DNA from: an uncultured Pseudomonadota bacterium
Lineage (GTDB): Bacteria; Pseudomonadota; Gammaproteobacteria; Steroidobacterales; Steroidobacteraceae
Direction: 5' to 3'
Length of the DNA: 44,316 nt
Assembly: GCA_903839465.1 (NCBI GenBank)
Contig: CAIMCI010000315.1
Span: forward strand, 1 to 44,316
Part shown: positions 1 through 44,316 of the stretch, in pieces
Layout of the letters: every line of letters starts with the position of its first letter
Numbering within the stretch: position 1 is the stretch's first letter
Program-made: the position numbers and the translations under genes
The notes under the pieces: model-generated
The model's input: only the letters and a program-made list of their open reading frames with translations
Told to the model about the DNA's origin: nothing
The model's database searches: none

Positions 1-974
1 GGATCGCCGACCACGACCTGTCGCAGTGCCACGATCAGCGCCTCACCGACCGCGTCGGCAACCTCCGCGGGCACGATGATCTTGCGGATGGCCGTGCACT
101 TCTGGCCGGCCTTCGTGGTCATCTCGCGGACCACTTCGCGGATGAAGAGGTCGAACTCCGGCGTGCCGGGGCCGGCATCGGGCGCGAGCAGCGCCGAATT
201 CAGCGAATCGGTCTCGGCGACAAAACGGACCGCCTCGCGCTGCACGACCGGGTGCGAGCGGAGCTTGAGCGCCGTACTGGCCGAACCGGTGAACGACACG
301 ACGTCCTGGCAGTCCAGATGGTCGAACAGGTTACCAAGGCCGCCACACACGAGCTGCAACGCGCCAGCCGGCAACACGCCCAGCCCGACGATCCGTCGGA
401 CCACGGCCTCGGTCAGGTACGCCGTCGCCGTCGCGGGCTTGACGATGACGGGTACACCGGCCAGCAGCGCGGGCGCCAGCTTCTCGAGCATCCCCCACAC
501 CGGAAAATTGAAGGCATTGATATGGATCGCCACACCCTCGAGGGGCAGGCAGACGTGCTGGCCGGCAAACGTGCCTTTGCGTGACAGAGGCTCGACGTCG
601 CCGTCGAGCAGGATCGTCGAGTTCGGCAGTTCGCGCCCGGCCTTGCTCGCGAAGGACAGCAGTGTGCCGATGCCGCCATCGACGTCTACCCAGGAGTCCG
701 CCCGGGTGGCCCCTGTGCGGGAGGACAGGGCGTAAAACTCCTCCTTGAAGTCGACCAGCTTCTTGCCAACCGCACGCAGCAGCGCCGCGCGCTCGTGAAA
801 GGTGAGCTCGCGCAGCGCGGCGCCACCGACACGCCTGCCGTAGTCGCGCACATGGGTGAAATCGATGCCGTCGCTGCTCGCGTAATCAATGACCTCACCG
901 GTACTCGCGTCGCGCATGGCAACGCCCTGGCCCGTGCCTCGCCGCCATTCGCCCAGAACGTAACTCTCGAGCAT
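1..974 (-). CDS. paaZ: PaaZ-type aldehyde dehydrogenase, N-terminal part (cut by window edge)
   Basis: The minus-strand frame opens at ATG 974 and stays open to base 1, giving about 324 residues. In the family this ALDH domain oxidises the semialdehyde released when oxepin-CoA is opened during phenylacetate degradation; a C-terminal MaoC-like hydratase domain opens the ring. Visible hallmarks are the cofactor-fold stretch ending VSFTGSAS (about 226-233), a catalytic glutamate at E254 (VAETDSLN) and the nucleophile C293 (KAGQKCTAIRK). The start lies 3 nt after the stop of the preceding dehydrogenase gene and has a GGAGGG ribosome site inside that gene's end, so it belongs to the same transcript. 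Whether the hydratase domain is fused, as in E. coli PaaZ, or absent, as in PaaN-type proteins, cannot be seen. Confidence 0.9.
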   Translation of the reverse strand, partial: MLESYVLGEWRRGTGQGVAMRDASTGEVIDYASSDGIDFTHVRDYGRRVGGAALRELTFHERAALLRAVGKKLVDFKEEFYALSSRTGATRADSWVDVDGGIGTLLSFASKAGRELPNSTILLDGDVEPLSRKGTFAGQHVCLPLEGVAIHINAFNFPVWGMLEKLAPALLAGVPVIVKPATATAYLTEAVVRRIVGLGVLPAGALQLVCGGLGNLFDHLDCQDVVSFTGSASTALKLRSHPVVQREAVRFVAETDSLNSALLAPDAGPGTPEFDLFIREVVREMTTKAGQKCTAIRKIIVPAEVADAVGEALIVALRQVVVGD

Positions 975-977
975 GCG

Positions 978-2240
978 TCAACCCTCCGACGGGCCGGGAT
1001 CAGGACGGGTCGCAAAGCCCGCGTGGCGTGCCGCAAGGCCGCGCAGCAAGGCGTTCGGCGCCCAGTAGGCTGTGCCCCACCGGCCCGCGTAACGATCGAG
1101 GGTGTCGACCACGGCGGGCAGACCCATCGCATCGGCGTAGGCCATGGGCCCCCCGCGCTCCCGGGGAAATCCGTAGCCGTTGCACCAGATGGCGTCGATG
1201 TCGGCCGCCGACGAGGCGATCCCCTCCTCGAGCAGACGAGCGCCCTCGCACACCAGCGCATGGACGCACCGCGACACGATCTCGTCGTCCTCGATCGCCC
1301 GGCGCTCGACCCCGAGCGCCGCGGCCTCGCGGACAATGAGCTCGTCAACGGCCGGATCGGGGTGTCCGCGCCGCTGTCCGCTCGTGTACCGGTAGAAACC
1401 GAGGCCCGCCTTGTGGCCGAGACGCCCGGCCTCGACGAGAGCATCGGCGACGCGATAGAACCGGGGGTCCGCCGGGCGCTCCGACCACGCCCGCCGCGCG
1501 TGGTAGCCAATATCGAGGCCCGCGAGGTCACCGACCGCATTCGGGCCCATTGCCATGCCGAACGCCTCGAGCGCCCGGTCGACCTGTGCGGGAGACGCCC
1601 CCTCCAGCATCAGGAACTCCTTCTCCCGGCCATAGGCGTACAGCATGCGGTTGCCGACGAATCCAAAGCAGTTGCCGACGACGACCGCCACCTTGCCCAT
1701 TCGCTGGCCGACCGCGATGGCGGTCGCCAGGACATCGGCCGCCGTCTCGCGGCCGCGCACGACCTCGAGCAGGCGCATCACGTGCGCGGGGCTGAAGAAG
1801 TGCATACCGACGCAGTCCGCGGCACGACCGCTGGCCGCGGCAATGGCATCGACGTCGATGGTCGACGTATTGGTCGCGAGGACGGCGCCCGCCCGGGCGA
1901 CGGTGGCCAGTTCCGCAAACACCGCCTGCTTAACGGCGAGGTCCTCGAACACCGCCTCGATCACGAGATCAGCGGTGGCGAGCGCGCGCATGTCGCCGGT
2001 GGCGGAGACTCGCGCCCGGACCTGCCCGGCGGTCTCCGCCGAGATCCGGCCCTTCTCGAGCTGACCGGCGATGAGTGCCTCGATCCGCTGCAGGCCTCGG
2101 CCAAGGGCATCCGCGCTCTTGTCGACCAGGCGAACCACATACCCCGCCTGGGCCGCCGACAGGGCAATGCCCGCACCCATCGTTCCGGCGCCGACGATGC
2201 CGATCTCGGCGACGGACCGGGCGGCGCCGGGCCCGCTCAT
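978..2240 (-). CDS. paaH: 3-hydroxyacyl-CoA dehydrogenase (PaaH role, FadB/FadJ-like C-terminal architecture)
   Basis: This 420-residue protein is an NAD-dependent 3-hydroxyacyl-CoA dehydrogenase. The Rossmann motif [13 protein letters not shown] lies close to the N-terminus, with the active-site region [15 protein letters not shown] after it. Two C-terminal HCDH domains follow, the second ending with [14 protein letters not shown]. That second-domain sequence resembles the dehydrogenase half of FadB/FadJ multifunctional enzymes without the hydratase domain, rather than E. coli PaaH. The start chosen (ATG 2240) gives a 4-nt ATGA overlap with the thiolase stop; a frame extended to 2288 adds only an arginine-rich stretch. 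By position it should oxidise the 3-hydroxyadipyl-CoA-type intermediate of the paa pathway. That substrate is inferred from context. Confidence 0.87.
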
Positions 2241-3442
2241 CCGACCCGCTCCAGCACGAGCGCAATGCCCTGCCCGACCCCGATGCACATCGTGCAGAGC
2301 GCAAGCCGGCCGCCGCGGCGGCGCAGCTCGTAGGACGCCGTGGCCGCAAGGCGCGCGCCGCTCATGCCGAGCGGGTGCCCGAGGGCGATCGCACCGCCGT
2401 TTGGATTGACGCGCTCCGCATCCTCGGCCAGACCCAGTTCCCGCAGTACTCCGAGCGCCTGGGCGGCAAAGGCTTCGTTCAACTCGATGACGTCGATGTC
2501 ACTGAGCGCGATGCCAAGCCGCGCAAGGAGCTTGCGCGTCGCCGGCACCGGCCCCATGCCCATGATCCGGGGCTCGACGCCGGCAACGCCGGCGCCGACC
2601 ACGCGAGCGAGGGGTTTCAGGCCAAAGCGCCGGACGGCACCGGCGCTCGCCACGAGCAGTGCGCAGGCCCCGTCGTTGATCCCGGACGCGTTACCGGCAG
2701 TCACGGTGCCGCCGGCGCGAAAGGGAGTCGGAAGCTTCGCCAGCGCCGCCGCCGACGTCTCCCGTGGATGCTCATCGGCAGTCACGAGCAGCGGCTCGCC
2801 ACGACGTTGCGCAATCGAAACCGGCGCGATTTCGGCGCTGAAAATGCCATCGGCCTGCGCGCGCAGCGCGCGCTGCTGGCTGCGAAGCGCGAACTCGTCC
2901 TGATCGGCACGGGATATCGAGAATTCTGCCGCGACGTTCTCCGCGGTCTCCGGCATGAGGTCGGTGCCGAACTGCTTCTGGAACGCGGGATTGACGAAGC
3001 GCCAGCCCATCGTCGTGTCATACATACGGACATCTCGACCGAACGCCGAATCCGCCTTCGACATCACGAACGGCGCACGGCTCATGCTCTCCACGCCGCC
3101 GGCGATGATGAGTTCCGCCTCACCGCAGCGGATCGCGCGTGCCGCCATCGCCAGCGAGTCAAGACCCGAGCCGCACAGGCGATTGACGGTCACCGCGCCC
3201 GCCGACAGGGGAATGCCTGCGAGCAGTGACGCCATGCGTGCAACGTTCCGGTTGTCCTCGCCGGCCTGGTTGGCACAGCCGTAGATGACATCGTCCACGG
3301 CCTGCCAATCGACCCCGGGGTTGCGCTGAATGAGGGCGCGAATGGGAATCGCGCCAAGCTCGTCGCAACGAACCGTGGAAAGCGACCCGGCATACCGCCC
3401 GATCGGAGTGCGGATCGCATCGCAGAGGAAGGCCTCGGTCAT
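2237..3442 (-). CDS. paaJ: 3-oxoadipyl-CoA / 3-oxo-5,6-dehydrosuberyl-CoA thiolase
   Basis: This 401-residue thiolase has the usual length of PcaF/PaaJ. The three catalytic residues are visible: C90 in NRLCGSG, H356 in ALGHPLG and C386 in [20 protein letters not shown] and [12 protein letters not shown] are also typical of the 3-oxoadipyl-CoA thiolase group. In phenylacetate breakdown the enzyme acts twice, removing acetyl-CoA first from 3-oxo-5,6-dehydrosuberyl-CoA and later from 3-oxoadipyl-CoA. Its ATG overlaps the PaaI stop by 4 nt (ATGA), and its own stop overlaps the next gene in the same way. This implies translational coupling through the middle of the operon. The alternative name pcaF would apply if the gene also serves protocatechuate degradation, but no pca genes are visible. 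Confidence 0.92.
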
Positions 3443-3879
3443 TTTTCGGCTCCCTGGGCCGGTCGACCGGCGGCGATCCGGTGCGACCGGCCGCGAAACA
3501 GCGCCACGACCTCGCCGCTCTGCTTTTCTACCCGAACCTCGTAGAGACCACTGCGACCGCCGCGCCAGACTTCGCTGGCACGGGCGGTGAGTTCGTCCCC
3601 GACGAGGGCAGCGGCCAGGAAGTCGACGCTCGCTGCGGCGGCAACTGTCGGTACGCCGTCGCTGTTGCAGGCAAACGCGAACGCACTGTCAGCGAGGGTG
3701 AAGATCACTCCGCCATGGCAGGTCGCGAACCCGTTCATCATGTCCGGCCTGACGCGCATCCTGATGACGCACTTGCCGGGCCCGGCGGACAACAGCTCCA
3801 TTCCGAACGCCCGCGAGGCGTGATCGGCCCCGAGCAAACGTGTCGCATTCTCAATGGGTTCGGGCGCGAGCTCGCTCAT
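3439..3879 (-). CDS. paaI: PaaI hotdog-fold acyl-CoA thioesterase
   Basis: This 146-residue protein is of the PaaI hotdog thioesterase family. The motif around residues 50-66 ([17 protein letters not shown]) carries the conserved histidine-glycine pair and the acidic residue D64 used by this group. PaaI hydrolyses hydroxyphenylacetyl-CoA and related dead-end CoA esters, rescuing CoA if epoxidation stalls. The gene starts 10 nt after the paaG stop and ends with an ATGA overlap into the thiolase. The core is a single hotdog domain with a short basic C-terminal tail. Confidence 0.9.
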
Positions 3880-3889
3880 GGCAATTTAC

Positions 3890-4681
3890 CTACCGGCCGA
3901 GGAAGTGGGGTGACCGCTTGTCCTTGAACGCGCTGACACCCTCGCCGTAGTCATGGCTGTGTCCCAGTTCGCGCTGCAGGTCGCGTTCGACGTCGAGCTG
4001 GGCCTCGAGCGGCCGGAACGCGGCGCCATGGATGGCGCTCTTGATGGCGGCCAGCCCGCGCGTCGGCGCGACCGCGAGATCGGCGGCCAGCCGGTCGACG
4101 ACGCCGGCGAACTCGGCATCGTCCACGCAGCGCCAGATCAGGCCCCAGTCGGCCGCCTGGGACGCCGTCAGCTTGTCGCCAAGCAGCGCCAGACCCAGCG
4201 CCCGTGCCGGACCGACCAGCTTAGGCAGGAACCAGGTCCCGCCGGAGTCCGGGACCAGCCCGATGCGGCAAAAGGACTGGATGAAATTCGCCGAGCGGGT
4301 GGCGATGACCAGATCGCAGGCGAGCGCGATGTTCGCTCCCGCGCCCGCCGCGACGCCGTTGACCGCCGCGATCACCGGCATCGGCAGGGCACGCAGGGCG
4401 AGCACCAGCGGTGCGTAATACCGTTCGATCGACTCACCGAGATCCACCCGGGACGCGCCGGGCGCGACGGCGCGGTCGTTGAGATCCTGGCCGGCGCAGA
4501 AACCACGCCCGGCGCCGGTGAGCACGAGCACACGCGCGCCGTCGGGCGCGGCCCGGTCGAGCGCATGCCGGACTTCGCCATGCATGGCGACGTTGAAGCT
4601 GTTCAGGACGTCCGGGCGATCGAGGGTCAGGCGGGCGATACCGCCCTCGCACTCATACCGGATATGGTCGTACGATGTCAT
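3890..4681 (-). CDS. paaG: Ring-1,2-epoxyphenylacetyl-CoA isomerase (crotonase family)
   Basis: This 263-residue crotonase matches PaaG in length and motifs. The first oxyanion-hole segment is GRGFCAGQDL (59-68), the second GVAAGAGANIALACDL (109-124), and the catalytic acid is D145 in IGLVPDSGGTWFLP. The C-terminal HDYGEGVSAFKDKRSPHF is typical of PaaG rather than PaaF. The enzyme converts ring-1,2-epoxyphenylacetyl-CoA to the seven-membered oxepin-CoA and also shifts the double bond of a later intermediate. It starts 6 nt after the paaE stop. A separate hydratase PaaF is not seen in the window. Confidence 0.92.
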   Translation of the reverse strand: MTSYDHIRYECEGGIARLTLDRPDVLNSFNVAMHGEVRHALDRAAPDGARVLVLTGAGRGFCAGQDLNDRAVAPGASRVDLGESIERYYAPLVLALRALPMPVIAAVNGVAAGAGANIALACDLVIATRSANFIQSFCRIGLVPDSGGTWFLPKLVGPARALGLALLGDKLTASQAADWGLIWRCVDDAEFAGVVDRLAADLAVAPTRGLAAIKSAIHGAAFRPLEAQLDVERDLQRELGHSHDYGEGVSAFKDKRSPHFLGR

Positions 4682-4687
4682 GGCGGC

Positions 4688-5761
4688 TCACAGATTGTCG
4701 TAGTTCAGATCGACCTGATCACTGACCGGCCTTGCCTGGCAGCACAGCACGTAGCCCGCACTGATTTCCCAGTCCTCGAGGGCCTGGTTCCGATCCATGG
4801 CCACCGCACCGCTCGTGACCTGAACCCGGCAGGTCGAACAGACCCCGGCCCGGCAGGAGAACGGCAGGGCAATCCCGGCGCGCTCCGCGGCTTCGAGCAC
4901 GAGCTCGCCGCGTCGCATCTCGAAGCGGCGCCGCCGCCCGTCGAGCGTGATGGTGACGCCCACGTCCGTCGCGCCACTGGCGGCAGGCGCGTCGACCATG
5001 GCCTGCGCCGGAACCGATTCGGCCGTGTCGGCGCTGAAGCGCTCGAAATGGATCTTGCCGGGGGCGCCGAGCGCCCGCAGCGTATCGATCACCCCGCGGA
5101 CCATCGAGCCGGGTCCACAGACGAAGAATTCGTCCACTGCAGCGACGTCAAAGTCCGTCTGCGCGAGCCTTCTGACGCGGTCCGCGTCCAGCCGCCCGTT
5201 GAATACATCGACGTCCTGCGGTTCTCCGCTCATGATGAACTGGATCGCAAGGCGGCCCAGAAACCGGTTCTTGAGCGAGAGCAGCTCCTCCAGAAACATC
5301 GTCCTGGCAAGCGTCCTGTTCCCGTAAAAGAGGCGCACCGACGTCTGCCGGTCCCTCTCGAGCAAATCGGTGACGATGGAGAGCACGGGCGTGATGCCGC
5401 TCCCGGCAGCAAACGCCACGTAGCTGCGGGGAGTGCCGTCGGCGGCAGAGGGCGCGGCGCGGAATCGGCCGGCCGGCTCCATGGCCTCGATGGTGCCGCC
5501 GATCGGCAGGTCGTTGGCGAGATAGCGCGACATGCGTCCCTGCAGTCGGACACCCACTCTCAGGGCGCCGTCGGGCGGCGAGACGATCGAATAGCTGCGC
5601 CGGATTTCGGCACCGTCGATCACCGCACGGAAGGACAGGTGCTGCCCGGCCTGAAACCCGTACCGGCCGGAAGCATCCGCCGGGGCCTCGAACTCAAGGC
5701 AGACCGCGTCGTCGCACAGCGTGTGTCGCCGTCGCAGAGTGAGGTTATGAAAGGTCAGCAT
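4688..5761 (-). CDS. paaE: Phenylacetyl-CoA epoxidase reductase subunit PaaE
   Basis: This 357-residue iron-sulfur flavoprotein supplies electrons from NADPH to the PaaA diiron centre. The N-terminal ferredoxin-reductase part contains the FAD motif RRSYSIVS (about residues 55-62) and the NAD(P)-domain motif GSGITPVLSI. The C-terminal plant-type 2Fe-2S domain has C-x4-C-x2-C in SCRAGVCSTC, and the fourth ligand lies in YVLCC. The protein ends at DQVDLNYDNL. The ATG is 18 nt downstream of the paaD stop. Order, length and domain layout are those of PaaE; PaaK-type ligases are unrelated. Confidence 0.93.
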   Translation of the reverse strand: MLTFHNLTLRRRHTLCDDAVCLEFEAPADASGRYGFQAGQHLSFRAVIDGAEIRRSYSIVSPPDGALRVGVRLQGRMSRYLANDLPIGGTIEAMEPAGRFRAAPSAADGTPRSYVAFAAGSGITPVLSIVTDLLERDRQTSVRLFYGNRTLARTMFLEELLSLKNRFLGRLAIQFIMSGEPQDVDVFNGRLDADRVRRLAQTDFDVAAVDEFFVCGPGSMVRGVIDTLRALGAPGKIHFERFSADTAESVPAQAMVDAPAASGATDVGVTITLDGRRRRFEMRRGELVLEAAERAGIALPFSCRAGVCSTCRVQVTSGAVAMDRNQALEDWEISAGYVLCCQARPVSDQVDLNYDNL

Positions 5762-5779
5762 GCGGGCGGACTCCCGGCC

Positions 5780-6286
5780 TCAGATGCACTTAAATCGATC
5801 GAAGGGCTCCTGGCAGGTCCTGCAGCGATGCAGCGCCTTGCACGGCGTCGACCCGAACTCACTGAGCAGTTCGGTATGGGTCGACCCGCATTGCGGACAT
5901 TCGATGCGCGCGCCGTCGACCGCGTTCCGGCCGGTCATCGGCGCCGGCGGCGCAATTCCGTAGGCCCTGAGCTTTGCCCGTCCCTCGGCGCTGATCCAGT
6001 CACTGGTCCACGCCGGTGACAGCACGCTCTTGACGACCACCCGCGAAAATCCCGCCCCGGCCAGTGCCGCCTTGATGTCGGCGTGGATCGTCGCCGTCGC
6101 CGGACAGCCCGAATAGGTCGGCGCGACGCCGATTTCGAGCGCGCCAGCCGAGTCCAGGCCGACGGAGCGGATGATGCCGAGGTCGACGACGGACAGGACG
6201 GGAATCTCCGGATCCGCGACCGAGGCGAGGACGGCCCAGGCATCCGCCACGCCGGAATCCGCCTGGCCGGGCCGAGGGCTGATCAC
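5780..6286 (-). CDS. paaD: PaaD, maturation factor of phenylacetyl-CoA epoxidase
   Basis: The likely product is 168 residues, starting at GTG 6286 in a 4-nt GTGA overlap with the paaC stop. A longer frame to 6544 reads through the paaC coding region in another frame and looks non-native. The N-terminal two thirds are a MIP18/DUF59 domain (DPEIPVLSVVDLGIIRSV, then PTYSGCPAT). The C-terminus is a cysteine-rich zinc-ribbon-like tail with ECPQCGS and CRTCQEPFDRFKC. PaaD is needed for an active epoxidase and is thought to help assemble metal cofactors. The start codon and cysteine pattern both fit the family. Confidence 0.9.
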   Translation of the reverse strand: MISPRPGQADSGVADAWAVLASVADPEIPVLSVVDLGIIRSVGLDSAGALEIGVAPTYSGCPATATIHADIKAALAGAGFSRVVVKSVLSPAWTSDWISAEGRAKLRAYGIAPPAPMTGRNAVDGARIECPQCGSTHTELLSEFGSTPCKALHRCRTCQEPFDRFKCI

Positions 6287-7065
6287 CAGGCCGCCCCCGG
6301 GTGACCGCGATACAGGTACTGCATCTCGGCCAAGAGCTGCCCCAGGCTTTCGGTGTGCCTGCCCTGCTTGCCAAACCACGCGTAGGAGGCCCCCGCCGGC
6401 ATGTCCAAAGTCGCTTCGCTGAAGGCCTCGCGCGCGCGGGTGCGCCAGGCCGTCACGACCGCCTCGTGGTCCGGGGCGACACCGGCGGCGTGCAGTCGGC
6501 TGTCGAGCTCGTCGGCGGTGACGAGCTCGGCCGTGTACTTCCACAGTCGGTCGATCGCGCCCTGCATCCGCGCATGGCTTTCGCTGGTACCGTCTCCCAG
6601 ACGAACGACCCAGCCGCGACTGTAGCGCAGGTGATATCGCGTCTCCTTGACGGCCTTTGCCGCTATGGCCGCCAGCTGGGTATCGACGGAGCCCTGCAGC
6701 CGGTCGTAGAGCTCCACCTGATAGGCGTCGATCAGGAACTGACGCACGATGGTGTCCGCAAAGTCGCCGTTCGGCTGTTCGGCAAGCGCGATGTTGCGGA
6801 ATTCACCTTCCTCACGCAGGAACGCGAGCACGTCCTCGTTGCGGCCCGCGCCTTCGATCTCGCCGGCATACGCCAGCAGCAGCCGCGCCTGGCCGAGCAG
6901 GTCGAGTGCGGTGTTGGCGAGACCGAGATCCTCCTCGATGGCCGGGGCATGCCCCACCCAGGCACCGAGGCGCTGGGCAAGCACCAGGCTGGTGTCCGCG
7001 AGGCGCAGGACATACTCGAACAGCGCGGTCTTGTCCGCTGCCAGGGCCCGGGGTTCGGCGATCAC
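6283..7065 (-). CDS. paaC: Phenylacetyl-CoA epoxidase structural subunit PaaC
   Basis: This 260-residue helical protein is the scaffold partner of PaaA in the 1,2-phenylacetyl-CoA epoxidase. It is a ferritin-like four-helix protein; DTSLVLAQRLGAWVGHAP, LANTALDLLGQAR and RYHLRYSRGWVVRLGDGT are recognisable family segments. Family knowledge indicates PaaC forms a stable heterodimer with PaaA but does not itself do catalysis. Translation begins at GTG 7065, overlapping the paaB stop by 4 nt (GTGA). Its own stop overlaps paaD in the same way. Confidence 0.93.
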   Translation of the reverse strand: MIAEPRALAADKTALFEYVLRLADTSLVLAQRLGAWVGHAPAIEEDLGLANTALDLLGQARLLLAYAGEIEGAGRNEDVLAFLREEGEFRNIALAEQPNGDFADTIVRQFLIDAYQVELYDRLQGSVDTQLAAIAAKAVKETRYHLRYSRGWVVRLGDGTSESHARMQGAIDRLWKYTAELVTADELDSRLHAAGVAPDHEAVVTAWRTRAREAFSEATLDMPAGASYAWFGKQGRHTESLGQLLAEMQYLYRGHPGAAW

Positions 7066-7352
7066 AGGGTCTCGACCTCGTCCGGGATGTTGTAGAAGGT
7101 CGGATGCCGGTAGATCTTGTCGCGCGCCGGTTCGAAGAAGGGATCCGAGTCCGTCGGATCCGATGCGACGATGTCCGCCGACCGCACCACCCAGATGCTG
7201 ACGCCCTCGAGGCGGCGGGTGTACAGGTCGCGGGCGTGCTCGAGCGCCATTTCGGCTCCGGCGGCATGGACGCTGCCGACGTGCTTGTGGTCCAGGCCAC
7301 CGCGCGCGCGCACGAAGATTTCGTACAGCTCCCAGTCCTTGCGTTCACTCAT
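7062..7352 (-). CDS. paaB: Phenylacetyl-CoA epoxidase small subunit PaaB
   Basis: The product is 96 residues from ATG 7352; extending the frame to 7481 adds an arginine-rich stretch unlike the family. The sequence contains KDWELYEIFVRARGGLDHKHVGS, which is diagnostic of PaaB, and ends NIPDEVETL. PaaB bridges PaaA-PaaC heterodimers in the multicomponent epoxidase. It starts 11 nt after the paaA stop and overlaps paaC by 4 nt. Confidence 0.94.
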   Translation of the reverse strand: MSERKDWELYEIFVRARGGLDHKHVGSVHAAGAEMALEHARDLYTRRLEGVSIWVVRSADIVASDPTDSDPFFEPARDKIYRHPTFYNIPDEVETL

Positions 7353-7363
7353 GGTGGGCTCCG

Positions 7364-8356
7364 TCAGGCGACGCTGCGAGTGCGTGAGGTGAGCTTGTCG
7401 GCATACGCGAGTGCGGCCTCGCGCACCCAGCGCCCGTCCTCGTGGGCCGCACGGCGGGCCGCCAGTCGCTCGCGATTGCACGGGCCGTTGCCGGCCAGCA
7501 CGGCCTGGAATTCGCTCCAGTCGATGTCGCCAAACCGGTAGTGGCCGGTCGATTCATCGAGGTGCAACAGCGGATCGGGGACGGTCAGACCGAGAAAGTG
7601 GGCCTGTGGGACGGTGAAATCAACGAATTTCTGGCGCAGTTCGTCGTTGGTGAAGCGCTTGATTTTCCAACGCACCGACAGGGCCGTGTGCTGCGAGGCG
7701 CCGTCGGACGGGCCGAACATCATCAGGGAAGGCCACCACCAGCGGTTGAACGCGTCCTGGGCCATCTGCCGCTGCGCGGGCGTGCCGCGGGCCAGCTGCA
7801 GCATGATGTCGTAGCCCTGGCGCTGGTGAAAGCTCTCTTCCTTGCAAACCCGCACCATCGCTCGCGCATAGGGCCCGTACGAACAGCGGCACAGCGGGAT
7901 CTGGTTCATGATCGCCGCGCCGTCGACCAGCCAGCCGATGGCGCCGATATCGGCCCAGGTAGGCGTAGGGTAGTTGAAGATGCTCGAGTACTTCGCCCGT
8001 CCGCTCAGCAGCTGGTCAATCAGCTCGGCGCGGGATACACCGAGCGTCTCTGCCGCGCTGTACAGGTACGCGCCGTGGCCACCCTCGTCCTGGACCTTGG
8101 CGATCAGGATCGACTTGCGGAGCAGCGTCGGCGCCCGGCCTATCCAGTTTCCCTCCGGCAGCATGCCGACGATCTCGGAATGGGCGTGCTGGGAAATCTG
8201 CCGCACGAGGGTCTGCCGGTACTGATCCGGCATCCAGTCCTTGGGCTCGATCTTCTCTTCGCGATCGATCCGCGCCTGGAACCTGGCGAGGAGTTCGGCG
8301 TCCTCGACGGCCGCCGGTGACTTCGGGGAAGGCGTCAGCAAGCCCTGCGTGTACAT
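7364..8356 (-). CDS. paaA: Phenylacetyl-CoA epoxidase catalytic subunit PaaA
   Basis: The product is 330 residues and begins [11 protein letters not shown]. It is the diiron monooxygenase that epoxidises the aromatic ring of phenylacetyl-CoA. Family signatures include [20 protein letters not shown], the ExxH ligand motif in KVQDEGGHG and the second in [14 protein letters not shown] 8356 was chosen over an in-frame GTG at 8398 because a GAGG ribosome site sits 6 nt upstream of the ATG. The GTG would also fall inside the spacer of the candidate promoter. This is the first gene of the operon, divergent from paaX. Confidence 0.94.
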
Positions 8357-8388
8357 GGCGGACCTCGGTCTGGCGACGACGAGTTTCG

Positions 8389-8417
8389 ATTCTGTCACGC
8401 GATATTGCGAATTACAA
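8389..8417 (-). promoter_or_regulatory. Candidate sigma-70 promoter of the paa operon
   Basis: Read on the minus strand, a -35-like TTGTAA (8412-8417) and a -10-like CAGAAT (8389-8394) are separated by exactly 17 nt. Each hexamer differs from consensus at two positions. The predicted start of transcription near 8382 would leave a leader of about 26 nt before the paaA ATG. The local AT-richness stands out from the GC-rich surroundings. Confidence 0.55.
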
Positions 8418-8418
8418 T
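8404..8418. promoter_or_regulatory. Candidate PaaX operator (ATTG-N7-CAAT inverted repeat)
   Basis: The 15-bp inverted repeat ATTGCGAATTACAAT overlaps the -35 element of the proposed paaA promoter and lies between the divergent paaA and paaX genes. PaaX-family repressors bind imperfect AT-rich palindromes at paa promoters and are released by phenylacetyl-CoA. The position fits that mode and would also allow paaX autoregulation. Assignment to PaaX is inference from position. Confidence 0.45.
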
Positions 8419-8460
8419 TATTTCTGTGTCAGAATTCCTCGACCCAGCTTGGATCCCCGG

Positions 8461-9396
8461 ATGACGCCACGCCCGCCCGAAGTCCAGTCCCTCGTCGCCA
8501 GGTTCCGCCGGCAGCAGCCGGTCCGGGCGGGTTCGCTCGTCATCACGGTATTCGGCGACTGCCTGGCGCCGCGCGGCGGCTCGATAAGCCTGAAGAGCCT
8601 GATCGACCTCCTGGTGCCGTTCGGGCTCTCCGAGCGCCTGATCCGCACCTCGGTCGCTCGCCTCGCGGCGGACGGGTGGCTGGAAGCGCGCCGGGTGGGC
8701 CGGCTGAGCGAGTACCGGCTCTCCGGTAGCGGCCGGCAGCAGTTTGCGGACGCCACCCGGCGCATTTATGCCGGCCCTGTCGCCCACTGGTCGGGGCAAT
8801 GGACGCTGATTCTCCTCGCCGCCCTGCCCGCGTCACGGCGCCAGGCCACCCGCAACGCGCTGCGCTGGGAGGGCTACGGCGAACCCGAGCCCTCAATCCT
8901 CGCCCATCCGACGGTCTCGCCCGCGGATGCCCGGGCCCAGCTCGCGCTCGCGGGCATACGCGAGGAGATCATCGTCCTGGAGGCGCAGACGGGCGATGCC
9001 CGCGCCGATGCGCAGCTCGTTGACCTCGGCTGGGACCTGCGCGAACTGGCGGCCCGCTACGAGCGGTTCATCCGGACCTTCAAGGCCATTCGTGATGCCC
9101 TTGATCGCGGCGCTCTGCACGACCCGGCGGACGCCTTCACCGTTCGCACGTTGCTGATCCACGACTACCGGAAGATCCACCTGCGCGATCCGCTGCTGCC
9201 ACCGGTGCTGCTCCCGGCCGCCTGGCCGGGCGCCGCTGCCTACGACCTGTGCAGGTCCATCTACGCGACCGTGCACACGGCCGCCGACCGGCACCTGACG
9301 TTGCTCGGTGAATCCCTCGATGGGTCGTTACCGGCCGTCGAGGACGGCTTTTACGCTCGCTTCGGCGGGCTGCCGCGGCCCGCTCGCGGCGGCTGA
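8461..9396 (+). CDS. paaX: PaaX-family transcriptional repressor of phenylacetate degradation
   Basis: The product is 311 residues from ATG 8461, the normal length for PaaX. A longer frame beginning at 8317 would run through the promoter region and is rejected. The N-terminal winged helix contains GSLVITVFGDCLAPRGGSISLKSL. The middle has YRLSGSGRQQF followed by the PaaX-type WTLILLA segment, and the C-terminal PaaX_C domain includes LLIHDYRKIHLRDPLLPPVLLP. The protein represses paa genes until phenylacetyl-CoA appears. It diverges from paaA, an arrangement that suits shared control, and ends 6 nt before a convergent oxygenase gene. Confidence 0.9.
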   Translation: MTPRPPEVQSLVARFRRQQPVRAGSLVITVFGDCLAPRGGSISLKSLIDLLVPFGLSERLIRTSVARLAADGWLEARRVGRLSEYRLSGSGRQQFADATRRIYAGPVAHWSGQWTLILLAALPASRRQATRNALRWEGYGEPEPSILAHPTVSPADARAQLALAGIREEIIVLEAQTGDARADAQLVDLGWDLRELAARYERFIRTFKAIRDALDRGALHDPADAFTVRTLLIHDYRKIHLRDPLLPPVLLPAAWPGAAAYDLCRSIYATVHTAADRHLTLLGESLDGSLPAVEDGFYARFGGLPRPARGG

Positions 9397-9402
9397 CGCG
9401 CT

Positions 9403-10242
9403 TCAGTCCAGCAGCGCGTCGGCCCGCAGGCCGGCGCGCTCGACATGGACGGGCAGCACCCGCCCGTAAAGCTGGCGCGTGCGCTCCGGACTGCCCACCA
9501 TGCCCGGCTGTTCAGCGAAGCTGAAAATGGCGACGTAGCGGGTGCGCGCGCCCGTCAATGGCGAGACCCGATGCAGCGAATAGCGCCCCTTGAAGATCTG
9601 CAGGTCGCCCGGCTCGAGCGACAGGGACTTGACCCGCGAGGTGTCGCCATCGAGCACCGCCGCCACGCCGTCGTAGTTTTCGTCCGTCGACGTGCGCAGA
9701 TACGGGCTGTACTCGAAGAGTCCGCCCTGCTCGGCGTTCTGCAACGCCAGCGTCACCGTGTAGTTATTGGTGTCGAAGTGCCACGGAAAGCCCCCGCCGG
9801 CTTCGGCCAGATTCACGATGACGTCAGCGAGCGGGTCCGCGTAGCGGAAGAACCGCGCCTCGCCGAGCGCCTCCTGGATGAAAGGCGCAAACGCGGGCCA
9901 TTCATACAGCGTGCGAAGCAGACTCGTCGGCCCGAAGTTGTCGGCCGGCACGAACGCGTTCGAGCGCGGATAGAAGCGCCGCAGAGGATGGGCCGGATCG
10001 AGTTCGGGCCGGTCCTGCGTGAAATAGACGTTGGTCTGGTTGAAGTTCCGGTGCGCGTGTTCGGCCACCGCATCGCATTCGCGGATGAGCGCCGGTAACG
10101 AGGCCGCCCGCACGAAGCCCTTCAGCACCGCACAGCCGTCGGCGGCAATGGCGGCCCGGGCGCTCTGCACGACGGCAGCGCGCGCCGGCCCGGCCTCGCC
10201 GATCGGATAGCGGTCGACGTCAACGAGTTCCGCCGCCAGCAT
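9403..10242 (-). CDS. Fe(II)/2-oxoglutarate-dependent oxygenase of unknown substrate
   Basis: This 279-residue protein is a jelly-roll 2OG-Fe(II) oxygenase. The metal-binding triad is visible as H155 and D157 in WHFDTNNY and H224 in SLHRVSPL. An arginine at R233 or R235 could bind 2-oxoglutarate. Because the acidic ligand is present, the enzyme should hydroxylate rather than halogenate. Segments such as FNQTNVYFT and NLAEAGGGFPWHFD are close to an uncharacterised bacterial subgroup related to ArpA/HalD-type proteins. It is convergent with paaX and shares no operon with the paa genes. The substrate is unknown. Confidence 0.75.
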   Translation of the reverse strand: MLAAELVDVDRYPIGEAGPARAAVVQSARAAIAADGCAVLKGFVRAASLPALIRECDAVAEHAHRNFNQTNVYFTQDRPELDPAHPLRRFYPRSNAFVPADNFGPTSLLRTLYEWPAFAPFIQEALGEARFFRYADPLADVIVNLAEAGGGFPWHFDTNNYTVTLALQNAEQGGLFEYSPYLRTSTDENYDGVAAVLDGDTSRVKSLSLEPGDLQIFKGRYSLHRVSPLTGARTRYVAIFSFAEQPGMVGSPERTRQLYGRVLPVHVERAGLRADALLD

Positions 10243-10425
10243 CGAACCCTCCCCTCCGCTCCGGACACCGGCACACCGGCCCCGGTACGCTGCCCGTCGC
10301 CATTATAGGTCGGGACGCAAGCCGCCGACCGGTGACGGCCCGTGCCGCACTGCGGTCCCGCCCGGACGGGTCGGTGTTGCCGATTGTGCGACGCACATCA
10401 CACCGCCCCGCGGCGCGGGTGGGCA

Positions 10426-11520
10426 GTGAATCTCACCGCGACCACCGGCGACGCGGGACACTCTGCGTCTGCGAGATTAAGGACCACGGCCTTGCCCGGA
10501 AAGCCCATAGCCTCCGATGAAACCCGCGCGCTGAGGGCGCTGACGACGTTCTGCGTCCTCGATACGCTGCCGGACGAGCGCTTTGACCGTATCACCCGGC
10601 TGGCGTGCGCCGCCCTCAACGTACCGGTCGCGCTGGTCACGCTGGTCGATCGGGAACGGCAGTGGCTGAAGTCGCGCCAAGGCCTGTCGGCCACCGCCAA
10701 CGATTACTGGCTGTCGCTATGCAGCAAGAGCGTGGCGGCTGACGGCCAGCTGGTCGTGCGCGACACCCATGCCGAACCGGAATTCGAGGACCACCCGCTG
10801 GTGGTCGGCGAGCCGCACCTGCGCTTCTACGCCGGCCAGAGCATCCGCGGGCCCGACGACAGCCATATCGGCGCGCTGTGCATTGTCGATGAGCGGCCCC
10901 GCCCGTTTCCGATCCGCGATGCCGGCGTGCTCAGCGACCTGACCGCCCTGGTCGAGCGCGAAATCCTGCTGCTGGAGCACGCCACGACCGACGAACTGAC
11001 CCGCCTGTCCAATCGCCGCGGTTTTGCGCAGGTCGCCCATCATGTGCTGGCCCTCTGCCGGCGGAGCACCCAGCCGGCGGTCGTCGTCAGCGTCGACCTC
11101 GATAACTTCAAGGCCGTCAACGACGCGCACGGCCACGAGGCCGGCGATCGCGTGCTGCGCGCCTTTTCGAAGATGCTGTTCACACACTTCCGCGACTCGG
11201 ATGTCGTCGCGCGGGTGGGCGGCGATGAATTCGCCGTCCTGCTGAGCGGTACCACGACGGCTCACGTCATAGAATCGTTCGATCGCCTCGGCGCGGAATT
11301 CGCCACCTCGACGCTGGCCCGGGACTACCCGCGACTGCACTGGAGTGCGGGTCTCGCCGACTTCGATCCGCTGTCCGACACGACGATCGAGGCGCTGCTG
11401 AATGCGGCCGACGCGCGGATGTACCGCACCAAGACCTCCAAGCGCCAGGGATCCCCGCCTGCCCAGGAAACCACCCTGCACGAGACGCTGAACCGTCCGC
11501 TGCGCCGCATGCCCTGGTAG
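10426..11520 (+). CDS. GAF-GGDEF diguanylate cyclase (soluble)
   Basis: With GTG 10426 as start the product is 364 residues. The frame opens earlier at 10342, but the added residues look non-native; the start is uncertain. An N-terminal GAF domain (about 35-180) contains LVTLVDRERQWLKSRQGL and IGALCIVDE. A GGDEF domain follows (about 190-340) with an intact GGDEF at 265-269 and an RxxD inhibitory site (RDSD, 256-259) five residues before it. The protein should make cyclic-di-GMP and be subject to product inhibition. No membrane segment is seen, so the GAF domain probably senses a cytoplasmic signal. Confidence 0.85.
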   Translation: MNLTATTGDAGHSASARLRTTALPGKPIASDETRALRALTTFCVLDTLPDERFDRITRLACAALNVPVALVTLVDRERQWLKSRQGLSATANDYWLSLCSKSVAADGQLVVRDTHAEPEFEDHPLVVGEPHLRFYAGQSIRGPDDSHIGALCIVDERPRPFPIRDAGVLSDLTALVEREILLLEHATTDELTRLSNRRGFAQVAHHVLALCRRSTQPAVVVSVDLDNFKAVNDAHGHEAGDRVLRAFSKMLFTHFRDSDVVARVGGDEFAVLLSGTTTAHVIESFDRLGAEFATSTLARDYPRLHWSAGLADFDPLSDTTIEALLNAADARMYRTKTSKRQGSPPAQETTLHETLNRPLRRMPW

Positions 11521-11657
11521 CCGCCGTCGGCCGGCACCGCCGGGCGATACGGCACCATTTATTCCTGTATTCGCGGCCACGCGAGCCGTAAGCTCTCGGC
11601 GCGGGCTGCCGTCGCGGCTCGGCCTGACGACGGCCCCTGCCCGCTCCGGAGGACTGC

Positions 11658-12431
11658 ATGTCAACGACGCCGTCGACTTTCGTCTGGTACGAGCTGATGA
11701 CAGACGATGTCGCGGGCGCGGCCCGGTTCTACGCTGCCGTACTCGAATGGTCGATCACGGATGCCGGCATCCCGAGCCGCAGTTACCTGCTCGCCGCGGT
11801 GGGCGGCGTTGATCGTGCGGGCCTGATTCCTGTTCCCGACGAGGCAAGGTCGCGCGGGGCACGCCCCGGCTGGCTCGGCTACCTCGCCGTCGACGACGTC
11901 GACGGACACATTATTAAGGTCGTGGCGGGCGGCGGTACGCTCAAACGGCAACCCGAGAGCATTCCCGCGGTGGGCCGTTACGCGGTCGTTGCCGACGCCC
12001 ACGGTGCGCCGTTTGTGCTCTTCACGCCGAAGGGTGCGGCGACCGCGACCCCGGCCGCGCCCGATGCGATCGGCTGCGTCGGCTGGCACGAACTCCAGGC
12101 CGGGGACGGCGATGAGGCCTTCGGCTTCTACACGGGTCTGTTCGGCTGGTCGCCAGCCGGTGTGATCGACGATGGCGAGCACGGCCCCTACCGCCTGTTC
12201 GCGGCCAACGGCGCTGCCATTGGCGGCATCATGACCCGCCTGCCGACGGTCAGCCACCCGCACTGGCTCTTCTACTTCACCGTCGCGGCCCTCGATGCGG
12301 CGCTCGAGCGTGTCGCTGCGGCCGGCGGCAGGCTCGTCATCGGCCCCCGGCAGGTGCCTGGCGGGCGCTGGATCGCGCACTGCGACGATCCACAGGGCGC
12401 GGCGTTTTCGCTGATCAGCGCGACTCGCTGA
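11658..12431 (+). CDS. Two-domain VOC (glyoxalase-fold) protein
   Basis: This 257-residue protein has two vicinal-oxygen-chelate repeats, each beginning with a W(Y/H)EL segment followed by a FY motif: FVWYELMTDDVAGAARFYAAVLEW near the start and GWHELQAGDGDEAFGFYTGLFGW near residue 135. The second half ends DPQGAAFSLI. Such proteins are often annotated as glyoxalase/bleomycin-resistance-type, but the substrate cannot be read from sequence. ATG 11658 follows a GGAGGA ribosome site. It stands alone between two cyclase genes. Confidence 0.82.
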   Translation: MSTTPSTFVWYELMTDDVAGAARFYAAVLEWSITDAGIPSRSYLLAAVGGVDRAGLIPVPDEARSRGARPGWLGYLAVDDVDGHIIKVVAGGGTLKRQPESIPAVGRYAVVADAHGAPFVLFTPKGAATATPAAPDAIGCVGWHELQAGDGDEAFGFYTGLFGWSPAGVIDDGEHGPYRLFAANGAAIGGIMTRLPTVSHPHWLFYFTVAALDAALERVAAAGGRLVIGPRQVPGGRWIAHCDDPQGAAFSLISATR

Positions 12432-12554
12432 CGCCAGCGGGGGCTAGCCATTCATCCATTCCACTAAGCAGGCGCGGTGCGGACGCGTTCCGGTGCCGCG
12501 ACGCACCGTTTAGGTGCGCGCCGGGACCGGCCGCGAGCTGTCCGGTACCTGAAG

Positions 12555-12570
12555 CGTGACGCGCGTCACA
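12555..12570. promoter_or_regulatory. CRP/Clp-like palindromic site upstream of membrane diguanylate cyclase
   Basis: The sequence CGTGACGCGCGTCACA contains a perfect 14-bp palindrome (12556-12569) and matches the CRP-family pattern TGTGA-N6-TCACA at nine of ten half-site positions. It lies about 80 nt before the GTG start of the GGDEF gene at 12651. The factor that binds it is not known from this window. Confidence 0.45.
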
Positions 12571-12650
12571 CGACCCTTGCGCCCCGAGCCTAAAGGCCAA
12601 GGGCGGTGTGTCGACTAGAGGGCCGTGTCATGGATTAGGAGTTTTCCCCA

Positions 12651-14522
12651 GTGCTTGTGAAGGTCAAGGACGTCCTCAGCCTGCGGGGGCTTTCCGTCGG
12701 AGCACGGCTGCTCCTGATCAATGCCCTGATGCTGCTCGCCCTTGGCATCGTCAGTGTCATCGCCTGGCATGCCCTGGACGTTCAGGGCCGCGCCATGGAC
12801 GAACTGGCCACGATCAGCAAGGCGGCCCGCTATCACCAGGATGCCGACACCCTGCACGCCACCCTGCGTGCCGACGTCAACCGTGCCCAGCTCAGCGCCT
12901 CGCTGACGCCCGCCGAACGCGACGCCCTTGGCGCCGACATCGACTCCAGCGCCAATGATCTGCGGCGGGACCTGCAGACCCTCGATCGCCTCAATCTGCC
13001 ACCGGAAATCCTCGAAAGCGAGCAGAAGGTCCGGCGCCTGGCCGAATCGTTCCTGTCACACGCGGTCGATGTCGGCCGCATCGCCCTGCGCGACCCGCGC
13101 GGCGCCGAACAGTCGATGCCCGCGATGGAGGCGGCCAGCAAGGACCTGCGCGGGGCGATGGACCTGCAGACGGTGATGATGTCGCGGCACGTGGTTTCGG
13201 CCAATGACGACGCCGCGACCGCCGCCACGCTCGCCAAGCAGTGGATCGTCGGCGCTTTCCTCGCGACCACGCTGGCGACGGGCCTCCTCGTAGCGCTCGT
13301 GTCGGCGTCGATCCGCAGCTCGCTGCGCCGCGTGCGCGACGTGGCCAACGCCATGAAGACCGGCGAACTCGGCGTACGCTGCCAGACGACCGGACGCGAT
13401 GAGCTCGGACAGCTCGCCCGCGCCCTGAACGCGATGGCAGACCAGGTCAGCAGCATGATCCTGCAGCTGCGTGCGGATGCCGAACGGGATGCGTTCGGAA
13501 CGCAGCTCGTCGAGGCGCTGGAAATGTCGGACTCGGAAGAGGAGGTCCACGTCGCCATCGCCAGGGCAATGACCGTCGTCGATCCGAACATGCCGATGGA
13601 ACTGCTGATCGCCGACTCGAGCCGGGCGCATCTCGAGCGCGCCACGTCGCACCCGAGGGCGGGTGCACCGGGGTGCGGAGTCGAGTCGCCGTTCAGCTGC
13701 GTGGCGGTTCGGCGGGGCAACCCGGTCGCCTTCCCCGACAGCGAGGCGCTGAACGCCTGCGCCAGGCTCCGCGGCCGCCCCGGCGGCCCGGTCTCGGCCG
13801 CCTGCGTGCCGGTGAGCTTCATGGGCCGCTCGCTCGGGGTACTGCACGCCACGGGCGTGCCCGGTGTCGCCGTGTCGGCGCTGCAGCTCTCGCAGCTGAC
13901 GACGCTGGGTATCCAGTCCGGGGCACGTATCGGTACGGTGCGGGCCTTTCAGAAAACCCAGCGCCAGGCCTCGACCGACAGCCTGACCGGGCTGTTGAAC
14001 CGCCGCTCCGTCGAGGAGACCGTCAGGACGCTGGCCGCGGAAGGCCAGCACTATGCGATCCTCCTGGCCGACCTCGATCATTTCAAGAAGCTGAACGACA
14101 CCCGGGGCCACGAGGCCGGCGACAACGCGCTGCGCCAGTTTGCCGACGTGCTGCGCAAGACCCTGCGCGGGCACGACTCCGCCGCCCGCTGGGGCGGTGA
14201 GGAGTTCGTCGTGGTCCTGCCGCGCGTCGATGCCGGCGGCGCGGTGGAGATCGCCAACCGGATCCGTGCCAATCTCGCCGAGGCGCTGCTTGTGGGCGGA
14301 TCACCGGTGTTCACGGCGAGCTTCGGCGTCGCGGACTCGTCGATGTCCGACCGGCTGGAACAGCTGATCCGGGTCGCCGACGATGCGCTTTACACGGCCA
14401 AGGACGCCGGCCGGGACCGGGCCATCATCGGCAATCCCGGCAATGTGGTGGCAAGCGTGCCGCGTCGCGCCATGGAACACCCCGCCACGGTCGACATTGC
14501 GCTCGTGGCGAACAACGGCTGA
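12651..14522 (+). CDS. Membrane diguanylate cyclase (4HB-HAMP-GAF-GGDEF)
   Basis: This 623-residue protein starts at GTG 12651, with AGGAG nine nt upstream. TM1 (about 18-40) and TM2 (about 198-221) flank a periplasmic helical sensor resembling four-helix-bundle chemoreceptor domains. A HAMP segment follows (222-275), then a GAF-like region (280-430) and a GGDEF domain (440-605). The active site is GGEEF at 515-519, with an RxxD inhibitory site (RGHD, 506-509) at the canonical spacing. It should synthesise cyclic-di-GMP in response to a periplasmic cue. Adjacent genes suggest no partner; the upstream CRP-like palindrome suggests transcriptional control. Confidence 0.9.
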   Translation: MLVKVKDVLSLRGLSVGARLLLINALMLLALGIVSVIAWHALDVQGRAMDELATISKAARYHQDADTLHATLRADVNRAQLSASLTPAERDALGADIDSSANDLRRDLQTLDRLNLPPEILESEQKVRRLAESFLSHAVDVGRIALRDPRGAEQSMPAMEAASKDLRGAMDLQTVMMSRHVVSANDDAATAATLAKQWIVGAFLATTLATGLLVALVSASIRSSLRRVRDVANAMKTGELGVRCQTTGRDELGQLARALNAMADQVSSMILQLRADAERDAFGTQLVEALEMSDSEEEVHVAIARAMTVVDPNMPMELLIADSSRAHLERATSHPRAGAPGCGVESPFSCVAVRRGNPVAFPDSEALNACARLRGRPGGPVSAACVPVSFMGRSLGVLHATGVPGVAVSALQLSQLTTLGIQSGARIGTVRAFQKTQRQASTDSLTGLLNRRSVEETVRTLAAEGQHYAILLADLDHFKKLNDTRGHEAGDNALRQFADVLRKTLRGHDSAARWGGEEFVVVLPRVDAGGAVEIANRIRANLAEALLVGGSPVFTASFGVADSSMSDRLEQLIRVADDALYTAKDAGRDRAIIGNPGNVVASVPRRAMEHPATVDIALVANNG

Positions 14523-14538
14523 GCGGGTCGCACGGGCG

Positions 14539-14556
14539 GCGGCCACCGGTGGCCGC
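14539..14556. terminator. 18-bp perfect palindrome between convergent genes
   Basis: The sequence GCGGCCACCGGTGGCCGC is fully self-complementary and sits in the 40-nt gap between the stop of the cyclase gene and the stop of aguB. It could fold as a hairpin in either transcript and act as a bidirectional terminator. No T-run follows on either strand, so intrinsic termination is uncertain. Confidence 0.4.
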
Positions 14557-14562
14557 GACCGG

Positions 14563-15438
14563 CTAGCGGTGCCCCGTGCCGTCCAGCGTCGACAGCACGC
14601 CGTAAAGATCCGGCCGCCGGTCGCGAAAGACGCCCCAATAGCGCCGGTAGGCGGCACATTCGTCAAGATCGAAGCGTCCGATCAGGACGCCCTCGGTCGT
14701 CCGATCGGCCTCGGCCACGAGAGCACCGACGTGGTTTGCGACGAAGGACGAGCCGTAGAATGACATCTCGACGTCGTCCGTCCTTTCAACGCCGATCCGG
14801 TTGGAGGCGACGACCGGCACGATGTTGGCCGCCGCGTGGCCGCGCATGGTCATCCGCCAGTGCTCCATGGAATCGAGGCTCGCATCCCCGGGTTCCGAGC
14901 CGATGGCCGTTGGATACAGCAGGAACTCGGCCCCGCGCAGCACCAGCGCGCGGGCCACTTCCGGGAACCACTGGTCCCAGCAGATCGCGATGCCCAGCCG
15001 GCCGAACGCGGTGTCGATCGGATGGAAACCGGTATCGCCGGGGGAAAAGTAGTATTTCTCCTCGTAGCCCGGCGACTGCGGGATATGGCTCTTGCGGTAG
15101 TGTCCCGCCACGCGGCCGTCGGCATCGACGACGACGACGGTATTGAACGCCGTCGTGCCGGCACGCTCGTAGACCGAGACGGGAATCACGACGCCGAGCT
15201 CGCGGGCGAGCGCCTGGAAATGTCCGATCGTGGGCTGCCCCGCGAGCGGCTTGGCCAAATCCAGGTATTTGCTGCGCTCGACCGCACAGAAATACGGCGC
15301 CTCGAACAGCTCCTGGAGGAGGACGACGTTGGCACCCTTGGCGGCTGCCTGGCGTACCAGCCGGTCGGCCGTTGCCACGTTCTCCTCGCGGTTCCACGTG
15401 CAGGCAAACTGCACCGCGGCCAGTGTCGTCGATCTCAT
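14563..15438 (-). CDS. aguB: N-carbamoylputrescine amidase
   Basis: This 291-residue member of the nitrilase superfamily hydrolyses N-carbamoylputrescine to putrescine, CO2 and ammonia. The catalytic triad is E43 (LLQELFEAPYF), K116 (YRKSHIPQ) and C153 (AICWDQWFPE). PGYEEKYYFSPGDTGF is typical of AguB. ATG 15438 has a GGGGAG ribosome site; the upstream extension of the frame to 15588 overlaps aguA and is not native. It starts 22 nt after the agmatine deiminase stop. The two genes together form the agmatine-to-putrescine route. Confidence 0.93.
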   Translation of the reverse strand: MRSTTLAAVQFACTWNREENVATADRLVRQAAAKGANVVLLQELFEAPYFCAVERSKYLDLAKPLAGQPTIGHFQALARELGVVIPVSVYERAGTTAFNTVVVVDADGRVAGHYRKSHIPQSPGYEEKYYFSPGDTGFHPIDTAFGRLGIAICWDQWFPEVARALVLRGAEFLLYPTAIGSEPGDASLDSMEHWRMTMRGHAAANIVPVVASNRIGVERTDDVEMSFYGSSFVANHVGALVAEADRTTEGVLIGRFDLDECAAYRRYWGVFRDRRPDLYGVLSTLDGTGHR

Positions 15439-15460
15439 CGTGCGTCTCCCCGCCGGTTGA

Positions 15461-16489
15461 TCAAACAGCCGCGCTACGCGCCGGCTCCTGCTGCGTGATG
15501 CAGTGAATTCCACCGCCGCCCCGGAACAACGTTTCCAGCGCGACCGGCACCACGCGCCGATCGGGGTAGGCGCGCGCCAGGGTGGCATTGACCTCGTCGT
15601 CCTCGGCTATCCCATAGGACGGCACGATCACGGCACCGTTCGCGAGATAGAAGTTCACGTAGGAGCGGCAATACCCCTCTTCGCCGTCCGGCACGATACG
15701 GCGCGGCGCCTCGGCGATCGGCACGAGCTCGAAGCGGCGCCCGCGGGCATCGGTTTCCAGCTCGAGCATGCGACGGTTCTCGGCCATCACCCGGTAGCGC
15801 GGGTCCGCTGGGTCGGCAACGGTCTCGAACAGCAATGCGCCGGGCCTGATGAAGGCCACGTAGCCATCGACGTGACCGTCGGTACCGGTCTCCGTCGGGT
15901 CGCCGGGCAACCAGATGACTTTTTCCATCCCGAGCATGGCGCGGAGTTCGGCCTCGGCCTCGGCGCGGCTGACGCCGGGATTCCGGTTGTCGTTGAGGAC
16001 GCAGGTGTCGGCCGTCACGAGCGTGCCCTCCCCGTCCGAGTAGAAACCCCCGCCTTCACAGGACAAGGACGAACGAAACAGAGGATCGCCGGTGGCCGCG
16101 GCGATTTCCCCGGCGACCGCGGCATCGCGCTCGTAGCCCTGGAACTTCCCGCCCCAGGCATTGAAGCGGAAGGAAATGGCCGCGCGCTCGCCGCGCGGGC
16201 CGAGCACCCAGGTCGGACCCGAGTCGCGCAGCCACGAATCGTCGATCGGCAGCGCCAGGACGCGCACGCGGGGGTCGAGCCTGCGCCGGGCATCGGCCGC
16301 TTCGGCGGGTGCCGCCACCATGGTCACGGGCTCGAAATCGACGATCGCAGCGGCCACGCGTGCGTAGTCCTCGCGCGCTTCCTCGATGCGGCCGGCCCAC
16401 AGTTCCGCGCGTTGCGGCCAGGCGAGCCAGCACCCGGCGTGCGGCGCCCCTTCAAAAGGCATGGAGTAGCCCCGTTCAGCCGGTGTCAT
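15461..16489 (-). CDS. aguA: Agmatine deiminase
   Basis: This 342-residue enzyme of the porphyromonas-type peptidylarginine deiminase family converts agmatine to N-carbamoylputrescine and ammonia. Diagnostic stretches are DDSWLRDSGPTW (about 83-94), CEGGGFYSDGEGT, GTDGHVDGYV (catalytic histidine) and the nucleophile C330 in GGGGIHCITQQEP. It is first in the aguA-aguB pair. With no arginine decarboxylase gene in the window, the source of agmatine is unknown. Confidence 0.94.
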   Translation of the reverse strand: MTPAERGYSMPFEGAPHAGCWLAWPQRAELWAGRIEEAREDYARVAAAIVDFEPVTMVAAPAEAADARRRLDPRVRVLALPIDDSWLRDSGPTWVLGPRGERAAISFRFNAWGGKFQGYERDAAVAGEIAAATGDPLFRSSLSCEGGGFYSDGEGTLVTADTCVLNDNRNPGVSRAEAEAELRAMLGMEKVIWLPGDPTETGTDGHVDGYVAFIRPGALLFETVADPADPRYRVMAENRRMLELETDARGRRFELVPIAEAPRRIVPDGEEGYCRSYVNFYLANGAVIVPSYGIAEDDEVNATLARAYPDRRVVPVALETLFRGGGGIHCITQQEPARSAAV

Positions 16490-16808
16490 CGTTCAGCCCC
16501 TGGCAATTGGTTCGGCCCGCGCAGTCGACGCTCCGGCGCCCTGCCCGCGACAGCCTAGACGAACTCCGCGTGCCCGAACAGCGTCGCCCCGGCGGCCTCG
16601 AGGTGGCGCCGCGCCGCCGACACGGACCGCCCGCTCCCGGACGCTGCGGCGACACGCTCGCCGCCGCCACGACGTCGGCCATCCTCTGAACTGAACACTC
16701 GTCAAACGATTCGTCGTACCGGAATTGCGCCACGTGCGGCGGCGCGCGGCGTAAACTGAAAGACGCGCGCACCGACGGACAGGGCGTATCCGGAGCGCGC
16801 AGGGAGCC
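16490..16808. other. Gene-poor interval upstream of aguA
   Basis: About 320 nt lie between the aguA start and the open frame beginning near 16809. The interval should carry the aguA promoter, but no convincing -35/-10 pair stands out. On the minus strand a short stretch with strong GC3 bias reads as VSAARRHLEAAGATLFGHAEFV before a stop at about 16557. It has no clear start in the same frame, so it may be a decayed or frameshifted small gene. Confidence 0.3.
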
Positions 16809-16811
16809 TTC

Positions 16812-17174
16812 ATCGACGCCTCAGACGACAACGCCGTACCCGACCAGCGCGACGTAGCAGCGCTCCTGCTCATTGCGCAGTACCGGCAGCGCATCCGCGC
16901 GCTCCTCGCGGCCGCCGAGCGCACGCCCGACGCCGGCAACCGGCTGGAGGCTCTGGCCTACGACCTGGCCGAGAAGCTCAATTCGGACCTGCTGCTGTTC
17001 TATTCGCGCGGCGCGTCTGGCGCGCTGACGGCCCTGGAGCGCGTAACGGTCCTGCCGACTCTCGAGCGCCTGCGCGATATCCTGCGCTTTCGCGGCCGGT
17101 CGTCGCGTTCATTGCGTGACGTGCTTCAAAAAGCCAGCGCGGAACTGCCGGATTCCGGTGACGGACCTCACTAA
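16812..17174 (+). CDS. Unknown helical protein with no canonical start codon
   Basis: An open frame of about 120 codons ends at TAA 17172-17174. Its codon use is strongly GC3-biased and its product is helix-rich: AALLLIAQYRQRIRALLAAAE, then RLEALAYDLAEKLNSDLLLFYSRG, then LERLRDILRFRG. No ATG, GTG or TTG precedes this conserved-looking body in frame; an in-frame stop lies at 16752. A ribosome-site-like AGGGAG (16801-16806) is followed five nt later by ATC at 16812, so a rare ATC start is possible. CTG 16866 or ATT 16872 are other options. A sequencing or evolutionary frameshift near the 5' end would explain it as well. Function unknown. Confidence 0.5.
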   Translation: MDASDDNAVPDQRDVAALLLIAQYRQRIRALLAAAERTPDAGNRLEALAYDLAEKLNSDLLLFYSRGASGALTALERVTVLPTLERLRDILRFRGRSSRSLRDVLQKASAELPDSGDGPH

Positions 17175-17223
17175 TCCGGGCTGGATCTGTCAAATCGTCG
17201 GGCGCGGCGCCGATAGCTTTTTC

Positions 17224-17394
17224 ATGGCCAGCAAAAGCAAGCGCCCCGCAGCCGGACCCGAGCCGGAAATGAAGGACCTGATCGGTCGCCTCAAGGCGGC
17301 GCTGAAGGCGGTCGACGACGTCCTCGCGGAATTCCGCCGGGTACGCAACGGCCCCGATCTGAAGCCGCGCGCCGGTTCGCGCAAGAAGCGCTAG
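17224..17394 (+). CDS. Small basic protein, 56 residues, unknown function
   Basis: ATG 17224 gives a short protein, MASKSKRPAAGPEPEMKDL at the N-terminus, then a predicted amphipathic helix (LIGRLKAALKAVDDVLAEF) and a lysine/arginine-rich tail ending RKKR. Both ends are basic, which could suggest nucleic-acid or membrane-surface binding, but there is no known domain. It starts 49 nt after the preceding open frame. Its TAG stop shares the CTAG tetranucleotide with the stop of the convergent DedA gene. Confidence 0.55.
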   Translation: MASKSKRPAAGPEPEMKDLIGRLKAALKAVDDVLAEFRRVRNGPDLKPRAGSRKKR

Positions 17395-18320
17395 TCGCCT
17401 GCCCTGGCGATGTTGAATCCGGCGTCTTCCCAGGCGTGAATGCCGCCTTCGAGCGGGCGCACCCGTGAAAATCCGAGCGCCTTGAGGCGCGCCGCGACAC
17501 GCGCGGCGGTCGCCTCGTTCGGACAGGCGCAGTAGACAATCACTTCGCCGTGCCCCACCACGGCCGCGTGCTGCGGTCCGAGTTCCTCGAGCGCGATCGC
17601 GCCTGGAATCATCCCTTCCCGGTCGCGGGTCGCGGCCGAACGGGCGTCGACGACCGTGGGCTCGGGATCGCGTTGCATCAGCTCCATCAGATCGGACACG
17701 CTGATGCGTGACATCTTCAGTTCGCGGAAGAAAAGATGCCGGCGCCACAGCTTGTACACCACGAAAGCACCGAGCGCGACGCCCAGGCCGACGAGACCGA
17801 GGCGGCCGAAACCCGCCAGATCGTCAAGGACGTCGCCGACCGCGTCGTGGAAGGCGACTCCGATCGCGACCCCGCTGCCGGCCCAGAGCGCCGAGCCGAC
17901 CAGGTCAAACACCGTGAAGCCAATGACCGACGCGCCGACGACCCCGGACATCGCCGTCGCCACGGCGCCGAGGGCCGGCACGAACTTCGCGACCACCAGC
18001 AGCCGGGTTCCGAAGCGCGCAAACAGGTGCTCGGTGTCGGAAATACAGGAGTCAGGGACCAGTGACAGCCGGCACATGGACTTCAGCACCCGGCTGCCCA
18101 GTCGATAGCCCGCGAGGTACCAGCCGCCATCGGCGAGCAGGCAGGCGATGATGGCGACCAGGACGATTCGGGACGGAACCGCGCCACCGTGCACCGACCA
18201 CGCGCCGGCGACGATGAGCAGGGGGTAGCTGGGGAGCGGCAACCCGATCTGCTCGATCAGCACCAGCACGAAGATGGCGTAGAGGCCGACGTGCTCCAGC
18301 CAGCCGATCAGGGTCGCCAT
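17391..18320 (-). CDS. DedA-family membrane protein fused to a C-terminal rhodanese domain
   Basis: The product is 309 residues from ATG 18320; the frame extends to 18443, but that part is proline/arginine-rich and non-native. The N-terminal 200 residues are a DedA/SNARE-associated domain with the re-entrant motif EQIGLPLPSYPLLIVAGAW and FVPALGAVATAMSG, plus several membrane helices. A final helix near 200-220 precedes a cytoplasmic rhodanese domain with cysteine C264 in YCACPNEATAARVA. DedA proteins are implicated in lipid flipping and envelope homeostasis. The fused rhodanese may handle persulfide sulfur. DedA-rhodanese fusions occur in proteobacteria. Confidence 0.87.
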   Translation of the reverse strand: MATLIGWLEHVGLYAIFVLVLIEQIGLPLPSYPLLIVAGAWSVHGGAVPSRIVLVAIIACLLADGGWYLAGYRLGSRVLKSMCRLSLVPDSCISDTEHLFARFGTRLLVVAKFVPALGAVATAMSGVVGASVIGFTVFDLVGSALWAGSGVAIGVAFHDAVGDVLDDLAGFGRLGLVGLGVALGAFVVYKLWRRHLFFRELKMSRISVSDLMELMQRDPEPTVVDARSAATRDREGMIPGAIALEELGPQHAAVVGHGEVIVYCACPNEATAARVAARLKALGFSRVRPLEGGIHAWEDAGFNIARAGD

Positions 18321-18539
18321 CGTGATTCCCCGCCGACGCCGGCCGCCACGCGGGGGCTCGGGCCGGCTGCGCGGACCGGCCGGTGCAGGCCGCGCAACCG
18401 CGTGCGCGCCAGCGTGCGGCGGCCGTCCATGTGCCATAACCACAGGGACGGTTCACGTTTTTGCAAATCCGGTCCCACAGCCGTCGCCGTTTCGATAACA
18501 GTAGGTTGTCCGAAATATAAGAACATTGGCTAGGGTCCC

Positions 18540-20822
18540 ATGAACACGACGCAGGTATCGTCCGCGCGCGGCACGGCTGCATCTCCGGTGTCGACGCCCG
18601 CGGCCTACGGTCAGCTGTTGCGAACGCTGCTGCCGGCGGCGGAATTTCTCGTCCTTCTGCGCGACTCCCCCGAGCCGCTTTGCGACCACGCGGCGCACGG
18701 CCGGGACGAACTCCGTGCGGCGGCCGGCGCCGCCCTCGGCGCGCCGCCGGCTGCGCCCTATGCGATCACGGCCGAGCGCGTCGGCCTCACCCCGGCCGGC
18801 CTCTCGGTCAATGCCTTCCGCCTGCACGATCGGACCGGAGGCGTCTGCGCCGCCGTCGCCGTCGGTCATGCCAGCTTCTTCGGCGAACGCCCCCTGGCGG
18901 ACCTCGACCAGATCGTCCGGCCCGCTCTCGACTGTCTCGCGCGCGACCTCGCGCTGTCGGCCACACTGGGCATTGCGCCGACGGCCGTGCCGGAACCTCG
19001 CTCCGGCATTCCGCTGCTGCTCCAGGTTGCCGAGCAGGAACGAGGCCTCGTCTGCCAGCGCTTCGAGCTCGCCCAGTTCGTTGAAAGTGCACTGCATCAA
19101 TTGCCGTGCACCGTGGCTTCTTTGATCGTACCGGAAAAAAGTATCGCGATCCTGCGCCGCCGCAACGATACCAACCCGCGGGCAGTGTCGGGCCTCGTCA
19201 CGCGCAGTCACCGCCATCTGCTCAACTGGGCGGTGGAACAGGGCCGGCCCCTGGTCGTCAACGGATCGACCGGCGCCGGGCACCTGCCGGGATGCCAGGT
19301 CCTGTCCGTGCGGGTGCGCAATGCCAGTGGCCGCCCGATCGGCTTCCTGGCGTTTTTCAACGAAGCCGATGCCCGCTCTTACGCGGATTCGGACGTGCGC
19401 CTGGCCGAGGCGCTTGCCGACCGGACCGAGAACATCCTGCAGTGCAATTACGACAACCTGACCGGCCTGTCATCGAGATCCGCCTTTGAGCGCGATGCCG
19501 CGGCGATGCTGAGCGAGCTGACCCGGCCCGGGGCCGGCGCGCCGTGCTCGGCCATTTACTTCGACATCGATGGCATGGGGATCATCAACGAGCAGTGCAG
19601 CATGATTGTCGGCGATGCCGTCATCCGCGACGTCGCGGACACGATCAGGCGCAGCCTGCCGCGCACCGCCCTGACCGCGCGCCTGTCCGGCGATCGCTTT
19701 GCGGCGCTCCTGCCGGGCTGCGCTGCCGATCGTGCAACCGAGATGGCCCGGTCCGTCCGCGCGGCGGTCGGCGACATCACCGCCGTCGGCGCGTCCGTGC
19801 CGTTCCGGATCTCGGTCTCCCTCGGCGTGGCCGAGATCCAGGCGGGATCCCCCGAGCCCCTCGCCCATGGCCTGGCGCTCGCCGAGCGCCTCAGCAAGCG
19901 AGCGAAGTCCGGCGGCACGAGTCGCTCCGCCACCGTCCCGGAGCCGGCAAACCCCGGTCCGGCCGGCACCCACCCACCGCCGGCTACGACGACGATGGCG
20001 GTGTCAGACATCCTCGCCTGGCTGAAGGACGGTCGATTCGAGCTGCACGCACAACCCATCCTGGCGCTCGGGATCGCGACACCGGTGCCGCGCTACGAAA
20101 TCCTGCTGCGTGGCCTCAGTCCCGACAACCGGGCCGTCATGCCTGGCAAGCTGCTCGAAGGAGCCGCGGCGCACGGGCTCATTTCCGCGATCGACGGCTG
20201 GGTCATCGAACGGGCCTTTCGCGAACTGTCCACAAGGCTCGAGGAACTGAAGAGCCGGTCCGCGCTGTTCTCGATCAACCTGTCGCGGCAGTCGCTCGCC
20301 AGCGATACGATTCCCGACCTCATCGACCGCGCGTGGCGGCGTACGGGGATCCCCGCCGACCGCCTCTGTTTCGAGGTCGCCGAGAGCAGCGTCGCGACGG
20401 ATCCGCAACGGGCCGTCCGCGTAATGCATCGACTGCGGCGCACCGGCTTCGGCGTGGCGCTCGATGACGCGGGTTCACAGGCCCTGACACCCACCCAGAT
20501 CACCGCTCTGCCGCTCAGCCTGCTGAAGATTGATGGCGGCCTTGTTCGCGCCGCGCAGGTCGACCCGCAGGCAGCGAGCACCATCCGCAACCTCGTCACC
20601 CTCGCGCACACATTGAAAGCCCAGTGCGTCGCCGTGGCCGTCGAGTCTGACGATCTGCGCCACCTGATGACGCGCTCGGGCATTGAATACGGGCAGGGCT
20701 TCGCGATCGGCAGGCCCGTGCCGCTGGTCAGCGTCCTCGAATCCGTCGCCATGTTCGACGAAGCGCAGCGACGCGGCAGCACTCCCCGCAGCAGGCCCGG
20801 TGCCCGGCTGTTCCGTCGCTAG
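18540..20822 (+). CDS. Degenerate GGDEF-EAL protein, probable cyclic-di-GMP receptor or scaffold
   Basis: This 760-residue protein has an N-terminal region of unclear fold, a GAF-like part (about 160-300), a GGDEF domain (305-455), a proline-rich linker (465-485) and an EAL domain (490-745). The GGDEF motif reads SGDRF (383-387), so cyclase activity is unlikely. In the EAL domain the signature is EIL (520-522), and N, E, DD (642-643), K663 and Q of QGF are kept. The catalytic glutamate of the AEGVE loop is replaced by V699. A phosphodiesterase would need that residue. The protein may instead bind cyclic-di-GMP. A -10-like TATAAG (18516-18521) lies just upstream. Confidence 0.86.
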   Translation: MNTTQVSSARGTAASPVSTPAAYGQLLRTLLPAAEFLVLLRDSPEPLCDHAAHGRDELRAAAGAALGAPPAAPYAITAERVGLTPAGLSVNAFRLHDRTGGVCAAVAVGHASFFGERPLADLDQIVRPALDCLARDLALSATLGIAPTAVPEPRSGIPLLLQVAEQERGLVCQRFELAQFVESALHQLPCTVASLIVPEKSIAILRRRNDTNPRAVSGLVTRSHRHLLNWAVEQGRPLVVNGSTGAGHLPGCQVLSVRVRNASGRPIGFLAFFNEADARSYADSDVRLAEALADRTENILQCNYDNLTGLSSRSAFERDAAAMLSELTRPGAGAPCSAIYFDIDGMGIINEQCSMIVGDAVIRDVADTIRRSLPRTALTARLSGDRFAALLPGCAADRATEMARSVRAAVGDITAVGASVPFRISVSLGVAEIQAGSPEPLAHGLALAERLSKRAKSGGTSRSATVPEPANPGPAGTHPPPATTTMAVSDILAWLKDGRFELHAQPILALGIATPVPRYEILLRGLSPDNRAVMPGKLLEGAAAHGLISAIDGWVIERAFRELSTRLEELKSRSALFSINLSRQSLASDTIPDLIDRAWRRTGIPADRLCFEVAESSVATDPQRAVRVMHRLRRTGFGVALDDAGSQALTPTQITALPLSLLKIDGGLVRAAQVDPQAASTIRNLVTLAHTLKAQCVAVAVESDDLRHLMTRSGIEYGQGFAIGRPVPLVSVLESVAMFDEAQRRGSTPRSRPGARLFRR

Positions 20823-20931
20823 GGTACGGCACGGCATTTGCTGCATCGCAAAATGCGGCCCCTGCCGTCGGCCAATTGCGCCGGCCGGCGGAAGCAGGGA
20901 TCCTGCGCACTTGCCAGAAGGGAGCCGTCCG

Positions 20932-23900
20932 ATGCGCGCATTCAGTCAGTCGCTTTGGCCAGTCATCGCTGCCGCCGTCCTGGCGGGCCAGTCCGCTCAG
21001 GCCATCTCCGCCGCGACGCCGACGGGAACGACCGACCCGCGCGCAGACGCCACCGCTGACATCAATACGCCGCGTGCTGACGCGCAGACCGTGACGTTCG
21101 ATGCCACCGAGGGCACGTGGATGTCGGTCGACGTCAGTCCGGATGGCAAGACACTGGTGTTTGACCTGCTGGGCGACATCTATTCGGTGCCCGTCGGCGG
21201 TGGCACGGCCACGGCGCTGACGTCAGGTCCGGCCTTCGACAGTCATCCCCGCTATTCACCGGACGGGAAGGCGATTGCGTTCACCAGCGACCGCGGCGGC
21301 CTGAACAATATCTGGCTGATGGACGCGGACGGTACCCATCCGCGTCCTGCGACCGAGGAAAAGGACGCGTACGTCCGCAGCGCCACCTGGACTCCCGACG
21401 GCCGTTACCTGATTGCCCGCAAGGAAGAAGCCCGGCGCGGCGGAATCCCGCCGGTTGAACTGTGGGTCTACCACCGCGATGGCGGCAGCGGTACCAAGCT
21501 GACCTCCGCGGACGACCATCAGAATGCCGCGGGCGCGGTGGCAAGCCGTGATGGCAGGTGGATCTACTTTGCCGCGCGCGACCGCAAGTTCAGCTACATC
21601 GCCGACATGCGCGACGGACTCTGGCAGATCTGGCGCTACGACCGCGAGCGTGGCGAAAGCCTGCCGATCACCTCGGGGTTCGGCGGGGCGATGCGTCCCG
21701 CGCTGTCACCGGACGACAAGACTCTCGTCTTTGTCTCGCGTCGCGATGACGAGTCCGTCCTCGTCGCCCGCGACCTGGCTTCCGGCGCCGAGCGGATCCT
21801 GTTGCGGAACGTGACGCGCGACGAAGCCGAAGGCTTCGCGCAGATGGACCTCTGGCCGAACTACGCCTTCACCCCGGACGGGAAGTCCCTGATCTTCGCC
21901 AACCACGGCCGGATTACCCGGCTCGACCTCGCCGGCGGTCCGCCGACGACGATTCCGTTCCTGGCCCACGTTTCCCAGTCGCTGGCACCGCGCGTCGCCT
22001 GGCAGGAGAAGGTCGAGGACGGCCCCGTCCAGGCGCGAATCCTGCGCTGGATCCACGAGACGCCGGACGGCAGCGGGCTGGTTTTCGAAGCCTTTGGCCG
22101 CTTGTGGCGCCAGGACCTGAGCGCCGGTCGAACCCAGGGCGCGCCCCGGCACCTGACGCCGGATGCCGGCGCCGTCGCCCCGCGCGAATATGCCCCGGCC
22201 AGTTCGCCCGACGGCAAATCCATCGCGTACGTCTCGTGGTCCGATACGAGCGGCGGCGACCTGTGGCGGGTCGCCAGCCACGGCGGCACGCCGGCACGCC
22301 TGACGCGGGTCTCGGGCCATTACACGAACCCGGTGTGGTCGCCGGACGGCACGAGGATCGCGCTGATCCGGGGTTCCGGTCTCGAATATCGCGGCCGGCA
22401 GCCCGAAGACGAGGCGCATTTCGAGATCGTCGTGGTCGATTCCCGGGGCGGCGCGCCGCAACGGGTCACGACAGTCAAGGCCGGCAACGGCATGCAGTTT
22501 CATCCGGTCGTGTCGTGGAGCACAGACGGGTCGCGCCTCTACTACGCGGAACCGGTCGACCCGAAAAAGCCGACGGACGATCCCAAGAACGACCTGGTCT
22601 CGATTCGACTCGACGGAACCGACGCGCGCCATATCCTGCGCTTTCCTGCCGTTGACGAGATTCTGCCGTCGGCCGACGGCCAGTGGATCGTCTTCACCTC
22701 GAGGGACAACGTCTACCTGACGGCATTTCCCGGCGTGGCGACGAAGGAACCGCCGGAGGTCAGCCTCAAGGACGGTGTGGTTCCGGTGTACAGGCTCTCG
22801 GAGGACGCCGGAACCTACGCCGCCTGGAGCGAACACGGCACAATTCTGACCTGGGCGCTCGGCGACACGTTCTACCGCCTGCCGGTCCGGCAGGCGCTGG
22901 AGTTCGCCGCCGAACGGAAGCGGGCGAACGACTCCAAGCCAAAGCCCACCGGCGTCACCGACGCGCCGGCGAAGACTGCCGACGAGCGGCGCGTCGCCCC
23001 GGCCCAGACGATCAAGGTATCGCTGACGGCCCCGCGCGCGACTCCGCGAGGATCCGTCCTCTTCCAGGGTGCTCGCATCATCTCGATGGTCGGCGACGAG
23101 GTCATCGAGCGGGCGGACCTGCTCGTGACGGACAACCGGATCGCGGCGGTCGGCCCGGCCGGTACGGTGCCGGCTCCCGCCGGCGCTCTTCGCATCGATG
23201 CCTCGGGCAAGACGATCATCCCCGGACTGATCGATACGCACGCCCACCTGCACTACTCGTCGTACGAGATCTTTCCGGAAGCGAAGTGGGAGTACCTTGC
23301 CAACCTGGCCTACGGAGTCACGACGGTTTACGACCCGTCGGCGCCGAGTCTCGACGTCTTTTCCCAGGCGGAATCGGTCGCCGCGGGCCAGATGACCGGG
23401 CCACGGGTCTACTCGTCCGGCGCCGTCCTCTATGGCGGCCAGCAGGAAGATATCTACGCCGAGGTAAACAGTCTCGACGACGCCCGCCACCAGGTCCGGC
23501 GCATGCAGGCCTATGGCGCACGGATGATCAAGGTCTACCAGCAGCCGAAGCGCTCGCAGCGCCTGTGGTTTGCCGAGGCGTGCCGGGAACTGCATATGCT
23601 CCTGACCGCCGAGGGTGCCGGGGAACTCGACACGGACCTGACGATGGCGGTCGACGGGTACACCGCCTGGGAGCACGCGCTCCCGGTCGAGCTGGGCGCC
23701 GACAGCGTCGAGCTGCTCGCGCGTTCGGGAACCTTCTACACACCAACGCTGCTCGTTGCCTACGGCGGACCCTGGGGGGAACTCTACTACTGGCAGACCG
23801 CCAATCCGCACGATGACGCCAAGCTCAATCGCTTCGTGCCCCATGACGGAATCGACCGCATGGCGCGCCGCCATCCCTGGATCGCGCTGAACGAGTACAG

Positions 23901-24309
23901 TTTTCCCGAAGTTGCCCACGGTGCGGCGCGCATTCTGCGGGCGGGTGGCAACGTCAGCCTCGGTGCGCACGGCCAGTTGCAGGGCCTCGGGCCGCACTGG
24001 GAGCTCTGGGCGATGGCCGGTGAGGGCGCGATGACCCCCCATTACGCGATGACGCCCATGGAGGCTCTCCGCGCATCGACTCTGCTGGCTGCCGACAAGC
24101 TGGGATTCCGCCCGGACCTCGGCTCGATCGAGGCGGGCAAGCTCGCGGACTTCGTCGTGCTGGACGCCAACCCGCTGGAGGATATCCACAATTCGACGAA
24201 GAGCCGCTGGGTCGTGAAGAACGGCGAGGTCTGGGACGCAACCGATCTCCACCGGCTATGGCCCACCCCGCTGACGCCGAAGCCGATGAAACCGCAGCCA
24301 CGGACCTAG
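20932..24309 (+). CDS. Exported TolB-like beta-propeller / amidohydrolase fusion
   Basis: ATG 20932 follows AAGGGAG by seven nt and gives 1125 residues with a signal peptide (SLWPVIAAAVLAGQSAQA). Residues 50-660 form WD40/PD40 TolB-type repeats, recognised by recurring SPDGK phrases (SPDGKTLVFD, SPDGKAIAFTSD, SPDGKSIAYVSW). A lysine/proline-rich linker near 665-700 leads into an amidohydrolase domain. There the metal motif HAH lies at 770 and 772 (DTHAHLHY), and GAHGQLQGLG and EAGKLADFVVLDANPL follow. Proteins of this architecture are exported metallohydrolases, possibly peptidase-like. The substrate is unknown. It stands alone, flanked by the GGDEF-EAL gene and a convergent histidine kinase. 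Confidence 0.88.
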   Translation: MRAFSQSLWPVIAAAVLAGQSAQAISAATPTGTTDPRADATADINTPRADAQTVTFDATEGTWMSVDVSPDGKTLVFDLLGDIYSVPVGGGTATALTSGPAFDSHPRYSPDGKAIAFTSDRGGLNNIWLMDADGTHPRPATEEKDAYVRSATWTPDGRYLIARKEEARRGGIPPVELWVYHRDGGSGTKLTSADDHQNAAGAVASRDGRWIYFAARDRKFSYIADMRDGLWQIWRYDRERGESLPITSGFGGAMRPALSPDDKTLVFVSRRDDESVLVARDLASGAERILLRNVTRDEAEGFAQMDLWPNYAFTPDGKSLIFANHGRITRLDLAGGPPTTIPFLAHVSQSLAPRVAWQEKVEDGPVQARILRWIHETPDGSGLVFEAFGRLWRQDLSAGRTQGAPRHLTPDAGAVAPREYAPASSPDGKSIAYVSWSDTSGGDLWRVASHGGTPARLTRVSGHYTNPVWSPDGTRIALIRGSGLEYRGRQPEDEAHFEIVVVDSRGGAPQRVTTVKAGNGMQFHPVVSWSTDGSRLYYAEPVDPKKPTDDPKNDLVSIRLDGTDARHILRFPAVDEILPSADGQWIVFTSRDNVYLTAFPGVATKEPPEVSLKDGVVPVYRLSEDAGTYAAWSEHGTILTWALGDTFYRLPVRQALEFAAERKRANDSKPKPTGVTDAPAKTADERRVAPAQTIKVSLTAPRATPRGSVLFQGARIISMVGDEVIERADLLVTDNRIAAVGPAGTVPAPAGALRIDASGKTIIPGLIDTHAHLHYSSYEIFPEAKWEYLANLAYGVTTVYDPSAPSLDVFSQAESVAAGQMTGPRVYSSGAVLYGGQQEDIYAEVNSLDDARHQVRRMQAYGARMIKVYQQPKRSQRLWFAEACRELHMLLTAEGAGELDTDLTMAVDGYTAWEHALPVELGADSVELLARSGTFYTPTLLVAYGGPWGELYYWQTANPHDDAKLNRFVPHDGIDRMARRHPWIALNEYSFPEVAHGAARILRAGGNVSLGAHGQLQGLGPHWELWAMAGEGAMTPHYAMTPMEALRASTLLAADKLGFRPDLGSIEAGKLADFVVLDANPLEDIHNSTKSRWVVKNGEVWDATDLHRLWPTPLTPKPMKPQPRT

Positions 24310-24358
24310 GTCCGGCGCGCGCGCATCCTCCGGTATGGCCGCGTCCGGGAGGAACCGG

Positions 24359-26437
24359 TCACGGCCGCTCCTGGCGCAGGTGCCGAAGCGGCACGGTCAG
24401 GCAGATGCACGTACCTCCGGCGTCGAGCGAATCGACGGTCAGGTTGCCGCGGATCATGTGCGCACGGTACTGCATGAGCTGCAGGCCGATCCCGGCAGGC
24501 TGCAGCGGCTGCCTCGTGATCCCCCGGCCGTCGTCGGCCACCGACAGGACGAGATGTTCGTCCTCAACGGCACAGGTGACGCTGACCGTGCGGCCCCCGC
24601 TGTGCCGGATGGCGTTGCGCACCGCTTCGTGAGCGATGCGGTACACGTGGTCCGCCGCGACGTCGTCGATAGTCCGGCTCTCCACGTTGGCGTCGATTTC
24701 CAGCAGCACCTCCAGGGGGCCGTTTTCGTCGAGCACGAGGCGCTGCAGCGCATAGCTCAGCGATCCCCTGACGACCTGCAGCGGTGACAGTCCGCGCGCG
24801 AGAGCGCGTATGCCGCCAATGGCCCCGTTGAGCTGGCGAATGACTCCTTCGAGCTGGCTGCGCTGCGACTCCGCGCCAGAAGACCGGCCGGTGGCGGCGC
24901 CCTGCAGCAGCATCGCAATGCCGACAAGCTCCTGTCCGACACCATCATGGATGTCCGCAGCCAGGCGTACCCGCTCCCTCGTGGCTACGTTCAGAACTTC
25001 CCGCTCCAGCGCCCGCTGGCCGGTGACATCGGCTATCGTCACGGTGAGACCGCCGATCAGGGCGCTGTCGAGCTGGTTCAATCCCGAGACATGAACCGTC
25101 CGGGCCGCGTTGGCCTCGCCGTCGAGGGTCATTTCCAGCGCGGCGCTTCGCGACGGCGTTTCCAGCAGCTCGTTGAGAAAGCCAGCCAGCGCCGCCTCGT
25201 GGTCGCGGCCCATCAGCCTGACGAAGGGCATGCCCTGTAGTGCGCTGGCCGATACGCCGACGACGGCGCTGGCGGCTGCGCTGGCGAACCGCACTATCCC
25301 GTCGCCATGGACAATGAGAATCAGGTCCTTCGATTGTCGAACGAGTTCGGCAAGACGCAGATCCGCCTCGCGGATGGCGAGCGCACGGTTCAGTTCAGCA
25401 AGCTCCCGGCGCACACTCGTCTGCCGGGTGACGATCAGCACCATGCAGGAGACGACCAGACCGAGCAGCAACCAGGAGTCGGTTGCCCGGTGCGCGGTGA
25501 AGGCGCCGGCGACGAGCAGAATCGCCAGCAGCGTCGCGACCGCCGGAAGGAAGCTATGCGCGGCGCGCTCGGTCCCGTGCACGGGGTTGGCGCGCGGGAA
25601 GTCCGCGGTGTGCGGAGGCACCGCTGCGGCGGCCGACACTATCATCGTGAAGCACAGCGTGTCACCCACGTTGTCGACCAGAGCAAAGCGCGATCCGTCG
25701 GCAATGAACCCGGTCAGCCAGGGGACCTCCCAGACCGCATCGATGAGCCCCGCTGCCACCAGCCACAGCAGCGCGGGGCAAGCCCCCAGGCTGGGCATCT
25801 GCATGCACATCATGGCGGCCATCGCCATCAGCGTGTTGAAGAGGAGCGCATACCCGAGCGTGAAGAACAGGTCCGTGTGCAGATTGCCGTTGGCTCGTAT
25901 CGGCTCGAGCAGCACCGCCCAGAATGCCACCAGCAGCGTCGCGACAATGATCCCCGTGTCGGTCCAGAACCTCTGGCTGCGGAAGGACCCGCCGAGGTAG
26001 CGATAGGACGCGCAGAAGATCGTGGCATACACAAGGTAGCCGGCCATGTAGAGCAGGTCCGTGACCAGCAGGCCGGGCTCCTTGCCAAGCGGTCGCCAGA
26101 CGTTGAAGCAGACATTGGCCGCAAAGACGATCAGCGCGTAAACGCCGGCCAGCGCGGCAACGGTGCGCGCTTGGCCGGAGAGGCGCGATGACTGGCGCGC
26201 CAGAGCGGCGCACACCGCCATCGCAACGACCTGCAGCGGCGTCGCCTCCCAATCGGCGAGCGCGCCCGTCCGCGGCCCGCCGCCGGAGAAGAGCAGCACG
26301 GCCACCACCGTCGCGGTATAGAGCCAGCAGGCCACGGCGATCCACCGGAGCGTGCTGGCCTCTGTCGGTCTGGCGTGGGCGGCTATGTCGATTGCCTCTC
26401 GGACCCCGTCGCTATTCCACCGGGTCGCGTCGGCCAC
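24359..26437 (-). CDS. Orphan membrane sensor histidine kinase (NarL/DesK type)
   Basis: The frame gives 692 residues from GTG 26437; no strong ribosome site is seen, so the start is provisional. About ten hydrophobic segments span residues 30-340. A PAS-like domain (about 360-475) follows, then a HisKA_3 dimerisation domain with the phospho-acceptor H497 (ADIHDGVGQELVGIAM). The HATPase_c domain contains HEAVRNAIRHSG, VADDGRGI and GIGLQLMQYRA. HisKA_3 kinases phosphorylate LuxR/NarL-type regulators, but no response regulator is found beside the gene. The signal sensed by the membrane part is unknown. Confidence 0.88.
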   Translation of the reverse strand: MADATRWNSDGVREAIDIAAHARPTEASTLRWIAVACWLYTATVVAVLLFSGGGPRTGALADWEATPLQVVAMAVCAALARQSSRLSGQARTVAALAGVYALIVFAANVCFNVWRPLGKEPGLLVTDLLYMAGYLVYATIFCASYRYLGGSFRSQRFWTDTGIIVATLLVAFWAVLLEPIRANGNLHTDLFFTLGYALLFNTLMAMAAMMCMQMPSLGACPALLWLVAAGLIDAVWEVPWLTGFIADGSRFALVDNVGDTLCFTMIVSAAAAVPPHTADFPRANPVHGTERAAHSFLPAVATLLAILLVAGAFTAHRATDSWLLLGLVVSCMVLIVTRQTSVRRELAELNRALAIREADLRLAELVRQSKDLILIVHGDGIVRFASAAASAVVGVSASALQGMPFVRLMGRDHEAALAGFLNELLETPSRSAALEMTLDGEANAARTVHVSGLNQLDSALIGGLTVTIADVTGQRALEREVLNVATRERVRLAADIHDGVGQELVGIAMLLQGAATGRSSGAESQRSQLEGVIRQLNGAIGGIRALARGLSPLQVVRGSLSYALQRLVLDENGPLEVLLEIDANVESRTIDDVAADHVYRIAHEAVRNAIRHSGGRTVSVTCAVEDEHLVLSVADDGRGITRQPLQPAGIGLQLMQYRAHMIRGNLTVDSLDAGGTCICLTVPLRHLRQERP

Positions 26438-26966
26438 AACCGGGAAGGCCCGGAAACCGTGGCGTCCGGGCGCCTATTACAGAGCAACGATTCCGGCTTG
26501 GCTACCGCAGCGCTTCCGGACGGGCGATCAAGAACCGCCGACGATCGTTGCCCAGATCCGCTTCCTCGCGTCGGACCGGACGGTATCAGGCCGACAGCAT
26601 CTCGTCATTCCGCCTGTGCGCGATGCCTATCCTATTGTTGCGACTGCGCCGTGCCTGACTCGTGCCAGTACGCGGGCAGGTACAAGGCCTGTAAACTTCA
26701 CCGTGCGGGAGTCGATTCGGCCACGCAAGGGCTGTGAGTGCACCGGCGTGGTGCTCCCAGTTCGTGCGTCGATCCGATCGCCGCGCAGCGTGCTGGCCCG
26801 GAGAACGCCCGACGGGCACACAGGCGGCCGGCCAGCCGCGGCGGGTCACGGTCTGCCGGTCCCGCAATCGGTGAGGATGGTACGGCGCCGGCCTGCCGGC
26901 CAGATCTCCCGTCGCCGCCCTTCCATCGTTCCAGCCGTTACGTCCCGTCAGTCGCAAGGATCCGGT
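26438..26966. other. 529-nt interval between histidine kinase and ThDP enzyme genes
   Basis: No plausible protein is visible on either strand. The open frames here give arginine/proline-rich, low-complexity products, and the base composition is less GC3-structured than in the flanking genes. The interval must hold divergent promoters for the kinase and the ThDP enzyme. I see no riboswitch, tRNA or clear terminator. A non-coding RNA is possible but not supported by sequence alone. Confidence 0.4.
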
Positions 26967-28616
26967 ATGCCCGCAGACACCCCGACCAATGCCGCCCAAG
27001 TCCTCGTCCAGCGCCTGGTTGAGCTGCAGGTTCCGTTGGCCTTTGCGGTCGCCGGGGAGAGCTTCCTCGCGGTACTGGACGCGCTCTACGAAGTGCGCGA
27101 GCGCCTGCCGCTAATCACCTGCCGCCACGAGGCCAACGCTGCCAACATGGCCGAGGCGGTCGGCAAGCTGACCGGCCGGCCCGGCGTCTGTTTTGTCACG
27201 CGGGGCCCTGGTATCACCCATGCGAGTGTCGCACTGCACACCGCGGCCCAGGATGGAACTCCGCTGATCGCCTTCGTCGGACAGGTCGACCGCCAGAACC
27301 GCGGCCGGGAAGCGTTTCAGGAAATCGATCTCGTCAGGACGTTTGGCCACCTCGCCAAGTGGTCGGTCGAGGTCGACCGGGCCGGGGATATTGACGCGAT
27401 CGTGGTCCGGGCTTTCGCCGTCGCTCAGGATCGGAGGCCGGGACCGGTCATCGTCGGCCTGCCGGAGGACCTCCTCGATGAACCGTGCAGCGCGCGCCTT
27501 ACCCCGGTAGTCCCCGTCGCCGAGGAGGTCGTGCCAGCCGAGTTGGTCGACGAGATCGGGCGCCGGCTGCGGGTGAGTCAACGACCGCTGCTCTGGTTGG
27601 GAGGAAGCCCCTGGACGCCGGCAGGCGCGCACGCCATCCGGGAATTTGCCCTCGCCTGGAACCTCCCGGTCGTCACCGGATTTCGCCGCCGCGACCTGAT
27701 CCCGAATGATGACCCGGCCTACGTCGGCGAACTCGGCTTCGCCGTCCGCACCCCACTTCTGGACGCGCTGCGCTCCGCCGACCTGATCCTCGCCGTGGGT
27801 GCGGAACTCGGCGATGTCGAGACCGGCGGCTATACCCGGCTCGACCCGCTGCAAACGGCCGCGACGCTGATACACCTCGCGCCACGAACCGCCGATCTCG
27901 GGCGGGTGTACCCGGCCGCTCTCGCCGGCCCGGTCAGTCCCGATCAGGCCGCCGCAGCGCTGAGATCCCTTGGCGGACCCACTGCGTGCCAATGGGCCGG
28001 CTGGACTTCCGCGCTGCGTCGTGGTTACGAGGCAACGCTCCTGCCGGTACCGGTGGCAGGCGCCGTGAATCCCAGCGAGGTATTTGCGGAACTGCGTCGC
28101 CAGCTGCCTGACGACGCGATTGTGACCAACGGTGCCGGAAACTACGCGGCCTGGCTGCACCGGTTCTTCGAACACCGCCAGTTCGGCACGCAGCTCGCTC
28201 CCCGCAGCGGCGCCATGGGCTATGGCGTTCCGGCGGCCATAGCCGCTGCCCTGCTCAAACCGGATCGTACGGTCGTCTGTGTTGCCGGCGACGGCTGCTT
28301 CACGATGGCGCTAAGCGATCTCGCGACGGCAGCCGCACACCAGCTGAACATTCTTTTCATCGTCGTCAACAACGGCAGTTACGGGACGATCCGCATGCAT
28401 CAGGAAGCCCGCTATCCCGGTCGGGTCCATGGCACGGCGCTGCGCAATCCGAACTTTGTCGAGCTTGCCACGGCGTGTGGCATCCGCGCGGTTCGTATCG
28501 ACTCGACGGCCGCGTTCGCCGAGGCCCTGCGCTCCGCGCTCGCCAGTCCCGGCCCGCGGCTGATCGAACTCGTGACCGACGTGCGGGACATCGCCCCCGA
28601 GAAGATGCTTGCCTAG
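26967..28616 (+). CDS. Thiamine-diphosphate-dependent enzyme, acetolactate-synthase-like
   Basis: ATG 26967 follows AAGGA by six nt and gives 549 residues. The N-terminal pyrimidine-binding domain has the activating glutamate in CRHEANAANMAEAVG and FVTRGPGITHASVAL. The central domain is of the usual ThDP-enzyme M type. The C-terminal diphosphate-binding domain shows AGDGCFTMALSDL followed by NN in IVVNNGSYGTIR. The layout matches the acetolactate synthase/benzoylformate decarboxylase superfamily. No small regulatory subunit gene is adjacent, so a biosynthetic IlvB role is unlikely and the substrate remains open. A convergent gene ends 16 nt downstream. Confidence 0.85.
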   Translation: MPADTPTNAAQVLVQRLVELQVPLAFAVAGESFLAVLDALYEVRERLPLITCRHEANAANMAEAVGKLTGRPGVCFVTRGPGITHASVALHTAAQDGTPLIAFVGQVDRQNRGREAFQEIDLVRTFGHLAKWSVEVDRAGDIDAIVVRAFAVAQDRRPGPVIVGLPEDLLDEPCSARLTPVVPVAEEVVPAELVDEIGRRLRVSQRPLLWLGGSPWTPAGAHAIREFALAWNLPVVTGFRRRDLIPNDDPAYVGELGFAVRTPLLDALRSADLILAVGAELGDVETGGYTRLDPLQTAATLIHLAPRTADLGRVYPAALAGPVSPDQAAAALRSLGGPTACQWAGWTSALRRGYEATLLPVPVAGAVNPSEVFAELRRQLPDDAIVTNGAGNYAAWLHRFFEHRQFGTQLAPRSGAMGYGVPAAIAAALLKPDRTVVCVAGDGCFTMALSDLATAAAHQLNILFIVVNNGSYGTIRMHQEARYPGRVHGTALRNPNFVELATACGIRAVRIDSTAAFAEALRSALASPGPRLIELVTDVRDIAPEKMLA

Positions 28617-28632
28617 ACGGCCGATCTCCTGA

Positions 28633-30252
28633 CTAGTTGCGGGCAACAGCAGCCGCCGCACCGGTTCCGGTCACCGACACGACACCCGATGCCTGAACGG
28701 TCGACACGACCAGTGCGGTTGCCTTGCTGCCGACGCTGAGCGGTCGGAACGTCACGATACCGGTTGTGCAGCTCTGCCCGGCCGCCAGGACCCGGCCGGG
28801 CGTGCAGGTGCCAGCGGCCACGTGGAACTCTGCGCCGTCACCGATCGAGACGGGCGTTGCCGCAAGGGTCACGGGGCCGCCCGCCGCCGTCAGCCGCAGG
28901 CCTGACGTTCCGCAACTGACCGTCCTCCCGGTAACCGCTGAACCGCAGTGAACCGCGTTGGAACTGACACTCAGCGCACTCCCGGTCGCCGATCCGGCCA
29001 GCGTCGTCGCGACGGTCGCGCCGCCGCCGGTCACCTTGACCGTCGCGCTGCGGGCTCCGGCGCCGGCGGGCCTGAAGCTCACGCTACCGAACGAGCACGA
29101 CGAGCCGGCCGCAATCGTCTTGCCCGCCGTACAGCTTCCCGGCGCGACCGCGAATTCACCGGCCTGCCCGGTGACCGCGAGCGGCACGGCTCCCAGCGTC
29201 ACGGCGGCGCCGGCGACAGTCACGGCGATCGTGCCGCTGCAGGCGACCGATTTCCCGATTGCAGCGCTCGGACAACGCACGGTATTGCCGAGCGCCATCG
29301 TCCCTCTGACCGGCGGCGAAGTGGGTGTTGGCGTCGGCGTCGCGGCCACGTGGTCCATGCAGCCCGGCTGCTGACTGCCGTTGTTAAAGCCCGTCCCGGC
29401 GTTGTATGCCGCATTGGACCATTCGCCCTGGAGCTTCCAGTGCGAGCCGTTCGCAAACGTTACCGGCGCGCCACCAAAGCTCCAGGCGCACTTGTCGCCA
29501 ATCTCGTTGTTGGCCGCGTCGAACCAGCCATCCAGATGCGGGTCGGAGCGCGCTTCCTGTACTTCGTGCGCAATGACATTGGCCAGAGCCGCGAGCCCTT
29601 CGGAATGACCGGTGGTTGTATCCTGGGGATTGCAGGAAGGATCCCCGTCCAGATTCCAGACGAACCCGAACTGGATCAGCTGTCCGTTGTCGCAGGTCGC
29701 GGCACTGTGATAGGCGCAATAGGCACTCGACACCCGCTTCTTGTCGCTGATGATCATGATCAGTTCACTGCCGGCGTTAGGCATAATCGCGAGCTGGGAC
29801 GCGTACTCGGCGCACGCCGCGTTGGCGACGGACTGCACGTCTTCGCCGTCTATCGACTGGCTGATCGGGCTGCCGTGGCCCTGATACGCGACCGTAGCGC
29901 TCATCGCGCCGTTACTGCCGACGTACTCCTGGGCAGTGGCCGCGTAGGACGAGCCGCCGAGGCCCGCAAAGAACGTGTCCAGGCCGACCACCTTGTCGCC
30001 GACAAAGCTCGGCTGCGCCCAGCCCGGTCCGGCATAGACGAGGCGCACGGCGGTCTGGGTGAGAATGATGCCGCCATGGCTCGTCATCACGGGCGACGCC
30101 GATGCGCCGGTGGTCGACGCGCTGCCGTGCCCTTCTCTGAGAACGTGGACACCGCGGGAACGCGTTATCGCCCGCTCGTACTCGGCGGCATCCACCTGGC
30201 TACCCATGACGGTGATGGCGATTGCCACACCCGTCCAGACACGCTTGCCCAT
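28633..30252 (-). CDS. Secreted EXORDIUM (PHI-1)-like protein with C-terminal beta-sandwich repeats
   Basis: The product is 539 residues from ATG 30252, with a signal peptide ending near residue 23 (GSQVDAA). Residues 50-300 resemble the EXORDIUM/phosphate-induced protein 1 family best known in plants: SHGGIILTQTAVRLVYAG, then IAHEVQEARSDPHLDGWFD. The second stretch carries a metallopeptidase-like HExxE (229-233), followed by a conserved NNEIGDKCAW. A TPTPTPT linker (304-311) leads to two repeats of about 85 residues with paired cysteines and a SFRP/TFRP phrase. These resemble ASPM/SPD-2/Hydin-like choice-of-anchor domains. The function of bacterial members is unknown; extracellular location is likely. 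Confidence 0.7.
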   Translation of the reverse strand: MGKRVWTGVAIAITVMGSQVDAAEYERAITRSRGVHVLREGHGSASTTGASASPVMTSHGGIILTQTAVRLVYAGPGWAQPSFVGDKVVGLDTFFAGLGGSSYAATAQEYVGSNGAMSATVAYQGHGSPISQSIDGEDVQSVANAACAEYASQLAIMPNAGSELIMIISDKKRVSSAYCAYHSAATCDNGQLIQFGFVWNLDGDPSCNPQDTTTGHSEGLAALANVIAHEVQEARSDPHLDGWFDAANNEIGDKCAWSFGGAPVTFANGSHWKLQGEWSNAAYNAGTGFNNGSQQPGCMDHVAATPTPTPTSPPVRGTMALGNTVRCPSAAIGKSVACSGTIAVTVAGAAVTLGAVPLAVTGQAGEFAVAPGSCTAGKTIAAGSSCSFGSVSFRPAGAGARSATVKVTGGGATVATTLAGSATGSALSVSSNAVHCGSAVTGRTVSCGTSGLRLTAAGGPVTLAATPVSIGDGAEFHVAAGTCTPGRVLAAGQSCTTGIVTFRPLSVGSKATALVVSTVQASGVVSVTGTGAAAAVARN

Positions 30253-30570
30253 CGTATGGTCCCGCCCAAACCGGGCCACGGTTGCGCCGCGGCCAGACCC
30301 GACCCACTCTGTGGGCCCCGGCGCCGCCGACTGCGGCGGCGCGGGAAGCACGACCGGGCGTCAGTGCCCGGCGGGTGCGACGCCGGTGGCGGCGTCGTTT
30401 GTGAGGCTATTTCGCCTGTTCTTGCGCTGACGGTCCGGTACTGCGTACCGATTGGGCGACGCCAGAAAGGCATATGTCATGTCACAATCAGCCGCCGGCC
30501 GGGAATGTGACGTCGCGCTCGCCGTCGGACGAGCCGTGGCGTCACCCACCAACACTGGAGGATGAATTAC
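30253..30570. other. Divergent intergenic region between EXORDIUM-like and serine hydrolase genes
   Basis: This 318-nt interval holds no convincing gene. A short hairpin CGGTAC-TGC-GTACCG spans 30436-30450. A longer inverted repeat, GTCACA (30481-30486) and TGTGAC (30506-30511), brackets a 19-nt GC-rich spacer about 60 nt before the hydrolase start. It could be an operator. No clear -35/-10 elements were identified. Confidence 0.35.
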
Positions 30571-31989
30571 ATGAATGCCGTGGCAGGTCGAATGCGGGTT
30601 TGCGTGCTGTTGGTCCTTTTTTTCCGTGCCGCATCAGCGTCGGACGGTGCCACCGCCGTGCCCCAGATCGGATCGGCCGAAAAGGCCATCCACGAGGAAA
30701 TGACCGCCCAGCACATACCGGGTATGGCGGTAGCCATCATCGACAAGGGCAAGGTCGTGCTAGCCCGAGGATACGGCCTCGCCAACGTCGAGCACGACGT
30801 GCCGGTGACACCCGAGACGGTCTTCCAGTCAGGCTCGGTCGGCAAGCAGTTCACGGCCGCCGCGATCCTGTCGCTCGTCGAGGACGGCAGGCTCTCACTT
30901 GACGACTCGATCGCCAAGTACCTGCCCGAGGCGCCGGCTTCCTGGTCTCCCATCCGTATCCATCACCTGCTGACACACACCTCCGGAATACCGGACTACG
31001 CCACGGACGGCTTCGACCTGCGTGGCGACTACGACGATGCCAAGCTCGTGCGACTGGCAAGCCAGCTGCCGCTGGAGTTCGCCGCCGGGAGCCGATGGAA
31101 CTACAGCAATACGGGGTATGCCCTACTCGGCATCATCATTGACCGGATCACGGGACAGCACTACAGCGAGCTGCTAAGGCAGCGGATCTTCGGGCCGCTT
31201 GGCATGAAGTCCGCGCGCCTGATCGACGAGGCCTCGATCGTCAGGCATCGGGCTGCCGGCTATCGCCTGCAGAACGGCGCACTCGCCAATCAGGAGTGGG
31301 TCTCCCCGACACTGAACACCACGGCGGACGGCTCGCTGTACCTGTCGCTGAACGACATGATCGCGTGGGACGCCGGGCTGCGCAGCGGCCGCGTACTGCG
31401 GGCAGAATCGTGGCGTAAGATCTACACGCCCGTGGTGCTGTCGAGCGGCAACAGCTATCCGTACGGCTTTGGCTGGGACGTGTCGGTCTCGAGGGGCCAG
31501 GAGATTCACGAGCACGGCGGCGCGTGGCAGGGCTTCAAGACGTACATCCGACGCTACATGGGCGACGATATCACCGTGATCGTGCTCGCGAACCTTGGCG
31601 ATGCAGACCCCCGACACCTCACGGACCGCATCGCCGGCGCTACGTACCCGAAGCTCGCCGAGCCGGTGCCGGGCGCCATCGCCGATACAGCACCGCACCT
31701 CGCGGCGGCCCTGCAGCATTTCCTGACGGTCGCGGCCTCCGGATCACTGACGTCGGCCGACCTGCCACATCTCAACGGAGGCGTGACACCGGACGTGGCG
31801 GCGTCGTACCGCAGGCAATTGGCGGCCCTGGGGCAGGTCAAGTCGATCTCGCTCGTCCGGCGCCACCCGCTCGGCGACGACACCGCCTCCGACTACCGCG
31901 TCCGGTTCGAATCCGGGGAACGTCTCGTCAACCAGATCGCCGACCCGGATGGAAAACACGTGTCCGTTGCGCTGACCGCCAGCGAGTGA
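30571..31989 (+). CDS. Exported class C beta-lactamase-fold serine hydrolase
   Basis: The product is 472 residues from ATG 30571. An ATG at 30562 is rejected because it directly abuts the GGAGG ribosome site, while 30571 lies nine nt downstream of it. A signal peptide (MRVCVLLVLFFRAASA) precedes the hydrolase domain. The catalytic motifs are S89-V-G-K92 (SxxK), Y178-S-N180 (YxN) and H315-G-G317. The C-terminal 110 residues form a separate domain often found on such proteins. These enzymes include esterases and D-amino-acid-specific peptidases; true beta-lactamase activity is not implied. It is convergent with a metal-dependent amidohydrolase. Confidence 0.88.
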   Translation: MNAVAGRMRVCVLLVLFFRAASASDGATAVPQIGSAEKAIHEEMTAQHIPGMAVAIIDKGKVVLARGYGLANVEHDVPVTPETVFQSGSVGKQFTAAAILSLVEDGRLSLDDSIAKYLPEAPASWSPIRIHHLLTHTSGIPDYATDGFDLRGDYDDAKLVRLASQLPLEFAAGSRWNYSNTGYALLGIIIDRITGQHYSELLRQRIFGPLGMKSARLIDEASIVRHRAAGYRLQNGALANQEWVSPTLNTTADGSLYLSLNDMIAWDAGLRSGRVLRAESWRKIYTPVVLSSGNSYPYGFGWDVSVSRGQEIHEHGGAWQGFKTYIRRYMGDDITVIVLANLGDADPRHLTDRIAGATYPKLAEPVPGAIADTAPHLAAALQHFLTVAASGSLTSADLPHLNGGVTPDVAASYRRQLAALGQVKSISLVRRHPLGDDTASDYRVRFESGERLVNQIADPDGKHVSVALTASE

Positions 31990-32004
31990 AGTTGGCGGAC
32001 CCGG

Positions 32005-33285
32005 TCACGGCCCCTTGTAGACCCGGCCTTCCTTCATCACGAAGCCCACGTGCTCCAGCACGCTGACGTCCGTGGTCGGGTCGCCCTTGACCGCGATGAT
32101 GTCAGCCGACTTTCCCGCCGTGACCGATCCGAACAGCTCGCTGTGGCCAATGAGATCGGCGGCGTTCACCGTGGCCGACTGGATCGCCTGCATGGGCGTC
32201 ATGCCCCACTTGACCATCATCGCAAACTGCTTGGCATTCTCCCCGTGCGGACAGATCCCGGCGTCAGTGCCATACGACATCTTCACGCCCGCCTTGACGG
32301 CTTTGCGGAAATTCTCACGCTGAGCAAGACCCAGTGCCTGGTCATGCTCGAGGAAGTCCTTCGGCGTATCCGGGGAGGACTGGATGCACTCCTCGTCATA
32401 AATGTCCATGTCGAGGTAGGTACCGTGCTGCTTGGCGAGCTGGATCCCTTCGTCGTCAATCAGCGTTGCATGCTCGATCGAGGCTACCCCGGCGCGGATC
32501 GCGTTCTTGATACCCACGGGATCGTGGGCATGGGCCTCGACGCGCATGCCGAAATTCGCCGCCTCGCTGACCGCGGCCTGCAGCTCCTCGGGCGTGAACT
32601 CGATCGACTTCGGATTGCTGCCGTGGGTCAGCACGGCGCCGGTCGCCAATATCTTGATGTGGTCGGCGCCCCGATGGGCAAGCTCCCGTACCCGCTGGCG
32701 AACTTCCCAGGGGCTGTTCGCTTCGCCAAAACGCAGGTCGCGCGGCAGGACGATGTCCGGTGCCAGCCCGGTCATGCCGCCCGCGCCTTCACTGATCGTC
32801 ACGTAGGCGCCAGCGACGTACATGCGCGGACCGGGGATCACGCCATTGGCGATCGCGTTCTTCATGGCCACGTCGTTGAAGGCGCGGTACACCCCGACGT
32901 CGCGCACGGTCGTAAAGCCTGCGAGCAGGGTCGCACGGGCGTTAGGGATGGCTGCGTACGCCAGTTCGACGGCCGACATTTTCAGGACGTCGATCGGCTC
33001 GGCCGAGCCGATATCAGCCACGTGGGTATGACAGTCGATCAGGCCCGGCAGTACCGTCATCTCCGACAGGTCGATGACCGTGGCGCCGCTCGGTATCGCG
33101 ACCGTCGACCCGACCGCCTCGATGGTCTTGCCGCGAATCAGGATGGTCTGGTCGGAAAGCACGCGCCCGGCCAGGACGTCGACGAACTTGCCGGCGCGCA
33201 CAACCGTGACGGTCTCGGTGTCAGGCACTGCCGCGACGGCAACACCAACGGCGCACAGGCAAAAGGCAGCAAACAAAGTCTTCAT
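32005..33285 (-). CDS. Exported metal-dependent amidohydrolase (Xaa-Pro dipeptidase/prolidase-like group)
   Basis: The product is 426 residues from ATG 33285 with GAGGAAAT upstream; the frame's extension to 33441 is not native. A signal peptide (MKTLFAAFCLCAVGVAVAAV) indicates export. Metal-site residues are H86 and H88 (DCHTHVAD), K211 (HIKILATGAV, probably carboxylated), H252 and H254 (EAHAHD), H272 (IEHATLID) and D341 (SYGTDAGICPHG). The set matches the binuclear amidohydrolase subgroup that includes bacterial prolidase-like enzymes. Substrate unknown. It lies 15 nt from the convergent serine hydrolase stop and diverges from the PQQ dehydrogenase gene. Confidence 0.87.
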   Translation of the reverse strand: MKTLFAAFCLCAVGVAVAAVPDTETVTVVRAGKFVDVLAGRVLSDQTILIRGKTIEAVGSTVAIPSGATVIDLSEMTVLPGLIDCHTHVADIGSAEPIDVLKMSAVELAYAAIPNARATLLAGFTTVRDVGVYRAFNDVAMKNAIANGVIPGPRMYVAGAYVTISEGAGGMTGLAPDIVLPRDLRFGEANSPWEVRQRVRELAHRGADHIKILATGAVLTHGSNPKSIEFTPEELQAAVSEAANFGMRVEAHAHDPVGIKNAIRAGVASIEHATLIDDEGIQLAKQHGTYLDMDIYDEECIQSSPDTPKDFLEHDQALGLAQRENFRKAVKAGVKMSYGTDAGICPHGENAKQFAMMVKWGMTPMQAIQSATVNAADLIGHSELFGSVTAGKSADIIAVKGDPTTDVSVLEHVGFVMKEGRVYKGP

Positions 33286-33480
33286 GGGCGCGATTTCCTC
33301 GAGTGTCGACGAACGCCGAGTCGGTGGGTCGCTCGGTCGGGGGCCGCCATAGTAGCGCGCCGTGTCAGGCCCTGGCATTTGCCGCGACGCACCAATTATG
33401 GCGCGGCGGACGGTGCTGCGGCGTCGTCTTCGGGCTACCATTCGAGCCGCCGTCGCCCCACCGTAGCCGGAGTTCCGCCG

Positions 33481-35670
33481 ATGCCGACGTCAAGCCGCCC
33501 GTGGTTCATTGCCGGCACTGCCACCCTCGCGGTATGGCTGGCCGGATGCGCGCGAGAACCCGTGGCACCCCCGCCCCCGCCGTCCGCTACCGCGACCCGG
33601 GCAGCGGCGGTCGACAGCGAGCGACTGGCCCGCGCCGAGCCCGAACAGTGGTTCACGCAGGGTCGCGACGCGAACGGCACGTACTTTTCCCCGCTGACCG
33701 ACATCACGCCCGACAACGTCGGCCGGCTGGGGTTTGCGTGGGCCTACAAGCTCGGTACGTCGCGTGGCCAGGAGGCGACGCCTCTGGTCATCGACGGCGT
33801 GCTCTACGCGTCGAGCAACTTCGGTCGCGTGTACGCGCTCGACGCGGCGAGCGGCAAGGAGCTCTGGAAGTACGACCCGCAGGTCGACGGCCAGTGGGCA
33901 CGTTACGCCTGTTGCGATGCGGTCAATCGTGGCCTCGTGGCGTTCGATGGCACGCTGTACGTCGGCGCGATCGACGGCTGGCTGCACGCCCTTGACGCCA
34001 AGACCGGCCAGCTGCGCTGGAGAATCGATACCCTGATCGGGCGGACGGAGCGCAAGCCCTACACCCTGACGGGTGCCCCGCTCCTCGCCGGCGACCTGAT
34101 CGTCGTCGGCAATGCCGGCGGTGACTTCGCCGGCGCCCGCGGCTACGTGACGGCCTACGATCGAAAGACCGGCGCCCAGCGCTGGCGCTTTTTCACGGTA
34201 CCGCGCAACCCGGCCGAGGGTCCCCAGGACCAACCCCATCTCGAGGCCGCCATCAAGACCTGGGACCGCGCCCATCCCTGGGATCGCGGCTCGGGCGGCA
34301 CCGTCTGGGACGGCATGGCCTACGACCCGGCGCTCGGGCTCGTCTACATCGGCACGGCGAACGCCGCGCCTTATAACAGCCACGGCAACGGCCGCAAGGG
34401 TGGCGACGAACTCTACGCCGCGTCGATCCTCGCGATCCGAGCCGACACCGGTGCCCTTGCCTGGTACTACCAGACGGTCCCCCAGGACCGCTGGGATTTC
34501 GACTCGACGCAGAAGCTGGTACTGGCGGACATCAGCCTCGACGGCAAGGCGCGCAAGGTCGTCATGCAGGCCGCCAAGAACGGCTTCTACTACGTGCTTG
34601 ACCGGCAAAGCGGCGAGCTGCTGTCGGCGCACAACTTTGCCGTCGTGACGTGGACCAAGGGCATCGACCCCAAGACGGGTCGGCCCATCCCCGCCAAGAC
34701 CGCCGACTACGACAACGGGCCGGCGCTGGTATTCCCGTCCGAGTCCGGCGCACACAGCTGGCAGCCGATGGCCTTCGATGCCGGACGGGGACTGACGTTC
34801 ATCCCGGTCATCGAGTCGGGCAATGTCATCGTCGAAGCCGAACACCGGCGTGCCGGGCTCGTCGAGGGCCAGTTCACGACGCCGGCGTTCACGCCGGAAG
34901 GCTACGATCCCAAGGCAATGCAGAGCCTGTATGGCGACCTGCCCGCCTTCAAGACGCTGGCCAGGGGGCTGAGCAACGACACCGCGTCGCGCGGCTTCCT
35001 GCGGGCCTGGAGCGTCGCCGAGCACCGAATCGTCTGGGAGGCACCGACCGCTTCCAGCTGGGACGGCGGCGTCATGGCGACCGCCGCCGGTGTCGTCTTC
35101 CAGGGTGACGCAAACGGCATGCTCAACGCCTATGCCGCCGACAGCGGCCGCAAGCTGGCGTCAATCAATGTCGGTTCATCGATGATGGCGGCGCCGATCA
35201 CCTACAAGGTCAACGGCACGCAGTACGTGGCGATCATCGCCGGCTACGGCGGCGGTGCGGTCATCACCGGTGCCCCCTTTGACCCGGCTTCGGCGGCCTA
35301 CCGGTACGGCAACGACGGCCGCGTCATTGCGCTGAAACTCGACGGACCCGCACCGCCGCTGCCGCCCGAGCGTACCGACCCGCCCTGGCCGACCCTGCCG
35401 GCAAAGCCGACCGACGCCGCCCAGGTCGCCGCCGGTGAACTCCTCTACAACCGCTACTGCAGCCGCTGCCACGTCTTCGGGCGCAGCATCCTGCCGGATC
35501 TGCGGCGGATGAGCCCGCAAACGCACGGCCTGTTCCGCACGATAGTCCTCGAAGGCGCCTACCGGGCCAAGGGCATGGGCCGCTTCGACGACGTACTGAA
35601 GCCCGAGGACGCCGACGCCATCCACGCGTATCTGATCAGCCAGGCCTGGCTGGCGCAGAGCCCGCCGTAG
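33481..35670 (+). CDS. PQQ-dependent quinohaemoprotein dehydrogenase, lipoprotein form
   Basis: ATG 33481 follows a GGAG site and gives 729 residues. The N-terminus has a lipobox (VWLAGC, C23), so the protein is probably membrane-anchored in the periplasm. The eight-bladed propeller carries the vicinal disulfide C144-C145 (RYACCDAVNRG), which sits against PQQ in alcohol dehydrogenases, and typical segments such as WDRGSGGTVWDGMAYDP and NDTASRGFLRAW. The C-terminal cytochrome c domain has C660-x2-C663-H664, with M699 as a likely axial ligand. It should oxidise an alcohol and pass electrons to a cytochrome. No PQQ biosynthesis genes are in the window. Confidence 0.9.
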   Translation: MPTSSRPWFIAGTATLAVWLAGCAREPVAPPPPPSATATRAAAVDSERLARAEPEQWFTQGRDANGTYFSPLTDITPDNVGRLGFAWAYKLGTSRGQEATPLVIDGVLYASSNFGRVYALDAASGKELWKYDPQVDGQWARYACCDAVNRGLVAFDGTLYVGAIDGWLHALDAKTGQLRWRIDTLIGRTERKPYTLTGAPLLAGDLIVVGNAGGDFAGARGYVTAYDRKTGAQRWRFFTVPRNPAEGPQDQPHLEAAIKTWDRAHPWDRGSGGTVWDGMAYDPALGLVYIGTANAAPYNSHGNGRKGGDELYAASILAIRADTGALAWYYQTVPQDRWDFDSTQKLVLADISLDGKARKVVMQAAKNGFYYVLDRQSGELLSAHNFAVVTWTKGIDPKTGRPIPAKTADYDNGPALVFPSESGAHSWQPMAFDAGRGLTFIPVIESGNVIVEAEHRRAGLVEGQFTTPAFTPEGYDPKAMQSLYGDLPAFKTLARGLSNDTASRGFLRAWSVAEHRIVWEAPTASSWDGGVMATAAGVVFQGDANGMLNAYAADSGRKLASINVGSSMMAAPITYKVNGTQYVAIIAGYGGGAVITGAPFDPASAAYRYGNDGRVIALKLDGPAPPLPPERTDPPWPTLPAKPTDAAQVAAGELLYNRYCSRCHVFGRSILPDLRRMSPQTHGLFRTIVLEGAYRAKGMGRFDDVLKPEDADAIHAYLISQAWLAQSPP

Positions 35671-35926
35671 GAGCGCGAGCGCCACGTCTTGCGTGACCTG
35701 CCGGAGCCCTCCGGTCGATCGGCGCGCTCGCGCCGCCGGTCGGCGCCTGCAATGGGGGCGACTCCAGAAATCAGGGGAAGCGCGGTGACATTTCCGCCGC
35801 CCGGCCGGTCTGGTGGCGAGAGATGCGCAGTCAAAACGCGCCCGCCGCCGTACACTGGCGCGGAACGTGTTTCGCCGCGACGCTGCAACGTATTGTTTTG
35901 CCGTTCATGACACTGGAGAGATTTCG

Positions 35927-36376
35927 ATGAATACACTGATCGACTGGCTTGTCGGCTGGCCTGAGCGCACCGCGCGCCACTTTACGTCGCTCGCCCCGCT
36001 GTTTGCCCGAGTCGTCTGTGGCTGGGCCTTCCTGTGGAGCGGCTGGGGCAAGCTGAACAACCTGCCGGCGATCACGGAGAATTTCATTTCGTGGGGCATT
36101 CCGTTCCCGCAGGTCCTGACGCCGTTTGTCTCTGGCGTCGAGTTTGTCGGCGGCATCTTCCTGCTCCTCGGCCTTTTCACCCGCATTTCGGCCGGCGCGC
36201 TTGGCGTTACGATGATCGTCGCCATCAAGTCGGCCAAATGGGACCAGGTCGACTCGCTGGAGACGCTGCTCGGCTTCGACGAAACCGAGTACCTGGCACT
36301 CTTCTTCTGGCTCGCCGTCGCCGGTGCCGGCAAGCTGTCGATTGACCACTGGCTGCGCCGTTACACCAAGTCGTGA
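35927..36376 (+). CDS. DoxX-family membrane protein (BufD-like by context)
   Basis: The product is 149 residues from ATG 35927 with GGAGAG upstream. Four hydrophobic segments and the phrases ARVVCGWAFLWSGWGKL and FVSGVEFVGGIFLLLGLFTR identify the DoxX/DUF417-like group. DoxX proteins commonly accompany MNIO-type RiPP metallophore operons, where they are called BufD. Here the gene is on the opposite strand to bufABC and converges on it. Its stop overlaps the start of the next gene by 4 nt (GTGA). About 255 nt upstream are non-coding. Confidence 0.8.
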   Translation: MNTLIDWLVGWPERTARHFTSLAPLFARVVCGWAFLWSGWGKLNNLPAITENFISWGIPFPQVLTPFVSGVEFVGGIFLLLGLFTRISAGALGVTMIVAIKSAKWDQVDSLETLLGFDETEYLALFFWLAVAGAGKLSIDHWLRRYTKS

Positions 36377-36798
36377 CTACCTTCCGGACGCAACTGCGCA
36401 ACCAGTCGCTGGCCATCCTCAGCCTGGTGATCGCCCTGACGAGCTTCAGCCACTCGGCGTGGCGAACGGAGCAGAGCGAGCAGAACCGGACGACGCGCCA
36501 GGCGGCGTTCCAGATGCTGGTGGCGCTCGGTCAGATGCAGGAAGTGGTCTACCGGGCACACTACGACCACGACGCGGTGCGCGGCAGTCCGCGCACCGGC
36601 TGGGTCTACGTGCAGACGATCAGCGACTTCAGTGCGGCAATGCCGGCCTCGGTCGGCCACGATGCGCAGCTGCTGCTCGAGGCCTGGCGTGATCACTGGG
36701 AAGGTCTCGGCACGCGGGACGACGACGCCGCCGCGATCAGTGACGCGGTGGATCACTGTCGGGCATCCGTCGTCGACACCCTGCGCTCGCTGCGCTGA
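36373..36798 (+). CDS. Unknown membrane-anchored protein, translationally coupled to DoxX
   Basis: GTG 36373 overlaps the DoxX stop by 4 nt, so the two are probably translated together. The 141-residue product has an N-terminal hydrophobic segment (SLAILSLVIALTSFSHSAW), then a helical, histidine- and acid-containing domain (VVYRAHYDHDAVRGSPRTGW, and WRDHWEGLGTRDDD). I recognise no family. The topology fits a small periplasm-facing protein held by one membrane helix. The tight coupling to DoxX suggests a joint role. Confidence 0.65.
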   Translation: MTTFRTQLRNQSLAILSLVIALTSFSHSAWRTEQSEQNRTTRQAAFQMLVALGQMQEVVYRAHYDHDAVRGSPRTGWVYVQTISDFSAAMPASVGHDAQLLLEAWRDHWEGLGTRDDDAAAISDAVDHCRASVVDTLRSLR

Positions 36799-36878
36799 CC
36801 CGGCTCCTTAGGGAACCAGACCCGGGGCACCCCGCGACCGCGATGGCAGGGTCCATGAGCCCCGCGGCGGGATGGTGC

Positions 36879-37670
36879 TCAGCCGGCGTGGCCGGCTATC
36901 GCGAAGGAAGCGATCAGCTCCTCGCTCAACCACGTCCGCAGGAACGAGGCGGCGCGCAGCGCCACCTCGGTCTCCTCGACGTCGGCGGCGAGCTTCTCGC
37001 ACAGGTCGCCAAACGTTGCGCCGCCGGCAACGGCCTCGACAGCACCGGCTTCGAGGGGCGACATCGACCGGAAGAAGGTCTGCGTGCCGCGCCGCCACGC
37101 AAGCCAGGTGGCTTCGGGTGCCGGAGCCAGCGCCGCGGGCGCGGACGCGAGGTCGTTGGCCCATCGCCACCACTCGACGGCGTTGGTCGCCAGCACGACG
37201 CGCCGCAACGATGCGCGCAGGGTAAAGGCGGCGTTCGGCCAATCCGTCGGCGCGACCGCGGCCAGCGCTTCCATGGGCAGCGGTGCGTCGTCCGGCGCGT
37301 CGAACACGTCCGCCAGCAGCCATTCCCAGCGGGCAAGCTCGCCAAGGGCTGCACCGGCCTCACCGGGGTTTCGCTCCACGACGAGCTGCCAGAGGTCGGC
37401 GCCGTAATAGCGGATGTTGTAGTGGCGCGAGGGATTTCTCTCGATATACGCGCGGGCAAGGTCATCGAACGCGTCGGGTCCCATCACTTTGCGTAGCGCG
37501 CCGTAGGGCACCCCGAGCGCCTCGGCCAGACGGCCGCGATAACCCTCCACGTAGGCGCCGAGCCGGGCGGGCAGGTCGCCACGCTCGGCGCCGGCCAGAT
37601 CGTCGGCGACGCGCGGCGCACGCGTGAGGACTTCCTGCTGAAAGTCGCGCTGCAGGGAAACGAGCGACAT
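36879..37670 (-). CDS. bufC: BufC/HvfC-type partner protein (DUF2063 family)
   Basis: This 263-residue protein begins [15 protein letters not shown] and contains RLGAYVEGYRGRLAEALGVPYGALRKVMG, the signature of the DUF2063 family. Members accompany MNIO enzymes in RiPP operons and are thought to present the precursor peptide to the enzyme. Its ATG overlaps the bufB stop by one nt (TGATG), a tight coupling. The C-terminal half resembles the second helical domain of HvfC proteins (LRTWLSEELIASF). It is the last gene of the minus-strand bufABC set. Confidence 0.82.
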   Translation of the reverse strand: MSLVSLQRDFQQEVLTRAPRVADDLAGAERGDLPARLGAYVEGYRGRLAEALGVPYGALRKVMGPDAFDDLARAYIERNPSRHYNIRYYGADLWQLVVERNPGEAGAALGELARWEWLLADVFDAPDDAPLPMEALAAVAPTDWPNAAFTLRASLRRVVLATNAVEWWRWANDLASAPAALAPAPEATWLAWRRGTQTFFRSMSPLEAGAVEAVAGGATFGDLCEKLAADVEETEVALRAASFLRTWLSEELIASFAIAGHAG

Positions 37671-38488
37671 CAGGCAGCCGCCTCGACGCCCGCGAGCCGC
37701 TCGGCAACCGCCAGTTCGTCGAGCAGCTCACCCAGCGGCGGAATGTTGGCGTCGCGCTCGATCATCGTACTGACGGCACCCAGACGCCGGACCGAGCGCT
37801 GATAGAGCGCCCACACCGGATCGGCGACCGGCGCATCGTGGGTGTCGATAATGAACGATTCCTGGCGCTCGTGGCCGGCCAGGTGGATCTGCGCGACGCG
37901 GTCGGCGGGAATACCGCGTAGGAATTCGTCGGGATCGAAACCGTGATTGACGCTGTTGACGTAGACATTGTTCACGTCGAGCAGCAGGAGGCAGTCGGCC
38001 TCGGAGGCAAGTTCGGCCAGAAACTGCCATTCCGTCATGTCGGAGGATCTATAGGCAACGTAGCTCGAGACGTTTTCCAGCAGGATCCGCCGTCCCAGCA
38101 GGTCCTGGACCTGGCGGATGCGGGGGACGAGGTGCCTGATGGCTTCCCCGGTATACGGCATCGGCATCAGATCGTGGAGATTGATGCCATCGACGCCGGT
38201 CCAGCACAGGTGGTCGGAGACCCATTGCGGCTCGACGCGGTCGACGAGGGCCTTCAGGTCCGCCAGATACCGCGCATCGAGGGGCGCCGTCGAGCCGATG
38301 GACAGCGACACGCCGTGCAGGACCACGGGATACCGGGCGCGGATCCGCTCGAGATAATGGAGCGGCCGGCCTCCGGGAATCAGGTAGTTCTCGGTCAGCG
38401 CCTCGACAAAACCGAGCCGCGGGCGGTCGGCCAGCAGGGCTTCGTAGTGATCCGGTCGAAGCCCCAGTCCAAAGCCCAGATTCCGCAC
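37670..38488 (-). CDS. bufB: BufB-type multinuclear non-haem iron oxidase (MNIO, DUF692)
   Basis: This 272-residue TIM-barrel protein starts at GTG 38488, with GGGAG nine nt upstream. MNIO signatures are [58 protein letters not shown] and ERDANIPP; the histidines and acidic residues in these would bind two or three irons. Enzymes of this family modify cysteine residues of precursor peptides, and in bufferin systems are reported to form thiooxazole-type heterocycles that bind copper. Position between a cysteine-rich small peptide gene and bufC supports this role. Confidence 0.87.
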
Positions 38489-38514
38489 GGACGAGATCTC
38501 CCAGGCGCAGAAGA

Positions 38515-38543
38515 CCCGGTCGGGAGCAGCGCTCCCGACCGGG
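38515..38543 (-). terminator. Perfect 13-bp hairpin between bufA and bufB
   Basis: CCCGGTCGGGAGC (38515-38527) and its exact complement (38531-38543) are separated by a 3-nt loop. The structure lies in the 72-nt gap after the bufA stop. On the transcript it is followed by a short pyrimidine-rich stretch (TCTTCTGCG) but no long T-run. It may act as a partial terminator or RNA-stabilising stem that keeps precursor expression above that of the enzyme genes. Confidence 0.6.
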
Positions 38544-38560
38544 CCGATCGACGGAAAGAC

Positions 38561-38812
38561 TTACTTTTTCGCGGCCTTCGCGGCGTCGCATTCCTTCTTC
38601 GTCATTTCGGAGAAGCCGGTGCCCTTGCAGGAGTTCTGGCCCTTGCAGGCGTTGTGCGCGGTCTTGCAGGCCGACTGGCCCTTGCACGCGTTCGCCCCGT
38701 CGCAATGCATCTTGGCTTCATCCGCAGCCGCCGTGCTGATCGACGCCACGCTGAAGAGCAGAGCGGCCGCCGTAGCAATCGCAGCGCCTGAGACAGTCTT
38801 GGTCATGGACAT
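38561..38812 (-). CDS. bufA: BufA-type cysteine-rich periplasmic metallophore precursor
   Basis: The 83-residue product has a signal peptide ending near residue 30 ([16 protein letters not shown]) and a mature part of about 53 residues. That part has six cysteines at 37, 43, 49, 56, 62 and 75, arranged as [24 protein letters not shown] and KKEC. The repeated C-K-G pattern matches the BufA2-type bufferins, exported RiPP metallophores that bind copper after modification by BufB. The start has GAGGAA six nt upstream. It is followed by bufB and bufC on the same strand after a strong hairpin. No ECF sigma factor gene is adjacent. Confidence 0.8.
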
Positions 38813-39075
38813 GGAGAGTTCCTCGTGTTGGTTTGACTAGCGGACGGCCGAGACACCCTGTCTTACCGTCTCACTGAGCATAGGACCGGACGAGGCGCGT
38901 GGATATTACATTCCCTCCATCCTATTTTTGCCGCACTGCACAAGCCGAACGCCGGCGGGGCTGGCCGCGGCGACCCCTGCGCCAGGCCCCCGCCCAATTG
39001 CCACAAATCCCGCCTATATTAAAACCGTCATTTTACCCGCCGTGCGCCCGCACGGCCGGAACTGGGAGGCCGGTA

Positions 39076-39483
39076 ATGTCCATTGCGATCAGCCACGTGC
39101 CGACGCTGAAGATCGGCCAGAACGTCACCTTCGCCAATGCCGCCTTCGTCGCCGACGGTTCCACCGCCGAGGGCGGTGACGGCACCGGTCCCAGTCCCCA
39201 CGAGATCTATGACGCCGCGCTGGGCGCGTGCAAGGCCATGACGATCTTGTGGTATGCGCGCCGCAAGTCGATTCCGGTCGACGACGTCCACGTGACGGTC
39301 ACGCACGACGCGAGCCAGGAGCGATCGGGCCGCTACGTCATCAGCGCGGCCATCACGGTTCGCGGCGCGCTGTCGGAGGAACAACTGGCGGAACTGCGGA
39401 CGGTCGCCGAGAAATGCCCGGTGCACAAGCTGATGACCGAGGTGACGACCGACATCCAGACCTCGCTGGCGCTCGAGCGCTGA
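39076..39483 (+). CDS. OsmC/Ohr-family peroxide-resistance-like protein
   Basis: The product is 135 residues from ATG 39076, with GGGAGG upstream; the frame's extension to 38899 is proline/arginine-rich and unlikely. The two peroxidatic-type cysteines are C52 (ALGACKAMTI) and C114 (EKCPVHKLM). PSPHEIYDAALGACKAM is typical of OsmC-like thiol peroxidases. Such proteins reduce organic hydroperoxides. The gene diverges from bufA across a 263-nt interval, and the pirin gene follows with a single-nt gap, so the two form an operon. Confidence 0.88.
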   Translation: MSIAISHVPTLKIGQNVTFANAAFVADGSTAEGGDGTGPSPHEIYDAALGACKAMTILWYARRKSIPVDDVHVTVTHDASQERSGRYVISAAITVRGALSEEQLAELRTVAEKCPVHKLMTEVTTDIQTSLALER

Positions 39484-39484
39484 C

Positions 39485-40360
39485 ATGCCATTGTTCGTCG
39501 ATGGCGCCGAGAAGGACCTGGGCGGCGGCTTCCACGTCACCCGGCTGCTGCCGTCCGCCAATTGCCGGACCGTCGGACCCTTTGTCTTTCTCGATCACTT
39601 CGGACCCGTGGTCCGCCAACCGGATCAGAATTTCGACGTACGGCCGCACCCCCACATCGGCCTCGCCACGGTAACCTACCTGTTCGATGGCGCCATGATG
39701 CACCGGGACAGCATCGGCTCCGTGCAGCGCATTGAAGCCGGCGCTGTCAACTGGATGACTGCCGGGCGGGGCATCGTGCACTCGGAACGGGCGCCGGACG
39801 ACCTGCGCGGTGTGGCGCACCGGATGCACGGCCTGCAGATGTGGGTAGGCCTGCCCACCGAGCTCGAAGAGTGCGCGCCCTCCTTCTCGCACACGCCGGC
39901 CGACGCCCTGCCGGAGTTTTCGGTCCAGGGCTGCCCCGTGCGGCTTCTGGTCGGCTCGGCCTTCGGGCACGTGTCGCCCGTGGTGCCGGCATCGGACACG
40001 CTTTACGTGCACCTGAAGCTGAACGCCGGGGATGCGATCGACCTGCCGCTCCTGGCGCCGGAATTGGCGGTTTACCCGGCCGATGCCGACATCGACGTGG
40101 ACGGCAGGACCGTATCGCCGCGTAGTCTCGCGGTTGTGAATGGCCAACGGGCGACCCGGATCGAAGCCGCGCAACCGACCAACGTCGTGCTCGTCGGTGG
40201 CGCGCCCCTGGATGGGCCTCGCCACCTGTCCTGGAACTTCGTCTCGCACAGTCGCGAGCGGCTCCTGCAGGCCGCACTCGACTGGCAGCAGCGCCGCTTT
40301 TCCGATATTGCGGGCGAAACGGATTTCATTCCGCTGCCGGACTACGTGGCGACCCGCTAG
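39485..40360 (+). CDS. Pirin-family cupin protein
   Basis: This 291-residue bicupin of the pirin family has the N-terminal metal site H55 and H57 (RPHPHIGLATVTY), H99 and E101 (GRGIVHSER). The phrase HGLQMWVGLP is also characteristic. Some bacterial pirins are quercetinases, others affect metabolism through protein contacts, so the role is uncertain. The ATG lies one nt after the OsmC stop. A nested inverted repeat follows downstream, between it and the convergent SDR gene. Confidence 0.88.
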   Translation: MPLFVDGAEKDLGGGFHVTRLLPSANCRTVGPFVFLDHFGPVVRQPDQNFDVRPHPHIGLATVTYLFDGAMMHRDSIGSVQRIEAGAVNWMTAGRGIVHSERAPDDLRGVAHRMHGLQMWVGLPTELEECAPSFSHTPADALPEFSVQGCPVRLLVGSAFGHVSPVVPASDTLYVHLKLNAGDAIDLPLLAPELAVYPADADIDVDGRTVSPRSLAVVNGQRATRIEAAQPTNVVLVGGAPLDGPRHLSWNFVSHSRERLLQAALDWQQRRFSDIAGETDFIPLPDYVATR

Positions 40361-40383
40361 CCGTACCGTGCCGCCCGGTGAGG

Positions 40384-40444
40384 CCGGTGGCCACGGGGAA
40401 CCGCGCCGTCGCGCGGTAAGGAACCCGTAACCGCCGGCCACCGG
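40384..40444. terminator. Three-tier nested inverted repeat between convergent genes
   Basis: An outer stem CCGGTGGCC (40384-40392) pairs with GGCCACCGG (40436-40444). Inside it, ACGGG (40393-40397) pairs with CCCGT (40424-40428), and ACCGCGC (40400-40406) pairs with GCGCGGT (40411-40417) around a CGTC loop. It lies in the 98-nt gap between the pirin and SDR stops and is likely a bidirectional terminator or transcript end structure, though without T-tracts. Confidence 0.5.
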
Positions 40445-40458
40445 GCCGTCACCCAGGG

Positions 40459-41202
40459 TCAGATCTGGCCGATCCCGCCGTCGATCGTCAGCTCGGCACC
40501 CAGTACATAGGCCGCGTCGTCACTGGCAAGATAGGCAACGCCAGCAGCGATGTCATCGGCCGTCGCGAACCGACCGATGGGAACGGTCTTCAGCAGCGCT
40601 TCCGCCGTGGCGTTCAGCTCCGCTTCGCTCAGGCCGAGGCGACCGAATATCGGCGTAAACGTCGCGCCCGGGCTGACGGCGTTGACCCGGATCTTGCGCG
40701 GCAGGAGCTCTGCCGCAAAGGTCCTGGCCAGCGAACGGACTGCCGCCTTGGTTGCGCTGTAGATGCCGATGCCCGGCCAGCCCTTGGTGTTCACCGTCGA
40801 GCTGTTCAGCACGATTGCGCCGCCGTCGTTCAGGTGCGGGAGGGCTTTCTGTACCGTGAAATAGAGGCCCTTCAGGTTGATATCGACGATGTCATCGAAA
40901 AACTCCTCCGTGGTGTCCGCGAGCGGCGCGCTGCGATAGACGCCGGCGTTGGCGAACAGCACGTCGATGCGGCCAACCTTGGCGGCAATCTCGGCATACA
41001 TGCGCTCGATGTCGGCGACCTTGCCCACGTCGGCCTGGATCGCAACGAAACCGTGCGCACTGGCCTCGGCGGCGAGTGTCTTGGGGTCACGGCCGACGAT
41101 CACGACGCGCGCGCCCTCCTTCTTCAGGCGAATCGCGGTCGCGAGGCCGATGCCACTGTTGCCACCGGTAATAACCGCTGTTTTTCCTTCAAACCGATTC
41201 AT
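40459..41202 (-). CDS. Short-chain dehydrogenase/reductase
   Basis: This 247-residue SDR has the cofactor motif TGGNSGIG (12-19), NAG in LFANAGVYR, and the catalytic triad S135, Y148 and K152 (YSATK). The C-terminus GAELTIDGGIGQI is typical of the FabG-like classical group. The arginines near residue 38 suggest NADP preference. ATG 41202 follows AAGGAG. It lies 39 nt after the carboxymuconolactone-decarboxylase-like gene and is probably co-transcribed with it. Substrate unknown. Confidence 0.9.
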   Translation of the reverse strand: MNRFEGKTAVITGGNSGIGLATAIRLKKEGARVVIVGRDPKTLAAEASAHGFVAIQADVGKVADIERMYAEIAAKVGRIDVLFANAGVYRSAPLADTTEEFFDDIVDINLKGLYFTVQKALPHLNDGGAIVLNSSTVNTKGWPGIGIYSATKAAVRSLARTFAAELLPRKIRVNAVSPGATFTPIFGRLGLSEAELNATAEALLKTVPIGRFATADDIAAGVAYLASDDAAYVLGAELTIDGGIGQI

Positions 41203-41241
41203 AGCTTTCTCCTTGAGATTGGGGGTTGACCGACCGGCGAC

Positions 41242-41796
41242 TCAGGCTGCCGCCTGACGGGGCGTGACAACCGGAAAGTCGATGACAGTCCCGGCAACCT
41301 CATTGACGTAGTTGGTGAAGGTGTTGAGGGCGACGGCGAGCACGATCTCGACGACCTCGGCGTCCGAATAGCCAGCGTCGCGCACGGCCTTCAGCTCGAC
41401 GTCGCTCACATGACCACGCGCACGAACGACCTGGGTTGCAAACCGCACGGCGGCGTGGGCCTTGATGTCATTGGACGAGCCGTTGCGATTGGCAGTGATT
41501 TCCGCGTCGTCGAGCTTGGCGACATTGCGACCGAGGTAGGTGTGCGCCGACAGGCAGTAGCCGCAGCCATTGACCTCGGCCACCGCGAGGGCGATCCGCT
41601 CCTGGGTCTTGGCATCGAGCGAGGCGCCGCCGAACGAACCCGACAGGGCGAGGTAGCCCTTGAGGGCCGCCGGACTGTTGCCGACCACGCGGAACAGATT
41701 CGGCACGGATCCGAGGCTCTTCGCGACGGCGTTCAGCGACGCGCGCGAGGCTTCGGGGGAGGAATCGACAGAATCAGGGGTATGCAGACGCGACAT
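41242..41796 (-). CDS. Carboxymuconolactone decarboxylase / AhpD-like peroxidase-related protein
   Basis: This 184-residue helical protein has the redox motif C78-x2-C81 followed by H85 (NGCGYCLSAHTYLG), the hallmark of the AhpD-like group. LNTFTNYVNEVAGTVIDFP at the C-terminus is found in CMD-family proteins often paired with LysR regulators and SDRs. It could reduce peroxides or act on lactones. ATG 41796 follows AAAGGA. The gene is divergent from the LysR regulator, its likely controller. Confidence 0.85.
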   Translation of the reverse strand: MSRLHTPDSVDSSPEASRASLNAVAKSLGSVPNLFRVVGNSPAALKGYLALSGSFGGASLDAKTQERIALAVAEVNGCGYCLSAHTYLGRNVAKLDDAEITANRNGSSNDIKAHAAVRFATQVVRARGHVSDVELKAVRDAGYSDAEVVEIVLAVALNTFTNYVNEVAGTVIDFPVVTPRQAAA

Positions 41797-41856
41797 GATT
41801 AATCCTTTTTAAATCAGTTGGTTTGGTGAAGACTCGGCCTCTCTGGCCGTGGCGGA

Positions 41857-41900
41857 TACTATCTGCCGTTTTTCCCCAATAGATAATCCGGTACTATCTG
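41857..41900. promoter_or_regulatory. Repeated TACTATCTG half-sites in LysR/CMD divergent promoter
   Basis: TACTATCTG occurs twice in the same orientation (41857-41865 and 41892-41900), with an inverted partner AGATA at 41881-41885. AGATA-N9-TATCT forms an inverted repeat. The AT-rich stretch lies between the divergent LysR and CMD-type genes and is a likely binding site for the LysR protein. Confidence 0.45.
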
Positions 41901-41929
41901 GAATCTATTTCTCATTTAGTGGAACAATC

Positions 41930-42862
41930 ATGGATCGGTTCGAATCCATGACGGCGTTCGTCGCCGTCGCACGCGAAGGGGGTTTTTCGGCCGCCTCGCG
42001 GGCCCTCGGCGTACCGCTGCCCACGATCAGCCGACGGGTTGCCGATCTCGAAGCGGAGGTCGGCGTCCGGCTCTTCCACCGGTCGACCCGCCGGGTCGTC
42101 CTGACCGACCAGGGCCGGACCTACCACGCGGCCTGCCAGCGCCTGCTTGATGACCTTCGCGACGCCGACCGGTCCATCACCGGCGAGTACCAGACGCCGC
42201 GCGGCGAACTGACGGTGACCGCCTCCGTCGGCTTCGGGCGCATCCACTTGCAGCCGGTCGCCACCGAGTTCCTTCAGGCATACCCCGACATCAACCTGCG
42301 TCTGCTGCTCGTTGACCGGATCGTCAACCTGGTCGAAGAACACACCGACATCGCGGTGCGGATCGCGCCTTTGCTCGACAGCACGCTGATCGCGCGCCAG
42401 CTCGGTCAGGTACGGATGGTGATCTGTGCCAGCCCCGAGTACCTGGCGATGCACGGCGAGCCCGACACACCGGACGACCTCACGAAGCACGACTGCATCG
42501 GCTGGTCGAGCGCCGGGCTGACGTCAGGCTGGTGGGTTCGCGACCGCGGCGGGGACCGGACGGCGCCGATCCGCGTCCGCCTCTCGACCACGATCGCGGA
42601 GTCGGCGAGGGCGGCCGCCGAAGCCGGGATCGGCCTCGCCCAGATCCCGTGCTATCAGGCGGAAGCGGCCGTTGCCGCCGGACGATTGGCGATCATCCTC
42701 AGCGACTTCGAATGCGCGCCCCTGCCGGTGAACCTCGTCTATCCGAGCAACCGGCTGGTGCCGCTCAAGCTGCGCGCCTTCGTGGACTTCGCCGCGCCCC
42801 GTCTCGCCGAACGGCTGACGCGGGCGGCGGGGATGGTGCGACAGGCACACGCCCCCGCCTGA
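41930..42862 (+). CDS. LysR-family transcriptional regulator
   Basis: ATG 41930 gives 310 residues; the frame extends to 41849 but the added part overlaps the operator region. The N-terminal helix-turn-helix (MDRFESMTAFVAVAREGGF, then AASRALGVPLPTISRRVADLE) is of the CrgA/PtrR-like LysR group that often controls neighbouring SDR or oxidoreductase genes. The C-terminal substrate-binding domain begins near residue 90 (GELTVTASVGFGRIHL). The inducer is not known. It probably regulates the divergent CMD-SDR pair. Confidence 0.9.
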   Translation: MDRFESMTAFVAVAREGGFSAASRALGVPLPTISRRVADLEAEVGVRLFHRSTRRVVLTDQGRTYHAACQRLLDDLRDADRSITGEYQTPRGELTVTASVGFGRIHLQPVATEFLQAYPDINLRLLLVDRIVNLVEEHTDIAVRIAPLLDSTLIARQLGQVRMVICASPEYLAMHGEPDTPDDLTKHDCIGWSSAGLTSGWWVRDRGGDRTAPIRVRLSTTIAESARAAAEAGIGLAQIPCYQAEAAVAAGRLAIILSDFECAPLPVNLVYPSNRLVPLKLRAFVDFAAPRLAERLTRAAGMVRQAHAPA

Positions 42863-42874
42863 GCCGACGCACCG

Positions 42875-44316
42875 TCAGGCACGCATGCGCGCGCCGGTCG
42901 GATCGAACAGCGGTTCGCCGATGATCGTTGCCGTTCGCCGCTCGCCCAGGATCTCGATTTCGAAGGCACGGGCGCCAAGCTCCGTCGCCAGCTCGCGCGG
43001 CACGTAGCCCTGGGCAAGCGACCGGTCGACGTAGTGGCCGTAGCCACCCGACGTCACCCAGCCAATGACCTTGCCGGCATGCCAGATCGGCTCGTCACCG
43101 AGGACATCGGCATCGGTAGCGTCGACCACGAAGCTGACCCGGCGCAGGGTACCGCCGGACTGCTGTTCGGCAAGCGCGGCGTCCCGGCCGATGAAATCAC
43201 CCTTGCCGAGGTCAACGAAGCGGTCAAGGGCGCCCTCGAAGGCGCCGTAAATCGGCCGCAGCTCCCGGTACCAGGTCGGGAAGTTCTTCTCGAGCCGCAT
43301 GCACAGCAGGGCGCGCATGCCGAAGTTGACGAGCCCGAGGTCCCCGCCGGCCTCGTGTATCGCCATGAAGAGGCGTCGCTGGTACTCGGGAGCCACCCAG
43401 ATCTCGTAGCCGAGATCGCCGGTGTAGGTGATGCGGTTGGTCATCGCCGGCACGTTCGCAATGTCCATCGACCGGTGCTCCATGAAGCGGAATCCCGTGG
43501 CCGATACGTCCTCGTCGGTGAGGCGCGCCAGCAGCTCCCGGGAGCGCGGACCGGCGATCGACAGGCCGACGAGCCGCATGTCGAACCTCTCGATACGGAC
43601 CGAGCCATCCGCCGGCAGGTGCTGCTCGAACCAGCGCATGTGATAGATCTGCGCCTGCGAGGAGCCCCAGATAAGGAAGCGCCCGGCAGCCGCCTTGGCG
43701 ATCGTGAAGTCGCCGATCAGCTTGCCGTTCTGATTGAGCATGGGGGTCAGGATCAACCGCCCTTCGCGCGGCATCTTGTTGGTCATCAGCCGCGACAGGT
43801 AGGCCTCGGCACCGGGACCCGTGACGGCGTACTTGGCGAAGTTGGCGATCTCCGTCACGCCGACCCCGTTGCGCACGCCGAGAACCTCCGCCTTGACGTG
43901 CGGAAAGTCATTGGACCGGTGGAACGAGACGATGTCGCGGGCCTCCACGCCCTTGGGCGCGAACCACAGCGGGGTCTCGAGGCCCCAGGAATCGCCCATG
44001 ACCGCACCCTGGGCGAGCATGACGTCATACAAAGCCGTCGTCTGCTGTGGCCGCGCGGCCGGCAGTTCCTCGTTCGGGAAGCGGATCGAGAAGCGCCGCG
44101 AGTAGTTCTCGCGAACCTTTTCGTTCGTGTAGCTGCGCGTTGCCCATTCGCCGTAACGGGCGACGTCCATGGCCCACACGTCGAAACCGGGGTCGCCATT
44201 GACCATCCATTGGGACAGCGCGAGGCCGACGCCACCACCCTGGCTGAAGCCCGCCATGACCGCGCACGCGACCCAGTAGCCGGGCAGCCCCTGGACGGGG
44301 CCGACCAGCGGATTAC
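42875..44316 (-). CDS. Dimethylglycine/sarcosine dehydrogenase-family protein, C-terminal part (cut by window edge)
   Basis: The minus-strand frame is open to the right edge and ends at TGA 42875-42877, so only about the last 480 residues are seen. The visible part holds the end of the FAD-dependent oxidase domain (PGYWVACAVMAGFSQGGGVGLALSQWM). It continues with the GcvT-like folate-binding domain: TGPGAEAYLSRLMTNKMP, TYTGDLGYEIWVAPEY, and a C-terminal GCV_T_C barrel (WVTSGGYGHYVDRSLAQGYV). Such enzymes demethylate dimethylglycine, sarcosine or related amines and pass the methyl-derived unit to tetrahydrofolate. The N-terminal FAD domain, and so exact substrate class, lies outside the window. 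Confidence 0.88.
   Translation of the reverse strand, partial: NPLVGPVQGLPGYWVACAVMAGFSQGGGVGLALSQWMVNGDPGFDVWAMDVARYGEWATRSYTNEKVRENYSRRFSIRFPNEELPAARPQQTTALYDVMLAQGAVMGDSWGLETPLWFAPKGVEARDIVSFHRSNDFPHVKAEVLGVRNGVGVTEIANFAKYAVTGPGAEAYLSRLMTNKMPREGRLILTPMLNQNGKLIGDFTIAKAAAGRFLIWGSSQAQIYHMRWFEQHLPADGSVRIERFDMRLVGLSIAGPRSRELLARLTDEDVSATGFRFMEHRSMDIANVPAMTNRITYTGDLGYEIWVAPEYQRRLFMAIHEAGGDLGLVNFGMRALLCMRLEKNFPTWYRELRPIYGAFEGALDRFVDLGKGDFIGRDAALAEQQSGGTLRRVSFVVDATDADVLGDEPIWHAGKVIGWVTSGGYGHYVDRSLAQGYVPRELATELGARAFEIEILGERRTATIIGEPLFDPTGARMRA

Follow-up and report, generated by a model that had tools for sequence, protein, structure and literature searches.

Gene content and organization of the bufferin locus

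The stretch of DNA analysed, 44,316 nt in length and referred to below as the window, belongs to a genome numbered G000 here; related genomes (G), contigs (C) and loci (L) are numbered in the same manner. Three bufferin genes are located on the minus strand in the order bufA, bufB, bufC, and convergent with them are doxX and a gene coding for a small protein termed UNK (Table 1). The bufA product shows a signal-peptide-like hydrophobic N terminus followed by six cysteine residues, as read from the translation by eye, and the bufC and bufB genes overlap by 1 nt. The C-terminal part of BufC is possibly RRE-like (PqqD match with E = 0.057 and 14.2 bits, under the cut-off of 23.4), and the comparison of BufC with the HvfC model gave an E value of 0.07.

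Table 1. Genes of the bufferin locus, their positions in the window, and family matches of their products
Gene	Product	Position	Strand	Family match
bufA	BufA2-type bufferin precursor, 83 aa	38561..38812	-	NF050166, 84.4 bits (cut-off 60)
bufB	MNIO bufferin maturase, 272 aa	37670..38488	-	NF050167, 383 bits (cut-off 310); PF05114 (MbnB_TglH_ChrH), 378 bits
bufC	Partner protein, 263 aa	36879..37670	-	PF09836 (DUF2063), 54.1 bits (cut-off 27.2)
doxX	DoxX membrane protein, 149 aa	35927..36376	+	PF07681, 77 bits (cut-off 23.6)
UNK	141 aa, with a single N-terminal TM helix plus a predicted bundle of four helices	36373..36798	+	No Pfam or NCBIfam family

With a BufA2 precursor containing six cysteines, a BufB maturase, a DUF2063-type BufC, the gene order bufABC, and a DoxX gene, the locus corresponds to the Buf2 (BufA2, Buf_6/12Cys) clusters. 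It differs from these in the position of the DoxX gene on the opposite strand, in the affiliation of its product to another clade than the six co-directional DoxX-like genes of relatives, and in the addition of UNK behind doxX. The ends of UNK (36798) and bufC (36879) are separated by 80 nt; scans of this junction for promoters, terminators and RNA folds yielded nothing above shuffled sequences. The original prediction had described a bufferin locus with split gene order, comprising bufA, bufB and bufC on the minus strand and a convergent DoxX gene on the opposite one. All five genes were indeed found where it had placed them, and BufA and BufB pass the curated cut-offs; its span of 36373–38812, however, left doxX outside.

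Divergent from bufA, an OsmC-like and a pirin gene occupy positions 39076–40360 of the plus strand. Counterparts also adjoin bufA in G002 (68% and 66% identity), while the stretches of G001 and G493 revealed none. Genes coding for a short-chain dehydrogenase and a carboxymuconolactone-decarboxylase-family protein are located beyond the pirin gene on the minus strand (40459–41796), and a PQQ-dependent dehydrogenase-like gene with a C-terminal cytochrome c domain lies upstream of doxX on the same, plus strand (33502–35670).

The DoxX protein and its linkage to bufferin genes

The best NCBIfam match of the window DoxX is the HvfX family (NF050144), the DoxX of copper-binding RiPP clusters, although the score of 72.5 bits does not reach the curated cut-off of 80. 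DoxX is described as a core gene of bufferin clusters, and stand-alone bufferin precursor genes are reported, in PMC12452194; according to PMC13097082, DoxX may additionally contribute to copper binding. With regard to the expectation that DoxX usually closes such operons, a co-directional DoxX-like ORF behind bufC was observed in 6 of the 24 loci (out of 30 bufB loci) that were inspected by eye, with L079 confirmed by Pfam. Profile matches showed a co-directional DoxX also at all four order-level loci whose BufB scored under the cut-off (L084–L087).

Close matches to the window DoxX (E ≤ 1e-30) occur at 50 places in 46 of the 217 family genomes. A BufA2 match is located within 3.5 kb at 28 of these places and within 500 bp at 21. 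Of these BufA2 matches, that of G433 is weak (34 bits), and those of G431 and G513 are truncated at contig ends. The linked places are from five genera and show three layouts, namely doxX followed by bufA (20 places), convergent genes (seven; G000, G001, G002, G493, G510, G512 and G513), and bufA followed by doxX (one; G028). Four genomes (G000, G001, G002, G493) encode BufB on the doxX contig at a distance of no more than 3.5 kb, whereas it is 8–26 kb away in G429, G430, G432 and G433; the contig of G431 ends inside bufA. At L134 (G028), L137 (G486), L140 (G474), L150–L152, L156–L158 and L160, the neighbour of doxX is a co-directional solo BufA2 gene, and no BufB match of the same genome is present on the contigs of these loci.

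In a tree of 25 places of the window clade and the six co-directional DoxX-like genes found behind bufC in relatives, the window clade was separate from the latter (support 100/100); the co-directional genes form long branches, and many forks are weakly supported. A convergent DoxX that stands beside the bufferin genes by chance and is unrelated to them would be compatible with this separation and with the 22 of 50 orthologue places that lack a BufA2 match within 3.5 kb, some of them at contig ends. Such a coincidence is nevertheless very improbable in view of the linkage at 28 places in five genera and three layouts (20, 7 and 1), which upholds the assignment of the convergent DoxX to the bufferin genes. 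The window DoxX is a member of a bufferin-linked DoxX clade, and since this linkage occurs in several layouts, the locus represents a lineage variant in the layout of a known cluster.

The DoxX clade adjoins bufferin precursor genes mostly without bufBC within a few kb, and mining by bufABC operons alone would therefore miss it. The contribution of DoxX to bufferins could be studied most simply in the compact doxX-bufA pairs, and the link between the two genes is the useful residue of the analysis.

Sequence and predicted fold of UNK

In agreement with the description of UNK as a membrane-anchored protein of no known family, Pfam gave nothing at E ≤ 1 and the best NCBIfam match had an E value of 0.11; searches of both and of PHROGs, PDB sequences, plasmids and phages returned nothing usable. 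Weak matches to NusB (E = 0.11), to one member each of four Pfam families (E = 0.11–0.19), to one member each of four PHROGs (best E = 0.0092), and to PDB sequences (best E = 0.41) were judged to be due to chance. When the window is compared with G002, the dN and dS values of UNK (0.17 and 0.83) are similar to those of DoxX (0.135 and 0.89) and BufB (0.168 and 1.02), indicating a constrained gene under purifying selection rather than a chance ORF.

The soluble part of UNK had been characterized as rich in histidine and acidic residues. The 141 residues do contain six His and 16 Asp plus Glu, with an HYDHD stretch at positions 63–67, a composition that would suit a protein which itself binds metal through its histidines and acids. 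In a ten-row alignment of homologues, however, no histidine is invariant: H63 is nearly so, and the other five are neither invariant nor nearly invariant, the invariant columns being G71, G76, W77, V80, D85, V94, W105, L112 and L140. This pattern would be more in keeping with a structural core than with a metal site, and metal binding by UNK appears extremely improbable.

A structure model built from two sequences (mean pLDDT 81, pTM 0.74) predicts an N-terminal helix at residues 2–32, which holds the hydrophobic segment, and further helices at 36–65, 73–87, 92–112 and 116–140. Foldseek searches with the model gave no match at E ≤ 0.001. VIA-align superposed it on assorted generic helical bundles with Z scores of up to 11.2 (a catenin domain), matches which, according to the notes of VIA-align, may reflect just a common arrangement. 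Four-helix-bundle sensor domains such as those of QseE (8jwd, Z = 9.6), Tar (2asr, Z = 9.5) and NarQ (6xyn, Z = 9.3) also superpose on the model, with Z scores of 9.1–9.6 that unrelated bundles reach as well; in contrast to these sensors, the 141-residue UNK has no signalling domain. UNK has the appearance of an orphan helical-bundle protein with a single TM segment whose gene came to lie behind doxX.

Occurrence and genomic context of UNK homologues

UNK was detected in 11 of 59 relatives by single-sequence search, and in 21 of 217 family genomes and 24 of 369 class genomes with a 10-row profile, some of the class-level matches being partial or containing in-frame stops. The profile also matched 6 of 349 genomes of a phylum sample, all six in the same class; the phylum-sample genomes G819, G874, G902 and G920 are outside the count and context survey that follow. 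Among 51 genomes with UNK homologues from three samples, the gene is located beside DoxX and bufferin genes in three, two of them from the window genus and one from another genus. In the remaining 48, a bufferin link is absent from the stretches examined, which were limited in length and in some cases cut by contig ends.

Within the family, a BufA2 gene is located no more than 3.5 kb from UNK at 3 of 22 places (G000, G002, G493), and at these three UNK also adjoins DoxX; contig ends are near several of the remaining 19 places, as in G428. For the 30 UNK genomes outside the family, no match to BufA, BufB, BufC or DoxX profiles was found near UNK in stretches of 12–20 kb from eight order-level genomes (two partial pieces in the case of G038) and of up to about 1.5 kb per side from 22 class-level genomes, a scan in which remote DoxX proteins can be missed because the DOXX profile derives from just three closely related proteins. 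At 26 loci elsewhere, no gene recurred next to UNK, apart from cases of synteny or of a single neighbour common to congeners. Neighbouring genes, with functions assigned by eye, were Fic-like, glutaredoxin-like, transporter and esterase genes; outside the family, gene calls followed a crude GC-by-codon-position rule, which failed in low-GC loci.

These data do not support the proposal that UNK is a new component of metallophore handling: its homologues are found mostly outside bufferin loci. They are located at such loci in three genomes out of 51, all three among the 21 of the family and none, in the stretches examined, among the 30 outside it, and the three represent one clade. The pairing with DoxX likewise largely lacks conservation, being confined to one clade and 3 of 22 family places, and G001 has DoxX without UNK. 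The original prediction is borne out for the bufferin locus, its split order and the membership of DoxX, but not for UNK. As the UNK family is scattered and nearly always encoded elsewhere, UNK is probably a passenger rather than an additional component of the copper system; on present evidence, it is not to be entered as a bufferin component, which removes a false lead.

The doxX-UNK junction and co-occurrence of the two genes

In line with the predicted coupling, doxX and UNK share 4 nt, the GTG start codon of UNK being part of a GTGA that also holds the DoxX stop codon. The corresponding sequence is ATGA in G002 and TAATG in G493, an overlapping junction thus being common to the three linked species. 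A tree was calculated from 45 UNK proteins of 44 genomes, without seven of the 51 genomes that have partial or stop-bearing sequences (G063, G415, G250, G241, G105, G220, G556); in it, the three linked proteins form one clade with support values of 99/98, suggesting that the pairing with doxX probably arose once; cluster transfer between the two genera is possible. UNK and DoxX are on different contigs in G512 and G513, the next sisters of the linked clade, and in G001 of the window genus, DoxX is convergent with bufCBA and no UNK match was found.

Counted against the passenger reading are the co-occurrence of UNK with DoxX, the kept junction, the co-presence of BufB, and the limited stretches available in fragmented assemblies. 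DoxX of this clade is present in 18 of 21 UNK genomes of the family versus 28 of 196 others (Fisher test, 2.8e-11, with genomes taken as independent); since the 18 genomes belong to five genera, with ten of them in g18, ancestry may explain the co-occurrence. Among the relatives, BufB was found in 10 of the 11 with UNK and in 31 of the 48 others.

The co-occurrence with DoxX keeps a lineage-specific role of UNK possible. UNK might serve this DoxX clade as an accessory protein, for instance as a helical partner anchored in the membrane, and aid bufferin handling, acting in trans where the genes are unlinked and in cis in the window lineage; the 18 of 21 shared genomes, the overlapping junction in three of three linked species and the purifying selection on UNK are consistent with such a role. 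On the other hand, UNK is unlinked at 19 of 22 family places, G001 retains DoxX without it, and three family genomes (G460, G552 and G553, the last two 75% and 87% complete) contain UNK without this DoxX. Outside the family, no close relative of this DoxX (E ≤ 1e-30) is present in any of the eight order-level UNK genomes, three of which (G037, G038, G050) gave remote DoxX matches. An accessory function of UNK seems unlikely.

Proposed roles of the gene products

We consider it probable that the locus is a Buf2-type bufferin cluster with a bufferin-linked DoxX, and that UNK is a neighbour which joined it once, is co-translated, and stands outside the bufferin system. Judging from the protein families and the literature, BufB and BufC would modify cysteine residues of the BufA2 precursor, and modified BufA2 would be exported and buffer excess periplasmic copper. 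DoxX is a representative, here on the opposite strand, of the clade whose genes lie next to those of bufferin precursors. The family of UNK is scattered and consists of small proteins with a membrane anchor and a predicted helical bundle, which are normally encoded alone. UNK probably became a neighbour of doxX once, either in the ancestry of the two genera or through transfer of the cluster, and as a result it is now probably co-translated with DoxX, most likely keeping its own role in the envelope.

A metallopeptidase-like gene near bufferin genes of relatives

A metallopeptidase-like gene with an HExxH motif is located between bufC and UNK in G002 and G493, and behind a solo bufA in G512, G513 and G511. 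For its product, Pfam returned nothing at E ≤ 0.1, and the NCBIfam matches to flagellinolysin (18.4 bits, cut-off 205) and CopD (17.4 bits, cut-off 195) were weak. In G000, a copy is encoded at the beginning of contig C80, with no bufferin matches in the 2.3 kb seen there, and a relic of the gene was not found in the window by tblastn. Conceivably, a larger bufferin cluster formed in the window genus, G493 and g23, in which bufABC, or bufA alone, is followed by a secreted HExxH peptidase-like gene next to the bufferin-linked DoxX (coupled to UNK in three species). DoxX, UNK and the peptidase would then jointly process, retain or recycle mature bufferin in the envelope, and the window genome would have lost the peptidase from the cluster; we regard this scenario as quite unlikely. 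The metallopeptidase-like gene occurs in 38 of the 217 family genomes and lies beside bufferin genes at 5 of 30 loci examined, namely L055 (between bufC and UNK), L161 (7378–8412), L169, L163 and L164.
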